In this document: one piece after another, positions 1-64,000 of the stretch
Layout: each line of letters starts with the position of its first letter
How positions within the stretch are numbered: position 1 is the stretch's first letter
Assembly: GCF_001705515.1 (NCBI RefSeq)
Contig: NZ_MDJS01000004.1
Coordinates: forward strand, 310,001-374,000
DNA length: 64,000 bases
Source of the DNA: Mucilaginibacter sp. PPCGB 2223
Lineage (GTDB): Bacteria; Bacteroidota; Bacteroidia; Sphingobacteriales; Sphingobacteriaceae
Reading direction: 5' to 3'
The notes under the pieces: generated by a model
Databases searched by the model: none
Told to the model about the DNA's origin: nothing
Seen by the model: the letters and a program-made list of their open reading frames with translations, nothing else
Made by a program: the position numbers and the translations under genes

Positions 1-41
1 TGATGAGCTACGACCTCCGCAAGGAGGAAATAAAGCACAAC

Positions 42-74
42 AAAAAGGGCCATTACCTTTTCAGGTAACAGCCC
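42..74 (-). terminator. Rho-independent terminator after fadE
   Basis: Read on the minus strand, GGGC and TTACC pair with GGTAA and GCCC (a small TG/TG internal loop between them), and five T follow. It lies just past the fadE stop codon, so it probably ends the fad transcript. Confidence 0.7.
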
Positions 75-95
75 TGGATATATATTAATGGTCAG

Positions 96-1886
96 TTAAT
101 AACAATATTTATTAGCCTCAATCAATTGTTTGGCAATACGTTGCCTTGCATCCTTGATATTAAAAGGCTCGGTTTTGGTAAAGCGTTTTAAGCCTACCAT
201 CATGGCCCGGTATTCGTCGCCCTCGGCAAAAGAGTTTAAAGCTTCTTTACCGGCAATGTACACATGGTCGGCAGCTTCGTGCAGATAAACGCGCATCATA
301 TCTAACTGGCCAGCGCAGGCTTCTTCGCCGCGTTGCTTTACCAGTTTTTCGGTACGTAATATAGTCGACTCTGCAATATATACATAACCAATAATATCTG
401 CAATGTTCATTAAAATTTCCTGTTCTTTACCCAGGGTCATCATCAGTTTTTGCACTGCAGCACCGGCTATCATCAAACCTGTTTTCTTCAGGTTCTTCAG
501 GATCTTTTTCTCGTACGCAAAAGGCGTTTCGTCAGGTTCGGCAAAATCAGGTATCGACATCAGTTCGGCCGAAACCGCCATGGCGGGCGTCATCAGGTCG
601 AGCTCTCCTTTCATGGCACGTTTTAACAGCATGTCCACGATCAGCATGCGGTTGATCTCGTTGGTACCTTCGAATATGCGGTTGATACGGCTATCGCGAT
701 AAGCACGCTCCATTGGCGCCTCGGCGCTGTAACCCATGCCACCGTAAACCTGTAGGCCTTCGTCGACCACATAGTCTAAAGCTTCCGATCCCCAAACTTT
801 CAGAATGGCGCACTCTACGGCAAACTGCTCAACCGATTTGAGCTTAGCTTTCGCCAGATCCATGCCGCCGGTGTGCAATGCTTCGTAAGCATCGTCAATG
901 TTTTGCCCGGCGCGGTACGCGGCGCTCTCCACTGCATAAATGCGGGTAGCCATTTCGGCCAGTTTGTAACGGATGGCGCCAAATTTTGAGATTGGCAGTT
1001 TAAACTGGATACGCTCGTTGGAATAATTGAGCGCATGGTTAAACGCCATACGCGATGAACCTATGGCTGCCGCACCTAATTTGATACGGCCGATGTTGAG
1101 TATGTTAACGGCAATTTTAAAACCGTTTTGCCTTTCGGATAACAGGTTTTCGACCGGCACAGGGCAATCGTTAAAGAAAATCTGGCGGGTTGACGAGCCT
1201 TTGATACCCAATTTATGTTCTTCGGGGTTCATGGTAATGCCGCCGAAAGTTTTTTCGACGATAAAAGCGCTCAGGTTTTCATCGTTATCAATCTTGGCGA
1301 AAACAATAAATACATCGGCAAAACCGCCGTTGGTGATCCACATTTTTTGGCCGGTGATGAGGTAATGTTTTCCATCCGGACTTAATACTGCCTTGGTGCG
1401 GCCCGAGTTGGCATCCGAGCCCGAATTGGGTTCGGTTAAGCAATAGGCTGCTTTCCACTCGCCTGTACCCAGTTTAGGGATATATTTTTGTTTTTGCTCT
1501 TCGTTGCCGTAGTACAGAATCGGCAAGGTACCAATACCCGTGTGGGCTGATAGCGCCACCGCGAACGAGAAGCCTGCGCCAACAGCATCGGCCACCAGCA
1601 TACTGGTATTGAAATTTTTGCCGAAGCCGCCGTATTCTTCAGGGATTGAAACACTCAGCAAACCCAACTCGCCGGCTTTATCCATTAAAGTTGGCATCAA
1701 GCCTTCCTCCTGCGCGTCTATCCTATCCAGGATCGGTAAAACCTCAGCGGCTAAAAAATCTTCGCAGGTTTTTTTGATCATCTGCGATTCTTCGTCGAAC
1801 TCCTCAGGGATAAAAATGTCTTCGTAGGAGGTTTCTTTGATTACGAATTCTCCGCCTTTGATCGCCTTTTTTTCTACAGTTTCCAT
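96..1886 (-). CDS. fadE: Acyl-CoA dehydrogenase (FadE type)
   Basis: FAD-dependent acyl-CoA dehydrogenase, first step of the beta-oxidation cycle, oxidising acyl-CoA to trans-2-enoyl-CoA in the cytoplasm. The N-terminal helical domain is followed by the family motif LTEPNSGSD (residues 150-157), KMWITNGG (181-188) and the C-terminal signature RIFEGTNEINRM (403-414). At 596 residues it has the extra C-terminal domain of long FadE proteins such as that of Bacillus subtilis (about 594), rather than the roughly 380 residues of short-chain enzymes. It is last in the leftward set fadN-fadA-fadE, the same order as the B. subtilis fadNAE operon. Starts at ATG. The 147-bp gap to fadA holds an inverted-repeat array, which may change mRNA stability. 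The chain length of the substrate cannot be read from sequence. Confidence 0.95.
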   Translation of the reverse strand: METVEKKAIKGGEFVIKETSYEDIFIPEEFDEESQMIKKTCEDFLAAEVLPILDRIDAQEEGLMPTLMDKAGELGLLSVSIPEEYGGFGKNFNTSMLVADAVGAGFSFAVALSAHTGIGTLPILYYGNEEQKQKYIPKLGTGEWKAAYCLTEPNSGSDANSGRTKAVLSPDGKHYLITGQKMWITNGGFADVFIVFAKIDNDENLSAFIVEKTFGGITMNPEEHKLGIKGSSTRQIFFNDCPVPVENLLSERQNGFKIAVNILNIGRIKLGAAAIGSSRMAFNHALNYSNERIQFKLPISKFGAIRYKLAEMATRIYAVESAAYRAGQNIDDAYEALHTGGMDLAKAKLKSVEQFAVECAILKVWGSEALDYVVDEGLQVYGGMGYSAEAPMERAYRDSRINRIFEGTNEINRMLIVDMLLKRAMKGELDLMTPAMAVSAELMSIPDFAEPDETPFAYEKKILKNLKKTGLMIAGAAVQKLMMTLGKEQEILMNIADIIGYVYIAESTILRTEKLVKQRGEEACAGQLDMMRVYLHEAADHVYIAGKEALNSFAEGDEYRAMMVGLKRFTKTEPFNIKDARQRIAKQLIEANKYCY

Positions 1887-1892
1887 ATGTTT

Positions 1893-2033
1893 TAGTATTG
1901 AGATATGCGTATTGCGTATTGCGATAGCTTATACGATAATATGCATTCGTTTTTTTTATGGCTTATATTTACTTTTTATCGGTATCAATTTTTTTCCGTC
2001 GCAGTACGCATAACGCAATACGCAATACTACCA
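1893..2033. repeat. Intergenic inverted-repeat array (fadA-fadE)
   Basis: The left arm (about 1893-1930) repeats GTATTGCG words; the right arm (about 1998-2033) carries their reverse complements (GCATAACGCAATACGCAATAC). An A/T-rich loop of about 65 bp separates them. The right arm ends next to the fadA TAG stop (2034-2036). One of several such arrays in the window. Confidence 0.7.
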
Positions 2034-3212
2034 CTATAATATTTCAAAAACTCCCGCTGCACCCTGCCCGGTACCTACGCACATGGTTACGATACCGTAT
2101 TTTTGTTTACGTTCTTTTAGCTCGTTTATTAATTGCACTGTTAGCTTGGCGCCCGTACAACCAAGCGGATGGCCCAATGCTATCGCACCGCCATTTACAT
2201 TCAGCTTGCTTTGATCGATGCCTAATTCGCGTACAACTGCTAAAGATTGCGACGCGAAAGCCTCGTTTAACTCAAACAGGTCGATCTGATCCAATTTCAT
2301 ACCGGCTTGTGCCAATGCCTTTGGTACGGCGTATATCGGGCCGATCCCCATGATGCGTGGCGGCACACCTGCCACGCCGTAGCTTACCAGGCGGGCCAGT
2401 GGTTGTACGTTCAGTTCTTTTAGCAGCTTTTCGGAAACCACCAGCACAAATGCCGCACCATCCGATGTTTGCGATGAATTACCAGCGGTAACCACGCCAT
2501 CGGCGCTGAATACCGGCTTTAGTTTCGCCAGCTTATCGATGCTGGTATCGGCACGCGGGCCTTCGTCGGTATCAACTACGTACTCGCGGGTTTTCTTTTT
2601 CAGGTTATCGTCGAGGTAGGTTTCCTTTACGGTGACGGGCAGGATGCCGTTCTTCATCCGGCCATCGGCAATAGCTTTGATGGCTTTTTGGTGCGACTGG
2701 TATGAAAACTCATCCTGATCCTCCCGGCTAACTTTATATACTTTGGCCACTTCTTCGGCTGTCAGACCCATGTTCCAGTACCAATCTGGGTGCGTTACCG
2801 CGATATCCGGGTTCGGCACGATCTTCCATCCGCCCATCGGTATCATCGACATGCTTTCCACACCACCGGCGATGATACAATCGGCCATACCCGAGCGGAT
2901 CTTGGCGGTAGCTGTAGCAATTGTTTCCAGGCCGGACGCGCAATAGCGGTTCATGATGACGCCCGGAACTTTATCGGTATCCAACCCCATCAGCGAGATC
3001 AGGCGTGCCACGTTCAAGCCTTGCTCCGCCTCGGGCGAGGCATTGCCTACGATCACATCATCGATACGCTCTTTATCCAGGCCGGGCACCGATGCCACCA
3101 ACCCCCGGATAACTTCTGCGGCGAGGTCATCCGGACGGGTGAACCTAAAAACGCCGCGCGGTGCCTTTCCTACGGCGGTACGGTATCCTGCTATGATATA
3201 TGCTTCTTGCAT
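2034..3212 (-). CDS. fadA: Acetyl-CoA C-acyltransferase (3-ketoacyl-CoA thiolase)
   Basis: Thiolase that cleaves 3-ketoacyl-CoA with CoA to acetyl-CoA and a shortened acyl-CoA, the last step of beta-oxidation. The nucleophilic cysteine is in NRYCASG (C91). The C-terminal thiolase motifs NEAFASQ, GHPLGCTGA and CVGTGQGAAG (second catalytic cysteine about C378) are intact. 392 residues is the usual length. ATG start. The upstream neighbour is the four-helix-bundle cassette, then fadN, the usual partner that makes its substrate. A biosynthetic acetyl-CoA acetyltransferase is possible on sequence alone, but the fadN/fadE context argues for degradation. Confidence 0.95.
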   Translation of the reverse strand: MQEAYIIAGYRTAVGKAPRGVFRFTRPDDLAAEVIRGLVASVPGLDKERIDDVIVGNASPEAEQGLNVARLISLMGLDTDKVPGVIMNRYCASGLETIATATAKIRSGMADCIIAGGVESMSMIPMGGWKIVPNPDIAVTHPDWYWNMGLTAEEVAKVYKVSREDQDEFSYQSHQKAIKAIADGRMKNGILPVTVKETYLDDNLKKKTREYVVDTDEGPRADTSIDKLAKLKPVFSADGVVTAGNSSQTSDGAAFVLVVSEKLLKELNVQPLARLVSYGVAGVPPRIMGIGPIYAVPKALAQAGMKLDQIDLFELNEAFASQSLAVVRELGIDQSKLNVNGGAIALGHPLGCTGAKLTVQLINELKERKQKYGIVTMCVGTGQGAAGVFEIL

Positions 3213-3220
3213 CTCTTTTC

Positions 3221-3251
3221 AAGTATTTAGTAGTTGGTACAGAGTAGTTAG
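3221..3251. repeat. Left inverted-repeat arm of four-helix-bundle cassette
   Basis: A 31-bp arm TATTTAGTAGTTGGTACAGA... whose reverse complement closely resembles 3612-3642 (CTAAATACTATGTACTAAAT...). It contains the stop codon of the enclosed gene and ends 8 bp before the fadA ATG. Confidence 0.65.
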
Positions 3252-3604
3252 ACTTTTTTCAATTTTTGTTGCAAAGAGAAATTCATCTTTTGTAATTCTT
3301 CTATACTCTCCAATAATTTATTTAACTCTTCTTTTTTAATATATCCCAAATTATTTGAGACTATTAGTTGCGTTTCTAATTCGTATGATGAAGCATGAGC
3401 AATTGATAAAAACTGAATAAACTCTTTATCTGAATTTCTACCAGCACCTTCGGCAATGTTTGATGGAATTGAAACCGCTGCTCTATTTATTTGGCTAATC
3501 AAGTTAAATCTTTCTTTGTCAGGAAAAGAACCTGTTACCAGATAAATTTCAGTTACAAGCGTTATCGATTTTTTCCAAACTATCAGCTCTTTGTATTTAT
3601 GCAT
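3248..3604 (-). CDS. Four-helix-bundle protein (S23/IVP family)
   Basis: A 118-residue all-helical protein of the four-helix-bundle family typified by proteins encoded in 23S rRNA intervening sequences and by Avd-type proteins of diversity-generating retroelements. Seen here: YKELIVWKKS at the N-terminus, then SIPSNIAEGAGR (about residues 46-57) and FIQFLSIAHASSYELETQL, which are the family hallmarks. No catalytic motif. The biochemical role of stand-alone members is unknown; a nucleic-acid-binding role is inferred from relatives. It interrupts an otherwise standard fadN-fadA gene pair, is visibly A/T-richer than both neighbours, and is bracketed by inverted repeats, which suggests insertion. 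ATG start preceded by GGAGG. Confidence 0.85.
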   Translation of the reverse strand: MHKYKELIVWKKSITLVTEIYLVTGSFPDKERFNLISQINRAAVSIPSNIAEGAGRNSDKEFIQFLSIAHASSYELETQLIVSNNLGYIKKEELNKLLESIEELQKMNFSLQQKLKKV

Positions 3605-3611
3605 CCTCCAT

Positions 3612-3642
3612 CTAAATACTATGTACTAAATACTCAGTACTA
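3612..3642. repeat. Right inverted-repeat arm of four-helix-bundle cassette
   Basis: Partner of 3221-3251 in inverted orientation. It includes the fadN TAG stop codon (3640-3642), so the cassette boundary sits exactly at the end of fadN. Confidence 0.65.
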
Positions 3643-6045
3643 ATTCCGTAACGTTTTACCTTTCGTTAGTATACTCTGTATTCTCTCCAACGTCTTCCTC
3701 TCTCCACATAGGCTCAAAAATGCTTCGCGCTCCAGGTCGAGCAGGTATTGCTCGGTTACCAGGGTTGGCGATGACAGGTCGCCGCCGCACATCACATAAC
3801 CTAACTTTTCGGATATCTTTTTATCGTGCTCGGAGATATAATGGCCAGAGTACATCGAATTTGCCCCAATGTAAACCATGCCCAGTCCCGACTTGCCCAG
3901 CACCTTAATATCTTTACGGTGTGATGGCTGCGTGTACCCGGCATCGGCCAGTTCGATGGCTTTTTCTTTCGCATCGGCTATCAATCGGCTGCGGTTCATG
4001 CTGATGGAGTATTTATCTTTCAGCAGGTAACCCAGGTCGTAAGCTTCGGGCGCCGAAGTGGACACTTTGGCCATACCGATGGTGAGGAAACGGTCTTTCA
4101 ATACGTTTTGCTCGATCTGCCCTTCAGTAAACGCATCCGAAGCGCGCAGGGCAAACTCCTTGGTACCGCCACCACCAGGGATCAGGCCTACACCAAATTC
4201 GACCAAACCCATATAGGTTTCGGCGTGTAACTGAACATGGTCGGCGTGCAGGCAAAACTCGCAGCCACCGCCCAAGGCTAAATTAAACGGAGCCGCCACA
4301 ACCGGTATCGACGAGTAACGGATGCGCATCGACGTCTTCTGGAACATGCCCACGGCCATATTGATCTCGTCCCACTCCTGCTCAACGGCCATCATAAATA
4401 TCATGCCCACATTGGCGCCAGCCGAAAAGTTGGCGCCATCGTTACCGATCACCAAGCCGCGAAAATCTTTTTCGGCAATATCGATGGCCTTATTAATACC
4501 CTGTAAAACCTCGCCGCCAATGGTGTTCATTTTGGTATGGAACTCGAGGTTCAGGATGCCATCACCAAGGTCGGTAAGCGTAGTACCGCTGTTTTTCCAT
4601 ACGGTTTTGCTTTCGCGGATGTTATCGAGTATGATAAAACTTTCGGTACCAGGTACGGTCTTATAGCTTTTGGTTGGGATGTCGTAATACTTTTTTACGC
4701 CGTTCTCAACCTTGTAAAACGATTCGTTACCACCATTCAACATTTCGTGTACCCAGGCGGCGGCTTCGTTGCCTTTGGCCTTCATGGCGGCAACGGTTTC
4801 TTTTACGCCGAGCGCATCCCAAACCTCAAACGGACCAAGCTCCCAACCGAAACCAGCACGCAGGGCATCGTCGATGCGGTACAATTCGTCGGATATTTCG
4901 GGGATACGATCGCTCACGTATTCGAACAGGCCGTAGAACGAGGTGCGGAAGAATTCGCCCGCTTTATCGGTGCCTTTGGCGTAAACCCGCATCCGCTCGC
5001 GCAGATTTTCGATGGGTTTGGTTGCTTCGAGCGTCGCCGATTTAACCTTGATCTGCGGTTTATATTCTAAGGTCTTCAGATCTAAAGCCAAAATTTCGCT
5101 CGAACCATCGGCATTTTTTACTTTTTTGTAGAAACCCTGTTTGGTTTTATCGCCCAGCCATTTGTTTTCGGCCATTTTTTTCACATAGTCGGGCAGCACG
5201 AACAGGTCGTGCGCTTTATCGTTGGGCAGGTTGTTGTACAGGCCGTTGGCTACGTTGATCATGGTATCCAAACCCACCACATCGCTGGTGCGGAAAGTGG
5301 CCGACTTTGGACGACCCAACGCCGGGCCGGTAAATTTATCGACTTCCTCAACCGTCAGATCCATTTTTTCGACCAGGTGCAGCAGCGCCATGATGGAGTA
5401 AACCCCAACACGGTTGGCGATGAATGCCGGCGTGTCTTTACATAAAACCGTCGTCTTACCTAAAAATTTGTCGCCGTAGTGCATCACAAAATCGATTACT
5501 TCGGGCGAAGTTGAAGGTGTCGGGATAATCTCTAACAAACGTAAGTAGCGCGGCGGGTTAAAAAAGTGCGTTCCGCAAAAGTGCGCCTTAAAATCGTCGC
5601 TCCGGCCTTCGGCCATTAAATGGATCGGAATACCTGAGGTGTTTGAAGTGATCAGCGTACCCGGCTTGCGGAATTTTTCGACCTGGTCGTACACTTTCTT
5701 TTTGATATCGAGGTTTTCAACAACAACCTCGATAGTCCAGTCGCAACCGGCAATATCCTTCATGTTATCGTCAAAGTTGCCGGTGGTGATCCTGTTCAAA
5801 ACAGCTTTAGTAAATAGCGGTGAAGGGTTCGATTTGGCGGCGGTATCTAAGGCAGCATTGACGATGCGGTTTTTAACTTTAGGGTTATCCAAAGCCAAAC
5901 CTTTGGCCTGTTCATCGGGGAGTAATTCTTTGGGTGCGATATCCAGCAATAATACCTCAACGCCGATATTGGCGAAGTGGCAGGCAATGCGCGAGCCCAT
6001 CACACCCGAACCTAAAACCGCTACTTTTTTTATTATTCTTTTCAT
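3640..6045 (-). CDS. fadN: 3-hydroxyacyl-CoA dehydrogenase / enoyl-CoA hydratase fusion (FadN type)
   Basis: Bifunctional beta-oxidation enzyme catalysing hydration of enoyl-CoA and NAD-dependent oxidation of the 3-hydroxyacyl-CoA. The NAD-binding Rossmann motif LGSGVMGSRI is at residues 11-20 and HFFNPPRYL marks the dehydrogenase active site. The C-terminal third is a crotonase domain (FSAGANVGM, LALGGGCEF, GLIPGGGGTKE). The order dehydrogenase then hydratase is the reverse of E. coli FadB and matches B. subtilis FadN (about 789 residues; here 801). ATG start. The 57-bp gap to marR contains a dispersed hairpin repeat that provides an AGGAGGGG ribosome binding site. Probably co-transcribed with marR. 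Confidence 0.95.
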   Translation of the reverse strand: MKRIIKKVAVLGSGVMGSRIACHFANIGVEVLLLDIAPKELLPDEQAKGLALDNPKVKNRIVNAALDTAAKSNPSPLFTKAVLNRITTGNFDDNMKDIAGCDWTIEVVVENLDIKKKVYDQVEKFRKPGTLITSNTSGIPIHLMAEGRSDDFKAHFCGTHFFNPPRYLRLLEIIPTPSTSPEVIDFVMHYGDKFLGKTTVLCKDTPAFIANRVGVYSIMALLHLVEKMDLTVEEVDKFTGPALGRPKSATFRTSDVVGLDTMINVANGLYNNLPNDKAHDLFVLPDYVKKMAENKWLGDKTKQGFYKKVKNADGSSEILALDLKTLEYKPQIKVKSATLEATKPIENLRERMRVYAKGTDKAGEFFRTSFYGLFEYVSDRIPEISDELYRIDDALRAGFGWELGPFEVWDALGVKETVAAMKAKGNEAAAWVHEMLNGGNESFYKVENGVKKYYDIPTKSYKTVPGTESFIILDNIRESKTVWKNSGTTLTDLGDGILNLEFHTKMNTIGGEVLQGINKAIDIAEKDFRGLVIGNDGANFSAGANVGMIFMMAVEQEWDEINMAVGMFQKTSMRIRYSSIPVVAAPFNLALGGGCEFCLHADHVQLHAETYMGLVEFGVGLIPGGGGTKEFALRASDAFTEGQIEQNVLKDRFLTIGMAKVSTSAPEAYDLGYLLKDKYSISMNRSRLIADAKEKAIELADAGYTQPSHRKDIKVLGKSGLGMVYIGANSMYSGHYISEHDKKISEKLGYVMCGGDLSSPTLVTEQYLLDLEREAFLSLCGERKTLERIQSILTKGKTLRN

Positions 6046-6052
6046 GGTAAAT

Positions 6053-6088
6053 AAGCCCCTCCTAAATCCTCCCCGGGAGGGAGGACTT
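6053..6088 (-). repeat. Dispersed hairpin repeat carrying fadN ribosome binding site
   Basis: The minus strand reads AAGTCCTCCC...GATTTAGGAGGGGCTT, ending 7 bp before the fadN ATG; GGAGG/CCTCC pairs form a hairpin. The same unit lies upstream of 60594 and, shortened, upstream of 61485. AGGAGG is a strong Shine-Dalgarno sequence, unusual in this phylum. Confidence 0.7.
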
Positions 6089-6102
6089 ATAAAGAGGAAT
6101 TT

Positions 6103-6537
6103 TTATTCGGGTTTATAATCAATGGTCAGTTGGTTGATCTTTTTAAGCGTATCGATCAGTTGCTGTTTTTCGCCGTCGCTGATGTGGGCATCCAGGTAGT
6201 CGTTAAATTTACGCACCACAACACGGGCCAGGTGGCGTTTTTCTTTACCCAGGTCGGTCAGTTGTATCTTTACCGAGCGTTTATCGCCCTGGTTCGATTC
6301 GCGGTAGATGAGGCCCATATCCTCCAGGTTGCTCAGCATCCGCGATAAGCTGGTTGATTTTAAACCCAGCAGGCCGGCCACTTCGGTAACAGTGGTACCC
6401 TCTTTATCGTCGATATTAATTAACAGGTAACCGATGGATTGGGTGATGCCAAACTCGGCTGCCAACTGGTTGTAACGGTTTGCTACCGTTTGCCATACTA
6501 TCTTTAAAAAATAATCGGTGGTTTCCTGGTGTTTCAT
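6103..6537 (-). CDS. MarR-family transcriptional regulator
   Basis: Winged-helix MarR-type repressor, 144 residues from the ATG at 6535-6537. The HTH region is TVTEVAGLLGLKSTSLSRML and the wing is about EDMGLIYRESNQGDKRSVKI, with the usual D-R pair. An in-frame TTG at 6561 would add eight residues, but it lies inside the -7 promoter element, so ATG is preferred. It heads the leftward fad set (57 bp from fadN). Its promoter contains two copies of TATGCAAGCATA, and near copies occur upstream of fadD and the enoyl-CoA isomerase gene, so it likely controls fatty-acid catabolism and itself. Acyl-CoA would be a natural ligand, but that is inference. Confidence 0.9.
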   Translation of the reverse strand: MKHQETTDYFLKIVWQTVANRYNQLAAEFGITQSIGYLLINIDDKEGTTVTEVAGLLGLKSTSLSRMLSNLEDMGLIYRESNQGDKRSVKIQLTDLGKEKRHLARVVVRKFNDYLDAHISDGEKQQLIDTLKKINQLTIDYKPE

Positions 6538-6545
6538 TAATTTAC

Positions 6546-6557
6546 TATGCAAGCATA
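6546..6557 (-). promoter_or_regulatory. Putative MarR operator O1
   Basis: TATGCAAGCATA, an inverted repeat TATGC-N2-GCATA. It lies between the -7 element and the marR ATG, over the expected transcription start, as for autorepression. Confidence 0.6.
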
Positions 6558-6558
6558 A

Positions 6559-6589
6559 CAAATATATGGAGTAGAAATTTAGTATGCAA
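6559..6589 (-). promoter_or_regulatory. marR-fadN promoter
   Basis: The minus strand shows TTG (6587-6589), exactly 20 bp, then TATATTTG (6559-6566), which fits the Bacteroidetes TTG-N~20-TAnnTTTG promoter. The TTG is inside operator O2. Confidence 0.65.
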
Positions 6590-6594
6590 GCATA
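6583..6594 (-). promoter_or_regulatory. Putative MarR operator O2
   Basis: Second exact copy of TATGCAAGCATA, 37 bp from the first, overlapping the -33 TTG of the marR promoter. Confidence 0.6.
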
Positions 6595-6903
6595 ATTTTG
6601 AGAAAAAGTTTTGGCTGGTAAAACTTGATATTCGGTTAAATTTTATGTATATTTAAAGGAGCTCCTTTAACCGGAGCTTTTATGTACGTTGGTGATGATA
6701 CCGGCAAAGGTTGCGAATTTTTCCTACAATTTCCCCCCTGTGTGCTTGCGAAGGATTGAATGGGAAGTTTTTTGCAGAACACCCATAAATACCCATGTGC
6801 CCTGATCGGCATTGATTATCAGTGTGTCAAAGTCACTTTTTCGGGAACAAAATCATTTACGGCCAAAAAGCTCCGTAAATTAGTTATAATTAGCCCTTTT
6901 TAA
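6595..6903. other. Intergenic region between marR and the PQQ-propeller gene
   Basis: About 300 bp with no credible gene. It holds a palindrome AAAGGAGCTCCTTT (6655-6668); an overlapping plus-strand hairpin AGCTCC/GGAGCT followed by T (6660-6680); ATTTCCCCCCTGT (6729-6741), also found at 47882; and ACCCATAAATACCCATGTG (6781-6799), repeated at 8146-8164. No clear -33/-7 pair was found for the downstream gene. Confidence 0.5.
6781..6799 (+). repeat. 19-bp direct repeat, copy 1
   Basis: ACCCATAAATACCCATGTG, identical to 8146-8164. The two copies flank the PQQ-propeller gene in the same orientation. Confidence 0.6.
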
Positions 6904-8121
6904 ATGAAACACCTGTTTATAACTCTCGCAGTATTGTTTGCAGCTCTTGCTGCAAAACCTCAAAACACCAGTCATATTGATTTTGCCAAACTACCCTCAT
7001 TAGCCTGGAAGTTTAAGACCGACAGCGCGGTAATGGCCTCGCCGGTGGCTGAGGGAACGACTGTTTATATCGGCAGCCTGGATGGCAATTTATATGCGCT
7101 TAACCTGGTGACGGGTAAAATGAGCTGGAAATTCAAAACCGGCGGGCAGATACGGTCGACGGCCTGCATTTACAAAAACAGCCTGATGTTTGTTAGCGGC
7201 GACGGTTTGTTTTATTGCCTTGACAAACGCAGCGGCAAAACGTTGTGGACATTTAAAACCAGGGGAGAGCGGCAGTACGAGTTGTTTAGCTTTGCCGATT
7301 ACTACCAATCGTCGCCCATAGTGGCAGATGGCTGGGTTTATTTCGGCTCGGGCGATGGAAACGTTTATGCCTTAAACGCCGGCAACGGCAGCCTGCGGTG
7401 GCAATTTAAAACAGGCTCGGTGGTACATGCCACGCCTGCCATTGATAAAGGCAAATTGTTTATCGGCTCGTTCGACGGGTACTTTTATGCGCTCGATGCG
7501 GCCAATGGGCAGTTGATCTGGAAGTTCAAATCGGTCGGGCATAATTATTTCCCCAAAGGTGAGATGCAAGGCTCGCCTGCGGTGTTTAACGGACTGGTAT
7601 ACGTGGGCAGCCGTGATTATAATTTGTATGCTATTGATGAAGACGGCGGTTACTGCCGCTGGAACAGGCCTTTCCCGCGCGGCTGGGCCATGGCTACCCC
7701 GCAGTTTAAAGATTCGGTAATGTACGTGGGTACATCTGATGACTACGAGATGCATGTCATCAACCCGCGGTCGGGTGCCACTAAACTCAAAACCAACTTA
7801 AGGTTTAACATTTTTGCGCCCTGCAGCTTTACCGATTCGATGTATTACGTAGGCACGCTGATGGGCAAACTCTTTGGCGTATCGGTAAAGGACGGTAGCA
7901 TCAGGTGGTCCTTCAATACGGATAATTATAATAAAAACCGGTTCAGCTACCTAAAGGAAAATGATGATTACCGCGATGATATCGGCCAAATATTTACCGC
8001 CGAACACGGGCAATTGCGATCGTTATACCAATTGGGTTCGGTTTTTTCGCAGCCTTGTATTGCACAGCATTACATTGTGTTTACCAGTATGGATGGTAAT
8101 GTGTATTGTTTGACTTCGTGA
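6904..8121 (+). CDS. Secreted PQQ-like beta-propeller repeat protein
   Basis: A 405-residue protein with a probable signal peptide (MKHLFITLAVLFAALAA) and then a chain of repeats of the form VYIGSLDGNLYALNLVTGK..WKFKTGG, the PQQ-enzyme/BamB-like propeller blade. About seven blades fit the length. It lacks a lipobox, so it is not an obvious BamB, and it lacks the PQQ and calcium-binding residues expected of a quinoprotein dehydrogenase as far as I can see. Probably a periplasmic or exported scaffold or binding protein. It is divergent from marR, convergent with the gamma-glutamyltransferase gene, and flanked by 19-bp direct repeats. Specific function unknown. Confidence 0.9.
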   Translation: MKHLFITLAVLFAALAAKPQNTSHIDFAKLPSLAWKFKTDSAVMASPVAEGTTVYIGSLDGNLYALNLVTGKMSWKFKTGGQIRSTACIYKNSLMFVSGDGLFYCLDKRSGKTLWTFKTRGERQYELFSFADYYQSSPIVADGWVYFGSGDGNVYALNAGNGSLRWQFKTGSVVHATPAIDKGKLFIGSFDGYFYALDAANGQLIWKFKSVGHNYFPKGEMQGSPAVFNGLVYVGSRDYNLYAIDEDGGYCRWNRPFPRGWAMATPQFKDSVMYVGTSDDYEMHVINPRSGATKLKTNLRFNIFAPCSFTDSMYYVGTLMGKLFGVSVKDGSIRWSFNTDNYNKNRFSYLKENDDYRDDIGQIFTAEHGQLRSLYQLGSVFSQPCIAQHYIVFTSMDGNVYCLTS

Positions 8122-8145
8122 TTTTGAGGAGCGTTCTTTGAAAAT

Positions 8146-8164
8146 ACCCATAAATACCCATGTG
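8146..8164 (+). repeat. 19-bp direct repeat, copy 2
   Basis: ACCCATAAATACCCATGTG, as at 6781-6799, 25 bp after the PQQ-propeller stop codon. Confidence 0.6.
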
Positions 8165-8170
8165 TGTTGA

Positions 8171-8250
8171 AAGTATCAAGTAGTTAGTATCAAGTAGCAA
8201 GACAAGAGGAAAATCAAATACTTGATACCTGATACTTGCGACTTGATACT
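8171..8250. repeat. Intergenic inverted-repeat array (AGTATCAAGTAG type)
   Basis: The left arm AGTATCAAGTAGTTAGTATC... (8172-8201) pairs with the right arm ...CTTGATACCTGATACTTGCG (8217-8250) around a short A-rich loop. It lies between convergent genes and could end transcription from both sides. The same words recur at 27530-27594. Confidence 0.7.
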
Positions 8251-8269
8251 AAACTCAAAATACCCACTT

Positions 8270-9985
8270 TTACCACCCTATCTTGGTATCATCCCCCCTC
8301 GGGTCGGCGCCGCCTTCGTAGTAGCCCCATTGGGTAAGCAATATGGCATCTACCCGGCCGCTGGTACTTTTGCGCTGTACCAGTTTGTAACCTTTTTGGG
8401 TAAGACGGATCTGTGCAAGGCTATCTATGGCCCCTTTTTCAAAGTCGACCTGATCGGGCAGCCATTGGTGGTGAAAGCGTTTTGAGCTGACGGCCTTTTG
8501 CATGCTTTGGTCAAACTCGATAACGTTGAGGATGGTTTGAAAAACCGAGGTGATGATGGTTGAGCCGCCGGGCGTACCTACCACCATGAACAGCTTACCG
8601 TCCTTTTCGATGATGGTGGGCGTCATGGATGACAACATGCGTTTGCCGGGTTGTATCGCGTTGGCTTTACCGCCTATCAAACCAAACATATTTGGAACGC
8701 CGGGTTTGGCGCTGAAATCGTCCATCTCATTGTTGAGTAAAAAGCCGGCGCCCTTGACAAATATTTTGGAACCGAAGCCGCCGTTCAATGTGGTGGTTAC
8801 AGAAACCGCGTTGCCATCACGGTCGACGATGGAATAATGAGTAGTCTGATCGCTTTCATAGCCCACAAACGAGCCTGGCTGAATAGCCGTACTGGGCGTA
8901 GCGGCCGCAAGGCTAAAGGTTTTCATGCGCGATGTAACATAGGCCGGATTGAGCAGGCTGTCGACCGGTACTTTGTAAAAATCGGGGTCGCCCAGGTATT
9001 TGGAACGGTCGGCATATACCCGGCGCTCGGCTTCGGCCATCAGCTGGATAGTTGAATCCTTATTGAAACCCCATTGTTTGATGGGATAGGGTTCAACCGA
9101 TTTGAGCAGTTGCAGCAAAGCTATGCCGCCACTCGATGGCGGCGGCATCGTAATTATTTTGTAGCCTTTGTAGGTACCAACAATAGCGTTACGCCAAACG
9201 GAGTGATAAGCTGAAAGATCGGCCTTAGTGACCATACCTTTGCCGGCCTGCATTTCGGCAACCAGGCTATCGGCAACGGCGCCCTCGTAAAAACCGGCGC
9301 GGCCCTTATCGCGGATCAGCTCGAGGGTTTTGGCGAGGTCTTTCTGCACCAGCAGGTCGCCTTCTTTCCAGGGCGTGTCTTTAATGAGATAGGTTTTGCC
9401 GGGGTTGCGTTCTTTGAAATCTTTTTGCGATGCGTTGAGCGCATCGGCCAGTTTTTTGGTGATCTTGAAACCATCGCGGGCCAGATCGATGGCCGGTTGC
9501 ACCAGCACTTCCCATTTGAGTTTACCATATTTCTGATGCGCGGTGATCATACCGTCGACACTGCCCGGCACACCCGATGCCTGATGTGTGGCAATACTCA
9601 TGTTTGGCACTACGTTGCCGGCAGGATCCAAAAACATATTTACCGAAGCTGAAGCCGGGGCTTTTTCGCGAAAATCGAGCGTATTGGTTTCGCCTTTACC
9701 CGAGCGGTACACCATAAACCCGCCGCCGCCGATATTACCGGCTTCGGGATAGGTAACAGCCAGCGCGAACTGCACCGCAACGGCTGCATCTACAGCGTTA
9801 CCACCTTTTTTCAAAATATTGATGCCTACCTGCGCAGCATCCGGGTAGGCACAAACTACCATGCCGTTGGTAAATTCGTCGCCGTTGTTCCGCCCCAGCT
9901 GACCTTGCACACAGCCCAAAGGCAAAAAAAATCCTGCCAGTACAAGCAGGATGATATATCTTGATCTGAATGGAATTTTATACAT
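8270..9985 (-). CDS. ggt: Gamma-glutamyltransferase
   Basis: Gamma-glutamyl transpeptidase/hydrolase of glutathione and related peptides, an Ntn hydrolase made as a precursor that cleaves itself. The N-terminus is a signal peptide possibly ending at a lipobox-like LGC (about residue 24). The autocatalytic Thr is in QTTHYSIVDRDGNAVS, matching TTHYS of E. coli Ggt, and the later motifs LNNEMDDFS and SSMTPTI are present. 571 residues is normal. Its start codon overlaps the fadD stop by 8 bp, so the two are co-transcribed and may be translationally coupled. The metabolic reason for pairing with fadD is not evident. Confidence 0.95.
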   Translation of the reverse strand: MYKIPFRSRYIILLVLAGFFLPLGCVQGQLGRNNGDEFTNGMVVCAYPDAAQVGINILKKGGNAVDAAVAVQFALAVTYPEAGNIGGGGFMVYRSGKGETNTLDFREKAPASASVNMFLDPAGNVVPNMSIATHQASGVPGSVDGMITAHQKYGKLKWEVLVQPAIDLARDGFKITKKLADALNASQKDFKERNPGKTYLIKDTPWKEGDLLVQKDLAKTLELIRDKGRAGFYEGAVADSLVAEMQAGKGMVTKADLSAYHSVWRNAIVGTYKGYKIITMPPPSSGGIALLQLLKSVEPYPIKQWGFNKDSTIQLMAEAERRVYADRSKYLGDPDFYKVPVDSLLNPAYVTSRMKTFSLAAATPSTAIQPGSFVGYESDQTTHYSIVDRDGNAVSVTTTLNGGFGSKIFVKGAGFLLNNEMDDFSAKPGVPNMFGLIGGKANAIQPGKRMLSSMTPTIIEKDGKLFMVVGTPGGSTIITSVFQTILNVIEFDQSMQKAVSSKRFHHQWLPDQVDFEKGAIDSLAQIRLTQKGYKLVQRKSTSGRVDAILLTQWGYYEGGADPRGDDTKIGW

Positions 9986-11753
9986 GATGCGTATCTGCCT
10001 GATAAATTTTCTCGACTAATTTATCATATTTTTTCAAGATCACCTTACGCTTTAAACTTAGTTTGGGTGTCATCTCGCCTCCGGCTATCGACCATTCATC
10101 AGCAACAAGCTCAAATTTTTTTACCTGCTCCCAATGGCCGAAGTTTACATTATACCGGTCGATCTCGCGCTGATACTTGGCAATAACCTGCGGATTGGTG
10201 ATGATCTCTTCGCGGGTAGTATAGGCGATACCTTTCTTTGTGCACCAGTCTTTCAAAGCATCAAAAGCGGGCAGGATGAGTGCTGCCGGAAAACGCTGGT
10301 TCTCGCCGATAACGATGATCTGCTCAATAAGCGGCGACTCTTTAAATTTATTTTCGAGGGTTTGAGGCGCTACGTATTTACCGCCGGCAGTTTTGAATAT
10401 CTCTTTTTTACGATCGGTAATACAAAGGTATTTGCCATCAAGCAGCACACCAATGTCGCCGGTATGGAAAAAGCCGTCGGTATCGATCACCTCGGCTGTG
10501 GCATCGGGGCGGTTATAATAACCTTTCATTACGTTCGGGCCCTTTACCAGGAGTTCACCGTCTTCGGCAATTTTTACGGTAACGCCTTTCAAAACAGGGC
10601 CAACGCTGCCCAGCTTGGTTTGACCGGGGAATGGCGCATTTACAGCAATAACCGGCGAGGTTTCGGTGAGGCCGTAGCCTTCGAGCACCTTGATATCGGC
10701 AGCCCAGAACACACGGGCCAAACGGGGCTGCAACGCTGCCCCGCCCGATACGATAGCAATAATGTCGCCGCCAAGCGCCTCGCGCCATTTGCTGAATACC
10801 AGTTTACGGGCAATCTTCAACTGTGTTTCGTACCACCAGCCATTGGCGCCGTCGAGCTCGTATTTCAACCCCAGTTTCAGCGCCCAGTCAAAAATTGCCC
10901 GTTTGGCGCCGGTCAGCTCACTGCCTTTGGCCACGATCCTGTCATAAACCTTTTCTAACAGGCGCGGTACCGTAGTAAAGCAATGCGGTTTAACATCCTG
11001 CATATCGGCAACAATGGTATCCATGCTTTGGGCATAATAAATGGAGATACCGAGGTAGATATACATGTAGATCACCATGCGCTCAAAAATATGGCTCATG
11101 GGCAAAAAGCTCAAAGCCCGGTTTATTTCTTTAGGGTAGAGTTTGGATGATTCGAGCACGTTGCTTACCAGGTTACCATGGGTCAGCATCACTCCTTTTG
11201 GCGTGCCTGTTGTACCCGATGTATAGATCAGGGTCAGCAGGTCGTCGGGTTGTACACTTGCCCGGTAAGCATCCAGGTCGGGTTGCTGGTTCGCCTTACC
11301 GGCTTCCACAATCTCGAGCCAGTGTTTAACTCCGGATATCTTTTCGTAGCTGTATATCTCCAGTTCAACGCCGGTTTTAGCTTTCACCTGGCTTATTTTG
11401 GTACAGATATCCTTGTCGGATACAAAAATGAGCTTGATACCGGCATCTTTTAAAATGTATTCGATATCGGCGTCGGCCAGGGTTGGGTACATCGGTACCT
11501 GGGTGGCGCCTATCTGCATAATACCGAAATCGCAAAAATTCCATTCGGGCCGGTTGGGCGACATGATAGCCACTTTATCATTTTTTTGAATGCCGATGGA
11601 TAACAGACCGTAACTCACATAGTCAATCGTTTCGGCAACCTGCTGTGTTGCATACCTGCTCCATACACCCGATTCTTTATGCGCAAGCATATCGGCCTTC
11701 GGAAATTTTTCCAGATTGTACGGTAGCAGATCAAAAACCCGGGTGATGGCCAT
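9978..11753 (-). CDS. fadD: Long-chain fatty acid--CoA ligase
   Basis: ATP-dependent acyl-CoA synthetase that activates fatty acids for beta-oxidation. AMP-binding motif IYTSGTTGTPKGVMLTHG (about residues 180-197), then GYGLTETSP and the C-terminal ITDRKKEIFKTAGGKYVAP region of the long-chain FadD15/FAA1-like group. 591 residues from the ATG at 11751-11753; an in-frame TTG at 11774 would add seven residues and is less likely. A well-formed promoter and a perfect TATGCATGCATA palindrome lie upstream, the same palindrome type as at marR, so it probably belongs to the same regulon. Followed by ggt with an 8-bp overlap. Confidence 0.94.
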   Translation of the reverse strand: MAITRVFDLLPYNLEKFPKADMLAHKESGVWSRYATQQVAETIDYVSYGLLSIGIQKNDKVAIMSPNRPEWNFCDFGIMQIGATQVPMYPTLADADIEYILKDAGIKLIFVSDKDICTKISQVKAKTGVELEIYSYEKISGVKHWLEIVEAGKANQQPDLDAYRASVQPDDLLTLIYTSGTTGTPKGVMLTHGNLVSNVLESSKLYPKEINRALSFLPMSHIFERMVIYMYIYLGISIYYAQSMDTIVADMQDVKPHCFTTVPRLLEKVYDRIVAKGSELTGAKRAIFDWALKLGLKYELDGANGWWYETQLKIARKLVFSKWREALGGDIIAIVSGGAALQPRLARVFWAADIKVLEGYGLTETSPVIAVNAPFPGQTKLGSVGPVLKGVTVKIAEDGELLVKGPNVMKGYYNRPDATAEVIDTDGFFHTGDIGVLLDGKYLCITDRKKEIFKTAGGKYVAPQTLENKFKESPLIEQIIVIGENQRFPAALILPAFDALKDWCTKKGIAYTTREEIITNPQVIAKYQREIDRYNVNFGHWEQVKKFELVADEWSIAGGEMTPKLSLKRKVILKKYDKLVEKIYQADTHHV

Positions 11754-11819
11754 GGTAGTAAAATTTAAGTTCAAAATCGGTTTAAACGGTCGGCAGTACG
11801 GTTTTTATACCATCCTTAC

Positions 11820-11850
11820 CAAAGGTATAATATAATACTTTTTATAACAA
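11820..11850 (-). promoter_or_regulatory. fadD promoter
   Basis: Minus strand TTG (11848-11850), 20 bp, then TACCTTTG (11820-11827), an exact fit to the Bacteroidetes consensus. The expected 5' UTR is about 60 nt. Confidence 0.65.
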
Positions 11851-11867
11851 GGGAGTTTTAAAAATAT

Positions 11868-11879
11868 TATGCATGCATA
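11868..11879 (-). promoter_or_regulatory. Putative MarR operator upstream of fadD
   Basis: Perfect 12-bp palindrome TATGCATGCATA, differing from the marR operators at one central base. It lies about 17 bp upstream of the -33 element rather than over the promoter core. Confidence 0.55.
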
Positions 11880-11935
11880 GATATTTTTTTACAAAAAACG
11901 GGGAGGCCCAATACTTATTACTGTTTTGTAACGTT

Positions 11936-11968
11936 TTTGTGGCTGATGGCAGAAAATTTGTTTCTTTG
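11936..11968 (+). promoter_or_regulatory. Possible promoter of the 11993 gene
   Basis: TTTG (11936-11939), 21 bp, then TTTCTTTG (11961-11968), one mismatch from TAnnTTTG, 25 bp before the ATG. Confidence 0.4.
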
Positions 11969-11992
11969 CCGCAGTTCAACTAAAACGCTATT

Positions 11993-12484
11993 ATGAAAAA
12001 GCTACTACCTTGTTTAATCGTATTTAACCTGTTCTTATTTGCTGCACAATCTGTAAGCGCGCAAACCTATCAAACCGCCTTTGGCCTCAAATTCGGCGGT
12101 TACGAAAATGGCATTTCGGCTAAATATTTCTCGACCAAAGATATCTCGCTCGAAGGTGTATTAGGGTTCCGTTCGCACGGTATCGTTTTTACCGGATTGT
12201 ACGAGATCAATCAAACCGCGTTCGACCTTGCCGAGCTTAAATTTTATTATGGCGCCGGCGCTCACATCGGTTCTATCAGCAGCTCGTATCAACGTATAGG
12301 CAGCAGCAGCCAGGATTACAATGGTAACTCTCTTTTGCTTGGAGCCGATGCCGTTGTTGGTTTGGAATATGTGATCCCGAAGTCGCCTATCGCGATCAGC
12401 CTCGATCTTAACCCGCGCATCGAATTGGCTTCCGGTCCGTTCTTCGATCTGGCTCCGGGCCTTGGTATCAAATACACGCTTTGA
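11993..12484 (+). CDS. Small secreted, probably outer-membrane beta-barrel protein
   Basis: 163 residues with a clear signal peptide ending SVSAQ (about residue 24). The mature part is glycine-rich with alternating polar/apolar strands (GLKFGGYENGISAKYFS, FYYGAGAHIGS, VVGLEYVIPKSPIAISLDL) and ends in an amphipathic strand (GLGIKYTL), which suggests an eight-stranded barrel of the small OMP type. No family recognised beyond that. Single gene, followed by a strong bidirectional terminator shared with the convergent subtilase gene. Confidence 0.8.
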   Translation: MKKLLPCLIVFNLFLFAAQSVSAQTYQTAFGLKFGGYENGISAKYFSTKDISLEGVLGFRSHGIVFTGLYEINQTAFDLAELKFYYGAGAHIGSISSSYQRIGSSSQDYNGNSLLLGADAVVGLEYVIPKSPIAISLDLNPRIELASGPFFDLAPGLGIKYTL

Positions 12485-12503
12485 AGTTCGGCACGATGCA
12501 AAC

Positions 12504-12535
12504 AAAAAGGCTCCCTGGTACCGGGGAGCCTTTTT
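12504..12535. terminator. Bidirectional terminator
   Basis: GGCTCCC (12509-12515) pairs with GGGAGCC (12524-12530), with AAAAA before and TTTTT after, between two convergent genes. Confidence 0.85.
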
Positions 12536-12536
12536 G

Positions 12537-15500
12537 TTATTTGAGTACGGTTATTCGTCGTACATAAGTTTTATCGTCTATCTTCAGCTGCAAGAAATAC
12601 ACCCCATCCGGCAGGTTAGCTACATTCACAATAGTATTAAATGGCCCCTGCGGTAGCTGCTGCGTGCTGGAGAAAACACTTTGGCCTATCGCATTTTTGA
12701 TCATCAGCGTAAGCGGTTCGCTCTTTGTAGCAACAAAGGCTATATGCAGTTGCGTGCTTGCCGGAACCGGGAAGACGGCCAATGATATGTCCGAGCCGTC
12801 GCCGGTACTTGTTGCGGGCAATACAAAACTAAAATCGTCTGATTTGGATACACAACCACTGACCGTTGTTACGTCAACACGGTATATACCGCTTACCAGG
12901 GGCGTATAGGTTTGGCTGGTAGCGCCCGGAATAAGTATCCCATTTAGGTACCATTGGTTATTTGATGTAAAATTTGATGTAAGCTTTGTGCCATTTAATG
13001 TTATGGCAGGCTTGGCAAAATTAACAGCTATCCTTGGCCCGCCAACACAATCAAGGCTCTTAACCTGCATATTGTAGAAAAAGTAATAAAAGTTTCTGTA
13101 GTATGTAGTATCTGATGGATTGGTTGCCGAGGTTGCACTATTGCCCGTAATGCTAAAGATACCGTTCAGGGTAAAAGGATAGCCCGTTACACCGCCGTTG
13201 TTACGGTAGATAGTAGCCGCGTCCGGATAGCTTACGTTGATGGAATAAGTACCCGCAGTTGGCAAAGCCAGGTTGAGCTGATAAACTTTACCCTGATCAT
13301 TTGGATCATCCGGCTGATCTCCTGCAGCGGCCACAGTTCGTGTAGCAGTAACGTTTAATGTGGTCGTCGAAACCGTAATGCCGCTTGAATTAGTCACCGA
13401 AAACACAATGGTGCCCGGGTTGCCTATATACAATTTTGCACTCTGAATAAGGATAGGAACTTTTGTACTGATGTAAACGGCAGGCGTATATTGGTTGTAT
13501 CCGCCGGCAGTAAATGTGTTTTTAGTTGGCGGACCAATTGTACCGCTAAAATCGTTAACCCCGGCATAATAAACGTTGTTAACCGGCGCTACTGTTGTAT
13601 TTACGCTTGCACCGGCAGTAAAAGGCAGGGCGTCGCCTATATTTTTGTACCAGAAAATAGTTCCGTTTGCGGTTCCGCTTAAATTATAAAGTTTTAGGTC
13701 GGTACAATACGAGGCCAGTGCCGACGATATTACCGGCACGGTATTGATCACTTCATTGGCCGTTACCTGGTTATTGGTGCTGTTCAAATCGGTACTCAGA
13801 TTCGATGCCGCGGTAACTGAATAGCTTGCGCCGGCCACTGCGTTAAATGTTCCCGATAGTTGAAAATCGGCTTGCGAACCTGCGGTTAGCGGCCCGGCAT
13901 AAACTTCGTTCAATGTGGTTACAGCGCCTCCTGCGGTTGGTGTTATGGTTACCGTTACCGGGATGTTACTTAACGTCGTTGTTCCGAAGTTTTTGATCTT
14001 AACAGATACCGGGCTGGTTGCCGATGCACAGGTCCCGCTGACAGCGGGGCTATTTACCGCTATCACGCCCGCATCAATGCTCGCTTGTAAAAATTTCACT
14101 GTATAGTCCTGGGTTTCACCTTTTGCGTACGAACCGCACGCGCTGATAGTTGCCGGATCGGTAGTTTCGCTCAACACCAGGCGCATTGCACTTAAATTAC
14201 CCGGTGTAACTGTGGTAGGCACCGTAATATTTGTGGTAAAAACACCATTAGCCGCGTATACTCCCGACGTTGCTACCAGTTCGTTGCTATCGAAGGTGCC
14301 ATTACCGTTCCAATCGATATAGGCTTTAACTATCTTGTTAAAATTTGAGCCGCAAGTACCTAAAGATATGCTCAGAGCATAAGTTTTACCTTGTTCAAGA
14401 GATGCAACCATGCTTGTATTATTAGTATAGGTGGTACATCCGGTTGGCGAAGTATAATTCAGATCGGCAAGGGTTACGTTGGTAATTTTCGAATCTGCGT
14501 TCGATGCAGGAGCAGATGCACAATACACAGAGCCTCCGATACCTGTCACAATTAGCGAGTAAGGCTGGCTGGTAAAGGTAAGCGTACCTTTGTGGGTTAC
14601 CGTTATCGTGTAAGCTTTGCCCGGAATAGTGCCTTGCACATATACCTGTTCAACATTATCGCGGGTATTATCGCCGGTTGTTGCATTAGTCGATGGCGAA
14701 TTCGGGTCCAGCACCCATGGCTTAAAAGTTGTTGTGCCATCGGTAATCCTGATATCCAGGTCGTTAACCAGTTTCGGGGTACGATCGTTTATTACACCTA
14801 CTGCGTTTGCTGTACCGGCCGGGTCTGTCCAGCATATTGTTGCCATTAACGCACCATTGCCCGATGCCACAACATTATAAGTTTGAGTCTGCCCCTGCGT
14901 CAATGTCTTCTCGGCAATCATGCTTTTTGTCCCGTTATCGGTAATGGCCTGTGCTGCCGCGCCCATATCCAGTAAGCCCCAGCCATACACATAATCGGGG
15001 CCGGGGTTACCTGCATCGAGTGCAGTATGGCACACCAAACCCTTTAAGGTGGATGCATTCATGAAGCTGGCATACTTTTTTGTATAGTACTCCTGCAATA
15101 AGTATAGCGAGCCGCTGACATTTGGTGTTGCCATTGATGTACCTGAAAGCACGCCATAAGCATTTGTAGCAGTTGTAATTGACGAAAGCACATTAACCCC
15201 CATGCCACAGATATCGGGTTTTACCCTGCCGTCGTCAGTCGGGCCCCAGCTGCTAAAAGATGACATTTGAACCGAGCTGCTCCCGCTCGGGCCGTTCGGC
15301 AACTGGTTTACTGCACCAACTGTCAACACGTTTTTTGCTACCGCATGCGAATCAAGATTATCGTAGGTTAGCTGGCTGCTGAGGTTGGCCGGGCGCGGCC
15401 CTTTATTTACTATTGTCTGATCGGTACGGCTGGTATACCCATAATAGGTTGAGCCCACCGCCGGACCATTATAACCACGTGCATTACCGGCCGCAAACAC

Positions 15501-16289
15501 CATCAAATAAAGCGGAGCCGCAACCGCTGTCTGATCTAAGGCGATAGAAGTAGAGTTATACTGCCCAAAGTTATAATCTTCCGAGTCTCCCGGTAAACCG
15601 TACCACTCCCACCTTGTGCCTGTATAGTTCCAGCCAAAAGTATAACCATACGAATGGTTTGAAATGAGCAGGCCCGATGCTGCGGCCGCAATTTCGGATA
15701 GCTCGTTATTAAAATCGTAAGATAACAATGATGTTGCCCCGAATGACATGCCCTTGGCCGGCGCGTACACCCCTTTAGCTATCATGGTACCCGCTACGTG
15801 GGTCGAATGATCGATAACTGCTGCCGTCGAATTATCCTTGTTGACGATATTCTTGCCGGCAAACTCCTGATGAGCTGCATACACGGTACTACCATCCCAA
15901 ATAGCCAATTTATTAACCAAGCCCGCGGTCGACCCATCCAGGTTCAGATTAAGGGCGCCTCCGGGTTGTACGGTATTGGTGCGGGTGGTTGCTGCCGCAA
16001 TCACGTTATCGTTTGTTTTAAGATAAACGGGGAAACCAAGTTCGTTAACCCCATCCAATACCAACACAACACCCTGCGGCGCAGTTTTAAATACCGGCCA
16101 GCCTTTTTGTTTGGCCAGTTCGAGCGCGCGTTTGTGTTTTTCCTGGTAGGTGGTATTTAAAGTTTTCGACAGATCCGTCAAATGTTCTTTTTTTATCGCG
16201 TCTGTTACCAGGTCCTGCGAAAACGCATTCCCGGCACCAAAAACAAACATTATTAACAATAAAAAAGATAAAGAGTAAAGTTTCTTCAT
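12537..16289 (-). CDS. T9SS-exported S8 subtilase with GEVED and CARDB-like domains
   Basis: A 1250-residue secreted protease. Signal peptide (LLLIMFVFGAGNAFSQ, about residues 10-25), then a subtilisin domain: Asp probably in AIWDGSTVYAAH, His in DHSTHVAGTM, Ser in SGTSMATPNVSG. Next a beta-sandwich, then a GEVED domain (AYIDWNGNGTFDSNELVA), a CARDB-like domain (VSVKIKNFGTTTLSNIPVTV), and a C-terminal type A T9SS sorting domain (FPVPASTQLHIAF ... NLPDGVYFLQL ... VRRITVLK). The catalytic Asp motif is less canonical than the His and Ser motifs. It is expected on the cell surface or in the medium, moved by the T9SS whose parts GldB, GldD and PorW/SprE are encoded nearby. Substrate unknown. Stand-alone gene, ATG start. 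Confidence 0.93.
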   Translation of the reverse strand: MKKLYSLSFLLLIMFVFGAGNAFSQDLVTDAIKKEHLTDLSKTLNTTYQEKHKRALELAKQKGWPVFKTAPQGVVLVLDGVNELGFPVYLKTNDNVIAAATTRTNTVQPGGALNLNLDGSTAGLVNKLAIWDGSTVYAAHQEFAGKNIVNKDNSTAAVIDHSTHVAGTMIAKGVYAPAKGMSFGATSLLSYDFNNELSEIAAAASGLLISNHSYGYTFGWNYTGTRWEWYGLPGDSEDYNFGQYNSTSIALDQTAVAAPLYLMVFAAGNARGYNGPAVGSTYYGYTSRTDQTIVNKGPRPANLSSQLTYDNLDSHAVAKNVLTVGAVNQLPNGPSGSSSVQMSSFSSWGPTDDGRVKPDICGMGVNVLSSITTATNAYGVLSGTSMATPNVSGSLYLLQEYYTKKYASFMNASTLKGLVCHTALDAGNPGPDYVYGWGLLDMGAAAQAITDNGTKSMIAEKTLTQGQTQTYNVVASGNGALMATICWTDPAGTANAVGVINDRTPKLVNDLDIRITDGTTTFKPWVLDPNSPSTNATTGDNTRDNVEQVYVQGTIPGKAYTITVTHKGTLTFTSQPYSLIVTGIGGSVYCASAPASNADSKITNVTLADLNYTSPTGCTTYTNNTSMVASLEQGKTYALSISLGTCGSNFNKIVKAYIDWNGNGTFDSNELVATSGVYAANGVFTTNITVPTTVTPGNLSAMRLVLSETTDPATISACGSYAKGETQDYTVKFLQASIDAGVIAVNSPAVSGTCASATSPVSVKIKNFGTTTLSNIPVTVTITPTAGGAVTTLNEVYAGPLTAGSQADFQLSGTFNAVAGASYSVTAASNLSTDLNSTNNQVTANEVINTVPVISSALASYCTDLKLYNLSGTANGTIFWYKNIGDALPFTAGASVNTTVAPVNNVYYAGVNDFSGTIGPPTKNTFTAGGYNQYTPAVYISTKVPILIQSAKLYIGNPGTIVFSVTNSSGITVSTTTLNVTATRTVAAAGDQPDDPNDQGKVYQLNLALPTAGTYSINVSYPDAATIYRNNGGVTGYPFTLNGIFSITGNSATSATNPSDTTYYRNFYYFFYNMQVKSLDCVGGPRIAVNFAKPAITLNGTKLTSNFTSNNQWYLNGILIPGATSQTYTPLVSGIYRVDVTTVSGCVSKSDDFSFVLPATSTGDGSDISLAVFPVPASTQLHIAFVATKSEPLTLMIKNAIGQSVFSSTQQLPQGPFNTIVNVANLPDGVYFLQLKIDDKTYVRRITVLK

Positions 16290-16361
16290 ATATAACCTGC
16301 AGTCAAAGTTTAACAGTTTAATTTAACAGAGAATAATAAAAATGTAAAACGTTATATTAGT

Positions 16362-16811
16362 ATGAAAGGTATGAAAAAAAAATTATTATTTATGATGTTG
16401 CTTACTTCTTTTGCTTTTGCTAACCAGGCGACGCGTATTAAGCAAGGCATCAGCGGTACAATTTTGTTAAAAACAGGTAATGCAATGCCATCTCCCGGTC
16501 GTCCGGTTAGCAACGGCACACCAGTGGCCCGCAATATTTTTATTTACGAATTAACGCGCCGAACGGACGCCATAGCTAATGGCACCTTGTACAATCACAT
16601 CAAAACCAAGCTGATAGCCAAAACAAAAAGCGACACTACGGGCCGGTACGCCGTAGCGCTTCCAACCGGTAAATATTCTGTTTTTGTCGAAACCGAGGGC
16701 GGCCTGTTTGCAAATCTACTCGATGATAAAGGAAACATCAACATGGTTGAGGTAAAAAAAGATAGCGTAAGCAAGTGCAATATCGTGATCAATAACTTAG
16801 CTTTTTACTAA
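16362..16811 (+). CDS. Secreted protein with carboxypeptidase-regulatory-like fold
   Basis: 149 residues; the ATG at 16371 (MKKKLLFMMLLTSFAFA) gives the better signal peptide and is an equally good start. The mature part shows a short beta-sandwich pattern GISGTILLKTGNAMPSPGRP ... DTTGRYAVALPTGKYSVFVE, as in transthyretin-like/CarboxypepD_reg domains. Function unknown. It faces away from the subtilase gene (72-bp gap) and runs into nadE tail to tail with 9 bp between stops. Confidence 0.75.
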   Translation: MKGMKKKLLFMMLLTSFAFANQATRIKQGISGTILLKTGNAMPSPGRPVSNGTPVARNIFIYELTRRTDAIANGTLYNHIKTKLIAKTKSDTTGRYAVALPTGKYSVFVETEGGLFANLLDDKGNINMVEVKKDSVSKCNIVINNLAFY

Positions 16812-16820
16812 GCAAAGTTG

Positions 16821-18482
16821 CTACGATAGATATTTACCCACGATAGGCATCCGTCGGCCCATTCCGAATGCCTTTGGCGAAACCCTTAATATCGGTGGCG
16901 TTTGATAACGTTTATGCTCGGCGCTGTTAACCAGTTTAATAATACGTTTTACTACGGCCTCCTCGTAACCCATTGCAATAATTTCGGTGGATGATTTACG
17001 GTTTTCGATGTATTCCAGCAAAATGGTATCCAGTATATCGTATTCAGGCAGCGAATCCGAATCTTTCTGCCCTGGCCTCAATTCGGCCGATGGCGGTTTC
17101 ACTATCGAGTTTACCGGTATGATCTCGCGGTCTTTATTGATATGATGTGCCAACTCGTAAACCTGGGTTTTATAAACATCTCCCAAAACCGAAATACCGC
17201 CGCACATATCGCCATACAATGTTCCGTACCCTACCGCCGCTTCGCTTTTATTAGAAGTGTTGAGCAGTATATAACCAAATTTGTTACTCATGGCCATCAA
17301 TAATACCGCCCGGCTGCGCGATTGAATATTTTCTTCGGCAATGTTAAATGGCAAGCCTGCAAATTGCGGGTGCAAAGCAGCCTCAAAAGCATCGGTTACA
17401 TCTTTTATCGCAATAGTTTCGCTTTTGCATCCTAAATTCTTTACCAGATCTTCAGCGTCGGTAATAGAATGGTCTGTCGAATACTTTGACGGCAGCAGCA
17501 CTGCCATCACATTTTCGGGGCCTAAAGCTTCTGCGGCAAGCGCGCATACCACTGCCGAGTCTATCCCACCCGATAAACCCAGTATGGCTTTGGTAAATCC
17601 CGATTTATAAAAATAGTCGCGTATACCCAGTAACAAGCCTTCGTGTATCTGTTCAATATCCGTCGCACGTTGTGGTTTTATTCCTGTAGCATGCCCGAAG
17701 CTCACTACCGACCCATCATCTTTTTTATCAACCTGGTAATAGGCAATATGTTCTTTAAAATAAGGTAATTCATCGATCAGGGTCCCGGTCGCATCAAACA
17801 CAAGCGATCCGCCATCGAATATCAGCTCGGTTTGAGCGCCTACCTGGTTAATGTAAAACAGCGGCATTTGATACTGTTTGGCGTTATTGCTTAAGATGTC
17901 GATACGCTCCTCGTCGTGGTTATACGCAAACGGCGATGCTGCTATATTGATCATTACATCGGGCTTCTGCTCAATCAGCTTGTCCATTGGCCGGGTAATA
18001 TAGAGCGGATTTTCGATCGTGTTCCACAAATCTTCGCATATCGTCAGCGCTATACGATGCCCCTTAAAATCGATGCAGTTAAAATCGGTTTCGGGTTCAA
18101 AATAACGGTACTCGTCAAATACATCGTAGTTTGGCAGCAATGCTTTATTCACGATAGCTTTCACCTGCCCATCGGCAATAAAATAGGCAGAGTTAAACAG
18201 ATCCTTACCTTCGTCTTTTAAATTATAAGTTGGCAACCCGATAATACAGGCAACATCGGTACATTCGGCAGCAATCTGTTTTGCCGATTCTTCGCAAAGG
18301 CCAATAAATTCTTTGAACTCCAAAAAATCGCGGGCAGGGTAGCCGCAAACACACAGCTCGGCAAACACAACCAGGTCGGCGCCATTTTTTTGGGCAGCCC
18401 GTATGGTATTTATAATTTTATTGGTGTTCGATTCAAAGTTCCCAACGTGATAATTAAGCTGTGCTAACGCTATTTTGATCAT
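16821..18482 (-). CDS. nadE: Glutamine-dependent NAD+ synthetase
   Basis: Converts nicotinic acid adenine dinucleotide to NAD+ with ATP and glutamine, last step of NAD synthesis. The N-terminal nitrilase-type glutaminase has its Glu in FAELCVCGYP (about residue 42), Lys in NKALLPNYDVFDE and Cys in LTICEDLW. The C-terminal synthetase has the P-loop GLSGGIDSAVV and LLPSKYSTDHS. 553 residues is typical of the two-domain type found in many Bacteroidota. ATG start; divergent from gldB over 66 bp, a neighbourhood I recall from other Bacteroidota. Confidence 0.96.
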   Translation of the reverse strand: MIKIALAQLNYHVGNFESNTNKIINTIRAAQKNGADLVVFAELCVCGYPARDFLEFKEFIGLCEESAKQIAAECTDVACIIGLPTYNLKDEGKDLFNSAYFIADGQVKAIVNKALLPNYDVFDEYRYFEPETDFNCIDFKGHRIALTICEDLWNTIENPLYITRPMDKLIEQKPDVMINIAASPFAYNHDEERIDILSNNAKQYQMPLFYINQVGAQTELIFDGGSLVFDATGTLIDELPYFKEHIAYYQVDKKDDGSVVSFGHATGIKPQRATDIEQIHEGLLLGIRDYFYKSGFTKAILGLSGGIDSAVVCALAAEALGPENVMAVLLPSKYSTDHSITDAEDLVKNLGCKSETIAIKDVTDAFEAALHPQFAGLPFNIAEENIQSRSRAVLLMAMSNKFGYILLNTSNKSEAAVGYGTLYGDMCGGISVLGDVYKTQVYELAHHINKDREIIPVNSIVKPPSAELRPGQKDSDSLPEYDILDTILLEYIENRKSSTEIIAMGYEEAVVKRIIKLVNSAEHKRYQTPPILRVSPKAFGMGRRMPIVGKYLS

Positions 18483-18533
18483 ATATATTCAAGGTAGTGA
18501 ACAATAGTACCGGCAAAAATCAGTTTTTAAATA

Positions 18534-18541
18534 TAATTTTG
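18534..18541 (+). promoter_or_regulatory. Possible gldB -7 element
   Basis: TAATTTTG matches TAnnTTTG, 7 bp before the gldB ATG, which would give an almost leaderless mRNA. No good -33 TTG was found. Confidence 0.3.
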
Positions 18542-18548
18542 TGTTCGT

Positions 18549-19589
18549 ATGACCGTATTCCGCCAGTATCTTCCGAAGCAAATTTACCTTTTTTTTTCGA
18601 TCGCCGTACTGCTGATGGCTTGCAGCCGCCACAAAAAGGTTGATGTAAGCAATATCAATGTTAATATTCACATCATCAGGTTTGATGCCGATTTCGATCA
18701 GCTGCATACCAAACCCATGTATACGCAGGCGCAGTTCCTGCAAAAAAAATACGGCGCATTTTACGATGATTATATACAACGCATTTTAGAGGCCGGCAGT
18801 ACACGCGATACAGCTTACTTCGAAACGCTTCGCCGCGTGTTCGGCAATAATGGTTATATCGATCTGAAAAAGGAAGTCGATTCGGTATATCCCAACCTCG
18901 ACAGGCAAAATGCTGAACTTACTGATGCTTTTCGTCGCATAAAATACTATTTTCCACAAGTAAGGGTGCCGGTTTTTTACGCCTACTTTTCAGGCTTCAA
19001 GGCTCAAACATCCATCGGCAATAACTATTTCGGCATCGGGCTGGATATGTTTCTGGGTGCAAGCTCAAAGTTTTACCCGGCGATTATCGAGTCGTTCCCG
19101 CATTATGTTTCGCGGCGCTTTACCCCCGATAACATTGCTCCGCGCGTGGTAGAGGGCTTTGTGCGCGAAAACATGTTCCCCGAAAATGACAACGACCGGT
19201 CGTTGCTCTCAAAGATGATCTACGCCGGCAAGATCATGTATTTTATGGATGAGACCCTGCCCGACGTCGAGGACTCGACCAAGATTGGCTACACGCCCCA
19301 GCAATTAAAGTGGTGCACTGATTTTAAAGCCGATATATGGGGATATTTCCTGGAGGATAACTTACTTTACGAAACAGATTTTCAGAAGATACAGAAATAC
19401 ATCAACGAAGCTCCGTTTACACCCGGGCTGGGCGAAAAGAACGAATCGGCGCCTAAGCTGGGCGTTTGGACCGGCTGGCAAATTGTACGGGAATATATGG
19501 ACAAACATCCCGAGGTAACGCTGGCTAAATTAATGGCCGACGATGACGCACAAAAAATACTGAATGAATCCAAATACCGACCCAAATAA
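18549..19589 (+). CDS. gldB: Gliding motility lipoprotein GldB
   Basis: GldB-family lipoprotein of the Bacteroidota gliding/T9SS machinery. The N-terminus is a lipoprotein signal with lipobox LLMAC (C25) followed by SRHKK. The rest matches the family layout: HIIRFDADFDQL, YPNLDRQNAELTDAFRRIKYYFP, GNNYFGIGLDMFLG and KMIYAGKIMYFMDETLPD. 346 residues is usual. Proposed to act at the cell envelope; its exact step is unknown in the family. Its last 26 bp overlap the patatin gene, so the two form an operon. GldB also occurs in non-gliding species, so motility cannot be concluded. Confidence 0.92.
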   Translation: MTVFRQYLPKQIYLFFSIAVLLMACSRHKKVDVSNINVNIHIIRFDADFDQLHTKPMYTQAQFLQKKYGAFYDDYIQRILEAGSTRDTAYFETLRRVFGNNGYIDLKKEVDSVYPNLDRQNAELTDAFRRIKYYFPQVRVPVFYAYFSGFKAQTSIGNNYFGIGLDMFLGASSKFYPAIIESFPHYVSRRFTPDNIAPRVVEGFVRENMFPENDNDRSLLSKMIYAGKIMYFMDETLPDVEDSTKIGYTPQQLKWCTDFKADIWGYFLEDNLLYETDFQKIQKYINEAPFTPGLGEKNESAPKLGVWTGWQIVREYMDKHPEVTLAKLMADDDAQKILNESKYRPK

Positions 19590-20379
19590 CCCTCAGAAAA
19601 TTGGCCTTGCCTTATCGGGTGGCGGCATACGCGGCGTAGCACACTTAGGGGTAATGCAAGCCCTCTCAGACCGCGGTATCGAATTTTCGCATATATCAGG
19701 CACAAGCGCAGGTGCTATAGCGGCTGCATTTTATGCTGCCGGGTACGAGCCCAAGGAGGCTTTAAAAATAATTAAGGATGCCCACCTCCTGCGATTGTTA
19801 AGACCATCAATAGGCAGTACCGGCCTCCTGTCGATACTACGTGTTGAAGACCTGTTGAAAGAGTATTTCCCCGATAATGATTTCGACAAACTTAAAATAC
19901 CCATTACCGTTACGGCGGTTGATCTGGGCGAAGGTAAGCTGGTATATTTTAACAAGGGCGAGTTAGTTAAGAGTTTGCTGGCCTCGTGCTGTTTGCCGGG
20001 CATTTTTAAGCCCATCATCATTAACGGGCACATGTTTGTTGACGGCGGTATACTGAATAATTTCCCGGTCGAACCTTTGGTAGGTAATTGCGATATGATT
20101 ATCGGTGTAACCTGTAATCATCTGGCACCTGTTAGCGAGATACATTCGTTTGGGCAGATGGTCGACCGTGCAGCCATGCTGGCTATTAATTCAAGCCTCG
20201 ATAATCACAAGAAACTTTGCGATGTGGTGATTGAGCCACATGGCCTGGGTACTTACGGCATATTCGATACCAATTATGCCGAATATATTTATATGATAGG
20301 CTACGAAGAAGGGCTTAAAGCATTAGACGGGAACGAGGTGCTCAAAACTATTTTACCATCCCGCAAAAAAGACAAGTAG
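19564..20379 (+). CDS. Patatin-like phospholipase
   Basis: Cytoplasmic patatin-family lipid acyl hydrolase with a Ser-Asp dyad. Oxyanion loop SGGGIRGVAHLG (about residues 19-30), nucleophile elbow GTSAG, and the catalytic Asp in VDGGILNNFP. 271 residues, one domain, no signal peptide. RssA/NTE-like. The ATG lies 26 bp inside gldB in another frame; no later start would keep the glycine-rich loop. Probably a lysophospholipase or phospholipase; substrate unknown. Confidence 0.92.
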   Translation: MNPNTDPNNPQKIGLALSGGGIRGVAHLGVMQALSDRGIEFSHISGTSAGAIAAAFYAAGYEPKEALKIIKDAHLLRLLRPSIGSTGLLSILRVEDLLKEYFPDNDFDKLKIPITVTAVDLGEGKLVYFNKGELVKSLLASCCLPGIFKPIIINGHMFVDGGILNNFPVEPLVGNCDMIIGVTCNHLAPVSEIHSFGQMVDRAAMLAINSSLDNHKKLCDVVIEPHGLGTYGIFDTNYAEYIYMIGYEEGLKALDGNEVLKTILPSRKKDK

Positions 20380-20392
20380 GTTGCCCACAAAT

Positions 20393-20418
20393 AAAAAAAG
20401 CGCTGTTGAATACGGCGC
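20393..20418 (-). terminator. Terminator of the small membrane-protein gene
   Basis: Minus strand GCGCCGT-ATTCA-ACAGCGC (one T.G pair) followed by seven T. It may also act weakly on the patatin transcript from the other side. Confidence 0.8.
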
Positions 20419-20444
20419 CTTTAAAATATTTAAAACTATGGGCT

Positions 20445-20633
20445 TTATTTCATTATGGTGAACACTGCTTTTAAAGCAACGATGATCCCTATAACCAGGA
20501 TAATGTTAGAAGCGATGTTCCAACCGCGGGCGTCGCCTGCAAAACGCAGATAAACACCTACCATGCCTATAACGATGGCAAAAGTTAACAGTAGATAATG
20601 GCGGGGAGCATTTGCTTCTTCTCTTGTACTCAT
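20445..20633 (-). CDS. Small two-helix membrane protein
   Basis: 62 residues from the ATG at 20631-20633. After a polar start MSTREEANAPRHY come two hydrophobic segments, LLLTFAIVIGMVGVYLRF and NIASNIILVIGIIVALKAVF. An upstream in-frame TTG (20657) lies within the -7 element and is unlikely. No function recognised. It has its own promoter and a strong terminator, which supports a real gene. Confidence 0.75.
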   Translation of the reverse strand: MSTREEANAPRHYLLLTFAIVIGMVGVYLRFAGDARGWNIASNIILVIGIIVALKAVFTIMK

Positions 20634-20654
20634 TGTTGTATTTTTTTGAACGCC

Positions 20655-20683
20655 CAAAAATAGAAATGTTTACCGAAAACCAA
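20655..20683 (-). promoter_or_regulatory. Promoter of the small membrane-protein gene
   Basis: Minus strand TTG (20681-20683), 18 bp, TATTTTTG (20655-20662). Confidence 0.5.
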
Positions 20684-20714
20684 TAATTTATCGCTACAAA
20701 AATTAATAATTTAA

Positions 20715-21851
20715 TTACTGATTGCTTAACAATAGCCGATATTGCCTTATGTATTCATTTATCAATAGTTCCTGGGCAAAATTATCTTCAATAATTTGGC
20801 GGGCTGTTTTGTTAATACGTTCCCGCTTTTCATTGTCGAGCGTAGCCTGCAATATGGTATTGGTTATGATGTTGATATCCAGTGGGACCACCCAGCCCAA
20901 ATCGTTAGCCTTTACAAACGACGACAGGCCTACCATATCCGTGATGAGTACCGGGGTGCCCATGTACAATGATTCGGCTATCACATTCCCAAAGTTTTCG
21001 TTATATGATGCGAGGACACACAGGTCGGCTTCCATCAATTGCTGAAATTTAGTTTCCGAACTTTGCCAGTTCATCCACGCTATCTTTCCTTCAATTTTCA
21101 GATCTTTTGCCAGTGTTTTTAATTCATCGATGTATACCGGACTTCCCGTACCGAAAATTTTCAGCCTCACATCGACACGCAACCTGGCCATTGCCTCGAA
21201 AACAAACTCCAACCCCTTTTTGGGATCAATACGGGATAAAAAGACTATAGTAAAAACATCGTTTTGTTTTTTTTGAACCGGAGGGCCCGTTAGTGGCAGT
21301 ATATTGGGGACAATAAAGCCTTCCCAGCCAGGTATCCGCTGCTGGCATTCGTCGTATTCCATTAAAGCAGTTGCATGGAAGCGAGAACGTTTCAGTAAAC
21401 TTTTACCCATTAAAACATGTATGCATTTTTTTATAAAGCGATTGTTGCCGTTAAAGACATAATCGCATAACATACCCCGTGGCGAAATAATAACCTTTAC
21501 TCCTTTGAGGTAACATATCATTGCCGAAACCAGTACCAGGATGTTCCACCAGGTATGGATGTGCACTATGTCGTATTCATTAACGTGCCGGTACAGGTAC
21601 CTCCACAGGTCGGGCGAAATAAAGGTGTTATTTTTTGTATACCGTTTAAAGTAAATTACCGGAACCCCATCAACTATGATCTCTTTCTCAGTTTCAACAT
21701 CCAATTCATCGGGGCCGTTGCCGGTTGTGGTAAGCACTTGCAGATAAGTACCCTTTTCGGTCAGTAATTCGCATAACTTACTTACCGATTGAATCGGCCC
21801 ACCATATCGGTAGGCTGGTTTATAACAAGGTACTATATGTAGAATTTTCAA
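20715..21851 (-). CDS. Glycosyltransferase family 4
   Basis: GT-B fold sugar transferase, 378 residues. N-terminal MKILHIVPCYKPAYRYGGP; the donor-binding half has VFLSRIDPKKGLEF (about 215-228) and the E-x7-E region FGNVIAESLYMGTPVLITD. Probably uses a nucleotide sugar to build a surface glycan. The start is TTG (21849-21851), which gives the natural family N-terminus; no ATG fits better. It is followed on the same strand, further upstream in transcription, by the ATP-grasp gene (193 bp apart), with a flippase gene divergent beyond, so a small exopolysaccharide set is likely. Confidence 0.92.
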   Translation of the reverse strand: MKILHIVPCYKPAYRYGGPIQSVSKLCELLTEKGTYLQVLTTTGNGPDELDVETEKEIIVDGVPVIYFKRYTKNNTFISPDLWRYLYRHVNEYDIVHIHTWWNILVLVSAMICYLKGVKVIISPRGMLCDYVFNGNNRFIKKCIHVLMGKSLLKRSRFHATALMEYDECQQRIPGWEGFIVPNILPLTGPPVQKKQNDVFTIVFLSRIDPKKGLEFVFEAMARLRVDVRLKIFGTGSPVYIDELKTLAKDLKIEGKIAWMNWQSSETKFQQLMEADLCVLASYNENFGNVIAESLYMGTPVLITDMVGLSSFVKANDLGWVVPLDINIITNTILQATLDNEKRERINKTARQIIEDNFAQELLINEYIRQYRLLLSNQ

Positions 21852-22044
21852 TTTTATAAAAAACGTAACAAGATTGTATAACCAACTATTAATTTGATTT
21901 TTTAAAGAATAGAAAATTATAGGGGACTTCTACAAGTATCGGGATTTTAAATATAATTTCCTCGCTAAATACGCTAACAATACAATGTTTTTAGAGGTGA
22001 AAAGGTATTTTTATGGGTAATGGCCTTTTATTGTAACTACTATT

Positions 22045-23169
22045 TTACAATTTAAAAAGATCTTTTAATAATTTAGTTACTATTCGTTTAAAGAACTTAA
22101 TATCGTACAGGGGGATAAAACGCCAGTATCCTTTATAATTAAAAACCCATGCAAACAACCCCTTAAAATCTTTATGCTTTGCACATCTGCGCAGGTCTCT
22201 GTCAAATATGGCAATCTCTACTTTTTCATTTTTATTACTACCCGGAGCGTGGCTAAAATCGCCTGCCATGATACGTTTTATACCGTCCGAAAAACTATGG
22301 CCGGTGAATCTCGAATAAGGCATCCAGCCATTTACCCGCGCATCAACTTCAATCAGGTAGTATTTGTTGCGCCCGGGATGATAAACATATTGTATGCTGG
22401 CAAACCCATTTAAGCCGACGCTCTTCCCAAGTTTTTTGAGCAGGCCGGCAATCTCATCGCTCTGATAATACAACCTGCGGGTTGTGAACGAGAACTTATT
22501 GTACATGTAAGTTAATACCTCCGCACAATTGTAAGTAATCAATTCCCCGTCTTTAAACAGGGCCTCTACACCTATGTCTTCGCCCTTGATAAACTCCTGC
22601 AATACCAGGTTATTTTTAACCCTTACTTTTTCAAGGCATGCAGGTAGTTCAGCTTCTGTTTCGCAGTACTGAATCCCCATCCCCGAAAAACTGTAGTCCT
22701 CTTTCAGCAATATCGGAAAGTTCAGTTCTTTTATCGCGGCTTCTGCATCATCAGCTTCCGAATAATTAACATAGCCGGGGGTAACGATATCGTATTTTTT
22801 GCAGATGTTTGATAAACCCAGCTTTGACGATAATATCTCGCGGTTCTCGATTTTAGTTAAGGGGAGTATTTTTTTAAATAACCGCTCGTCGGTTATCGAT
22901 TCGTTCATCAGCTTTACCGATGCATCATCCAATACTACTACCCAATCGTAATGATCGAACTTTTCTTCAACCAATTTGATCAACCCTGCTTTAAATGGCT
23001 CGTGCTCTACACTTGTTTCAATCCAGTTATCATAAAATTTGTTTGAAAGGAGCCAGGAGTCGCTGTTGCAATATACATCGACGGTTTTGCAACCGGCTTT
23101 TTTGAATATAAATGGGATCTCGGCGGTCGAATCAAAGCCCGTTAACGAGGCCAGTAAAACATTATACAT
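22045..23169 (-). CDS. ATP-grasp carboxylate-amine ligase-like protein
   Basis: 374-residue ATP-grasp enzyme of the carbamoyl-phosphate-synthase-like group. ATP-binding lysine region PILLKEDYSFSGMGIQ (about 152-167), LVLQEFIKGEDIGVEAL, and the metal-binding strand YYLIEVDARVNGW. The N-terminal third is a pre-ATP-grasp domain (MYNVLLASLTGFDSTAEI). Such proteins join an amino or hydroxy group to a carboxylate; in glycan clusters they often decorate sugars. Substrate unknown. Codon use is A/T-rich, as for the adjacent glycosyltransferase. ATG start. Confidence 0.85.
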   Translation of the reverse strand: MYNVLLASLTGFDSTAEIPFIFKKAGCKTVDVYCNSDSWLLSNKFYDNWIETSVEHEPFKAGLIKLVEEKFDHYDWVVVLDDASVKLMNESITDERLFKKILPLTKIENREILSSKLGLSNICKKYDIVTPGYVNYSEADDAEAAIKELNFPILLKEDYSFSGMGIQYCETEAELPACLEKVRVKNNLVLQEFIKGEDIGVEALFKDGELITYNCAEVLTYMYNKFSFTTRRLYYQSDEIAGLLKKLGKSVGLNGFASIQYVYHPGRNKYYLIEVDARVNGWMPYSRFTGHSFSDGIKRIMAGDFSHAPGSNKNEKVEIAIFDRDLRRCAKHKDFKGLFAWVFNYKGYWRFIPLYDIKFFKRIVTKLLKDLFKL

Positions 23170-23341
23170 AAAAATTTCGTAAACCTATCTGCTGGTTTAA
23201 CTATAAGCGTGTTTATTATTTAGCCCTGGTTAAAAAATGTTCGCAGCAAAATACTTCAGATTTTTCACAATTCAAACCAAATTGCATTATAATTTTAAAT
23301 AATCTTTGTTAATTTAACGTATATTCTTTCGCGGACTACAT

Positions 23342-24703
23342 ATGCAATTACCCCGATTATCCGATCTAAAAAATAAACACGTGCTGGCATTGCTGGGTAA
23401 TTTTGTTATTGCAGGCGTTAGTTTCGGTATGATGGCCGTATTGGCCCGCGTTATGGAAAAAGGCGATCTGGGCGTATGGTTTTATTTTTTAATGATCTAT
23501 GGTTTTGCCGATTCGGTACGCAACGGTTTATTAACCACAGCCACGGTTAAGTTTTATGCCGGCACCGGTACCGGGCGGGCGGCCGAAGTTTTAGGATCGG
23601 TATGGTTTTTAGCTTTAGGTGTAACCGGACTGTTGGGGATAGTAAACCTTGCCGTGTGGCCCTTTATCGGATCGATAAGCAATCTCGAAATAAAAGTATT
23701 GATACAATGGCTTGGCTTAACTGTACTGAGCTCATTGCCTTTTAATGTTACCTTCTGGATAATGGTTGCCGACAACGAGTACGGTAAAATCCTTTGGCTC
23801 CGTATGGTTAACAACGGTACCATGATTTTAACCATCTGCATCTTAGCCTTTTTTCATCAGGCTACGCTGCAGAACCTTTTGCTGGTTAATTTTCTCACCA
23901 ACGTATTGACAAGTTTTATATGCATGGTACTTGGTTACTCCAGGTTTGTAACCTTATTTAAGCGCACCGGCAGCACTACTATGGAGTTATTTAATTTTGG
24001 CAAGTTTAGCCTCGCCAGTAACATGAGCTCCTATTTGCTCGGGATGGCCAACGGGCAAATAACCATCAGTTTGCTGGGCGCTCCGGCACTGGCGGTTTAT
24101 ACCATCGGCACCAAGCTGATGGAAGCTGTTGAGATACCGCTGCGCAGCTTTGTTGGCACAGGCATGAGCGCCATGGCGACGGCCTATAACAACAACAATA
24201 TGTATCATTTAACTTTTGTAAGCAAAAAATACCCGGGCATGCTCACCCTCGCCTTTATCCCCATGGCCATTATTACTTTTTTTGCTGCCGACCTGGGCAT
24301 CTGGATATTGGGGGGCAAAGGTTATTTGACAACCGAGGCGCCTAATATTTTACGTATTATGATGTTTATTGCCATCCTCTACCCCATCGACAGGTTTAAC
24401 GGGGTTACGCTCGATATTATTCACCAGCCTAAGATCAACCTGTACAAGGTGATTACCATGGGTACGGTCAACATCATAGCAGCATTTGTAGCAGTGTCGC
24501 TGTTAAAAAGTGTTTATGGCATCGTGATAGCCGTATTTTGTGCTACTATTGCAGGGCTGACTGTTGGCTACTACCACTTGCGCAAGCACCTCGATTATTC
24601 GTTACGGGGCATCATTGTCCTGGGTGTAGTTGAGATGAAGAACTTTTTTAACGAGAAGATACTGAAGCGGCCGCCGGCAAATCCACCATATACCGAACCA
24701 TGA
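23342..24703 (+). CDS. Polysaccharide biosynthesis flippase (Wzx/MATE-like)
   Basis: 453-residue inner-membrane protein with about 12-14 hydrophobic segments throughout (e.g. HVLALLGNFVIAGVSFGMMA, VLGSVWFLALGVTGLLGI, IYPIDRFNGVTLDI). Wzx-like oligosaccharide exporters have this layout. The divergent glycosyltransferase and ATP-grasp genes suggest it moves a lipid-linked glycan. Its stop overlaps the GNAT gene start (ATGA), giving a three-gene operon with GNAT and the DNA glycosylase. Confidence 0.9.
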   Translation: MQLPRLSDLKNKHVLALLGNFVIAGVSFGMMAVLARVMEKGDLGVWFYFLMIYGFADSVRNGLLTTATVKFYAGTGTGRAAEVLGSVWFLALGVTGLLGIVNLAVWPFIGSISNLEIKVLIQWLGLTVLSSLPFNVTFWIMVADNEYGKILWLRMVNNGTMILTICILAFFHQATLQNLLLVNFLTNVLTSFICMVLGYSRFVTLFKRTGSTTMELFNFGKFSLASNMSSYLLGMANGQITISLLGAPALAVYTIGTKLMEAVEIPLRSFVGTGMSAMATAYNNNNMYHLTFVSKKYPGMLTLAFIPMAIITFFAADLGIWILGGKGYLTTEAPNILRIMMFIAILYPIDRFNGVTLDIIHQPKINLYKVITMGTVNIIAAFVAVSLLKSVYGIVIAVFCATIAGLTVGYYHLRKHLDYSLRGIIVLGVVEMKNFFNEKILKRPPANPPYTEP

Positions 24704-25200
24704 TCATCCGCTTAGCTACTACTACCGATATACCTGCCATTATGCAGGTTATAAACGCCGTGGTACCTGTTATGCAGGCCGCCGGAAACTTTCAATGGGA
24801 TAGTGCTTATCCTAATCCCGAAGCTTTTGAAAAAGACATCGCCCTCAAGCAATTATGGGTTGCCGTTATTGACGGTACGATTGCAGGCATAACTGCGATA
24901 ACTACTGATCAATCGCCCGAATACGCCCACGTTGGCTGGGATATTAACGAAACCGCCATAGTTACGCACCGGCTTGCCGTGCACCCAAAATTTGGCGGCA
25001 GGGGCATCGCCGCAGCTTTATTAAAACAAGCCGAGATAGTTGCAGCAGAGCGTGGTATACCTATCCTTCGCATAGATACCAATACGCAAAACCAGGCTAC
25101 ACAGGCATTGTTTCCTAAGATGGGTTATGTTTTTGCGGGAGAGATCGGGTTAAGCTTTCGGCCCGGGTTAAGTTTCTATTGCTACGAAAAACGCATCTGA
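24700..25200 (+). CDS. GNAT-family N-acetyltransferase
   Basis: 166 residues with the GNAT core: IRLATTTDIPAIMQVI at the start, HRLAVHPKFGGRGIAAALLK (acetyl-CoA-binding R-x-x-G-x-A loop, about 88-107) and LRIDTNTQNQATQALFPKMGY. Acetylates an unknown amine. Overlaps the flippase stop by 4 bp and the next gene by 1 bp (TGATG), so translation is probably coupled. Confidence 0.92.
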   Translation: MIIRLATTTDIPAIMQVINAVVPVMQAAGNFQWDSAYPNPEAFEKDIALKQLWVAVIDGTIAGITAITTDQSPEYAHVGWDINETAIVTHRLAVHPKFGGRGIAAALLKQAEIVAAERGIPILRIDTNTQNQATQALFPKMGYVFAGEIGLSFRPGLSFYCYEKRI

Positions 25201-25895
25201 TGAAAACGCTGGCCGACCGGATCATTGGCTTTAATACCAGCCTTAATTTTAAAGGCAATCTTCCGAATGGTATCCACATCATGAACCCGTTTAAGGAAAG
25301 CCCGGCTGCGTTAACGGCATCAACCGAATTCTACAAAAAGTATTATAGCGATAACCATCCACGCCACCTGATCCTGGGCATCAACCCCGGCAGGTTCGGC
25401 TCCGGGCAAACGGGCGTGCCGTTTACCGATCCGAAACGACTAAAAAGCGCTTGCGGCATCAACTTCGAAGGCCCGGTTACTCATGAACCATCATCGGTTT
25501 TTATTTATGATATGATTGCTGCCTACGGCGGGCCAGAGAGGTTTTACCATGATATTTACATCAGCTCTGTTTCGCCGCTTGGCTTTACCAATGTAAATAA
25601 TTTAGGTAAGCATGTTAATTACAACTACTACGATAGTGCGGAGTTAACCAAAGCTGTTTATCCTTTTATGATCGAAAGTTTAAACAGGCAGCTGCAAATG
25701 GGCATCGAAACCGATCTTTGCTTTTGTTTCGGCACCGGGCAAAACGAAAAGTTTATCCGTAAGCTTAACCAGGAGCATGGGTTCTTTAAGGAGATCATCA
25801 GCTTGGAGCACCCACGTTTTATTATGCAGTATAAATCGAAAAACAAACAGTTTTATATTGATAAGTATTTGGAAGCGTTTGGGCGAATCACCTAA
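25200..25895 (+). CDS. SMUG2-type uracil-DNA glycosylase family protein
   Basis: 231 residues from the ATG at 25200. The active-site region ILGINPGRFGSGQTGVPFTD closely resembles the GMNPG-x2-G-x-AQTGVPF motif of SMUG1 uracil-DNA glycosylases. The second motif LEHPRFIMQYKS supplies the catalytic-loop HPR. This fits the SMUG2 group common in Bacteroidota, expected to excise uracil or oxidised/deaminated bases. An upstream TTG (25179) would run into the GNAT gene and is unlikely. Activity itself is inferred. Confidence 0.85.
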   Translation: MKTLADRIIGFNTSLNFKGNLPNGIHIMNPFKESPAALTASTEFYKKYYSDNHPRHLILGINPGRFGSGQTGVPFTDPKRLKSACGINFEGPVTHEPSSVFIYDMIAAYGGPERFYHDIYISSVSPLGFTNVNNLGKHVNYNYYDSAELTKAVYPFMIESLNRQLQMGIETDLCFCFGTGQNEKFIRKLNQEHGFFKEIISLEHPRFIMQYKSKNKQFYIDKYLEAFGRIT

Positions 25896-25924
25896 TAATC
25901 AATCTCAAATCACAAACCATTGTT

Positions 25925-26548
25925 ATGAATAAATTATTACTCTCATTCTTTTTTCTTTTAAATTCATCAATCGCATTTAGTCAGACTGAAAGATTATTTA
26001 GTTATACTATTACTCCAGATAAAACTGGCGCTACTTGCACATTTATAGACAAGGGTAAAGCATTCTCGCTTCACATCAACGGCAAGGTTGTTAAAAATGC
26101 AAAAATGGCCAATCCGCATACAGATGCTAATCAACACTTTATCAATGCTGATGATATAACAATTCAACTGTCTATCGTACCGCTTCCTGGTTCTATTCCT
26201 TCATCATATAATTTAAATAAACTTACGTTTGAGCAACAGAAGGATATTTTATCCGGGTACATTTATTACGAAATGGACTATTTTAAAAATGAACTAAAAG
26301 TACAATACAGTGATTACAAACAAATGTGGGTAGATAATGGCATTAAACCATACCTGCTGTGGGCGTTTAACCAAAAGCCCGTTAACAACGCCGGTAATGC
26401 TGTTAATGGCCAAATATATGGTGCTATGGTTTGTTATAACCAAGTATTGGTGATCAATATCCCGTTATTTAAAAAAGCTGGGGATATGGATAAAGCGGAA
26501 AAGCTAATTAATGATATCGCGTCAACTTTAAGGCTCTATAACAAATAG
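25925..26548 (+). CDS. Secreted protein of unknown function
   Basis: 207 residues with a strong signal peptide (LLLSFFFLLNSSIAFSQ, about residues 4-20). The mature part is soluble, without motifs I recognise; the middle has FEQQKDILSGYIYYEMDYF and the end YNQVLVINIPLFKKAGDMDK. Clearly A/T-richer than its neighbours, which may point to later acquisition. It lies 29 bp after the DNA glycosylase and could be transcribed with it. Followed by a bidirectional terminator. Confidence 0.75.
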   Translation: MNKLLLSFFFLLNSSIAFSQTERLFSYTITPDKTGATCTFIDKGKAFSLHINGKVVKNAKMANPHTDANQHFINADDITIQLSIVPLPGSIPSSYNLNKLTFEQQKDILSGYIYYEMDYFKNELKVQYSDYKQMWVDNGIKPYLLWAFNQKPVNNAGNAVNGQIYGAMVCYNQVLVINIPLFKKAGDMDKAEKLINDIASTLRLYNK

Positions 26549-26562
26549 TAAATCTCCCAAAC

Positions 26563-26593
26563 AAAAAAAGCCTCCCTGGTTCGGGAAGCTTTT
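26563..26593. terminator. Bidirectional terminator after atpG and the secreted-protein gene
   Basis: AGCCTCCC-TGGTTC-GGGAAGCT stem with one mismatch (26569-26590), A-tract before and T-tract after; convergent genes on both sides. Confidence 0.75.
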
Positions 26594-26617
26594 CATTTAA
26601 GGTTATAACGGATAGTA

Positions 26618-27511
26618 TTAGTTGCTTGATAAGGCTGCCGCGCCGCTCACAATCTCGGTAAGCTCGGTAGTGATGGCTGCCTGGCGTGCCTGGTTATAGC
26701 TTAAGCGTAAGTTACGCAGAAGTTCGCCGGCGTTATCGGTAGCTTTGTCCATCGCCGTCATCCGGGCGCCATGCTCTGATGCATGCGAATCCAATACGGC
26801 TTTGTACAATTGTATCTTGATATTTTTCGGTATCAGTTGCTCAACGATCTCCTCCTTCGATGGCTCTAAAATATAATCGACTTTAGATGCAGCTGTTGTG
26901 CCTTTGCTTTCTTTTTGGTCGGCCTTTGGTACCGGCAACAATTGCTCAACTTTAACAATCTGTACAGCCGCGTTTTTAAACTGGTTGTACACCAGTTCAA
27001 CACGATCGTACTCGCCTTTCAAAAAGCCATCCATGATAGATTGGGTAACTTTTGAAACGTTTTCGAAGTTAAGCGCGTTAAATATCTCGTTATTGTTACC
27101 GATAACATTGTATTTACGGCGCTGATAAAACTCCTGCGATTTTTTACCGATACCTACGATAGATACGTTGCCTGCTTTTAACTGGGCGCTGTATTTTTCG
27201 GCGATGATGTTGTTGGCCGCTTTAATTACGTTGGTATTGAAAGCACCGGCCAAACCACGGTTCGACGATACTACCACTACCAATACCTTGTTCGGCTCGC
27301 GCTCCTGCAGGTATGGCGAAGAACCATCTTCTAAACTTGCAGAAAGATTAGCCAGGATATCGTTCAGCTTATTGGCATAGGGCCTTAACTGGATGATAGC
27401 ATTGGTGGCACGCTTCAGCTTGGCCGCCGAAACCATTTTCATGGCTTTGGTGATCTGCTGTGTCGACCTTACCGACGCGATCCGGTTTCTTACTTCTTTT
27501 AAATTTGCCAT
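26618..27511 (-). CDS. atpG: ATP synthase F1 subunit gamma
   Basis: Central rotor shaft of F1. Typical N-terminus MANLKEVRNRIASVRSTQQITKAMKM (first 19 residues diagnostic) and C-terminal helix with NAGELLRNLRLSYNQARQA. 297 residues; there is an insert with KADQKESKGTT near the middle. Last gene of the atp operon. The 88-bp gap to atpA contains an inverted-repeat array. Confidence 0.97.
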   Translation of the reverse strand: MANLKEVRNRIASVRSTQQITKAMKMVSAAKLKRATNAIIQLRPYANKLNDILANLSASLEDGSSPYLQEREPNKVLVVVVSSNRGLAGAFNTNVIKAANNIIAEKYSAQLKAGNVSIVGIGKKSQEFYQRRKYNVIGNNNEIFNALNFENVSKVTQSIMDGFLKGEYDRVELVYNQFKNAAVQIVKVEQLLPVPKADQKESKGTTAASKVDYILEPSKEEIVEQLIPKNIKIQLYKAVLDSHASEHGARMTAMDKATDNAGELLRNLRLSYNQARQAAITTELTEIVSGAAALSSN

Positions 27512-27529
27512 TCTTTTTTAGTATCAAGT

Positions 27530-27594
27530 AGTTAGTATCAAGTATCAAGTATTCAGACTTTCATCTTGCTACTTGATACTCGATACTTGCTACC
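27530..27594. repeat. Intergenic inverted-repeat array (atpA-atpG)
   Basis: The left arm AGTATCAAGTAGTTAGTATC... and the right arm ...CTTGCTACTTGATACTCGAT are inverted copies. The same words as at 8171-8250. Confidence 0.7.
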
Positions 27595-27599
27595 AAAAC

Positions 27600-29174
27600 T
27601 TAATATTTCCCAGCTAATTCTTTAGCTACTGTTTCTAATACGCTGGTTAACTGATCGTCGAACTTACCTGCTTTTAAGGCCGATAAAACTTCAGGGTGAC
27701 GCAGTTCCAGCTGGCTTAAATATTCAGCCTCAAACTCACGTACTTTGTTAATTGGCACGCTACGCATCAGGTTTTTGGTACCGGCATAGATGATCGCAAC
27801 CTGTTTCTCAACAGTCATTGGCGAAAACTGGCCTTGTTTCAGGATCTCTACGTTACGGGCGCCTTTATCTAATACGGTTTTAGTTGAGGCATCAAGGTCT
27901 GAACCGAATTTAGAGAAAGCTTCCAACTCACGGTACTGAGCCTGATCCAGCTTTAAGGTACCGGCAACTTTCTTCATCGATTTGATCTGTGCGCTACCGC
28001 CCACACGTGATACCGAGATACCTACGTTGATAGCAGGGCGAACACCAGCGTTGAATAGGTTAGATTCTAAGAATATCTGACCGTCAGTGATCGAGATCAC
28101 GTTAGTTGGGATGTATGCAGATACGTCACCCGCCTGTGTTTCGATGATCGGAAGCGCCGTTAGTGACCCGCCGCCTTTAACGATACCTTTGATCGACTCC
28201 GGCAAATCGTTCATCGCTTGTGCGATGCTATCCGAAGCGTTGATCTTAGCGGCACGCTCCAACAAACGGCTGTGCAGGTAAAATACGTCGCCAGGGTAAG
28301 CCTCACGGCCCGGCGGACGACGTAACAGCAACGAAACCTCACGGTAAGCCACGGCTTGTTTCGATAAGTCATCATAAACGATCAAAGCCGGACGGCCTGT
28401 GTCGCGGAAGAACTCACCAATTGCAGCACCTGCAAACGGAGCAAAGAACTGCATCGGAGCAGGATCAGAAGCCGAAGCTGCAACGATGATAGTGTATGGT
28501 AATGCACCGCTTTCTTCCAAAGTACGCAATACGTTAGCCACGGTCGAGTTTTTCTGGCCGATAGCAACATATATACAGTAAACCGGTTTGCCGGCTTCGT
28601 AAAATTCTTTTTGGTTAATGATGGTATCGATACAAACAGCCGATTTACCGGTCTGCCTGTCGCCGATTACCAGCTCACGCTGGCCACGGCCGATCGGGAT
28701 CATCGCGTCGATAGCTTTGATACCGGTTTGCAGCGGCTCGTTAACTGGCTGGCGGTAGATAACGCCCGGAGCTTTACGCTCTAAAGGCATTTCGTAAGTG
28801 GTGCCTGCAATTGGTCCTTTACCGTCTATAGGCTCGCCCAAAGTGTTTACCACACGGCCAAGCATCCCTTCACCAACTTTGATCGAAGCGATCTTGCTGG
28901 TGCGTTTTACGGTATCACCTTCTTTAACACCATCTGATGGGCCTAACAATACCACACCTACGTTGTCTTCTTCAAGGTTAAGTACTATACCTTGCAGGTT
29001 GCTGTCAAACTCAACAAGCTCGCCCGATTGTACTTTTGTTAAGCCGTAAACGCGGGCGATACCGTCGCCTACCTGCAATACGGTACCTACTTCTTCTAAT
29101 TCAGATTCTGACTTAAAGCCCGACAACTGCTGCCGCAAAATTGCTGATACTTCGTCTGGTCTTACCTCTACCAT
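27600..29174 (-). CDS. atpA: ATP synthase F1 subunit alpha
   Basis: Nucleotide-binding regulatory subunit of F1. Walker [10 protein letters not shown] (about 169-177), Walker B region [17 protein letters not shown], and the signature [17 protein letters not shown]. 524 residues is typical. 33 bp after atpH. Confidence 0.98.
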
Positions 29175-29207
29175 TGTTTAAAATTTATTTTAGAGTTCTA
29201 TTTACAA

Positions 29208-29762
29208 TTATTTAGCTACCTCGTGGGCAAATTCGTTCTTCAATTTCTTTAAGCTGTTGGCAATGCTGTTGTCTATTTGTTTATCGCCAACGGTTAAAAT
29301 AAAGCCACCGATCAGGCTTGGGTCAATCTTGGTTTCCAGTATAACATCACAATTACTGCCAACTTCTGCCTTTACTATCTCACTAACAGCTTTCTTGTTA
29401 GCTGCCGACAGCTCAACCGCCGAAACGATTTTAGCTTTAACGATATTCTTTTTGGCGTTGTATTGGTTAATAAATTCCTGTGCGGTATAAAATAAAACTT
29501 CACCGCGGCTTTTATTGATCATGATCTTAAAAAAACCGATGGTTGCTTTACTTACTTTGCCTTCGAAAAGGGCATCCAGTATGTTGATCTTTTTATCGTG
29601 CGATATAATAGGGTTACTCAGCACAATTTGCAACTGGTGGTTAGCCTTTAAAGTTTGCACAAAAAGATCCATATCACTTTTAACCTGCTCGAGCGAATTT
29701 TGCTCGATCGCAAGATCGATGAGCGACTTGGCGTACCTTGAACCTACTGTTAATTCAGACAT
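29208..29762 (-). CDS. atpH: ATP synthase F1 subunit delta
   Basis: Stator protein linking F1 to subunit b (OSCP-like). 184 residues, N-terminal helical bundle (VGSRYAKSLIDLAIEQ) and C-terminal VDPSLIGGF-type motif (KIDPSLIGGFILTVGDKQID). The gap to atpF holds a repeat array. Confidence 0.95.
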   Translation of the reverse strand: MSELTVGSRYAKSLIDLAIEQNSLEQVKSDMDLFVQTLKANHQLQIVLSNPIISHDKKINILDALFEGKVSKATIGFFKIMINKSRGEVLFYTAQEFINQYNAKKNIVKAKIVSAVELSAANKKAVSEIVKAEVGSNCDVILETKIDPSLIGGFILTVGDKQIDNSIANSLKKLKNEFAHEVAK

Positions 29763-29770
29763 TATTATTA

Positions 29771-29846
29771 CAGTTGTGAGTTGTTGGTTATCGGTTGTGA
29801 GTTAGCCATTTTTTGAACTGACTACTGACAACAGACCACTGACAAT
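29771..29846. repeat. Intergenic inverted-repeat array (atpF-atpH)
   Basis: CAGTTGTGAGTTGTTGGTTA... on the left and ...CTGACTACTGACAACAGACC on the right form an imperfect inverted repeat filling the gap. The words resemble those at 40321-40400. Confidence 0.6.
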
Positions 29847-30359
29847 TTAATTTAATTTAACTTTTTTCAACAGGTCCTCAACCAGTTCTTCCTGTTTTTT
29901 CTGATCCTCGAATTGCTTGCGCAAAATCTTTTCGGCTATCTCGAGCGAAAGTGTGGCAACCTGTTCTTTAACACCTGCCATGGCAATAGCGGTTTGGTTA
30001 TCGATCTCGATACGGGCTTTTTCGATCATGCGTGCGCCTTCTCTTTGCGCAGTTTCTTTAGCTTCGCCTACGATCTGGTCCTTCATCTTTTTAGCTTCGC
30101 GCAGGATGAGGTCGCGTTCGGCACGGGCTTGTTTCAGCAACTCTTCGTTCTCGCCGGTTAAGCGCGCCATTTCTTCTTTAGCGGCAGCAGCTTTTTGCAA
30201 AGCATCCTCTATCGATTGCTCACGCTCGCTCAATGCAGCTACGATGGGTTTCCATGCAAATGCCCTTAACACAATAAACAAGATAGCAAAAGAAACCGCA
30301 GACCATATAAATAGACCCGGATCGGGGCTAACTAATGGGTTTAATGATAATATCGTCAT
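29847..30359 (-). CDS. atpF: ATP synthase F0 subunit b
   Basis: Peripheral stalk. One N-terminal membrane helix (LFIWSAVSFAILFIVLRAF, about residues 16-34) followed by a long charged helix. 170 residues, ATG start. Preceded by an 83-bp gap with a terminator-like hairpin that separates it from atpE. Confidence 0.96.
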   Translation of the reverse strand: MTILSLNPLVSPDPGLFIWSAVSFAILFIVLRAFAWKPIVAALSEREQSIEDALQKAAAAKEEMARLTGENEELLKQARAERDLILREAKKMKDQIVGEAKETAQREGARMIEKARIEIDNQTAIAMAGVKEQVATLSLEIAEKILRKQFEDQKKQEELVEDLLKKVKLN

Positions 30360-30391
30360 TTTTAAAACTTAGTGTCTGTGTTGTAAAAGGT

Positions 30392-30427
30392 AAAAAAACA
30401 AGACTGCAGCCAACCGCGGCAGCCCTG
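30392..30427 (-). terminator. Terminator-like hairpin between atpE and atpF
   Basis: Minus strand CAGGGCTGC pairs with GCAGTCTTG (9 bp with two G.T pairs) and is followed by seven T. It is inside the operon, so partial termination or 3'-end protection of the upstream mRNA is likelier than a full stop. Confidence 0.55.
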
Positions 30428-30442
30428 TTTTAATAGTTTTAA

Positions 30443-30649
30443 TTACTTGGTTAAGAAAGCAACAACCACAGCAAATAATGCTACCGCTTCAACGAAAGCA
30501 GCTGCAATAAGCATTGCAGTCTGAATTTTGTTTGCAGCTTCTGGTTGACGGGCCATGCCCTCCATAGCTTTTCCACCAATACTTCCGATACCGATACCTG
30601 CACCTATCGCAGCTAAACCGGCACCAATTCCAGCAATACTTCCAGTCAT
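30443..30649 (-). CDS. atpE: ATP synthase F0 subunit c
   Basis: Ring proteolipid, 68 residues, two membrane helices joined by a polar loop GMARQPEA. The ion-carrying glutamate is in AAFVEAVALF. I see no Gln/Ser-Thr pattern of sodium-type rings, so proton coupling is likely. Confidence 0.97.
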   Translation of the reverse strand: MTGSIAGIGAGLAAIGAGIGIGSIGGKAMEGMARQPEAANKIQTAMLIAAAFVEAVALFAVVVAFLTK

Positions 30650-30688
30650 TTTACTAATTATTAATATATGTGTTAAAAAAAATGCAAA

Positions 30689-31864
30689 TTAATGATGCTC
30701 ATCGGCGTGGTGCTCTTCAATAGCCATACCGATAAACAATGCAGATAAAATTGTAAATATAAACGCCTGTAAAAAGCCAACCAGCAATTCAATCGCACTG
30801 ATAAACAACGCAAACGGAATTGCGAAAGCCGACGCATACACCGATTTTAAAATTACAATAAGCGCAATTAAGCTTAATACTAGGATGTGGCCCGCAGTTA
30901 TGTTGGCAAACAAACGGATCATTAAGGCAATTGGCTTGGTGAATATACCAATAAACTCAACAACAGGCATTAACGGTACAGGGAATTTTAACCACCATGG
31001 TACGCCTGGCGTGTTAAATATATGGCCCCAGTAGCTTTTGTTACCGTTTACTGTTGTGATGATAAAGGTAGTTAAAGCCAACATCGCAGTTAAAGCAATA
31101 TTACCTGTCAGGTTAGCGCCACCTGGAAAAATAGGCACCAGGCCTAAAAGGTTATTGATCCAGATAAAGAAAAACACAGTTAGCAGGTAAGGCATAAACT
31201 TAGCGTATTTATGACCCAACTGCGGGATCGCAATATCATCGCGAACGAAGAGGATAAACGGTTCGAGTGCCGACTGCATACCTTTTGGCGCCTTACCTAC
31301 ATTCTTTTTATACGAACGGGCAATGCCTAAAAAGATGATCATCAGCAACGCCACCGAAATAAATAAGGCTAAAACGTTTTTGGTGATCGACAGGTCGAGC
31401 GGTTTTTCGTTAACCGGCACTTGGTTCTCGTCTACCTTAACATAAGTACCGTTTTCGTACTTGGCAGCGGCCGGGTAGTAGTATTTACCTTCGTAGTTAA
31501 CCAGGCTCTCGCCTTTCTCGGTAAATATCTCGGCGCCTTTTTCGTCTTCCTCGTGTTTGCTCGATAAAAAGGTAACAAAACCCGACTTAGTGTATAATAT
31601 CACCGGTAAAGGGATAGCTACTTTATCTTTGCCTTCGCCCCAGAAATGCCACTCGTGCGAATCGGCAATGTGGTGCAAAATAACTGCGGAAATATCTTCG
31701 TCTTTTTCGGCCTTTGTTTCTGTTTTCAGCGAATCGGCAGTAACGTCTTTTACGGCTTTAACTGTATCTTGAGCTTGAATGTTGCCTGCGGCAAACATTA
31801 AAAAAAGCGTAAAAAGTACAATTGGCGTAAAAAATTTTTCGATAAAAGGGCGTTTATTGTTCAT
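30689..31864 (-). CDS. atpB: ATP synthase F0 subunit a, with N-terminal extension
   Basis: Membrane channel subunit. The essential arginine is in MIRLFANITAGH and the last helices carry ELLVGFLQAFIFTIL. At 391 residues it is about 120 longer than E. coli subunit a. The extra part begins with a signal-like segment (IVLFTLFLMFAAGNIQAQ) and a charged stretch of about 130 residues (HHIADSHEWHFWGEGKDK) before the first channel helix; this is known from other Bacteroidota. ATG start; 19 bp after the preceding small membrane gene. Confidence 0.96.
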   Translation of the reverse strand: MNNKRPFIEKFFTPIVLFTLFLMFAAGNIQAQDTVKAVKDVTADSLKTETKAEKDEDISAVILHHIADSHEWHFWGEGKDKVAIPLPVILYTKSGFVTFLSSKHEEDEKGAEIFTEKGESLVNYEGKYYYPAAAKYENGTYVKVDENQVPVNEKPLDLSITKNVLALFISVALLMIIFLGIARSYKKNVGKAPKGMQSALEPFILFVRDDIAIPQLGHKYAKFMPYLLTVFFFIWINNLLGLVPIFPGGANLTGNIALTAMLALTTFIITTVNGNKSYWGHIFNTPGVPWWLKFPVPLMPVVEFIGIFTKPIALMIRLFANITAGHILVLSLIALIVILKSVYASAFAIPFALFISAIELLVGFLQAFIFTILSALFIGMAIEEHHADEHH

Positions 31865-31883
31865 TCTTGCAAGAAAACTACTT

Positions 31884-32267
31884 TCAATTTTGGTTGCGCA
31901 AGTTAATCAACAAACAATAAATTTCAAACACTGTATTGAATAAATATAGATAAAAAAAATTGCCTATAAATTTCGGGGCATCGATCTGGATTTTAGTGGT
32001 ATAAGCCAATATCACTATCATAAAAACAATAAACCTGATGAATGTGCCCCCAAGGAAGGTTTTTACCGAATTTTTACTGCCTTTTATAAAGCCGGTATGG
32101 TTAAGCAAGTGTATAATTAGTGTTAAAACTGCAAACAGCCCGAACAACTGCCAGAAGTAAGGGATGATCAGATTTAACGGTGCGAAATAAGTTTGGATGA
32201 TGGCCGGCGGTATAGCCAGCAACAGGTTAAATACGATGAAGTAGGTGTAGTACTTGTTAATTTTCAT
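31884..32267 (-). CDS. Membrane protein in AtpI position
   Basis: 127 residues, about four membrane segments (YFIVFNLLLAIPPAIIQTYF, IPYFWQLFGLFAVLTLIIHLL, FIRFIVFMIVILAY, FFYLYLFNTVFEIYCLL). Position between atpZ and atpB fits an AtpI-like c-ring assembly or cation-uptake factor, but similarity is not obvious to me. Overlaps atpZ by 4 bp (ATGA). Confidence 0.8.
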   Translation of the reverse strand: MKINKYYTYFIVFNLLLAIPPAIIQTYFAPLNLIIPYFWQLFGLFAVLTLIIHLLNHTGFIKGSKNSVKTFLGGTFIRFIVFMIVILAYTTKIQIDAPKFIGNFFYLYLFNTVFEIYCLLINLRNQN

Positions 32268-32494
32268 TTACTGAGCTGCCGGACGGTTAGATAAATAGAT
32301 AAGCATACGCCGGTAAGGGCCAGCAACGCGGTTATCCACTGCACATCGTGTTTAAGGCATGCATCGAGTTTATACCCCGCGTAGGTGAACAGGCCGATCA
32401 CGGCCGCCATCTGGAAAACCACCGAACTATACTTTGCATAGTTATTGGCGTTATTTTTAACGTCGCCGTTATTTTCGGGTTCAAGCTCTGCCAT
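32264..32494 (-). CDS. atpZ: AtpZ/AtpI family protein
   Basis: 76 residues with two hydrophobic helices (VVFQMAAVIGLFTYAGYKLD, WITALLALTGVCLSIYLTV). First gene of the atp operon, as AtpZ often is; thought to support magnesium/calcium movement or assembly. Family call rests on size, topology and place. Confidence 0.8.
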   Translation of the reverse strand: MAELEPENNGDVKNNANNYAKYSSVVFQMAAVIGLFTYAGYKLDACLKHDVQWITALLALTGVCLSIYLTVRQLSK

Positions 32495-32498
32495 CGTG

Positions 32499-32506
32499 CA
32501 AAAATA
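32499..32506 (-). promoter_or_regulatory. Possible -7 element of the atp operon
   Basis: Minus strand TATTTTTG, 4 bp before the atpZ ATG, implying a very short or absent leader. No clear -33 TTG. Confidence 0.3.
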
Positions 32507-32534
32507 TCAATCAATTTGAATAATGTGTAGTAAA

Positions 32535-32567
32535 TTGGCCCAACAATTAATATATCAGATATCTTTG
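32535..32567 (+). promoter_or_regulatory. porW/sprE promoter
   Basis: TTG (32535-32537), 22 bp, then TATCTTTG (32560-32567), a perfect -7 match, 35 bp before the start codon. Confidence 0.55.
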
Positions 32568-32602
32568 TATTAACGTTATCTGTTAAAAATCGGGATACCA
32601 TT

Positions 32603-35446
32603 TTGAGGCTTACATCATCTACCCTTTATAAAAACCTTGGCTATTTGCTGCCGGTGTTATTATTTGCTGCCTGTAACCTCGAAAAGGAAAGCGGTTTTAA
32701 CCGGATGATGCAGAACCTGACGGCCAGGTACAATATTTTATTCAATGCCAACGAAGTGCTGCGCCAGCATCAGGAAACCATGGCGCTGAACTATGTGGAT
32801 AATTACGGGCAGCTGCTCAGCGTTTACCAGGATACCGCCGCCAAAAGCCCGGCGGCGGACAAAGCGCTCACGAGCGTTATCGAACGCGGCAACACGCTCA
32901 TCGCAGAGAAGGAACAAAGCCATTATATACCTGATGCATACATGCTGCTGGGCAAAGCCAACTTTTTGCAGTATAACTATTACAACGCCATAGAGTTTTT
33001 TAGTTATGTGATACGTACCTACCCTAAAAGCCGCGATTTGGTACAGGAAGCCCGCGTGTGGAAAGCTCGTGCGCTGATGCATACCGACCAGTTGGCTGTA
33101 GCGGATACGTTACTGGATACCGCCCTACAAAACATCTTCCCGAAAGAACAGCACACTGCCGATGTATATGCTACCAAACTGCAATATGATATCTATGCAG
33201 AAAAATACGCAGATGCCGAGGCGATGGCGGCACAGGCTGTCCATTTCAGCAGGGATATTAACCATAAATTGCGCTGGACATTCATCCTCGCACAATTACA
33301 GGAGCTTAACCATAAACCTGCCGAGGCCGTTAAAAATTACAGCAGGGTAATGAACAGCAACGCCTCGTTCGAGATGGCTTTTAATGCCAGCCTGAACAAG
33401 ATACGTATTGAGGATACCCAGGCCGGCGATAAAACAACCCGCATCGACCGTTTACGCAAATTGCTGAAGAACGAGAACAACAAAGAGTTTATCGACCAGA
33501 TTTACTACCAGATAGGTGAGATCTATCTCGCCCAGGGCAATTATAACGAGGCTATCAAAAATTATCAGCTATCGATACGCAACAGCACCAAGAATCAAGA
33601 TCAAAAAGGTCTGTCGTACCTGCGCGTTGCCGATATCAATTTTAAAAACAAAGCCGATTACGCTACGGCTAAGAAATATTACGACAGTACGCTCACTAAC
33701 CTGTCGCCCACCTACCCGGGCTATCAAACCATCCGGAAAAAGGCCGATAACCTGCAACTGCTGGCCGACAGGCTCCAAACCATTGCCCGCGAGGATACTT
33801 TACAAATGCTGGCTAAGCTGAATGAAAAAGATCGCGCAGCCAAAATCACCGCCTTAGCATCCGGTACCTTATTACAACAGCAGGCTATAGCCACAGCCAG
33901 CAAAAACGTACAAACCGCGTCGGTACGGCAACAGTCCCAGCAAGGTGGCGGCCTTAATGCAACCGGCAATTTTTATTTTTATAACACCCAGGCCGTAGCC
34001 CAGGGCTATACCGATTTTAAACGGATATGGGGCAACCGGCCATTAACGGATAACTGGCGGCGCAGCGTACAATCGAATAATAATACGACTACTAATCCTT
34101 CGGTAGCGGCCATCGCCCAACAGAATACTACCGCATCGCCCGACCAGGTAGCCAAACCGGCGGCAAACCCTGCTTTAACCAAGTTGGAGAACGATCTGGC
34201 TCAGAATGTACCGCTTACACCAGCGCAATTGACCTTATCGAACACTAAAATTTATAACGCGTACCTGGATATCGCCAATTTTTACCGCGATGTACTGGAA
34301 GATAACAAGGAAGCCATCGGCATATTCGAACTGCTGTTACAGCGCTTCCCTAATACGGTGAATAAACCATCGGTTTATTATAACCTGTACAGGCTTTACA
34401 GCGATATCGACAAAGCCAAATCTGACTATTATAAAGACCTGATCCTGAAAAATTATGCCGAAAGCAATTTTGCCAAAGTTATCCTCGACCCGGATTATAA
34501 CCAGAAGCTGAACGACCAGAACGCGGCTTTTACCTCATCGTATACCGATCTGTTTGATCTGATCGTTAAACGCAAATACACAGAGGCTGTCACTAAAGCA
34601 AACGCAGTGATAGAGCAGTTCCCGGGCAGTGCTTTTTTAGCACAGGTTTATTACCTGCGTGCCATTGCTATGGGTCACCGGCAAAAGCTCGATCCGTTTA
34701 AAACCGAACTGGATGAGATCGTCAGCAAGTTCCCTGACGATAGACTCATCACGCCACTGGTTAAACAACATCAGGCTTTTATCGCTGCCAACGAGAGCGA
34801 CCTTGCTGCCCGCGAAGTAGTTTTGGTAGATACCGACCCTAACGAGGTACTGCCGTTTATGCAAAAGCAACCGGCCTATGTTAATCCGTATACCCCGGCG
34901 GTGCCCAAGGCACAGCCTAAGCCGCAGGTGGTAAAGCAAAATCCGCCGGCTAACAATAATCCTGTAATAAATAAACCTGTTACACCACCGGTTAGCACTC
35001 CGCCTGTAGCAAACCCGGTTGTTAAGAATACGGACAGCGCTACCATCAAACCACCGGTAATTGTTAAAGAAACGCTGTCAATCTATACAGCGGGGATGGC
35101 TGACAGTACCAATTACTATTTTGTAATTAACGTAAACACCAATAAGGTAAACATGGCCTCGTCGCGCTTTGGCATCGGGCAGTTTAACCGCGGGCGTTAT
35201 ACCGATAACAGCATCAGGCACCAGTTAAAACCGGCTAACGAGAACCAGTTGATCTATGTCGGCCGTTTTACCAACCTGGCAGCAGTAAAGGCTTATGCCC
35301 GAGCCATTGTACCGCTTTTGCCCGAAATTATGACCGTGCCGGCCGACAAATACAACTTTTTTATTATCACCCAGCAAAATCTGGATAAATTAGCCGACAA
35401 GAAAACAATCGATAATTATTACGATTTTTATCAAAAACATTATTAA
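32603..35446 (+). CDS. T9SS TPR lipoprotein PorW/SprE
   Basis: 947-residue lipoprotein (lipobox LLFAAC, C24) with many TPR units between about residues 30 and 700 (AYMLLGKANFLQYNYYNAIEF, IYYQIGEIYLAQGNYNEAI). The starting segment NLTARYNILFNANE is typical of PorW/SprE, a periplasmic part needed for type IX secretion. A proline/asparagine-rich linker (about 770-830) leads to a compact C-terminal domain (NQLIYVGRFTNLAAVKAYARA) reminiscent of SPOR. The start codon is TTG, set by the signal peptide. Only 2 bp separate it from the PBP1A gene, so secretion and wall synthesis genes share one operon. Confidence 0.88.
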   Translation: MRLTSSTLYKNLGYLLPVLLFAACNLEKESGFNRMMQNLTARYNILFNANEVLRQHQETMALNYVDNYGQLLSVYQDTAAKSPAADKALTSVIERGNTLIAEKEQSHYIPDAYMLLGKANFLQYNYYNAIEFFSYVIRTYPKSRDLVQEARVWKARALMHTDQLAVADTLLDTALQNIFPKEQHTADVYATKLQYDIYAEKYADAEAMAAQAVHFSRDINHKLRWTFILAQLQELNHKPAEAVKNYSRVMNSNASFEMAFNASLNKIRIEDTQAGDKTTRIDRLRKLLKNENNKEFIDQIYYQIGEIYLAQGNYNEAIKNYQLSIRNSTKNQDQKGLSYLRVADINFKNKADYATAKKYYDSTLTNLSPTYPGYQTIRKKADNLQLLADRLQTIAREDTLQMLAKLNEKDRAAKITALASGTLLQQQAIATASKNVQTASVRQQSQQGGGLNATGNFYFYNTQAVAQGYTDFKRIWGNRPLTDNWRRSVQSNNNTTTNPSVAAIAQQNTTASPDQVAKPAANPALTKLENDLAQNVPLTPAQLTLSNTKIYNAYLDIANFYRDVLEDNKEAIGIFELLLQRFPNTVNKPSVYYNLYRLYSDIDKAKSDYYKDLILKNYAESNFAKVILDPDYNQKLNDQNAAFTSSYTDLFDLIVKRKYTEAVTKANAVIEQFPGSAFLAQVYYLRAIAMGHRQKLDPFKTELDEIVSKFPDDRLITPLVKQHQAFIAANESDLAAREVVLVDTDPNEVLPFMQKQPAYVNPYTPAVPKAQPKPQVVKQNPPANNNPVINKPVTPPVSTPPVANPVVKNTDSATIKPPVIVKETLSIYTAGMADSTNYYFVINVNTNKVNMASSRFGIGQFNRGRYTDNSIRHQLKPANENQLIYVGRFTNLAAVKAYARAIVPLLPEIMTVPADKYNFFIITQQNLDKLADKKTIDNYYDFYQKHY

Positions 35447-35448
35447 AC

Positions 35449-37707
35449 ATGTGGACCAAAACCAAGGATAATCAGTTAACATCGCAGGACATCAAACGAT
35501 ACAACCTGGTGATATGGAAAGTTATTGGCGGCTTTTTCGCGTTTTTAATTTTGATGATCGTGTTGACCTGGTTCGGCGTGTTTGGCGCACTGCCTTCCTT
35601 CCGCGATCTGGAGAACCCCAAAAGCAATCTTGCTTCGCAGATCATATCCGAAGATAATAAGCAATTGGGCGCCTGGTTTGTGCAATACCGTACGCCGGTA
35701 ACTTATAAACAGCTTTCGCCGAACGTTGTACATGCCTTGGTTGCCACCGAAGACAAGCGTTTTTACGAACATTCGGGTATCGACTTTGAAGGCTTGTTCC
35801 GCGGGGTGGTTTACACCATGATCGGCAAAAAACAAGGCGGCAGTACTATTACCCAGCAGCTGGCGCTTAACCTGTTTTCGGACAAGGGCCGTGCCAAAAA
35901 CAAACTGAAACGTATCATTCAAAAACTACAGGAATGGATCATTTCGGTGCAGATTGAACGCCGTTATACCAAGGAAGAGATCATTACCATGTATTTCAAT
36001 ACGGTCGATTTCGGCGCATATAATACTTTCGGTATCAATGCAGCAGCGCATACCTATTTCAATACCACGCCCGATCAGCTAACACCCGACCAGGCAGCTT
36101 TACTGGTCGGTATGCTGAACGCGCCGGGAGCCAACTCGCCTATTAACCATCCCGAAAATGCAATTAACCGCCGTAACCTGGTTTTACACCGCATGGCACA
36201 GGCCGGCTTTCTGAGCGACGGGCAGGCAGCCGATTTCCAGAAAAAACCGCTGGGGCTCAATTTCAATATCACTGCTCACAACGAGGGTTTGGCAACTTAC
36301 TTCCGCCAGGTGCTTAAAAGCGATGTGCAAAAGATACTGGAAGAATCGAACACCACCAAAAACGGCGTTCCGTATGATCTGGACCGCGATGGCTTAAAAG
36401 TTTATACCACCGTCAACGCCAGCATGCAGCAATATGCCGAAGAAGCGCAGCGCGAGTATATGCAGCAACTACAGGTACAGTTTAACAATCACTGGAAAGG
36501 TTTTAACCTGGCTAAAAGCATCAAAAACTATAAGCTGCTGATGAGCGAGGGCGTGCACCGGTCGGACAGGTACAACGATATGAAAGCCGACGGCAAATCT
36601 GACGAGGAGATCAACGAAGCATTTAATACCCCGGTTAAGATGAACATCTTTAGCTGGCACGGCAATATCGATACGGTAATGAAACCTATCGACTCGGTAC
36701 TATACAGCAAAATGCTTTTACAGAACGCTGTAATGAGCATGGACCCTACAACCGGCTATGTTAAAGCCTGGGTTGGCGGTATCAACTACGAACACTTTCA
36801 GTACGATCATGTTAAGATAGGTACCCGCCAGGTTGGCTCGACGGCCAAATCGTTTACATTTGCCGTAGCAATAGAGGATGGCTACTCGCCTTGTATGGAG
36901 GTGCCAAACGTACCGATTACGATTAAATACGATGGGCAGGAATGGTCGCCGGCATCGCAGGATACCAAAGACCCGGTAATGACTTTGCGTGGTGCGCTGG
37001 CCTGGTCGCAAAACTGGATCACTGCTTACGTAATGAACGAAGTTAAACCCGAACCGGTGGTGGAGCTTATCAAAAAAATGGGGGTTACCAATACCGATAT
37101 TACTCCTGTACCTTCAATTTGCCTGGGCTCGTTCAATGCGTCGTTGTTCGAAATGACCGGGGCCTACAGCGTATTTGCAAACCACGGTATCTGGAAAGAG
37201 CCTACCTATATTTTGCGCATCGAAGATAAAAACGGCAACGTGTTGTACAACCACACGCCAAAAACCGTACAGGCCATGAACGAGCAAACCGCTTACGTGA
37301 TGACTTACATGTTAAAAGGCGTTATTGAAGACGGTACCGGCAGCCGGTTACGTGGCCGTTATGGGCTCACCAACCCGATTGCCGGTAAAACAGGCACCCC
37401 GCAGGATAACTCCGACGGCTGGTTTATCGGCATGACACCACAACTGGTTACCGGCGTTTGGACAGGCTGCGAGGACCGCGATTTTCACTTCCGGTCAACA
37501 TCGCTGGGCGAAGGCGCCAACACAGCACTGCCGATATTTGCTTTATACATGAAAAAGGTTTATGCCGATACCAAACTGGGCATTAAAAAGAATGTGGACT
37601 TTGACCCGCCAAAGGCGCCTTTAACTATTACTATTGATTGCAACGCTTATAAGCAACAAAACCAGCAAACCCCGGCAAAAGAAGAGGATAAAAAGTTGAG
37701 TTTTTAA
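35449..37707 (+). CDS. Class A penicillin-binding protein 1A
   Basis: Bifunctional peptidoglycan synthase. One membrane helix (FFAFLILMIVLTWFGVF, about 32-48); glycosyltransferase motifs EDKRFYEHSGIDF (about 103-115), GGSTITQQLALN and RRYTKEEIITMYFN; transpeptidase nucleophile in STAKSF, then SQNWI and KTGTPQDNSDGW. 752 residues. Its last 4 bp overlap the convergent higA stop. Confidence 0.96.
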   Translation: MWTKTKDNQLTSQDIKRYNLVIWKVIGGFFAFLILMIVLTWFGVFGALPSFRDLENPKSNLASQIISEDNKQLGAWFVQYRTPVTYKQLSPNVVHALVATEDKRFYEHSGIDFEGLFRGVVYTMIGKKQGGSTITQQLALNLFSDKGRAKNKLKRIIQKLQEWIISVQIERRYTKEEIITMYFNTVDFGAYNTFGINAAAHTYFNTTPDQLTPDQAALLVGMLNAPGANSPINHPENAINRRNLVLHRMAQAGFLSDGQAADFQKKPLGLNFNITAHNEGLATYFRQVLKSDVQKILEESNTTKNGVPYDLDRDGLKVYTTVNASMQQYAEEAQREYMQQLQVQFNNHWKGFNLAKSIKNYKLLMSEGVHRSDRYNDMKADGKSDEEINEAFNTPVKMNIFSWHGNIDTVMKPIDSVLYSKMLLQNAVMSMDPTTGYVKAWVGGINYEHFQYDHVKIGTRQVGSTAKSFTFAVAIEDGYSPCMEVPNVPITIKYDGQEWSPASQDTKDPVMTLRGALAWSQNWITAYVMNEVKPEPVVELIKKMGVTNTDITPVPSICLGSFNASLFEMTGAYSVFANHGIWKEPTYILRIEDKNGNVLYNHTPKTVQAMNEQTAYVMTYMLKGVIEDGTGSRLRGRYGLTNPIAGKTGTPQDNSDGWFIGMTPQLVTGVWTGCEDRDFHFRSTSLGEGANTALPIFALYMKKVYADTKLGIKKNVDFDPPKAPLTITIDCNAYKQQNQQTPAKEEDKKLSF

Positions 37708-38060
37708 TATTCTTGTACTAAGACATCTGTTGGGATACTCAATGCAGTGTGCAGTTTCCGGATCATGGTGATGCTAAGCTTGCGCTTTTTATTGAGTATC
37801 TCACTAACCCGGCTTTTTAAACCGATTATTTGCTCCAGATCGTGGTTACTGTAATTAAGTTGTTCCATCCGAAACTTGATAGCTTCGATAGGGTCTGGCA
37901 TATCTATGGGGAAATATGCTTTTTCATAATTATCAATCAAAACTCCCAGTATTTCTAACTCATCTCCTTCAGTAGTACCTGGCAAAGCATCAAAAATTAC
38001 TTCGAGTCTTTGCAACGCTTGTTGGTAATCAAGGTCTGTTTTTATGGGTTTAATATTCAT
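37704..38060 (-). CDS. higA: HigA-type antitoxin with HTH
   Basis: 118 residues. The C-terminal HTH (EQIIGLKSRVSEILNKKRKL) is of the Xre type; the N-terminal part is the long HigA extension. Toxin gene first, antitoxin second, 6 bp apart, as in higBA modules. It should neutralise HigB and repress the operon through the nearby palindrome. Its end overlaps the PBP1A gene tail to tail. Confidence 0.88.
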   Translation of the reverse strand: MNIKPIKTDLDYQQALQRLEVIFDALPGTTEGDELEILGVLIDNYEKAYFPIDMPDPIEAIKFRMEQLNYSNHDLEQIIGLKSRVSEILNKKRKLSITMIRKLHTALSIPTDVLVQEY

Positions 38061-38066
38061 AATCTC

Positions 38067-38360
38067 TTAAATTGTTGTTGCATCAATTTTATCGTATTCG
38101 GCATGTGTACCAACAAACCGAATCCAACACATTTGATACGCATAATTTATTTTAACGATCAATCTGTATGAATTGCCTTTTATATTAAATACAACCCGGT
38201 TATCTGGCAGAATGCTTGCACTTGGATATTCAACTTTAATATCATTCGGATGTTTCCAATTGCTTTTGTCTGTTTCTAAATACCATGCTTTTAAAGCCTG
38301 CTCACAATCGGCATGTTTTAGCCAAAATTCGCGTAATGTACTCTTAGCAATAACTCGCAT
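38067..38360 (-). CDS. higB: HigB-type mRNA interferase toxin
   Basis: 97 residues from the ATG at 38358-38360. MRVIAKSTLREFWLKH and CWIRFVGTHAEYDKIDA are typical of HigB toxins, ribosome-dependent mRNA endonucleases of the RelE fold. Toxicity is not shown here, but both ends are intact. A -7 element ends only 6 bp before the ATG, so the mRNA may be almost leaderless. Confidence 0.9.
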   Translation of the reverse strand: MRVIAKSTLREFWLKHADCEQALKAWYLETDKSNWKHPNDIKVEYPSASILPDNRVVFNIKGNSYRLIVKINYAYQMCWIRFVGTHAEYDKIDATTI

Positions 38361-38366
38361 TAAAAA

Positions 38367-38374
38367 CAAAGATA
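38367..38374 (-). promoter_or_regulatory. higBA -7 element
   Basis: Minus strand TATCTTTG, exact consensus, next to the operator. No TTG at proper distance. Confidence 0.45.
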
Positions 38375-38382
38375 GCGAAAAG

Positions 38383-38397
38383 TTCCCAAAATGGGAA
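38383..38397. promoter_or_regulatory. Putative HigA operator
   Basis: Inverted repeat TTCCCA-AAA-TGGGAA, 22 bp upstream of higB and covering the promoter spacer. Confidence 0.55.
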
Positions 38398-38420
38398 TAT
38401 TGATTTTACTTAACTGTTGC

Positions 38421-39653
38421 TCACAGTTCCTGCTTAATATCTTCCAGCCCCTTAACGCTTACTTTGGCGCTGATTCCGGCTGCAATAACTGAAATCAACA
38501 TCACTGTAAAGAACACCAGGATAAAGTCGGTTAGTTTTAATGCGATAGGATACGCATCGGTAGCCGTATAACCACCGCCCATTTTAATAAAGCCCAGGTG
38601 TTCCTGTAACAAGCAAAATATCAGTGCAAGCACCATGCCGCCTATGCAGCCGATCAGCGTGATCAGCATACCCTCGCAAAAAAATATGCCTTGTATCAAT
38701 TTAGGTCCGGCGCCCAGGCTTGACAGTATGGCAATATCCTTACGCTTATCCATCACCAGCATGGTTAACGAGCCTACGATGTTAAACGTGGCGATAATAA
38801 CCACAAAAGTAAGAATGAGGTAAACCGCCCATTTCTCGGAATGAAGAATTTTATACAATAGAGCATTTTGCTCGGCACGGTTACGTACATTAAAATCTGT
38901 GCCGATCTTATCTTTAACAGCTTGCTGCAGGTCGTCGGCACTGGCGCCATTTACCATATTGATCTCGATAGCAGATACTTCCACCGGCTGATCGAGCAAC
39001 TCGCGGGTAAAAGTTAAGGGAGCAACGATGATGTTGTCAAAATCCTGCTGTATGCTGAACACGCCAGACGAGTAAATGTATTTCACCACGAAATCGCTGG
39101 TCGGGTCGATAGCGTTGACAGCCGCCGTACGCCGCGGCGAAAATATCTCGAGCGGAACAAATTTATCTTCGATATTAACACCCAGGCTGCCTTGCACCAT
39201 CGAACCAATAACAACCGTCGGTTTGCCATTGGCATCCTGTAAAACAAACCTCCCCATCTGGATAGTACTGTCGAGGTTTTTGTTTTTTAAAAAGTCGTCG
39301 CTTACACCTTTAATGGTGGTAGGCACCTGTTTATCGCCATAGCGCACCAAAGCTTTCTCCTCCAGCACTTCGCTAAATGAAAATATCGCCGGATTTTTGC
39401 GCAGTTGATTAAAGTAAACTGTATTAGGGTTAAAAGTTTTACCTTTTTTGGCTTCGATCTTCAGTTCGGGCGTGAAGTTGTTGTATAACGACAGGATTAC
39501 TTTTTCCAGTCCGTTAAATACCGATAATATAATGATCAGCGCTGCACTGCCCACAAATACACCCAACATCGAGATGCCCGAGATGATGTTGATAGCATGC
39601 GTTGTTTTCCTTGAGAAAAGGTAACGCTTAGCGATATATACCGAAGTGTTCAA
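38421..39653 (-). CDS. ABC transporter permease (FtsX/LolE-like)
   Basis: 410 residues with the LolC/E layout: N-terminal helix (HAINIISGISMLGVFVGSAA), a periplasmic MacB-type domain of about 220 residues, then three C-terminal helices (YLILTFVVIIATFNIVGSLT, LITLIGCIGGMVLALIFCL, FILVFFTVMLISVIAAGIS). Possibly lipoprotein release; the ATPase is not nearby. Start is TTG at 39651-39653, giving the family-typical MNTSVYIAKRY. 6 bp after the metallo-hydrolase gene, so one operon. Confidence 0.9.
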   Translation of the reverse strand: MNTSVYIAKRYLFSRKTTHAINIISGISMLGVFVGSAALIIILSVFNGLEKVILSLYNNFTPELKIEAKKGKTFNPNTVYFNQLRKNPAIFSFSEVLEEKALVRYGDKQVPTTIKGVSDDFLKNKNLDSTIQMGRFVLQDANGKPTVVIGSMVQGSLGVNIEDKFVPLEIFSPRRTAAVNAIDPTSDFVVKYIYSSGVFSIQQDFDNIIVAPLTFTRELLDQPVEVSAIEINMVNGASADDLQQAVKDKIGTDFNVRNRAEQNALLYKILHSEKWAVYLILTFVVIIATFNIVGSLTMLVMDKRKDIAILSSLGAGPKLIQGIFFCEGMLITLIGCIGGMVLALIFCLLQEHLGFIKMGGGYTATDAYPIALKLTDFILVFFTVMLISVIAAGISAKVSVKGLEDIKQEL

Positions 39654-39659
39654 ACCGCC

Positions 39660-40298
39660 TTAAGTTAAAAAAGGATTAGTCTGCTTTTCAAAACCGATAG
39701 TGGTTTCAGGACCGTGACCGGGATAAACCACGCAATCATCGGGCAGGGTAAACAGCTTGGTTTCGATATTGGTGATGAGCTGTCTGAAATTACCGCCAGG
39801 TAAGTCAGTTCTGCCTATACTGCCCAGGAATAACACATCGCCGCCGATCAAAAAATTCCCTTTGGGCGCATAAAAGCACAGGTGCGCTGGTGAATGGCCG
39901 GGGGCGAATATCAACTCGAGTTTGCTGCTGCCCAGGGCTAACTCTCCCGTTTCGGGCAGATAGTTATCCGGTATCGGCGATACCTCGTACCTGAAACCCA
40001 TTTGCGGGGCATAGCCTGGCACGGCCATCAATATCTCCAGCTCGCCTTTGTGGAACTGTGGTTTTAAACCATACTGATCAAAGATAAACTTGTTACCCAG
40101 CACATGGTCGATATGGCAATGTGTGTTAAGCAGCATTACCGGCGTGAGTTTACGATCGCGGATGAAGTTGACCACTGCATTTTGTTCGCTCGCGGTATAC
40201 ATTCCCGGGTCGATGATGGCGCACTGGCCGCCTTCTTCATAAACGAGGTAAGTATTTTCCTGGTAAGGGTTGTTATCGAATGCTTTTACTTGCAACAT
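39660..40298 (-). CDS. MBL-fold metallo-hydrolase (glyoxalase II-like)
   Basis: 212 residues, cytoplasmic. Metal motif THCHIDHVLG (about 58-67), then APGHSPAHLCF, IGGDVLFLGSIGRTDLPGG and YPGHGPET, the set of zinc ligands of GloB-like hydrolases. Probably a thioester hydrolase; the true substrate is open. ATG start. Confidence 0.93.
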   Translation of the reverse strand: MLQVKAFDNNPYQENTYLVYEEGGQCAIIDPGMYTASEQNAVVNFIRDRKLTPVMLLNTHCHIDHVLGNKFIFDQYGLKPQFHKGELEILMAVPGYAPQMGFRYEVSPIPDNYLPETGELALGSSKLELIFAPGHSPAHLCFYAPKGNFLIGGDVLFLGSIGRTDLPGGNFRQLITNIETKLFTLPDDCVVYPGHGPETTIGFEKQTNPFLT

Positions 40299-40320
40299 GG
40301 AGCAAAAGTAAGGTTTTTAT

Positions 40321-40400
40321 GGTGAGTTGTCAGTAATGAATGATGACTGGTGAGTAGCGAATAAGTAATGTCAAAAACCACTTACTACTGACAACTCACC
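40321..40400. repeat. Intergenic hairpin with 15-bp perfect arms
   Basis: GGTGAGTTGTCAGTA (40321-40335) and TACTGACAACTCACC (40386-40400) are perfect inverted copies; part-words recur in the loop. Lies between gldD and the metallo-hydrolase gene, and may separate their expression. Confidence 0.75.
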
Positions 40401-40410
40401 ACTCACTATC

Positions 40411-40995
40411 CTATTTCTTCCACCTGAAACTGCCGATCATCACATTCATATCCTTTTTAATAAAGTTAAGGACAGGCTGTATCGAGTCGATGCGCGGTTC
40501 GTTATAAAAGTATAATGCGGCACGCAGGTAGTTCTTGGTGCTGTCGGTAAAGTAAAACTGGGCCGATGACGCTGCGTTGCCATCGATAGTGTAATAAATC
40601 CCGTACAATTTACGGTCGGGGTAATAAATAGCGCCTTCATCGATCGATGTAGCCTTGATGGTATTTTTAAAGGCGTATTTATGTGCATGCTCCGTAAGGG
40701 TATCCAGTCTTACTGCTGGCGACAGATGCTCGTAAGTTAAATGTAATGTGCCGTTAAACTGCGGGAATTTTACATTCAGCCAGCAGGGTTTCGCGCCTTT
40801 ATGGTGATCTGGTTCGATATGCGCGTATTTGGGGTACAAAAAAGTAAACGGGCAGCCGGCAGTATCAAAAGTTTGATAAGCCTTGGGCGGAAATGGTATC
40901 CGGAAATACCCCCTCGGTTTAGGCGAATAGTCGTGATTACCACCGCACGCTGATAACAGAAATATCCATGAAACGATAAAAACCAAGTTCCTCAT
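40411..40995 (-). CDS. gldD: Gliding motility lipoprotein GldD
   Basis: 194 residues from the ATG at 40993-40995, which gives a lipoprotein signal MRNLVFIVSWIFLLSACGG (C17). The mature start YSPKPRGYFRIPFPPKAYQ is the clear GldD mark. Outer-envelope part of gliding/T9SS function. The start overlaps the aroE stop by 4 bp (ATGA). A longer reading from 41019 lies within aroE and has no signal peptide at its start. Confidence 0.92.
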   Translation of the reverse strand: MRNLVFIVSWIFLLSACGGNHDYSPKPRGYFRIPFPPKAYQTFDTAGCPFTFLYPKYAHIEPDHHKGAKPCWLNVKFPQFNGTLHLTYEHLSPAVRLDTLTEHAHKYAFKNTIKATSIDEGAIYYPDRKLYGIYYTIDGNAASSAQFYFTDSTKNYLRAALYFYNEPRIDSIQPVLNFIKKDMNVMIGSFRWKK

Positions 40996-41792
40996 GGGTG
41001 TTTGGTTTTTGAGTTCCATATCTCCCAGGAGCGGTCGGCCTGCAGTTCGAGCATCTGGTAACCGTTTTTGATAGCCGCTCCCCTTTCCGAGCCTTTTCGT
41101 AAAAATAAGGTTTGATCGGGGTTATAGATCAGGTCGTACAGTAAATGATCATCGGTAATGCCTTCGTAAGGTATGGGCGGACATTCGTCTACGTTGGGGT
41201 AAGTTCCCAAAGGCGTTGTATTGACGATCAGTTTATGATCTTCGACTATCCCGGCTGTCAGATCACTAAACAAAATGCTTGTTTCGGATGAGCGACGGGT
41301 TACAACCCGGTATTCGATGCCGTATTCGCCCAGTACGTATTTAACCGCGCAGGCCGCGCCGCCGTCGCCTAAAACCAGCGCTTTTTTATGGTGATGGTTG
41401 AGCAATGGTTTTAACGAGGTTTCGAAACCATAGATATCGGTATTATAACCTTCCAGTCTGAAATTATGCCCTTCGATACCCACCTCGCCGGTAAAGGCTG
41501 CCATTACCGGGCTTTCGGCATGGATATGGATGCAGTTTACCGCACCTACTTCGCGGGCGTCATGGCTGATCCAGTCGAGATAATGCATTACATTTTTTTT
41601 GTGCGGAACGGTCACGTTCAGGCCGCACAGGTTTGGGTTTGCTTGTAACAGGGCCGGAAGATCTTTAATATGCTCCAGCGGAAAAAGTTCGTACTTATGA
41701 CCTTCGATATGCTCGCGCTCAAACATATCACTGAAGTATTTTTTTGAAAAAGAGTGCGAAAGCGGATAGCCGATTAGTCCGTATAGCTTCAT
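40992..41792 (-). CDS. aroE: Shikimate dehydrogenase
   Basis: NADPH-dependent reduction of 3-dehydroshikimate to shikimate in aromatic amino-acid synthesis. Shikimate-binding GYPLSHSFSKKYF (about 7-19) and NVTVPHKKNV with the catalytic lysine (about 60-69); cofactor loop LGDGGAACAVKY; C-terminal NGYQMLELQA. 266 residues. Translationally coupled to gldD. Confidence 0.95.
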   Translation of the reverse strand: MKLYGLIGYPLSHSFSKKYFSDMFEREHIEGHKYELFPLEHIKDLPALLQANPNLCGLNVTVPHKKNVMHYLDWISHDAREVGAVNCIHIHAESPVMAAFTGEVGIEGHNFRLEGYNTDIYGFETSLKPLLNHHHKKALVLGDGGAACAVKYVLGEYGIEYRVVTRRSSETSILFSDLTAGIVEDHKLIVNTTPLGTYPNVDECPPIPYEGITDDHLLYDLIYNPDQTLFLRKGSERGAAIKNGYQMLELQADRSWEIWNSKTKHP

Positions 41793-41802
41793 TATTGTTT
41801 TT

Positions 41803-41985
41803 AGTGATTACACCGATTAAAGTTGATTGCACCGATTATTGCCGGATTACGCCGATTTGATTTTGATTGCACCGATATCCAGGCAATAAACGAAATCAAA
41901 GCTACATTAGTTTAGATGATATTAAAATCAGAAAGCCGTAATAAAGCAAATCGGTGTAATCAGCCTTAAAAATCGGTGTAATCAC
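41803..41985. repeat. Intergenic repeat cluster (GATTACACCGATT type)
   Basis: GTGATTACACCGATT (41804-41818) and AATCGGTGTAATCAC (41971-41985) are perfect inverted copies. Further near copies lie inside: GATTGCACCGATT, GATTACGCCGATT, GATTGCACCGATA, and a second inverted AAATCGGTGTAATCAG. Fills the aroE-ComA gap and touches the ComA-like stop codon. Confidence 0.75.
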
Positions 41986-42743
41986 AAACTTAAGAAATGA
42001 TCGAACGTATCGCTCCGTAAACCAAGTCGCAAAGTCTCCAGCGGGATGATGTCCGCAGGTGCGATGTTGCCCAGGTTAACGTTGGGTCCAAGCAATTTAA
42101 TGAACCAGGTTTGCTGCGCTTTTTGCGGGGCCTCCCAAATGATCGTCTCCTGCGGTATCTGGGTTAATATCTCATCCACCAAACCCTGCCTTACCTCGCC
42201 CGAATCGCGGTAGATGCCCACATTCCCGCTTTCGCGGGCTTCGGCAATTACCTTCCATGCGCCGGCCTCAATCTCGGCATTCATGAGTTTGATCCATTTA
42301 TACGGCGCGAATATTTTCTGTACATCTTTCGATCCTACTTCGGATATCACGGTGATCTGCTTGCTCAGTTTGCGGATATATTCGCATTTTACATCGTGCT
42401 CGATGGTAATCGAACCATCGGAGACCTCGGCATACTCCATTTTGTACCTATCGAGTATACGGCGGTAATCGTCAAACTGGTTACGAACTATAAAAGCCTC
42501 AAAGAGCGTTCCGCCAAAATAGGTTGGCAAACCGGCATCTTTATATATTTTAAGTTTTTCATCGAGCTTTGGCGTAACAAACGAAGTTGCCCAGCCAAGT
42601 TTTATGATATCAGAATGCGGTAGTGCAACCTCGATGAAGTCCTCTGCCTGCCGGCAGCTCAAGCCTTTATCCATTACCATCGTCAGTCCGTTGGTACGTG
42701 GTTTTGAGGTACGGTCGGGCAGGTTATTCAGTTCGTAATTCAT
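41982..42743 (-). CDS. Phosphosulfolactate synthase (ComA-like)
   Basis: 253-residue TIM-barrel protein of the ComA family, which adds sulfite to phosphoenolpyruvate to give 2-phospho-3-sulfolactate. Motifs: GLTMVMDKGLS at the start, DIIKLGWATSF, PTYFGGTLFEAF, YAEVSDGSI, ITVISEVGSKD, and EIEAGAWKVIAEARESGNVG. Known first from methanogen coenzyme M synthesis; in Bacteroidota a role in making sulfonates such as precursors of sulfonolipids is possible but is inference. ATG start. Confidence 0.88.
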   Translation of the reverse strand: MNYELNNLPDRTSKPRTNGLTMVMDKGLSCRQAEDFIEVALPHSDIIKLGWATSFVTPKLDEKLKIYKDAGLPTYFGGTLFEAFIVRNQFDDYRRILDRYKMEYAEVSDGSITIEHDVKCEYIRKLSKQITVISEVGSKDVQKIFAPYKWIKLMNAEIEAGAWKVIAEARESGNVGIYRDSGEVRQGLVDEILTQIPQETIIWEAPQKAQQTWFIKLLGPNVNLGNIAPADIIPLETLRLGLRSDTFDHFLSL

Positions 42744-42801
42744 TTATTATATCAATTTGTTATAGTCTATAACCAGAAGTTTTAACCGATGCAAATTTCA
42801 T

Positions 42802-42831
42802 AAAAAATCCGAAGCTTTAAAAGCTCCGGAT
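42802..42831 (-). terminator. Terminator of the TPR gene
   Basis: Minus strand ATCCG-G-AGCTTT-T-AAAGCT-T-CGGAT (one mismatch) followed by six T, 23 bp past the stop codon. Confidence 0.85.
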
Positions 42832-42853
42832 GTAATTAATTTGTTAAATATGG

Positions 42854-44257
42854 TTACTTGGTATAGCGGTTGATGATCTCGATAATCACTTTGTTTTCCT
42901 GCAATTGGGGCAGGTAGTCAAACAGAATAAAATGTTTATCCGGGTCGGTGATCAGTGCTTTCTCTAAAAAAGCAATCGCTTCGTTATAATCGCCTTTGGC
43001 AAACAGGTAAGCCACCATGCGATAGTAAAGCTCAGCCGAATCGGGATTATTCTTTATCGCCTGCGAAATGATCTCGATAGCGCCTTCCAGGTTTTTTTGC
43101 TCGTATAAAATGGACGAGTAATCCAGCCAGGCATCGGCATCTAATGGGTTCAGTTCAACAACTTTTTCGTAAGCGTGTTCGGCTTCTACCAAATGGCCAA
43201 GCTTATAATGCGCATCGGCAATGGCAAACCAGTAATCGGCATTGGCTATGTCCAGGTCGAGCGCTTTTTTATAGAAATGCAGCGCTTCGAAATAACGTTC
43301 TTCAAAATCGAGCGTTACGCCTACCCCGAACCAGGCATCAGCCAGCTTAGGGTCCATTTTTACCGACTTTTTATAAAAGGCGCGGGCATCGTCCATCTGC
43401 TCGAGCTTTTCGTAGCACTCGCCTATCGCACAATAGGTATCGGCATTAGGCTGTTCGTACTCGAATGTCTGGCGGTAAACCTCTATCGCTTCGGCAAATT
43501 TATCGAGGTTGACCAGGGCATTGCCTTTATTAAAGTAAGCCGAGGCAAAACTGTCCTTGATCAGGATGGCGTAATCGTAAGCGTCGATCGCTTTCTCAAA
43601 TAAACCCAGCTTGGTATAGGCATTGCCCAGGTTATACCAGGCTGCATAGCTGTAAGGTTCGTTATCGATGTATTGCTGGTAAAACTGTACGCTTTCGGCC
43701 TGATTATCCATCACATCATAACAAAAAGCCAGTTCGTATAAAGCGTCCTGGTTTTCCATGTTTTGTTCGAGGCAAAGTTTCAGGTAAGTGATGGCTTCTT
43801 CATAGTCGCCCATGTTTTGGTTAACGTAGGCAATGTGCAGTAAGATCTCATCGGTCTCCTCGGCCATGTTGAGGGCCTTATGATAATTTTCGAGTGCCTC
43901 GGGATAGCGTTCGATACTTTCGTACAGGTTGCCGCGTATGATATAGATATCTGCCTCTGACGCTTCCAGGGTTTCGGCCAGTTCGAGCGACGCAAAAGCA
44001 TCGCCTATTCGGTTGGTCACGACAAACAGCTGCGCTTGCTTGATGAGGAAAACAGAAGCAAAAGGGTGTTGGGCGCGGGCATATTCAACTACTTGCAGGG
44101 CCTTAACCGGATCGTTCTTTTCGATGTAGTAATCGATGATGTTCTCAAACGCCTGTGCATCAAAAAAGTACTGATCGTGGTTACGGATCATCTCTTCGTA
44201 TCGCTCTACCGAAAATTGGGGGTCTTCGGTAAAACCAAATTCAAATTCTTCTTCCAT
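42854..44257 (-). CDS. Tetratricopeptide repeat protein
   Basis: 467 residues, no signal peptide, about eleven TPR units from residue 40 to the end (YAAWYNLGNAYTKLGLFEKA, ADAWFGVGVTLDFEERYFEA, ADYWFAIADAHYKLGHLVEA). Acidic N-terminus MEEEFEFGFTEDPQFS. Probably a cytoplasmic scaffold; partner unknown. Own terminator downstream. Confidence 0.92.
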   Translation of the reverse strand: MEEEFEFGFTEDPQFSVERYEEMIRNHDQYFFDAQAFENIIDYYIEKNDPVKALQVVEYARAQHPFASVFLIKQAQLFVVTNRIGDAFASLELAETLEASEADIYIIRGNLYESIERYPEALENYHKALNMAEETDEILLHIAYVNQNMGDYEEAITYLKLCLEQNMENQDALYELAFCYDVMDNQAESVQFYQQYIDNEPYSYAAWYNLGNAYTKLGLFEKAIDAYDYAILIKDSFASAYFNKGNALVNLDKFAEAIEVYRQTFEYEQPNADTYCAIGECYEKLEQMDDARAFYKKSVKMDPKLADAWFGVGVTLDFEERYFEALHFYKKALDLDIANADYWFAIADAHYKLGHLVEAEHAYEKVVELNPLDADAWLDYSSILYEQKNLEGAIEIISQAIKNNPDSAELYYRMVAYLFAKGDYNEAIAFLEKALITDPDKHFILFDYLPQLQENKVIIEIINRYTK

Positions 44258-44471
44258 TCAGTTTTTGTTGCAGAACTTCTGCTTAGCTTGTTAATTCAAT
44301 AGTTGTGCCAAGACTTTTTGTTACAGTTAAATTACCGATAAAAACCCCGCGTATTAAATTTACTTTTCCACATTTCCCCATTTTAAACAAAACCAGCTGT
44401 AACTGATTGATTGTAAAGATGAATTTTTTCGGGAGAAATGCAAAGGCTTAAAGCGCGGACAATAAATTTTT

Positions 44472-44479
44472 TACCTTTG
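44472..44479 (+). promoter_or_regulatory. Possible -7 element of the ALDH gene
   Basis: TACCTTTG, exact consensus, 17 bp before the ATG at 44497. No convincing -33 TTG. Confidence 0.35.
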
Positions 44480-44496
44480 ACAAACCACTGTTTACT

Positions 44497-46038
44497 ATGA
44501 ATAACGATAAGCATCAAATTCTACTTAATTTAAATATAAACGCTGTAAACCATGCTTTTAGTACCGGGCAAATTTGGGGCAGCAGCGATGGGGCCGAGGT
44601 GCGAACCATTTATTCGCCGGTTGATGGCTTAGCTATAGCCGATGCAACGATGGCTACCAACGATAACTATAACCAAACCGTGGCCAAAGCTGCCGATGCA
44701 TTTAAAACCTGGCGTAACGCACCCGCACCAAAACGCGGAGAGATTGTACGACAGATTGGCGAGGCATTGCGCAGGCATAAGGATGACCTGGGCTGGCTGG
44801 TATCGTACGAAATGGGTAAAAGCCTGCAGGAAGGTAAAGGCGAGGTACAGGAGATGATCGATATTTGCGATTTTGCCGTTGGTTTAAGCCGGCAGCTTTA
44901 CGGGCTGACCATGAACAGCGAGCGCCCGCGCCACCGCATGTACGAGCAATATCACCCGCTGGGCATTGTAGGGATCATATCTGCATTTAACTTCCCGGTA
45001 GCGGTTTGGAGCTGGAATGCCGCACTGGCCTGGGTTTGTGGCGACGTGTGTGTATGGAAGCCTTCCGAAAAAACACCATTGACGGCTATCGCCTGCCAGC
45101 ATATCGCGCAAAGCGTATTTAAACAAAATAATGTTCCCGAAGGTGTATCGTGCCTGGTTATCGGCGATCGCGAGATAGGCGAGCTGATGGCTAACGACCA
45201 CCGCATACCTTTAGTCTCGGCTACGGGCAGCACCCGCATGGGTAAAGCGGTAAGCGTGGCTGTAGCCGCACGTTTGGGCCGCAGTTTGCTGGAACTTGGC
45301 GGCAACAACGCCATCATCATCAGCGAAAATGCTGACCTGAACATTGCGCTCACCGGCGCAGTTTTTGGCGCAGTGGGCACAGCCGGGCAGCGCTGTACCA
45401 CAACCCGCAGGTTAATCATCCACGAAAGTATATACGATGCCTTTAAACAAAAGCTGGTTAGCGCCTACAAACAGTTACGCATTGGTAACCCGCTGGATGA
45501 ACACAACCACGTAGGCCCGCTTATCGATAAAGCTGCGGTGAGCCTTTATTTAAAATCGATTGAAGACTGCAAAGCACAAGGCGGCAGCTTTATTGTTGAA
45601 GGCGGTGTTTTAGAAGGCGCCGGTTACGAATCGGGCTGCTACGTTAAGCCATGCATCGCCGAGGTTGAGAACCACTACCCTGTTGTGCAGCACGAAACAT
45701 TTGCCCCCATCTTATATCTAATTAAATATAAAACTATCGAACAGGCCATTGAGCTGCAAAATGGCGTGCCGCAGGGCCTGTCATCTGCCATAATGACAAA
45801 CAATTTACGCGAGGCCGAAGCGTTCTTATCAGGCGCCGGGTCTGACTGCGGTATTGCGAATGTGAACATCGGCACTTCGGGCGCCGAGATCGGCGGCGCA
45901 TTTGGCGGCGAAAAAGAAACGGGCGGCGGGCGCGAGTCGGGCTCGGATGCCTGGAAGGTTTACATGCGGAGGCAAACCAATACCATAAACTACTCGAGCG
46001 AGCTGCCATTGGCACAAGGAATTAAATTTGATCTATAA
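44497..46038 (+). CDS. ALDH7-type aldehyde dehydrogenase (aminoadipate-semialdehyde type)
   Basis: NAD-dependent aldehyde dehydrogenase, 513 residues. GIVGIISAFNFPVAVWSWNA (NAD site, about 150-170), LELGGNNAIII with the catalytic Glu, and GTAGQRCTTTRRLI with the catalytic Cys; this last form is characteristic of ALDH7/antiquitin. Likely oxidises 2-aminoadipate semialdehyde in lysine breakdown, though other aldehydes are possible. The subtilase gene begins 9 bp after its stop. Confidence 0.92.
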   Translation: MNNDKHQILLNLNINAVNHAFSTGQIWGSSDGAEVRTIYSPVDGLAIADATMATNDNYNQTVAKAADAFKTWRNAPAPKRGEIVRQIGEALRRHKDDLGWLVSYEMGKSLQEGKGEVQEMIDICDFAVGLSRQLYGLTMNSERPRHRMYEQYHPLGIVGIISAFNFPVAVWSWNAALAWVCGDVCVWKPSEKTPLTAIACQHIAQSVFKQNNVPEGVSCLVIGDREIGELMANDHRIPLVSATGSTRMGKAVSVAVAARLGRSLLELGGNNAIIISENADLNIALTGAVFGAVGTAGQRCTTTRRLIIHESIYDAFKQKLVSAYKQLRIGNPLDEHNHVGPLIDKAAVSLYLKSIEDCKAQGGSFIVEGGVLEGAGYESGCYVKPCIAEVENHYPVVQHETFAPILYLIKYKTIEQAIELQNGVPQGLSSAIMTNNLREAEAFLSGAGSDCGIANVNIGTSGAEIGGAFGGEKETGGGRESGSDAWKVYMRRQTNTINYSSELPLAQGIKFDL

Positions 46039-46047
46039 TATATCTTA

Positions 46048-47694
46048 ATGTCTGAATTTTCTAAAAAACTATTGGGCTTTACATTGTGTGGAGCCTTGTT
46101 ATTCAATATCGAAGTTAAGGCTCAGGTAAGCGTTACCGTAGGCGAGCCCGCACCACCAAAAAACTGGCACCAGCTCGATTTAAAAACCGATGGCTACTAT
46201 GGCATCAGTCTCATCAAAGCTTATCAGTTGCTCAAAGGGAAAAAAAGTAAAACCGTGCTGGTTGCAACGATAGACAGCGGCGTAGACACGCTTCAAAAAG
46301 ACCTGCAGGGTATTTTATGGACCAACCCCAAAGAAATACCCGGAAACGGCATCGACGATGATCACGACGGTTATGTTGACGATGTGCACGGCTGGAACTT
46401 TTTGGGCGGGCCGAACGGTAAGTGCGATTTTAACGAAACTACCGAAGAGGTGCGCGAGTATGCCCGCCTGAAAGGCAAATACGAGAACGTGACCTATGCT
46501 ACGGCTACCGATAAAAAAGAGTACGAGTACTGGAAAAAGGTAAAAGCAACCCGCGACTCGACCGTGGCGGCATCGCAAAATGATTACAGGCAGCTTGTGC
46601 CATTGGTGAATGCCCTGATGGCTACCAGCGGTTTGATCAAAAAAGGCCTGCACCTGCCGGCCGATGGCGCGTTTACTTTAGCCGACCTGGATAAACTGCC
46701 TGTCGCTAATGATACGCTGAAGCAAAGTGTGGAGTTCTGGAAGATCGTGATGCAGCAGGACCCGGCGAGTAACAGCAGCAAGATCATCAGGGACTGTACC
46801 GAGGAAATGACCAAGGCCAATAATGATATTAACCCCGACCTGGATACCCGTAAAAATATTATCGGGGATGACCCGAACGATAACAGCAACCCGCATTACG
46901 GTAATAACATCGTAAAATATGAAGACGCTTCGCATGGCACCGGGGTTGCGGGTTTAATAGGCGCTAAACGCGGTAACGGTTACGGTATCGACGGTGTTGC
47001 CGATAACGTACGGATAATGGCCATCAAAGCCGTGCCCAACGGCGATGAATACGATAAGGACATTGCAAACGCGATTATGTTCGCGGTTAATCATGGCGCG
47101 CAGGTCATCAACATGAGCTTTGGCAAACGCATATCGCCGCATAAGGATTGGGTTGACGCGGCTTTTAAATATGCCGCATCGAAAAACGTTTTGCTGGTAC
47201 AGGCCGCAGGCAACGAAAACCAGGATATGGATACCAACCCCGAATACCCTAACGATATTTTTGCCGATGGCTCGGGAACGGATGCAGCCAATGTAATTTC
47301 GGTAGGGGCTTCGGCTGCTAAAAACACCGACGAAAAACTGGCCGGTACTTTTAGCAACTATGGCAAAAAAAATGTGGATGTATTCGCGCCGGGTGTAAAA
47401 GTAACCTCGATTGATATGGACGCGGAGTTCAATACTGCCGATGGTACGAGCTTTGCCTCGCCGATAACCGCAGGGCTGGCCGCTCTGATACTCGAATATT
47501 ATCCGCACCTGAGCGCACGCCAGGTTAAACAGATCATCCTGGCATCGGCTAAGCCGCTCACCGGCACCATGGTGTATAAACCGGGGAGCACCAGCGAAAA
47601 GGTTGATTTTTCGACGCTTTCGAAAACCGGCGGGATTATCAATGCGTACCAGGCGTTGTTGATCGCGGCGAAGACCAAGGGAGAGTTGAAGTAG
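46048..47694 (+). CDS. Secreted S8 subtilisin-like peptidase
   Basis: 548 residues, signal peptide (LGFTLCGALLFNIEVKAQ, about 8-25). Catalytic Asp in VATIDSGVDT (about 74-83), His in HGTGVAGLIGA, Ser in DGTSFASPITAG; a long insert separates Asp from His (about 46400-46920). No T9SS sorting domain is seen at the C-terminus (QALLIAAKTKGELK), so it probably stays in the periplasm. Likely co-transcribed with the ALDH gene. Substrate unknown. Confidence 0.93.
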   Translation: MSEFSKKLLGFTLCGALLFNIEVKAQVSVTVGEPAPPKNWHQLDLKTDGYYGISLIKAYQLLKGKKSKTVLVATIDSGVDTLQKDLQGILWTNPKEIPGNGIDDDHDGYVDDVHGWNFLGGPNGKCDFNETTEEVREYARLKGKYENVTYATATDKKEYEYWKKVKATRDSTVAASQNDYRQLVPLVNALMATSGLIKKGLHLPADGAFTLADLDKLPVANDTLKQSVEFWKIVMQQDPASNSSKIIRDCTEEMTKANNDINPDLDTRKNIIGDDPNDNSNPHYGNNIVKYEDASHGTGVAGLIGAKRGNGYGIDGVADNVRIMAIKAVPNGDEYDKDIANAIMFAVNHGAQVINMSFGKRISPHKDWVDAAFKYAASKNVLLVQAAGNENQDMDTNPEYPNDIFADGSGTDAANVISVGASAAKNTDEKLAGTFSNYGKKNVDVFAPGVKVTSIDMDAEFNTADGTSFASPITAGLAALILEYYPHLSARQVKQIILASAKPLTGTMVYKPGSTSEKVDFSTLSKTGGIINAYQALLIAAKTKGELK

Positions 47695-48000
47695 GGTGAT
47701 TAGCCCGGAAGATAGGGAATAGCAGATTTGACAACTTTTAAAAAGTTGTCAAATCTTAGCTGCACGTTAATTCAGTCCGTTGCAATTCTGGCAAAAAATG
47801 CGTATATTGAACGAAGTCGCGAGGTTTATGTGAATGCAAATTTGTTGACGGAAACTGTAGCGGTCGTAAAAATTTCTTACTATTTCCCCCCTGTTTTAGT
47901 GTGGTGATTGCGAGATTAGCAATCAAAGCGCCTTTGTTCGTGAGCGGGGACGCTTGAATGGACATAGAGTTGAAATAGTTCCTAACATCAACAGGCTGTA
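47695..48000. other. Intergenic region with palindrome and dispersed-element remnant
   Basis: 306 bp without a credible gene. Holds a 33-bp perfect palindrome (47724-47756) and, from about 47882, ATTTCCCCCCTGT, a hairpin GATTGC/GCAATC, and TTCGTGAGCGGGGACGCTTG (47937-47956), which resembles 59658-59677. Confidence 0.5.
47724..47756. repeat. 33-bp perfect palindrome, copy 1
   Basis: Arms AGATTTGACAACTTTT and AAAAGTTGTCAAATCT around one central A. Identical to 61608-61640. 29 bp after the subtilase stop, so it may act as a terminator. Confidence 0.8.
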
Positions 48001-48477
48001 ATGAATAAAGTTAAAAGAATATTTTCTAAAATAGGCTTGGTGGTCTTTTTGGCAGTAGTGCACTATGTAGTAATTAGTGCATTGTTAAAAAATGAAAGTA
48101 GCCTTACTAAGATAAGTGGCATAGTAAGCGGCCAGGATTCATATCATCGCGGAGGCAGAATTCCATTTTATGCTATTATTATAGCTATAGATCACAGCAA
48201 CATGAGATTTGGGGTGAAGGATAACAAAGTGGCGGCGTTTGACTATTTATCTCATCACACAGTTGTTGGCAAACGCATTACCATATTGTATGATAAAGAT
48301 GGGGATTACGAGTTGGACGACTTAACCTACAATGTTTACAGCGTTACAGTTGACGGGAATGAAATAATGACTATTTCGCAAGGCAAACTTTTTTATAAAT
48401 GGCTTTTACTATGGGCAATAGTAGCCGACATTGCCACGATATTCGTATTTTCCAAGTCAAGGAAAAGCAAGCGTTAA
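48001..48477 (+). CDS. Membrane protein of unknown function
   Basis: 158 residues, a membrane helix near each end (IGLVVFLAVVHYVVISALL, about 12-30; LLLWAIVADIATIFVF, about 134-149) with a soluble beta-rich middle outside the membrane. A/T-rich compared with neighbours. Not recognised. Tail to tail with the response regulator gene, 16 bp apart. Confidence 0.7.
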   Translation: MNKVKRIFSKIGLVVFLAVVHYVVISALLKNESSLTKISGIVSGQDSYHRGGRIPFYAIIIAIDHSNMRFGVKDNKVAAFDYLSHHTVVGKRITILYDKDGDYELDDLTYNVYSVTVDGNEIMTISQGKLFYKWLLLWAIVADIATIFVFSKSRKSKR

Positions 48478-48493
48478 AAAATAGCAGCCTCTT

Positions 48494-49186
48494 TTAATTC
48501 ACCAACAGTTTATACCCCTTGCCGTGCACGTTGATGATCTCGACTTTCGAATCGTCCTTGAGGTATTTGCGTATCTTGCTTAAAAACACATCCATACTGC
48601 GGCCGTTAAAATAGTTATCATCGTGCCAGATGTTGAGCAGGGCTTCTTCGCGGGTGAGCACTTCGTTTTGCTTCAGGCAAAGCAAGCGCAGCAATTCGGC
48701 TTCCTTGGTCGACAGCTTTTGTTTCTGGTCGCCGTCGAAGATCATCTGGGTGGTATAATCAAACTCGTATTTGCCGATCTTAAAATGTGTTTGTTTCTCG
48801 GCATTATCCTTCCCGCTATCGTTTACGCGTTTTAGCAGGGCGTTGATGCGCAATAAGAGTTCCTCAATACGGAAAGGCTTGGTAATATAGTCATCGCCGC
48901 CAAGGTTGAAGGCCTGGGTTTTATCCTCAATCATACTTTTGGCCGTAGCAAAAATGATAGGCACGGTTGGGTTGATCTTCCTGATCTCCTTACCCAGGGT
49001 AAAACCGTCCTTTTTTGGCATCATCACATCCAGTATCAGCAGATCGAACTGTTGTTTGGTGAAAGCTTTAAGGCCCTCATCGCCGTCTTTACAAAGTACA
49101 ACTTCAAACTTGCCCTTCAGCTGCAGGTAGTCCTGCAAAAGCAGGCCCAGGTTCGGATCATCTTCAACGAGTAATATTTTCATCAT
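48494..49186 (-). CDS. OmpR-family response regulator
   Basis: 230 residues. Receiver domain with acidic pocket EDD (about 8-10) and phospho-Asp in LLILDVMMPKKDG (about D53), lysine in DYITKPF; C-terminal winged helix (SMDVFLSKIRKYLKDD, NVHGKGYKLLVN). Partner of the kinase 9 bp upstream. May bind the TTTAACA boxes at 51113-51141. Confidence 0.95.
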   Translation of the reverse strand: MMKILLVEDDPNLGLLLQDYLQLKGKFEVVLCKDGDEGLKAFTKQQFDLLILDVMMPKKDGFTLGKEIRKINPTVPIIFATAKSMIEDKTQAFNLGGDDYITKPFRIEELLLRINALLKRVNDSGKDNAEKQTHFKIGKYEFDYTTQMIFDGDQKQKLSTKEAELLRLLCLKQNEVLTREEALLNIWHDDNYFNGRSMDVFLSKIRKYLKDDSKVEIINVHGKGYKLLVN

Positions 49187-49195
49187 CTATTATTT

Positions 49196-51070
49196 TCAGG
49201 GGTCGACCAGATCGAACTTTAATTCGAACTCCGAGCCTTTTTCTTTTTCAGATCGTACACCAATTGTGCCATTCAGCCTTTTTACGATGGTGTTCACATA
49301 ACTTAGCCCCAGTCCAAAGCCTTTAACATCGTGCAGGTTACCGGTAGGTATACGATAAAACTGCTCAAATATTTTACTTTGCTGATCGCTGCTCATGCCA
49401 ATGCCTTTGTCGGCCACTTTTATTACCGCCTGGTTATGGCGGTTAACGGTCGTAGTAATCGTGATCTCAGGCGCTTCGCGGCTGTATTTGATCGCATTAT
49501 CAATCAGGTTGTAAATCACGTTCGAAAAATGCAGTTCATCGGCTTTAATAAACAACTCTTCATCGCTCAGGTTAAGATCGAGCTTAGCGCTATGCTTCTG
49601 CAGTTTTAAAGCCATACTATCCAAAACGGCGGCTATCAGTTCGTTAATCTCTATCTTTTTGATATCGAGCTTAAAGTCGTTTTTTTCGATACGGGCGATG
49701 TTCAATACCCGTTCGATATGGCTGCCCAAACGTACATTTTCTTCGTAAATAATATTGGCAAGTTTAGATACCCGGTTTTTATCTTCGGCTATCTCGGCAT
49801 CGCGCAGGGCCTCGCTGGCTATCATAATGGTCGACACCGGGGTTTTAAACTCGTGGGTCATGTTATTGATGAAATCGGTTTTCATCTCCGATATCTTTTT
49901 CTGCCGCAATATCGAGTAAATAATAAAACCGAAGCAAAAGATAAAGAAAAGCAACAAGCCGCCTGTAGTGGCCATGGCACCGCCCATCTGGCTTAATATC
50001 AACGAATTTTTTTGCGGGAAATACACCTTCAGCTCGCCGGGATCATTGATCACATCCTTACCGAATATGGAAGTATGATACGTATTGGCGGGGATAAAGG
50101 TCGGTTTCTGGCCGTCGATATCAAGCGCTTTCGAAAAGATCACCGAATCGTTGTGCGCCTCGGTTACTTCGTAGCTAAAAGGTAAAGATATACCATGGTC
50201 GTTCAGCTCGGACCGCAGCAAGGTATCTATCCATAATTGGTTAATGCGATCTTTCAAAGGTTCATCTTTACGCGAATATTCCAGCGCCAGTTTTTCAATC
50301 ACATTCTGCTGGCTCTTTTGCATTTTGGGCATATCAACGGCACTTTCCTGCTGTAATAATCTGCGGAGCTGTTTAATATGCTGCTCGTTTTCTTTTCGGC
50401 GCTGCTCCTGTACCCATAACGGATTCAGCCTGGGTACCGATACCACCTGGGGGCCGAACTGAGGATCGATATAAGTATAGCGCGTGGTATCGAGATATTT
50501 GATCTCTTTGGCCTTTTGCAGCATTTTGGCGCGTTTGGCCATCATACTGTAATTACTTTGCGGAGTAATAGTAAGGTATTGCTCCACCTGGCCATACTCA
50601 TTTTCTTCGATATGGCTTTGTATACTGATGGCTTTGCTTACATCTTCAACTTCCTGCTCCAGTTTGCTTCGTGCCAGCATATGGCTAACGCTATCGCGTA
50701 GTTTGGCTATACGTGCGCTATGTGCAGGATCGGTTTTAGGCGTAGGCATGTGCACCAAACCATCATCTGTCAATTCGTTAGAACCGATTTTATTTATTGT
50801 GACGGCTCTGAGATAGACATCCTTTTTCCTATGCACAGAACCGGCGGTATCCTTTTTGCTTGTAAGCCTGGCTTTCTGAATCAGAAAGTTATTGGCATCC
50901 TGTTTGGTTACAGTGGTCACTACATCGTTAAGCGCAGCCTTAACGTCGCGGTCGAAAAGATCGGATTGTAAACGGTACGATTGCCGCAGGAAATAAAACT
51001 GCATAGCTATCACCCCAAGCAGGGCCAAGGCCATCAACCCGGTTATGATAATTATGCTTTTACGTTTCAT
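49196..51070 (-). CDS. Membrane sensor histidine kinase
   Basis: 624 residues. Two membrane helices (IIIITGLMALALLGVIAMQF near the start; TTGGLLLFFIFCFGFIIYSI about 365-385) enclose a periplasmic sensor of about 330 residues rich in charged helices. H-box MTHEFKTPVSTI, N-box YNLIDNAIKYS, G-boxes VADKGIGMS and GFGLGLSYV. No HAMP or PAS seen. Resembles RprX-type kinases of Bacteroidota. Signal unknown. Confidence 0.94.
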   Translation of the reverse strand: MKRKSIIIITGLMALALLGVIAMQFYFLRQSYRLQSDLFDRDVKAALNDVVTTVTKQDANNFLIQKARLTSKKDTAGSVHRKKDVYLRAVTINKIGSNELTDDGLVHMPTPKTDPAHSARIAKLRDSVSHMLARSKLEQEVEDVSKAISIQSHIEENEYGQVEQYLTITPQSNYSMMAKRAKMLQKAKEIKYLDTTRYTYIDPQFGPQVVSVPRLNPLWVQEQRRKENEQHIKQLRRLLQQESAVDMPKMQKSQQNVIEKLALEYSRKDEPLKDRINQLWIDTLLRSELNDHGISLPFSYEVTEAHNDSVIFSKALDIDGQKPTFIPANTYHTSIFGKDVINDPGELKVYFPQKNSLILSQMGGAMATTGGLLLFFIFCFGFIIYSILRQKKISEMKTDFINNMTHEFKTPVSTIMIASEALRDAEIAEDKNRVSKLANIIYEENVRLGSHIERVLNIARIEKNDFKLDIKKIEINELIAAVLDSMALKLQKHSAKLDLNLSDEELFIKADELHFSNVIYNLIDNAIKYSREAPEITITTTVNRHNQAVIKVADKGIGMSSDQQSKIFEQFYRIPTGNLHDVKGFGLGLSYVNTIVKRLNGTIGVRSEKEKGSEFELKFDLVDP

Positions 51071-51112
51071 ACAGCTACAAAAATATTGAACAATAGGCTA
51101 ATACAAATTTGC

Positions 51113-51141
51113 TTTAACATTATTTAACATATCGTTTAACA
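51113..51141 (+). promoter_or_regulatory. Three TTTAACA direct repeats
   Basis: TTTAACA at 51113, 51123 and 51135, about one helix turn apart, in the gap between the kinase gene and the divergent secreted-protein gene. This is the layout of OmpR/PhoB-type binding sites. Confidence 0.5.
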
Positions 51142-51205
51142 AAAACCAATGAGTAAATCTATTAACTTAGTTTTTAGTTTTCAACTCCATCAAACCCAAT
51201 ATGTC

Positions 51206-52081
51206 ATGAAAAAAAACAATATTCCGCCAATTTTAGAACTAACATTCGCCGCTGGCGTAATGATAATTCTGTCGTTGCCATTATTCGTAAAAGCACAGGA
51301 TCATAAAGAATTCAGTGTCAGCATCAATAACAAAGACACTATTGTAAACGGTAAAAACATTAAAGACCTTTCGGCAGCAGACAGAACAGATGCCCTTAAG
51401 AAACTAAACGAACTTAACGACCGCATCAGCTTTACCACAAAAGATAGCGGCGATAATATGATTACACTAAAACAAAAAGACGGCACCAGTAAGGTTTATG
51501 TATATGGTAATGGCATAACCGTTGGCGATATCCCCCCAATGCCACCTATGACAGCATACAACCTTTCTATTGACACAGCCGACAGGGGAATGATCATAGC
51601 CGATAATGTTATAAAAAGCGACTTTAAAACCCTCGCCGGATCAAAGTTACGCACTTCGGTACTGGCCAACGGGCGCGGCTTAAGCTCTGTTTTTCTATCC
51701 GGCGGCCGCAAAAATTCGCAATCGTTCAGCTACTCAAATACTGATAACGATGGCATCAATACACATATCAACTTTAATGTAAGCGATGCAAGCGCCGAGA
51801 AAATTAAAAAGATAAGCGGAGCAGAAAAAGCCGATCTGAATATCCAGGATCTGAGCATTGTGCCATCGTTTTCGACAGGTAAAACCACACTGATCTTTAA
51901 CCTGCCTGCCAAAGGTGCCGAAGTACAATTTAAAGATAGCGAAGGTAATGTATTATGGACAGAAAAGATAACCGGAAACGAGTTTAGCAAAAGCTTTGCC
52001 TTACCCAAAAATGGCGTTTACTATCTGCAGGTTAAACAAGCCGGAAAAGTAGCCCTGCGCAGGATAGCCAAAGAAGAGTAA
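51206..52081 (+). CDS. Secreted protein with T9SS-sorting-like C-terminus
   Basis: 291 residues from the ATG at 51206 (an ATG at 51149 would add 19 residues before the signal peptide). Hydrophobic segment LELTFAAGVMIILSLPLFVK then AQ. Middle region unrecognised (FSVSINNKDTIVNGKNIKDL). The last 70 residues, with FNLPAKGAEVQFKDSEGNV, NGVYYLQVKQAGKVALRRI, look like a type A T9SS sorting domain. Divergent from the two-component genes, so possibly their target. Confidence 0.8.
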   Translation: MKKNNIPPILELTFAAGVMIILSLPLFVKAQDHKEFSVSINNKDTIVNGKNIKDLSAADRTDALKKLNELNDRISFTTKDSGDNMITLKQKDGTSKVYVYGNGITVGDIPPMPPMTAYNLSIDTADRGMIIADNVIKSDFKTLAGSKLRTSVLANGRGLSSVFLSGGRKNSQSFSYSNTDNDGINTHINFNVSDASAEKIKKISGAEKADLNIQDLSIVPSFSTGKTTLIFNLPAKGAEVQFKDSEGNVLWTEKITGNEFSKSFALPKNGVYYLQVKQAGKVALRRIAKEE

Positions 52082-52104
52082 GTATATCCAATCTCCTTGA
52101 TTAT

Positions 52105-52138
52105 AAAAAAGGCTCGCGGAAAATCGTGAGCCTTTTTT
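52105..52138. terminator. Bidirectional terminator
   Basis: GGCTCGCG-GAAAAT-CGTGAGCC (one G.T pair, 52111-52132), six A before and six T after, between convergent genes. Confidence 0.85.
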
Positions 52139-52142
52139 GTTT

Positions 52143-53513
52143 TTATTTCAGGTTCATCAAATAGTTGTGCATATTATCACTCAACTTTTCAACGTCCCAT
52201 TCATCGTTCAGCTTTTTGGTATAGAAGGTTTTAACATCTTCCCATTTATAATACGGGAAGTTATTTGTTTTTAACCCTTCTATAGCCACTTCTTTCTCGT
52301 TCAACAAAAACTTTATCAGATAGTCGCGCTGGTTATCGGGGGTCTGGCCTTTATATAAGATAAATTGAATGTTGGCGCTCAACGGTATAACTTCTTCTGA
52401 CTTCCAAATCTTCTCGAATTTGAAGATATCTGCGCTTTCTTTACTCGCTCCTTTTATACCTAACAAGGCCGCAAATGAGGTAAGCGTTTCGGCATTGGTT
52501 ATCCTGATATCGGCAGCAACGTTAGGGCTTATCAGGTATGCATCGGTAGTATTGATAAAATTAACCAGCAGGGGTACAGTGGCACGTACCTGGATGCCCG
52601 AATGATCGCCACCGGGGCCGGCCTTGTAATATTCTTCGGCCGAGTTAAGGGTATTGAACAGGGCGAGTTCGGAGCAGGTAAAAAACGAGCGGATATCCAG
52701 CTGCTCGAGCGTAAAACCCGCATTAATAATTTCGCGGTGGATAGAGTTGATCACCGTACTCGCTTTATACAAATCGGTAATAAAGCGGTTTTGATCAGCT
52801 TCCTCTATCTTATCAAAAAAACTTTGTTCAAAAAACCTGGTTAAAAACCTGATGTTAAAGTTTTCGGGCTTTTTCTGATCGCGGATGTTATCCACGTTGT
52901 CTTTCCAATCGCCTGTTTTCATCATTTCGACCAATGATGGTGCCGTGGCAAAAGGGTTCAGGTTATCATCATCGTTATAACTTGGCTTATCGCAGTTCGG
53001 CTCGTCAAGGGTATGCCTTAAGCCACCTAATAAAGCTTCAGCGCTTTGCTTCATCCGGTCCTCATTGATTGCCGCGACTTCAACACATTTTTTTTGTGCA
53101 AATACGTTTCCGTAAAGCGCCAGCATGCGGGTACCTATACCTTTCTCTTCGATAGCACCCGAAAGGGAGATCCTGTCGAGCTTATCTTTTTCGATCGTTT
53201 GCAAAGTAAGCAGCATTTTACGCAGCTTGCGGCCATCAACTTTTAATGCATGTGCGCTATCGGCTTTTTGCAGTAACGCAAATACAAATGTTGTTGAAAT
53301 GTCTTTTACCAGGTGTTCTGCACCATTGCGACCGATAAAATTGATAAATACCGGTTTGTAATCGGGGGGTGTCGAAGTGACAGTAAAGTTTTGAGGTAAA
53401 TACTGTGTATGGCTGCCCCAGTATTCGAGTGAGCAGTCGGTTTCCTGGGCCATGGTAACATTGGCGAAGATCAGTAAAGAAAACAAGGAAAGATAAAGCT
53501 GTTTCTTATTCAT
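52143..53513 (-). CDS. Histidine-phosphatase-clan protein (MINPP-like), probable pseudoenzyme
   Basis: 456 residues, signal peptide ending TMAQ (about 22). The pattern follows multiple inositol-polyphosphate phosphatases: FINFIGRNGAEHL where RHG is expected, LSGAIEEKGIGTRM, NEDRMKQSAEALLGGL, and IRITNAETLTSFAALLG where HAE is expected. The nucleophile His is Asn63 (codon AAT, 53325-53327) and the proton-donor-motif His is Asn340 (AAT, 52494-52496). The reading frame is intact and long. Catalysis by the usual route looks impossible, so a binding role is likely. Next to an intact histidine phosphatase and a TonB receptor. Confidence 0.75.
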   Translation of the reverse strand: MNKKQLYLSLFSLLIFANVTMAQETDCSLEYWGSHTQYLPQNFTVTSTPPDYKPVFINFIGRNGAEHLVKDISTTFVFALLQKADSAHALKVDGRKLRKMLLTLQTIEKDKLDRISLSGAIEEKGIGTRMLALYGNVFAQKKCVEVAAINEDRMKQSAEALLGGLRHTLDEPNCDKPSYNDDDNLNPFATAPSLVEMMKTGDWKDNVDNIRDQKKPENFNIRFLTRFFEQSFFDKIEEADQNRFITDLYKASTVINSIHREIINAGFTLEQLDIRSFFTCSELALFNTLNSAEEYYKAGPGGDHSGIQVRATVPLLVNFINTTDAYLISPNVAADIRITNAETLTSFAALLGIKGASKESADIFKFEKIWKSEEVIPLSANIQFILYKGQTPDNQRDYLIKFLLNEKEVAIEGLKTNNFPYYKWEDVKTFYTKKLNDEWDVEKLSDNMHNYLMNLK

Positions 53514-53675
53514 TTAATGTGGTGTGGTTGTTGACTGATAACGGTTTTAATATACATATTGGTATATACTTTATTACCCGTGTAAAGGTTTGCTCACCAA
53601 AAATAAATAATTAGTCTTTATCTCCTTATAAGCTGCGATTAAATAAGTGTTATCCCGATTACCATCTTTTGCTGC

Positions 53676-54227
53676 TTATATCGGGCAATTAGCCGATGGA
53701 TGCAGCCCTTCCTTATCTTTTATCAGTTGCGGCAGGCCATTTTTAAAAGTAACAATCCAGATACTATCGTAATCATCATCGGGCCAGTTAAGTGTTTCGG
53801 CAATTCCCAATGCTTTCACAATACCTGGTATGGCTTTATGCTCCCAGGTAATGATAATGGTACCCTTGTGTGCTTTCAGGTCAGCAGCTATCTGGTCAAA
53901 GTCTTTTTCCTTGTGTGTTGTCGCTATCGCCAAGTTATATTGTATAGCCAGGGGCGCAATGGTTTGAAACATGCGCGAATGTTTGGTGGTATCGCCCAGG
54001 CCCAGTTGCGGAACCATCAGGTAATCGGGTACACCAAATTTTTTGACCAGTACAGCCGGTAGCTGCAGCGAGCGGTTTAAACCCTGGCAGGTTAAATTGC
54101 TGCCTTTCAGCGGTTTTTCGGCATGGCGGATAAAAACAAGTTTTAAATTTTCGGATTGGGCAAAAGTTGTATGTGCTGTTATAAAACAAACAACTAAGCA
54201 AAGTACATACAAGAGCGCTTTTTTCAT
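53676..54227 (-). CDS. Secreted histidine phosphatase (branch 1)
   Basis: 183 residues from the ATG at 54225-54227 (signal MKKALLYVLCLVVCFITAH ... FAQ). Phosphatase motif LVFIRHAEKP with both R and the nucleophile H, LTCQGLNRSLQLP, and the second His in ITWEHKAIPGIVKAL. Periplasmic phosphomonoesterase, substrate unknown. An earlier ATG (54275) would put 16 residues before the signal. Confidence 0.9.
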   Translation of the reverse strand: MKKALLYVLCLVVCFITAHTTFAQSENLKLVFIRHAEKPLKGSNLTCQGLNRSLQLPAVLVKKFGVPDYLMVPQLGLGDTTKHSRMFQTIAPLAIQYNLAIATTHKEKDFDQIAADLKAHKGTIIITWEHKAIPGIVKALGIAETLNWPDDDYDSIWIVTFKNGLPQLIKDKEGLHPSANCPI

Positions 54228-54320
54228 TTTTATAGGATTAAAGATACATCTTTCGGAAGCATATATAATCATCAATACTGGATTGATTTGGGTTTATTGG
54301 GATCGCCTGTACAGCAAACT

Positions 54321-54352
54321 AAAAAATGCACCGCCTTAAAAGCGATGCATTT
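54321..54352 (-). terminator. Terminator of the beta-helix lipoprotein gene
   Basis: Minus strand AAATGCA-T-CGC ... GCG-G-TGCATTT, with six T at the end of the second arm, 27 bp past the stop. Confidence 0.75.
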
Positions 54353-54378
54353 GAAAACATTAGTATTAAGATTGGTAA

Positions 54379-55809
54379 TTAGTGCTGGTTACCTATGCCA
54401 CTTAACTGGTAACAACCCAGGTCGGCGCCCGGAGGCGTTGCATCCGACAAACCGTAGATAGGATCTTTAGGCACAACGATCAGCGGCTGGAAATCAGTTT
54501 TGCCTTTGCCAATCAGCGGCGAAGAAGCTTTCAGCCTGAAGTTAAATGTACCTACCGCACTGTATGCCGACATGGAAATGCCTGCAGGCACCGGCAACGT
54601 GAAGTTTAAGAACTGCGGGTTGTTTTTTCCTACCACATCGGTACCGTCGTATATCTGGCCTAAAACATAACCCGAAGGCAGGTATTTTGATGTTGATGTG
54701 ATCGACGGTATATCGGTAGTTTGCGGCTGAGTGATATAACCTACGGGATAAAACTGGTTGGTTACCGCAACCGAATCGCCATACTGAAAGTTATTGCCAT
54801 AAAACATATTGGCCACATCCGCAACCGGGTTGCCCACCACACGGTAACCAAATTTGCAGTTAACAGCTACGTTGTTGTAGTACATACCTTTGGCGCCTTC
54901 TTCGTAATTGATACAGCCGCCGCGGCCACTTTGTGTTTGGCGGTAACCACCCGAAATAAAGGTGTTGTTGTACATCACGATATTGGTTTGCGGCGCGCCG
55001 GTTGCCTGGCCCTTGTTCGAAGCTTTTTGACCATTGGTGGCCGTACCGATAAACAGGTTATAAGCCATAGTGCCTACAGTACCACCTTTAACATTGATAC
55101 AATCGCCGCCTACGGCGCCATTTTTTTCGAAAGTGTTACGGAAGAAAGCCACCTTACCTGCCGAGATACGGATAGGATCATCGACACCGCCATATAACCA
55201 CGAATCTTCCATAATATAGCTACCGTTATAGTTGGCAAACAAAATGCTGTACTGATTACCCGCACCCGAACCGGCAATTTTTGAGGTAGCGGCACCTTCG
55301 GTACCGCCGGCAAATTCAACGTGTGTCCAGCGCAACACCATCAGGTTACAGGTCGGGCCGCCGATAATGCCTTTCCATTTACCTGAGTAAGCAGGATCGG
55401 CCGACGGCGAAACCGAGCCGGGGGCATCGCTCTTGGTAACAGTTGTTGCAGGGCCGATGTAATTCGGAAAATCTTTCGAACCGTTACTTACCAGGGTACC
55501 TAAAGCTATCAAACTTGTATTAGCGCCCATTTTAAGGGTAACACCAGGCTGCATCAACAAGGTGTCTGTTGCGTTGATCACCAGGTCGCAGCCATCTTCA
55601 ACAGTATAGGTTTTGCCCGAAAGCATGGTACCCTTTACCGAAACCACCGTGCTGCCCGAACCACTGCACGACAGTGGTGCTTTATCGCTAACCGGGCTTG
55701 CGGCAGGCGGCGTATAAGTATAAACATCCGTATGCTCGGTGCTCCATTTTTTACAGCCTGTAACCGCTGCTATCGCTAAGGCAATAATGCTGAAATATAT
55801 CTTTTTCAT
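54379..55809 (-). CDS. Right-handed beta-helix lipoprotein
   Basis: 476 residues. Lipobox AVTGC (C19) followed by KKW. Many short turns typical of a parallel beta-helix (YTVEDGCDLVINATDTLLMQ, VTLKMGANTSLIALGTLVSN, MYNNTFISGGYRQT, MYYNNVAVNC). 22 bp after the TonB receptor gene, so one operon; it may be the surface partner of the receptor, in place of a SusD. Ligand unknown. Confidence 0.85.
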   Translation of the reverse strand: MKKIYFSIIALAIAAVTGCKKWSTEHTDVYTYTPPAASPVSDKAPLSCSGSGSTVVSVKGTMLSGKTYTVEDGCDLVINATDTLLMQPGVTLKMGANTSLIALGTLVSNGSKDFPNYIGPATTVTKSDAPGSVSPSADPAYSGKWKGIIGGPTCNLMVLRWTHVEFAGGTEGAATSKIAGSGAGNQYSILFANYNGSYIMEDSWLYGGVDDPIRISAGKVAFFRNTFEKNGAVGGDCINVKGGTVGTMAYNLFIGTATNGQKASNKGQATGAPQTNIVMYNNTFISGGYRQTQSGRGGCINYEEGAKGMYYNNVAVNCKFGYRVVGNPVADVANMFYGNNFQYGDSVAVTNQFYPVGYITQPQTTDIPSITSTSKYLPSGYVLGQIYDGTDVVGKNNPQFLNFTLPVPAGISMSAYSAVGTFNFRLKASSPLIGKGKTDFQPLIVVPKDPIYGLSDATPPGADLGCYQLSGIGNQH

Positions 55810-55831
55810 GTGTTTTTGATTTGATGTTTTT

Positions 55832-58732
55832 TTAGAATTTATACCTTAGACCGCCCAGGAAAGATGTTTTATAATAATCGGTTTGCACCAGCGTTTGCGC
55901 AGCAATATCCTGCTTGCCGATAAACTCGAGCAGTTGTGTACTCAGCTGGGCGTTAGGATATTTAAGGTATAATTTGGCTGCAGCATTGGTGATGTTGTTA
56001 ACCTTGCCAAAGAATGATAATTTCTTACCGATCATCTTCTCGAACGAGAAATCTAACTGGCTGTACGCATGCTGGTAAAAATCGAGGTTGTAGTATGGCG
56101 ATACCTGCGCCAAACGCTCACCTGTGTACACAAAGGCCAGTTGCATATCCAAACCTAATTTACCGCTCTTAAACAGTACCGAAGCATTGCCTACGTTATC
56201 AGCCTGACCTTGTAACGGACGGGTTTGGCTTACATAAGTTTGCTGCAAGCCTTTCACCGGATCGCTGAAATAAAGCAGCTTATCGGTAGTGATGCTCGAG
56301 TGGGTGTAGGTGTAGTTTACCGAGAAACCGATCACGCCAAAAAATTTGGTAGCCTGTGCCTCAAAACCGTAGTTGGTTGCATCGCCGTCGTCGTTCTGCG
56401 GTTTGATCACCTGGTTACTCGGGCCGCCATCGCGCACCACGAAGTACTCGATCGGGTTGTGGATCTTTTTCAGGAAAGCGCCAAGCAACAACTGATCGGC
56501 ACCGCCCGGGAACAATTCATATCGTAAATCGAAGTTATCGGCAGTGATGTGGTGCAGGTATGGATTACCTTCTTCATCGTAGTATTCGCCCGACACTTTG
56601 TAAGGTACAATCTCGCCATAACCCGGGCGGCTTAACGATGCAAAGTAGGATGCGCGGATACTTTGTGCGCCACTGATCTCATACTTTAAATGCAGGCTTG
56701 GCAGCACATCTGTATAAGCCGAAGTACCGGCCCGCTGTGAAACGGTAACAGGCGATTGTGTTGTGTATTTTTGTAAGGTATTTTCAACCCTTACGCCACC
56801 TAACACCTGTAGTTTGGCAACAGGGTTAAATTTCAATTGCAGGTATTCAGCATTATCATCTTCTTTAACGGTGTAGTTGTCCTGCAGATCGGGGTTATTG
56901 GCGCCCACGCCATCCGAAGCCAGGTTGAACACAAATGGTATCGAATTGAAATTATTGGTATATACTGTCGATTTGTTGCCGCCGATCAGCGAGTAAGTGA
57001 TATAATCGGCATCACGGTCTTTATGGCGTAATAAACCGCCGAGCGATATCTCTACATCGTGATTCAGGATTTTTGGAGCGAAGATAAAGTTGGCGTAGCC
57101 GGTCACATCCTGGTCCTTATTGTTTTCCCAGTGGTGGCTCAGCTTGGTATTGTTATCCAACTCCGATACAATAGCACCCGAGCTATTCAGTGTTTGGTTG
57201 GCATCGTAAGCAAAATCGGTACGATCGGGCTGGTGCCTGTTGGCATACGAGTATACCGCGCTCCAGTTAAATTTGATCTTGTCGGCCAACTGGTGATCGC
57301 CCTGCAGCGTGCTGTTATAGATATTTTGTTGTGTAAGCGTACTGCGGTTGCTGATGGTTACCTGCTTGTTATACAGGGTTGAGTTTAATCCTAAACCCAA
57401 AGTATCGGCAGTTTGCCTTGCCTGGTACTCGTTGGTGTGGATGTACAGGTTGTATAACGAAATCTTGTTGTTCTTGTTAAAACTATAATCGATTTTATTA
57501 TGGATACCTAAACGCTGGGTTTGGGTCGAGTAGCTCCGGGTATAGGCATCAGAAAATTGCGGAACATTGGATGCGGCGGCTGTGGCCGTTGGCTGTGCGT
57601 TGGGCGTTAACTGGGTTGAGTTCGAACCGCGGTAAACATTTTGATAGCTGGCAGATACGATCACACCTAATTTACGATCCAAAAACCTGTCGCCGATGGT
57701 TAAACCTGCGGTTGAGCTCAACGGGTTATTCAGGCTCTGATCGCTGGTGAGGGCTTTGTTGTTAAAATCGGCATAAGTGGCTGCATAGCTGTTGCCGTGA
57801 ACCATGGCGGGCGACTGCGTATTGGGCGAACCCTGGAAAGCGGTAAACAACCTGCCTTTCGAAAACAGGCTTGAAAAACCGGACGAGGCATTGGCGCTTA
57901 CCACAAAGTGATCGGGAGCCGATTTCATCACCAGGTTCATGGTACCGCCGATGGCATCGCCTTCCATACTTGGCGTAAGAGCTTTAATTACCTCTAAGTG
58001 CTCCAGCATCTCCGAAGGGAAAACATCCATCGGCACAAAGCGGAACTTGTCGTCGGGGCTTGGTATTTTAATACCGTTAACCAGCGTATTGTTATACCGT
58101 TGGTCCATCCCCCGGATGATGGCGTAACGGCCCTCGCCGTTTGATGAACGCTGGATGGTTACACCGCTTACGCGCTGCAAGGCATTACCCACGGTAACAT
58201 CGGGCAATAACTGGATGGTGTTAGCAGAAAGTATATTTTCGACCATCAAGGCATTTTTTTCGAGCGAACGAACGGCCCTGTCGCTTTCCTTGCCGGCTTG
58301 CTCGGTAATGGTCACTTCGTTCAGGCCGGTAGAGTTCTCAACCAAGGCAATGTTGAACACTTCAGTTTTACCGGTAACCGCTTCAACAGCGTACTCCTTG
58401 CTGGCTTTGTAGCCGATAAATTTCACGGTAAGTTTATAGGTACCGGCAGGCAGATTTTTAAAAGTGTACGAGCCGTTCAGGTTAACCGGCGCGTTAACTG
58501 TTGTTTTACCGTCGATATGCACGGTGGCGCCTGTTAACGGTTCGCCGGTACCGGCATCGGTTACCTTGCCCTTAATAATGCTTTGGGCGCCGGCAACTAA
58601 ACCGAGGCAAACAAAAGCGAGCAAAAAAGCCCCGGTTTTAATTAGGTTTAATGTAGATGATTCCATCAATAGCGGTTGTTTTAAATGTGATCTGATGTTG
58701 TTTGAACTGTTTGCTTTTTTAAAAACGGCCAT
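55832..58732 (-). CDS. TonB-dependent outer-membrane receptor
   Basis: About 966 residues from the ATG at 58730-58732; an ATG at 58666 (MESSTLNLIKTGAFLLAF...) gives a cleaner signal peptide and is also possible. After the signal comes a CarboxypepD_reg-like domain (IIKGKVTDAGTGEPLTGATV), the plug (QLLPDVTVGNALQRVSGVTI, NGIKIPSPDDKFRF, EGDAIGGTMNLVMKSAP), then a 22-strand barrel ending LGGLRYKF. The EGDAIGGT form is that of TIGR01782-like receptors, not of SusC. Paired with the beta-helix lipoprotein; two phosphatase-clan genes lie just downstream. Substrate unknown. Confidence 0.94.
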   Translation of the reverse strand: MAVFKKANSSNNIRSHLKQPLLMESSTLNLIKTGAFLLAFVCLGLVAGAQSIIKGKVTDAGTGEPLTGATVHIDGKTTVNAPVNLNGSYTFKNLPAGTYKLTVKFIGYKASKEYAVEAVTGKTEVFNIALVENSTGLNEVTITEQAGKESDRAVRSLEKNALMVENILSANTIQLLPDVTVGNALQRVSGVTIQRSSNGEGRYAIIRGMDQRYNNTLVNGIKIPSPDDKFRFVPMDVFPSEMLEHLEVIKALTPSMEGDAIGGTMNLVMKSAPDHFVVSANASSGFSSLFSKGRLFTAFQGSPNTQSPAMVHGNSYAATYADFNNKALTSDQSLNNPLSSTAGLTIGDRFLDRKLGVIVSASYQNVYRGSNSTQLTPNAQPTATAAASNVPQFSDAYTRSYSTQTQRLGIHNKIDYSFNKNNKISLYNLYIHTNEYQARQTADTLGLGLNSTLYNKQVTISNRSTLTQQNIYNSTLQGDHQLADKIKFNWSAVYSYANRHQPDRTDFAYDANQTLNSSGAIVSELDNNTKLSHHWENNKDQDVTGYANFIFAPKILNHDVEISLGGLLRHKDRDADYITYSLIGGNKSTVYTNNFNSIPFVFNLASDGVGANNPDLQDNYTVKEDDNAEYLQLKFNPVAKLQVLGGVRVENTLQKYTTQSPVTVSQRAGTSAYTDVLPSLHLKYEISGAQSIRASYFASLSRPGYGEIVPYKVSGEYYDEEGNPYLHHITADNFDLRYELFPGGADQLLLGAFLKKIHNPIEYFVVRDGGPSNQVIKPQNDDGDATNYGFEAQATKFFGVIGFSVNYTYTHSSITTDKLLYFSDPVKGLQQTYVSQTRPLQGQADNVGNASVLFKSGKLGLDMQLAFVYTGERLAQVSPYYNLDFYQHAYSQLDFSFEKMIGKKLSFFGKVNNITNAAAKLYLKYPNAQLSTQLLEFIGKQDIAAQTLVQTDYYKTSFLGGLRYKF

Positions 58733-58738
58733 ACTCAC

Positions 58739-59242
58739 TGAACGGCCTGCCGATAATTATTGTGCTCACGGTTTATTATTGTTGTGTGCCGGCCGGGTTC
58801 GGTTCGACAACAGCAGAGAGAAGAGTTACACCCTGATAAATAGCACAATAACACAGACAGAGATCAGGCTAATGCCGTTTAACTGCGCGCAAAGTAGACG
58901 GCGAAATTTGGAGGAATTCTGAATTTTTTGGCCTCGAAAAATCAGATAACGCAATGGTAATACTGAGTTAATATACAGCCCGGTTCAGCGCCATATAGCA
59001 ACCAATAATTAACATTATAGCCACATTTTAGTAACAACACAATAAAGATGAGAGACAGAGATTGCCAAAAGTTCGGCGCCGATTAAACAGATATGGATGC
59101 ATATCATCGTTAAGGCCAAACATGCAGTTTGTTTACTTTTGCATATAGAAGGCATGCACGCTTAGCCAATAATAATACCGGAAGGTTTTAGTGGATAGTC
59201 CGGGCCCACATCTTTTTTCGTGAGATAAGCCGGATCCTGAAA
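58739..59242. other. Long intergenic region upstream of the TonB receptor
   Basis: 504 bp between the receptor gene and clpS. I see no gene, tRNA or riboswitch. TACTTTTG at 59134-59141 (plus strand) is a stray -7 match with no gene behind it. Probably the receptor promoter and leader, but no -33/-7 pair stands out. Confidence 0.4.
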
Positions 59243-59524
59243 TTAATCGACAGAAACCGTGAGACCTTCCTGTTGTAATATCTTACGGTAAATCTCCATT
59301 TCGGTAAAAGAGCCTTCCAATACCGCGCATTTACCTTCGTTGTGTACCTTCCAGGCAATTTTTTCGGCTTGCGATTCGGTATAATCGAGGTATTTCATCA
59401 TGCAATGGATCACATGATCAAAGGTATTGTAATCGTCGTTCCATAAGATTAACCGGTGCATTTCTTTCAGTCCGGCTAAAACTTCTTCGAGCGTGAGGGT
59501 CTGTTCTTCTACTTCGGTAGGCAT
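59243..59524 (-). CDS. clpS: ATP-dependent Clp protease adaptor ClpS
   Basis: 93 residues. Core LILWNDDYNTFDHVIHCM (about 31-48) with the N-degron pocket, YTESQAEKIAWKVHNEGKC, and the final EGLTVSVD strand. Delivers N-end-rule substrates to ClpAP. Stand-alone gene, ATG start. Confidence 0.95.
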   Translation of the reverse strand: MPTEVEEQTLTLEEVLAGLKEMHRLILWNDDYNTFDHVIHCMMKYLDYTESQAEKIAWKVHNEGKCAVLEGSFTEMEIYRKILQQEGLTVSVD

Positions 59525-59640
59525 GGTGCGAATTTACGCAATGATGCGCAGATGTGCGAATATGCAGATGTGCAAATTATATTATTTGACGGCCAAACAA
59601 TTACCGCATGGTTAAGCACTTTCGCTTAACTATTGCTTTC

Positions 59641-59680
59641 GTATAAGTGTCCACATATTCGTTAGTGTGGACGCTTGGAC
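59641..59680. repeat. Short dispersed hairpin
   Basis: AGTGTCCACA (59646-59655) and TGTGGACGCT (59665-59674) form a hairpin with one wobble. TTCGTTAGTGTGGACGCTTG resembles 47937-47956. Followed by CACTCACCACTC words at 59697-59725. Confidence 0.45.
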
Positions 59681-59727
59681 AGGCGAAGAAGTAAACCACT
59701 CACCACTCTCTGTTCACCACTCACTGA

Positions 59728-60594
59728 TCACTTTGCCGATCTCGTCATCTTTTCAATAGCGTCCCACATTTCGCCGGGGATCATTTCCAGGGCGCTAAAC
59801 TGGCCTGCACCCTGCAGCCATTCGCCGCCGTCGATGGTGATCACTTCGCCATTGATATATCCCGAAAAATCGGAAACCAAAAATGCCGCCAGGTTGGCCA
59901 GTTCCTGGTGCTCGCCTACGCGTTTAAGGGGTACACGGTTCTTAAAATCAAACTTTGCCGCCATATCGCCGGGCAGTAAACGCTCCCAGGCTCCTTTAGT
60001 CGGGAACGGCCCCGGGGCGATAGCGTTGGTACGGATGCCGTGCCTGCCCCACTCTACCGCCAGCGAACGCGTCATGGCCAAAACACCGCCCTTGGCACAG
60101 GCCGAAGGCACTACATAGGCCGATCCTGTAAAGGCATATGTGGTCACAATATTCAGGATAGTGCCTTTTATTTGCTGATCGATCCAGTATTTGCCTAAAG
60201 CCAGTGAGCAATTTACCGAGCCTTTTAATACAATATCAATAATGGTTGAAAACGCGTTGGCCGAAAGGCGCTCGGTTGGCGATATAAAATTACCGGCGGC
60301 GTTGTTCAGCAAAGCATCAACCTGCCCAAACTTTTCAAGGGATTGTTTCAGCATGGCTTCAACTTCATCGTAGTTGCGAACATCGCATTGTACCGCCAGC
60401 ACTTTGCCGCCGGTAGCAGTCTCCATTTCGGATGCTGTTTTTTGCAATACATCCAGTTTGCGGCTCGTGATTACCAGGTTGGCCCCCAACTGTAAAAAGT
60501 AAGTACCCATGGCTTTACCCAGGCCGGTACCGCCGCCCGTGATTATAATGGTTCTGCCTTTCAGGGCATCATCGCGTAACATTCCTTGTGTCAT
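59728..60594 (-). CDS. SDR oxidoreductase, 2,4-dienoyl-CoA reductase-like
   Basis: 288 residues. NADPH-binding TGGGTGLGKAMG (about 20-31) and LLNNAAGNFISPTERLS, a mark of 2,4-dienoyl-CoA reductases. The usual Y-x3-K is replaced by SACAKGG: the lysine is kept and the tyrosine lost, as in DECR1/DECR2. It would reduce 2,4-dienoyl-CoA so that polyunsaturated fatty acids can enter beta-oxidation. The isomerase gene lies just upstream, and both have repeat-borne ribosome binding sites. ATG at 60592-60594. Confidence 0.88.
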   Translation of the reverse strand: MTQGMLRDDALKGRTIIITGGGTGLGKAMGTYFLQLGANLVITSRKLDVLQKTASEMETATGGKVLAVQCDVRNYDEVEAMLKQSLEKFGQVDALLNNAAGNFISPTERLSANAFSTIIDIVLKGSVNCSLALGKYWIDQQIKGTILNIVTTYAFTGSAYVVPSACAKGGVLAMTRSLAVEWGRHGIRTNAIAPGPFPTKGAWERLLPGDMAAKFDFKNRVPLKRVGEHQELANLAAFLVSDFSGYINGEVITIDGGEWLQGAGQFSALEMIPGEMWDAIEKMTRSAK

Positions 60595-60724
60595 AAGCCC
60601 CTCCTAAATCCTCCCCGGCAGGGAGGACTTTTGATCATTATAATTCATAAGTTCCGTACTCAGCATAATATAATCCTTTATATTTAAAGTCCACACCCTT
60701 CAGGGGGAGATTTAGAGGGGGCTT
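60595..60724. repeat. 130-bp element with inverted terminal repeats
   Basis: AAGCCCCTCCTAAATCCTCC (60595-60614) and, inverted, GGGGGAGATTTAGAGGGGGC (60703-60722) close a 130-bp unit; each end is itself a hairpin. It fills the gap between the two genes and supplies the last codons and stop of the isomerase gene and the ribosome binding site of the reductase gene. Confidence 0.65.
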
Positions 60725-61485
60725 GCTTTTTGTTTTAAGCTTTGAATGATCATTTGTAACGATTTCCGGGTTTCGGGCGCCCACCATTGTGCGTTCAACT
60801 GGTCCAGTGTTCCGGTTTGGTCGGCATTCGCATGTTCGATCAACTTTTTACGCATGTTAAGTTTGCTCTGCATCCAGGCTGCCTGGTTAAGCTGCATATA
60901 TTTCCTGATCTGGCGCTCGGCCGTGCTGATCACGCTTTCCGGGTTACATATCTCATCTATCAAACCAATCTGTAAAGCTTCATCCACCGAAAACAACTTG
61001 CCCTCTGACAAACTCTGGTACGCCCGCCGCTGGCCGATCCAAAAAGCATATTGCTTAAAAATACCCTCGGGAACAACGATGCCAACCGGTATCTCGTTCA
61101 GCCCGATGATGAATTTCCCCTGGGCCATCACGCGGTAATCGCAGCAGGTAGCCAGTACACAACCTCCTGCCGGGCTATGCCCGCTTATCGCTGCAACCAT
61201 TGGTTTTTTAAACGATACCATTATGGCCTGCAGGTTAATAAAGTCTGCCCAAAAAGCTTTCATCTGCTCCTGGTTATAATCGTAAAGTTCGATGAGATCG
61301 AGCCCGGCCGAGAAGAAGTTTTCTTTACCGGTAATGATCAGGCCGCCGATATTGTCATCGGTATCAACGCTCTTTATCAGCAAAGTCAGCTCCTTCACCA
61401 TTTCGGCATTCATCGGGTTTGATTTGCCCCGATTGAGCTGGATAACAGCAAGCCGGTCTTTTACGGTAACCTGTAGTGTATTCAT
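60712..61485 (-). CDS. Delta3,delta2-enoyl-CoA isomerase (crotonase family)
   Basis: 257 residues. FFSAGLDLIELY (about 57-68), SPAGGCVLATCCDYRVMA (about 103-120) and GLNEIPVGIVVPEGIFKQY resemble mitochondrial ECI1 more than hydratases. The glutamate pair of hydratases is not evident. It would shift 3-enoyl-CoA to 2-enoyl-CoA for oxidation of unsaturated fatty acids. A near copy of the MarR operator lies 81 bp upstream. The last codons lie in a repeat. A plain enoyl-CoA hydratase cannot be excluded. Confidence 0.85.
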   Translation of the reverse strand: MNTLQVTVKDRLAVIQLNRGKSNPMNAEMVKELTLLIKSVDTDDNIGGLIITGKENFFSAGLDLIELYDYNQEQMKAFWADFINLQAIMVSFKKPMVAAISGHSPAGGCVLATCCDYRVMAQGKFIIGLNEIPVGIVVPEGIFKQYAFWIGQRRAYQSLSEGKLFSVDEALQIGLIDEICNPESVISTAERQIRKYMQLNQAAWMQSKLNMRKKLIEHANADQTGTLDQLNAQWWAPETRKSLQMIIQSLKQKASPL

Positions 61486-61486
61486 T

Positions 61487-61516
61487 AGCCCCTCCTGTCC
61501 CCTAAAGGGGATGCTT
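61487..61516 (-). repeat. Hairpin repeat carrying the isomerase ribosome binding site
   Basis: Minus strand AAAGCATCCCCTTTAGGGGA... then CAGGAGGGGCT, ending 1 bp before the ATG. CCCCTTTAGGGG makes the hairpin; AGGAGG is the ribosome binding site. Confidence 0.6.
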
Positions 61517-61565
61517 TAGTTTTTAATTGTATAAAGCCAAGGTCGGTTTAATTTTTTACAAATAC

Positions 61566-61577
61566 AATGCATGCATA
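61566..61577 (-). promoter_or_regulatory. Putative MarR operator upstream of the isomerase gene
   Basis: AATGCATGCATA, one mismatch from the fadD site; the inner 10 bp (ATGCATGCAT) are a perfect palindrome. Confidence 0.5.
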
Positions 61578-61607
61578 GTAATTATATTAGTGGGTTTTAG
61601 CTGGGTA

Positions 61608-61640
61608 AGATTTGACAACTTTTAAAAAGTTGTCAAATCT
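61608..61640. repeat. 33-bp perfect palindrome, copy 2
   Basis: Identical to 47724-47756. It lies 6 bp past the stop of the ThiE/TenI-like gene, so it could end that transcript. Confidence 0.8.
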
Positions 61641-61646
61641 ATGGGA

Positions 61647-62270
61647 TTAATACAGTTTCTGATAAAAAGCCTTTAACATCGCTGCAGGGTCGTCGGCATT
61701 ATTGATGGCGCCGGATACAGCGATACCCGCTATGCCGGTTTCCATCAAGGCGTCAACATCTTTTAGTTGAATACCACCAACCGCAATTACCGGCAGCGTT
61801 ACCGGATGATCCTGCAGTTCGCGGAAGCCGGCAAGCCCCAAAAAAGGATAGTTATTGAATTTAGGATCGGTATGCGCAAAAGGGCCGAACCCGCAGTAGT
61901 CAACCATGCCCGCTTCCTGCAATTTTAACAGACGCCCGGTGGTGATCGCCGAGGCTCCGAGGGTCTTATCCGCACCAATAATCTGGCGCACATGGGCCAG
62001 ATCGGTATTCACATTTTCGATGTGAACACCCTGCGCATCTACCCTATCCAGCAAATGGTAATGTTGGGTCAATATCAAGGTTGTTCCCCAATCATCGCAA
62101 ATAGCCGCAATCTGGTTGATCTCGGAGATCAATTCATCATCAGTTTTAGTGTAACAGCGGTATTGTATCCAATTGGCGCCAGCCTGGCAGGCTATGTTAA
62201 CCTGCTCAGTATGACTTCGCCCGGGCATATCCTGGGTGAGATAATGAAAACGGGAAACATACTTTTTCAT
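61647..62270 (-). CDS. Thiamine phosphate synthase / TenI family protein
   Basis: 207 residues from the ATG at 62268-62270; a TTG at 62306 would add 12. TIM-barrel with WIQYRCYTKTDDEL (about 34-47), GVHIENVNTDL, VDYCGFGPFAHTDPKFNN and VIAVGGIQLKDVDAL. The phosphate loop is there, but the usual QLR/K and T-x-T-K signature is altered, so either a true ThiE or a TenI-like relative is possible. No TPP riboswitch or other thi gene nearby. Confidence 0.8.
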   Translation of the reverse strand: MKKYVSRFHYLTQDMPGRSHTEQVNIACQAGANWIQYRCYTKTDDELISEINQIAAICDDWGTTLILTQHYHLLDRVDAQGVHIENVNTDLAHVRQIIGADKTLGASAITTGRLLKLQEAGMVDYCGFGPFAHTDPKFNNYPFLGLAGFRELQDHPVTLPVIAVGGIQLKDVDALMETGIAGIAVSGAINNADDPAAMLKAFYQKLY

Positions 62271-62360
62271 TGTACGGGGAAAAAACAGCTGCCAATAGGT
62301 ATGCAAGTTACCTAATTGCTGTAATACTTCCCAATACTCTCCCGCGGCTTACCGGTTAAA

Positions 62361-64000
62361 CTATTTTAACACCTGTACCAACGGTACGCCGATATTCCCG
62401 TTGGGCGTTTGTATGTGTAATAAAGCAGCTACTGTAGGTGCAATATCCGTCATGTGCGTCGGCAGGTTAGTATGGCCATGTTGTACGCCCCAACCCATAA
62501 ATACCAACGGAATATGGGTATCGTAAGGGTTCCAGGTACCGTGGGTAGTGCCTGTACCGCCATGCCCGTCGAACCAGCCCGGTTTCAGGATGATCTGGAT
62601 CGCGCCGCTGCGCTCAATATTATAACCGTTAACAATGCGGGTACGTAAAGCTTCGGGCAGGTTTGCGCTTTGGGCATTCTGCATATCTACAGCAAAAGCA
62701 ACACCGGCCTGTTTTTGCAAAAACGCAATACAATCCTGCTTAATGGCATACTCGCTTGCCTTTTTATCCGCAATAGCTGGATTATTCAGATTTACCTGAT
62801 AGTTATCCAGGCTTATAACCATTTTTTTTATGCCGTATTTGCTCTCCAAAACGCTGTTCAGGTTGTTCATCACATCCCTTGCCTGCCATACCGAAGCGGG
62901 CACACCGTGATCGGCCAGGAAGGTTGGGTTGTGGGCCGCGCCGTGGTCGGCTGTTAAGAACACAGTATAGTTGCTTTTACCGATGTTTGTGTCGAGGTAA
63001 GCGAAGAACGCTGCCAGGTCGCGGTCAAGGCGCAGGTAAGTATCTTCGATCTCGACAGCATTGATACCGAACTGGTGGCCAACGTAGTCGGTAGATGATA
63101 AACTCACAGCCAGGAAATCGGTTACGGAATTTTTACCCAGTTTTTCGGCATAGATAGCTGCCTTGGCCAAATCCAGCGTAAGCGAGTTGCCATAAGGCGT
63201 ACTGCGAATCAAACCCATGCCCCTGCTCATCATTTGTGATGTTTTTACCGGCATGGTCGGTGCATCGGCGCCCGGAAATTTGCCTTCGTATTTCGGGCTG
63301 TTGTCATCCGTGCTTTGCAGGTAGGTGCCGATCGGGTACAGGGTGTTCCAATCCTGCTTTAGATACTGCGCAGGTAACTTCTGATCGTTGAATTTTTTAA
63401 CCCAGGCGGGCAGGTCGTTCATGTAATAGGTACTGGTGATCCAGTTGCCGCTGGCATCATCGAACCAGTAAGCCGCATTGGCAGTGTGGCCTGCAGGTAA
63501 GATGCCGCCCCTGTCTTTCAACGCAATGCCGATAACTTTTGAGCGAAAATTGGTAGCCAGGCGCAACTCATCGGTAACCGTAGTAACCAGCAAATTACGC
63601 GGCGACATTTCGCCGGCCCGCGAAGCGCTGCCTACCGTATGAACAGTAGTATCTTCGGTGCAATACATGGGTTTACCGGTTGCCTGAATGATAAAATCAT
63701 TACCGGCAATGCCGTGTATGGCCGGAACCGAACCGGTATAGATACAAGAGTGGCCCGCTGCGGTAACCGTCGGGATATAATCGAGGTTGGTGTTATCGCA
63801 GCTAAAGCCTTCGTTCAGTAAACGCTTAAAGCCACCAGTTTGATAGCGGTCGTAATAGCGGTACAGGTAATCCCATCGCATCTGGTCGACTACGATGCCG
63901 ACAACCAGTTTTGGACGAGGTACGGAAGATGTAGCAGTGGCAGTTTTCTTCTTTGTCTGGGCAAATGTGCTTATCGCGATAACAGATAACAGGACAACGG
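62361..64000 (-). CDS. Alkaline phosphatase family protein (PafA-like), 5' end cut by window
   Basis: Partial: the frame stays open to the window edge, so the start lies beyond 64000. The visible part begins in a signal peptide (SVIAISTFAQ), then PKLVVGIVVDQMRWDYLYRY. The nucleophile Thr is in PTVTAAGHSCIYTGS, with metal ligands in TADHGAAHN and GGTGTTHGTWNPYDTHIPL. These match PafA-type phosphatases, calcium/zinc-dependent periplasmic enzymes that release phosphate from many organic esters. About 546 residues are visible. Confidence 0.92.
   Translation of the reverse strand, partial: VVLLSVIAISTFAQTKKKTATATSSVPRPKLVVGIVVDQMRWDYLYRYYDRYQTGGFKRLLNEGFSCDNTNLDYIPTVTAAGHSCIYTGSVPAIHGIAGNDFIIQATGKPMYCTEDTTVHTVGSASRAGEMSPRNLLVTTVTDELRLATNFRSKVIGIALKDRGGILPAGHTANAAYWFDDASGNWITSTYYMNDLPAWVKKFNDQKLPAQYLKQDWNTLYPIGTYLQSTDDNSPKYEGKFPGADAPTMPVKTSQMMSRGMGLIRSTPYGNSLTLDLAKAAIYAEKLGKNSVTDFLAVSLSSTDYVGHQFGINAVEIEDTYLRLDRDLAAFFAYLDTNIGKSNYTVFLTADHGAAHNPTFLADHGVPASVWQARDVMNNLNSVLESKYGIKKMVISLDNYQVNLNNPAIADKKASEYAIKQDCIAFLQKQAGVAFAVDMQNAQSANLPEALRTRIVNGYNIERSGAIQIILKPGWFDGHGGTGTTHGTWNPYDTHIPLVFMGWGVQHGHTNLPTHMTDIAPTVAALLHIQTPNGNIGVPLVQVLK

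Follow-up and report, generated by a model that had tools for sequence, protein, structure and literature searches.

Evidence for a selectively maintained MINPP pseudoenzyme beside a TonB receptor and lipoprotein in Mucilaginibacter

The window analysed here, a stretch of 64,000 nucleotides from Mucilaginibacter sp. PPCGB 2223, contains a gene for a secreted protein that is descended from MINPP phytases and has lost three of their catalytic residues. Comparison with two orthologues supports the view that this protein is a selectively maintained pseudoenzyme. Coordinates of the features are given in Table 1.

Table 1. Features of the locus and altered codons of the pseudoenzyme gene (window coordinates)
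Feature	Coordinates	Strand	Basis or remark
Histidine kinase (49196-51070) and response regulator (48494-49186)	48494..51070	-	Syntenic anchor
Convergent neighbour with T9SS type A sorting domain	51149..52081	+	Syntenic anchor in M. rivuli and the MAG
MINPP-derived pseudoenzyme (supported), 456 aa, predicted signal peptide	52143..53513	-	ORF, Pfam, phmmer, AlphaFold, PDB matches
N340, codon AAT, His position of HAE motif	52494..52496	-	HAE in 28/28 intact relatives; T in both orthologues
N186, equivalent of BtMINPP R183 (InsS6 2-sulfate contact)	52956..52958	-	Q in both orthologues
E66, codon GAA, second Arg of RHGxR (Bl R48 equivalent)	53316..53318	-	R in 28/28 intact relatives; S in both orthologues
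N63, codon AAT, nucleophile-His position of RHGxR	53325..53327	-	H in 28/28 intact relatives
Secreted small histidine-phosphatase-like protein, RHAEKP motif (branch-1/SixA-like by motif only)	53676..54275	-	Likely true ATG start near 54227
Putative surface lipoprotein, lipobox Cys19, beta-rich, probably beta-helix	54379..55809	-	Single copy in genome; pLDDT 65, fold weak
TonB-dependent receptor with CarboxypepD-reg N-domain	55832..58738	-	TIGR01782-like, 294 bits against a cut-off of 310
C-terminal remnant of another MINPP gene, about 50 codons, in-frame stop	59076..59228	-	Profile search
SDR-family oxidoreductase	59728..60594	-	Syntenic anchor, other side

Results

The protein belongs to the MINPP family and is predicted to keep its fold

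The reading frame is intact, with an ATG start and no internal stop, and the predicted signal peptide, placed by eye, ends at about NVTMAQ/ETDC, so that the product should be secreted. This agrees with the sequence-only reading from which we set out, which had described a MINPP-like protein with a signal peptide and an otherwise unbroken frame of 456 codons. The family assignment is likewise borne out. In phmmer the protein matches BtMINPP (E ~1e-23), with its altered positions aligned to RHGAR and HAE, and it scores 30.8 bits against Pfam His_Phos_2 (cut-off 23.6). A Pfam search of the organism's own genome from raw DNA gave no match, though the protein itself passes the cut-off; we read this as a sensitivity limit of that type of search. 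The AlphaFold (AF2) model has a pLDDT of 90.1 and a pTM of 0.88. Its best 32 PDB structure matches are all MINPPs, BtMINPP being the first, and Foldseek against MINPP structures gives E ~1e-26 and TM ~0.87 (normalised by target). The predicted structure is thus a branch-2 histidine phosphatase fold with a MINPP-like cap, and the MINPP fold appears to be kept.

With the bacterial MINPP phytases of known structure (BtMINPP, 4FDT/4FDU, PMC3969271; BlMINPP, 6RXE, PMC7762957) the window protein shares the fold, secretion, the equivalents of R62 and R153, and the C-terminal motifs LLNE and PL-AN. Unlike them, it is without the nucleophilic His, the second Arg of RHGxR, the His of HAE and the R183 equivalent; it also lacks the Lys that its intact relatives carry at the A31 position. 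Judged by the family-defining motifs it would not be a functional MINPP, yet it clearly descends from one.

Catalytic and pocket residues have been replaced

In the window protein RHGAR has become RNGAE and HAE has become NAE, which amounts to three lost catalytic residues (H63N, R66E and H340N); the Glu of the HAE motif, the proton donor E342, is retained. The sequence-only reading had reported the two His-to-Asn changes, each with the codon AAT, and both are real, but it missed R66E and the further changes in the pocket. Every one of the 28 aligned intact-type members of the genus, all from other species, has RHGAR except one, which has RHAAR. These 28 sequences and the intact M. rivuli paralogue are invariant at R62, H63, R66, T69, K70, R153, T154, H340, A341, E342, T343 and P346.

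In solved complexes, three arginines (Bl R44, R48 and R142) hold the scissile phosphate, and the sites of other phosphates are lined or contacted by Bt R183, by Bl S51 and by the residue at the Bt A31 position, which is Lys in many MINPPs (PMC3969271, PMC7762957). The window protein keeps the third phosphate-binding Arg (R153, invariant), has Asn in place of the MINPP-conserved Arg (N186), and is altered at InsP6-contact positions (K35H, T69V, R186N); the positions of K298 and T154 have likewise changed. Positions were equated with Bt A31 and R183 by means of the phmmer alignment.

In the alignment, no other histidine of the window protein falls in the catalytic places, a finding that the sequence-only reading had named as one that would count against it had it turned out otherwise. 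The nearest, H67, is conserved in 30/30 aligned sequences as part of the RHGARHLTK segment. We therefore rejected the idea that other histidines take over.

Two orthologues have broken active sites that differ in detail

Our genus survey comprised 150 genomes, 32 of which encode a relative. Only two orthologues with broken active sites were found among the 150, at 64-66% identity: one in M. rivuli HMF5004 (NZ_JAHXPQ010000001; RNGAS/TSG) and one in a Mucilaginibacter MAG (NZ_CAITNG010000116; RHGAS/TSE, hence with H63 and E342 retained). A 401-genome sample of the family, ranked by score, held no further such orthologue and nothing near the scores of these three. Of two scans of a genome-contig collection, the former was empty and the latter returned only the two known orthologues; a viral scan gave nothing, and a class-wide search yielded too few distant MINPPs for independent losses to be sought.

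In the trio (window, MAG and M. rivuli, in that order), position 63 is N, H and N, position 66 is E, S and S, and the HAE motif reads NAE, TSE and TSG. The trio thus carries N/N, H/T and N/T at the two histidine positions, and neither orthologue shares the pair of asparagines for which a search had been proposed. The idea of a unique N/N pair was rejected. Nor do the data support joint loss of the two histidines as the event that defines the lineage, Arg66 having been lost too. Since the orthologues carry different residues at both sites, what is conserved is the loss of the active site; the N/N pair is no signature but one of the end states that a stepwise loss has reached. Given that the intact-type columns are invariant and that the loss runs through the clade, two other species included, the changes at the catalytic places reflect more than chance.

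The trio forms one clade (support 100) on a long stem of 0.63 substitutions per site, and the intact M. rivuli paralogue is its sister (support 100). Within it, the MAG and M. rivuli orthologues are sisters (support 98). Because the MAG protein keeps H63, H63N must have arisen twice or reverted once.

The cationic pocket is largely gone

All three species have lost R66 (Bl R48), R186 (Bt R183), K35 (Bt A31 position), T69 (Bl S51), K298 and H340, and all three have a bulky Met fixed at position 154 (T154M). K70 is kept, and of the arginines that hold the scissile phosphate only R62 (Bl R44) and R153 (Bl R142) remain. Over 14 motif, pocket and conserved columns the net charge is +2, +3 and +3 in the trio versus +7. 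The mature proteins of the trio have net charges of -9, -10 and -4, versus +4 to +16 in the intact relatives (n = 29, all basic); as the trio is one lineage, this reversal counts as one evolutionary event, not three. The cationic pocket thus appears largely dismantled, which argues against retained InsP6 binding. R62 and R153 might still allow one phosphate or sulfate to bind.

The gene is under purifying selection with a shifted pattern of constraint

Pairwise dS being saturated, we used a codon maximum-likelihood model. Within the trio omega (dN/dS) is 0.066, compared with 0.027-0.123 in five sets of active MINPPs; it rests on three sequences with synonymous sites near saturation, which makes the value rough but not its direction. 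The log likelihood is -4001.6, versus -4277.8 with omega fixed at 1 (276 log units worse; 2*delta lnL ~552). Purifying selection has thus acted in three species after the loss of catalytic residues in a protein homologous to an enzyme family, and the earlier suggestion of a pseudoenzyme with its fold preserved under selection is upheld. A pseudogene is rejected on omega and the intact frames.

There are 78 residues that are invariant in the trio and rare (10% or less) in active MINPPs. No fewer than 26 of them lie within the 76 positions of the cap domain at aa 191-266, and others cluster around the C-terminal NDEWDVEKLSDNMH. Columns that are free in the trio though conserved in active MINPPs include both catalytic motifs. 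Together, the new conserved residues and the freed columns suggest, from three sequences, that constraint has moved away from the catalytic centre. The clade-specific patches at aa 191-266 and in the C-terminal tail (aa 436-450) are candidates for an interaction surface.

The gene lies in a variable site of receptor/lipoprotein cassettes

The pseudoenzyme gene comes last in a series that opens with the TonB receptor and continues with the lipoprotein and then the small secreted RHAEKP histidine phosphatase. The small RHAEKP protein has no sequence match in Pfam, NCBIfam or PDB, and has relatives in 78/150 genus genomes. The lipoprotein belongs to no Pfam or NCBIfam family. Its structure matches are weak, mostly beta-helix and all with E > 0.01, from a model too poor for a fold call. 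Both within the genus and beyond it in other genera of the same family, it is conserved beside the TonB receptors of phosphatase cassettes. By eye, the translation of a short ORF at ~59243-59525 (minus strand) resembles a ClpS adaptor.

Between the same flanks (SDR, T9SS protein, histidine kinase and response regulator), M. rivuli has tandem cassettes: receptor, lipoprotein and intact MINPP, then receptor, lipoprotein and dead MINPP. The MAG has an additional receptor/lipoprotein pair, followed by receptor, lipoprotein and dead MINPP. In most other species examined an intact MINPP is accompanied by a receptor/lipoprotein pair. Intact cassette MINPPs such as the first copy of M. rivuli, where it is the tandem neighbour, share family and cassette layout with the dead clade, but differ from it in having all catalytic residues and a basic net charge. 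The SDR-to-histidine-kinase interval as a whole (48494-60594 in the window; L031, L044, L129, L130) varies among species, being empty or holding one or two receptor/lipoprotein cassettes with differing phosphatases. Two close relatives have, respectively, an empty locus and a receptor/lipoprotein pair only. No convincing promoter common to all three upstream regions was found.

The nearest relatives of the window receptor and lipoprotein (73-77%) belong to a cassette of receptor, lipoprotein and RHAEKP phosphatase in a different genome of the genus (G017), and that cassette lies next to one with an intact MINPP. The receptors and lipoproteins encoded next to the two orthologous pseudoenzymes are more distant (~48-52% identity) and are not orthologues of those in the window, so no single fixed pair of partners goes with the pseudoenzyme. 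Receptors and lipoproteins linked to dead MINPPs fall outside the clade linked to intact ones. M. rivuli has an acidic lipoprotein (-7) next to its basic intact MINPP and a basic lipoprotein (+7) next to its acidic dead MINPP (L031, 3952-5358 and 9772-11181); a charge complementarity between lipoproteins and adjoining MINPPs is possible, if only suggestive.

No other MINPP was found in this genome by protein search, and a profile search recovered a second, broken piece. It lies upstream of the TonB receptor, with the SDR gene on its other side, at the place that the first, intact cassette takes up in M. rivuli. The similarity of this remnant reaches E values down to 4e-8 in the 1 kb tested, at ~30-50% identity, and before its decay it may have been of the intact or the dead type. 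MINPP copies do decay here, and the remnant serves as an internal control for the intact pseudoenzyme.

Discussion

A TonB receptor, a surface lipoprotein and a phosphatase gene are co-located here. In F. johnsoniae, phosphate depletion induces receptor/lipoprotein pairs of this general kind, and one induced receptor adjoins a phytase (PMC8115612). The phosphate-starvation lipoprotein ElpS of Caulobacter, which raises extracellular phosphatase activity, is encoded beside the TonB receptor Cc0171 (PMC2996285). As in the window, the F. johnsoniae phosphate utilisation systems (FI/FII, beta-helix-like) and ElpS/Cc0171 place a TonB receptor beside a surface lipoprotein, and it is by gene layout that we liken them; unlike in the window, no MINPP or pseudo-MINPP is described there. 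By this analogy the locus probably serves organic-phosphorus uptake.

We regard the following explanation as the probable one, with moderate confidence as a whole: the protein is a secreted, MINPP-derived pseudoenzyme of tandem-duplication origin that acts as a non-catalytic accessory of a TonB-receptor/lipoprotein uptake system. A cassette of TonB receptor, surface lipoprotein and MINPP would have been duplicated in tandem, a state still seen in M. rivuli. The second MINPP would then have turned acidic, with its catalysis and the greater part of its cationic pocket gone. It may now be an accessory that binds a partner, or a different and less anionic ligand, either of which we consider the most likely role, and would serve the adjoining uptake system for organic phosphorus. 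Against this explanation stand the want of one fixed receptor/lipoprotein pair across the trio, the H63 and E342 of the MAG orthologue, and the small number of sequences, three in all, with synonymous sites near saturation.

Other explanations bear on what the protein does with its pocket. The sequence-only reading had proposed a pseudoenzyme that binds phosphate esters, perhaps inositol phosphates; such a protein would capture phytate or another inositol phosphate without cleaving it. R62, R153 (two of the three scissile-phosphate arginines in BlMINPP, PMC7762957) and K70 are kept in the trio and the locus resembles one for organic-phosphorus uptake, but the loss of K35, R66, R186, T69 and K298, the fixed T154M and the turn of the whole protein from basic (+4 to +16) to acidic (-4 to -10) weaken this proposal to the point where we think it unlikely. 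A phosphatase of reduced or altered specificity, working through H63 or another residue in some members, is less likely still: the nucleophile is absent from the window and M. rivuli proteins, and R66 and H340 are gone from all three. Its best case is the MAG orthologue, whose H63 and E342 make residual activity there conceivable. To about the same low degree we credit a neofunctionalised enzyme, in which the old pocket runs a different chemistry without a phospho-histidine intermediate; strong purifying selection and the E342 kept in the window and MAG proteins would suit it, but the variation within the trio at position 63, position 66 and the HAE motif is unexpected for a new common active site.

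Early gene decay, with catalysis lost by drift and the frame still unbroken, would fit a labile locus that is empty in one close relative, reduced to receptor and lipoprotein in another, and in the window contains the decayed tail of a MINPP. The low omega across a deep split, the intact frames in three species and the new clade-specific conserved patches already contradict it for the clade as a whole; it could hold only for a very recent relaxation in the window strain, and we give it very little weight.

The window lineage has counterparts among pseudophosphatases such as PTPRU (PMC7320164), which likewise keep their fold, lose catalysis and are maintained, though the fold is a different one. 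In the mostly open-access literature searched, we came across no description of a MINPP-family pseudoenzyme. A more specific course of events, which we put forward tentatively and at less than even odds, is that after tandem cassette duplication a MINPP phytase became an acidic, catalytically inactive component of a complex for nutrient uptake at the cell surface, its polyanion cleft being exchanged for a protein-protein (or cation or neutral-ligand) interface. The stages on hand comprise intact and dead copies in one genome, a partly dead copy, a fully dead one and a decayed remnant, and their coexistence makes the transition from enzyme to accessory directly testable. The locus also draws attention to cassettes, probably for organic-phosphorus uptake, that form an uncharacterised class in Bacteroidota.
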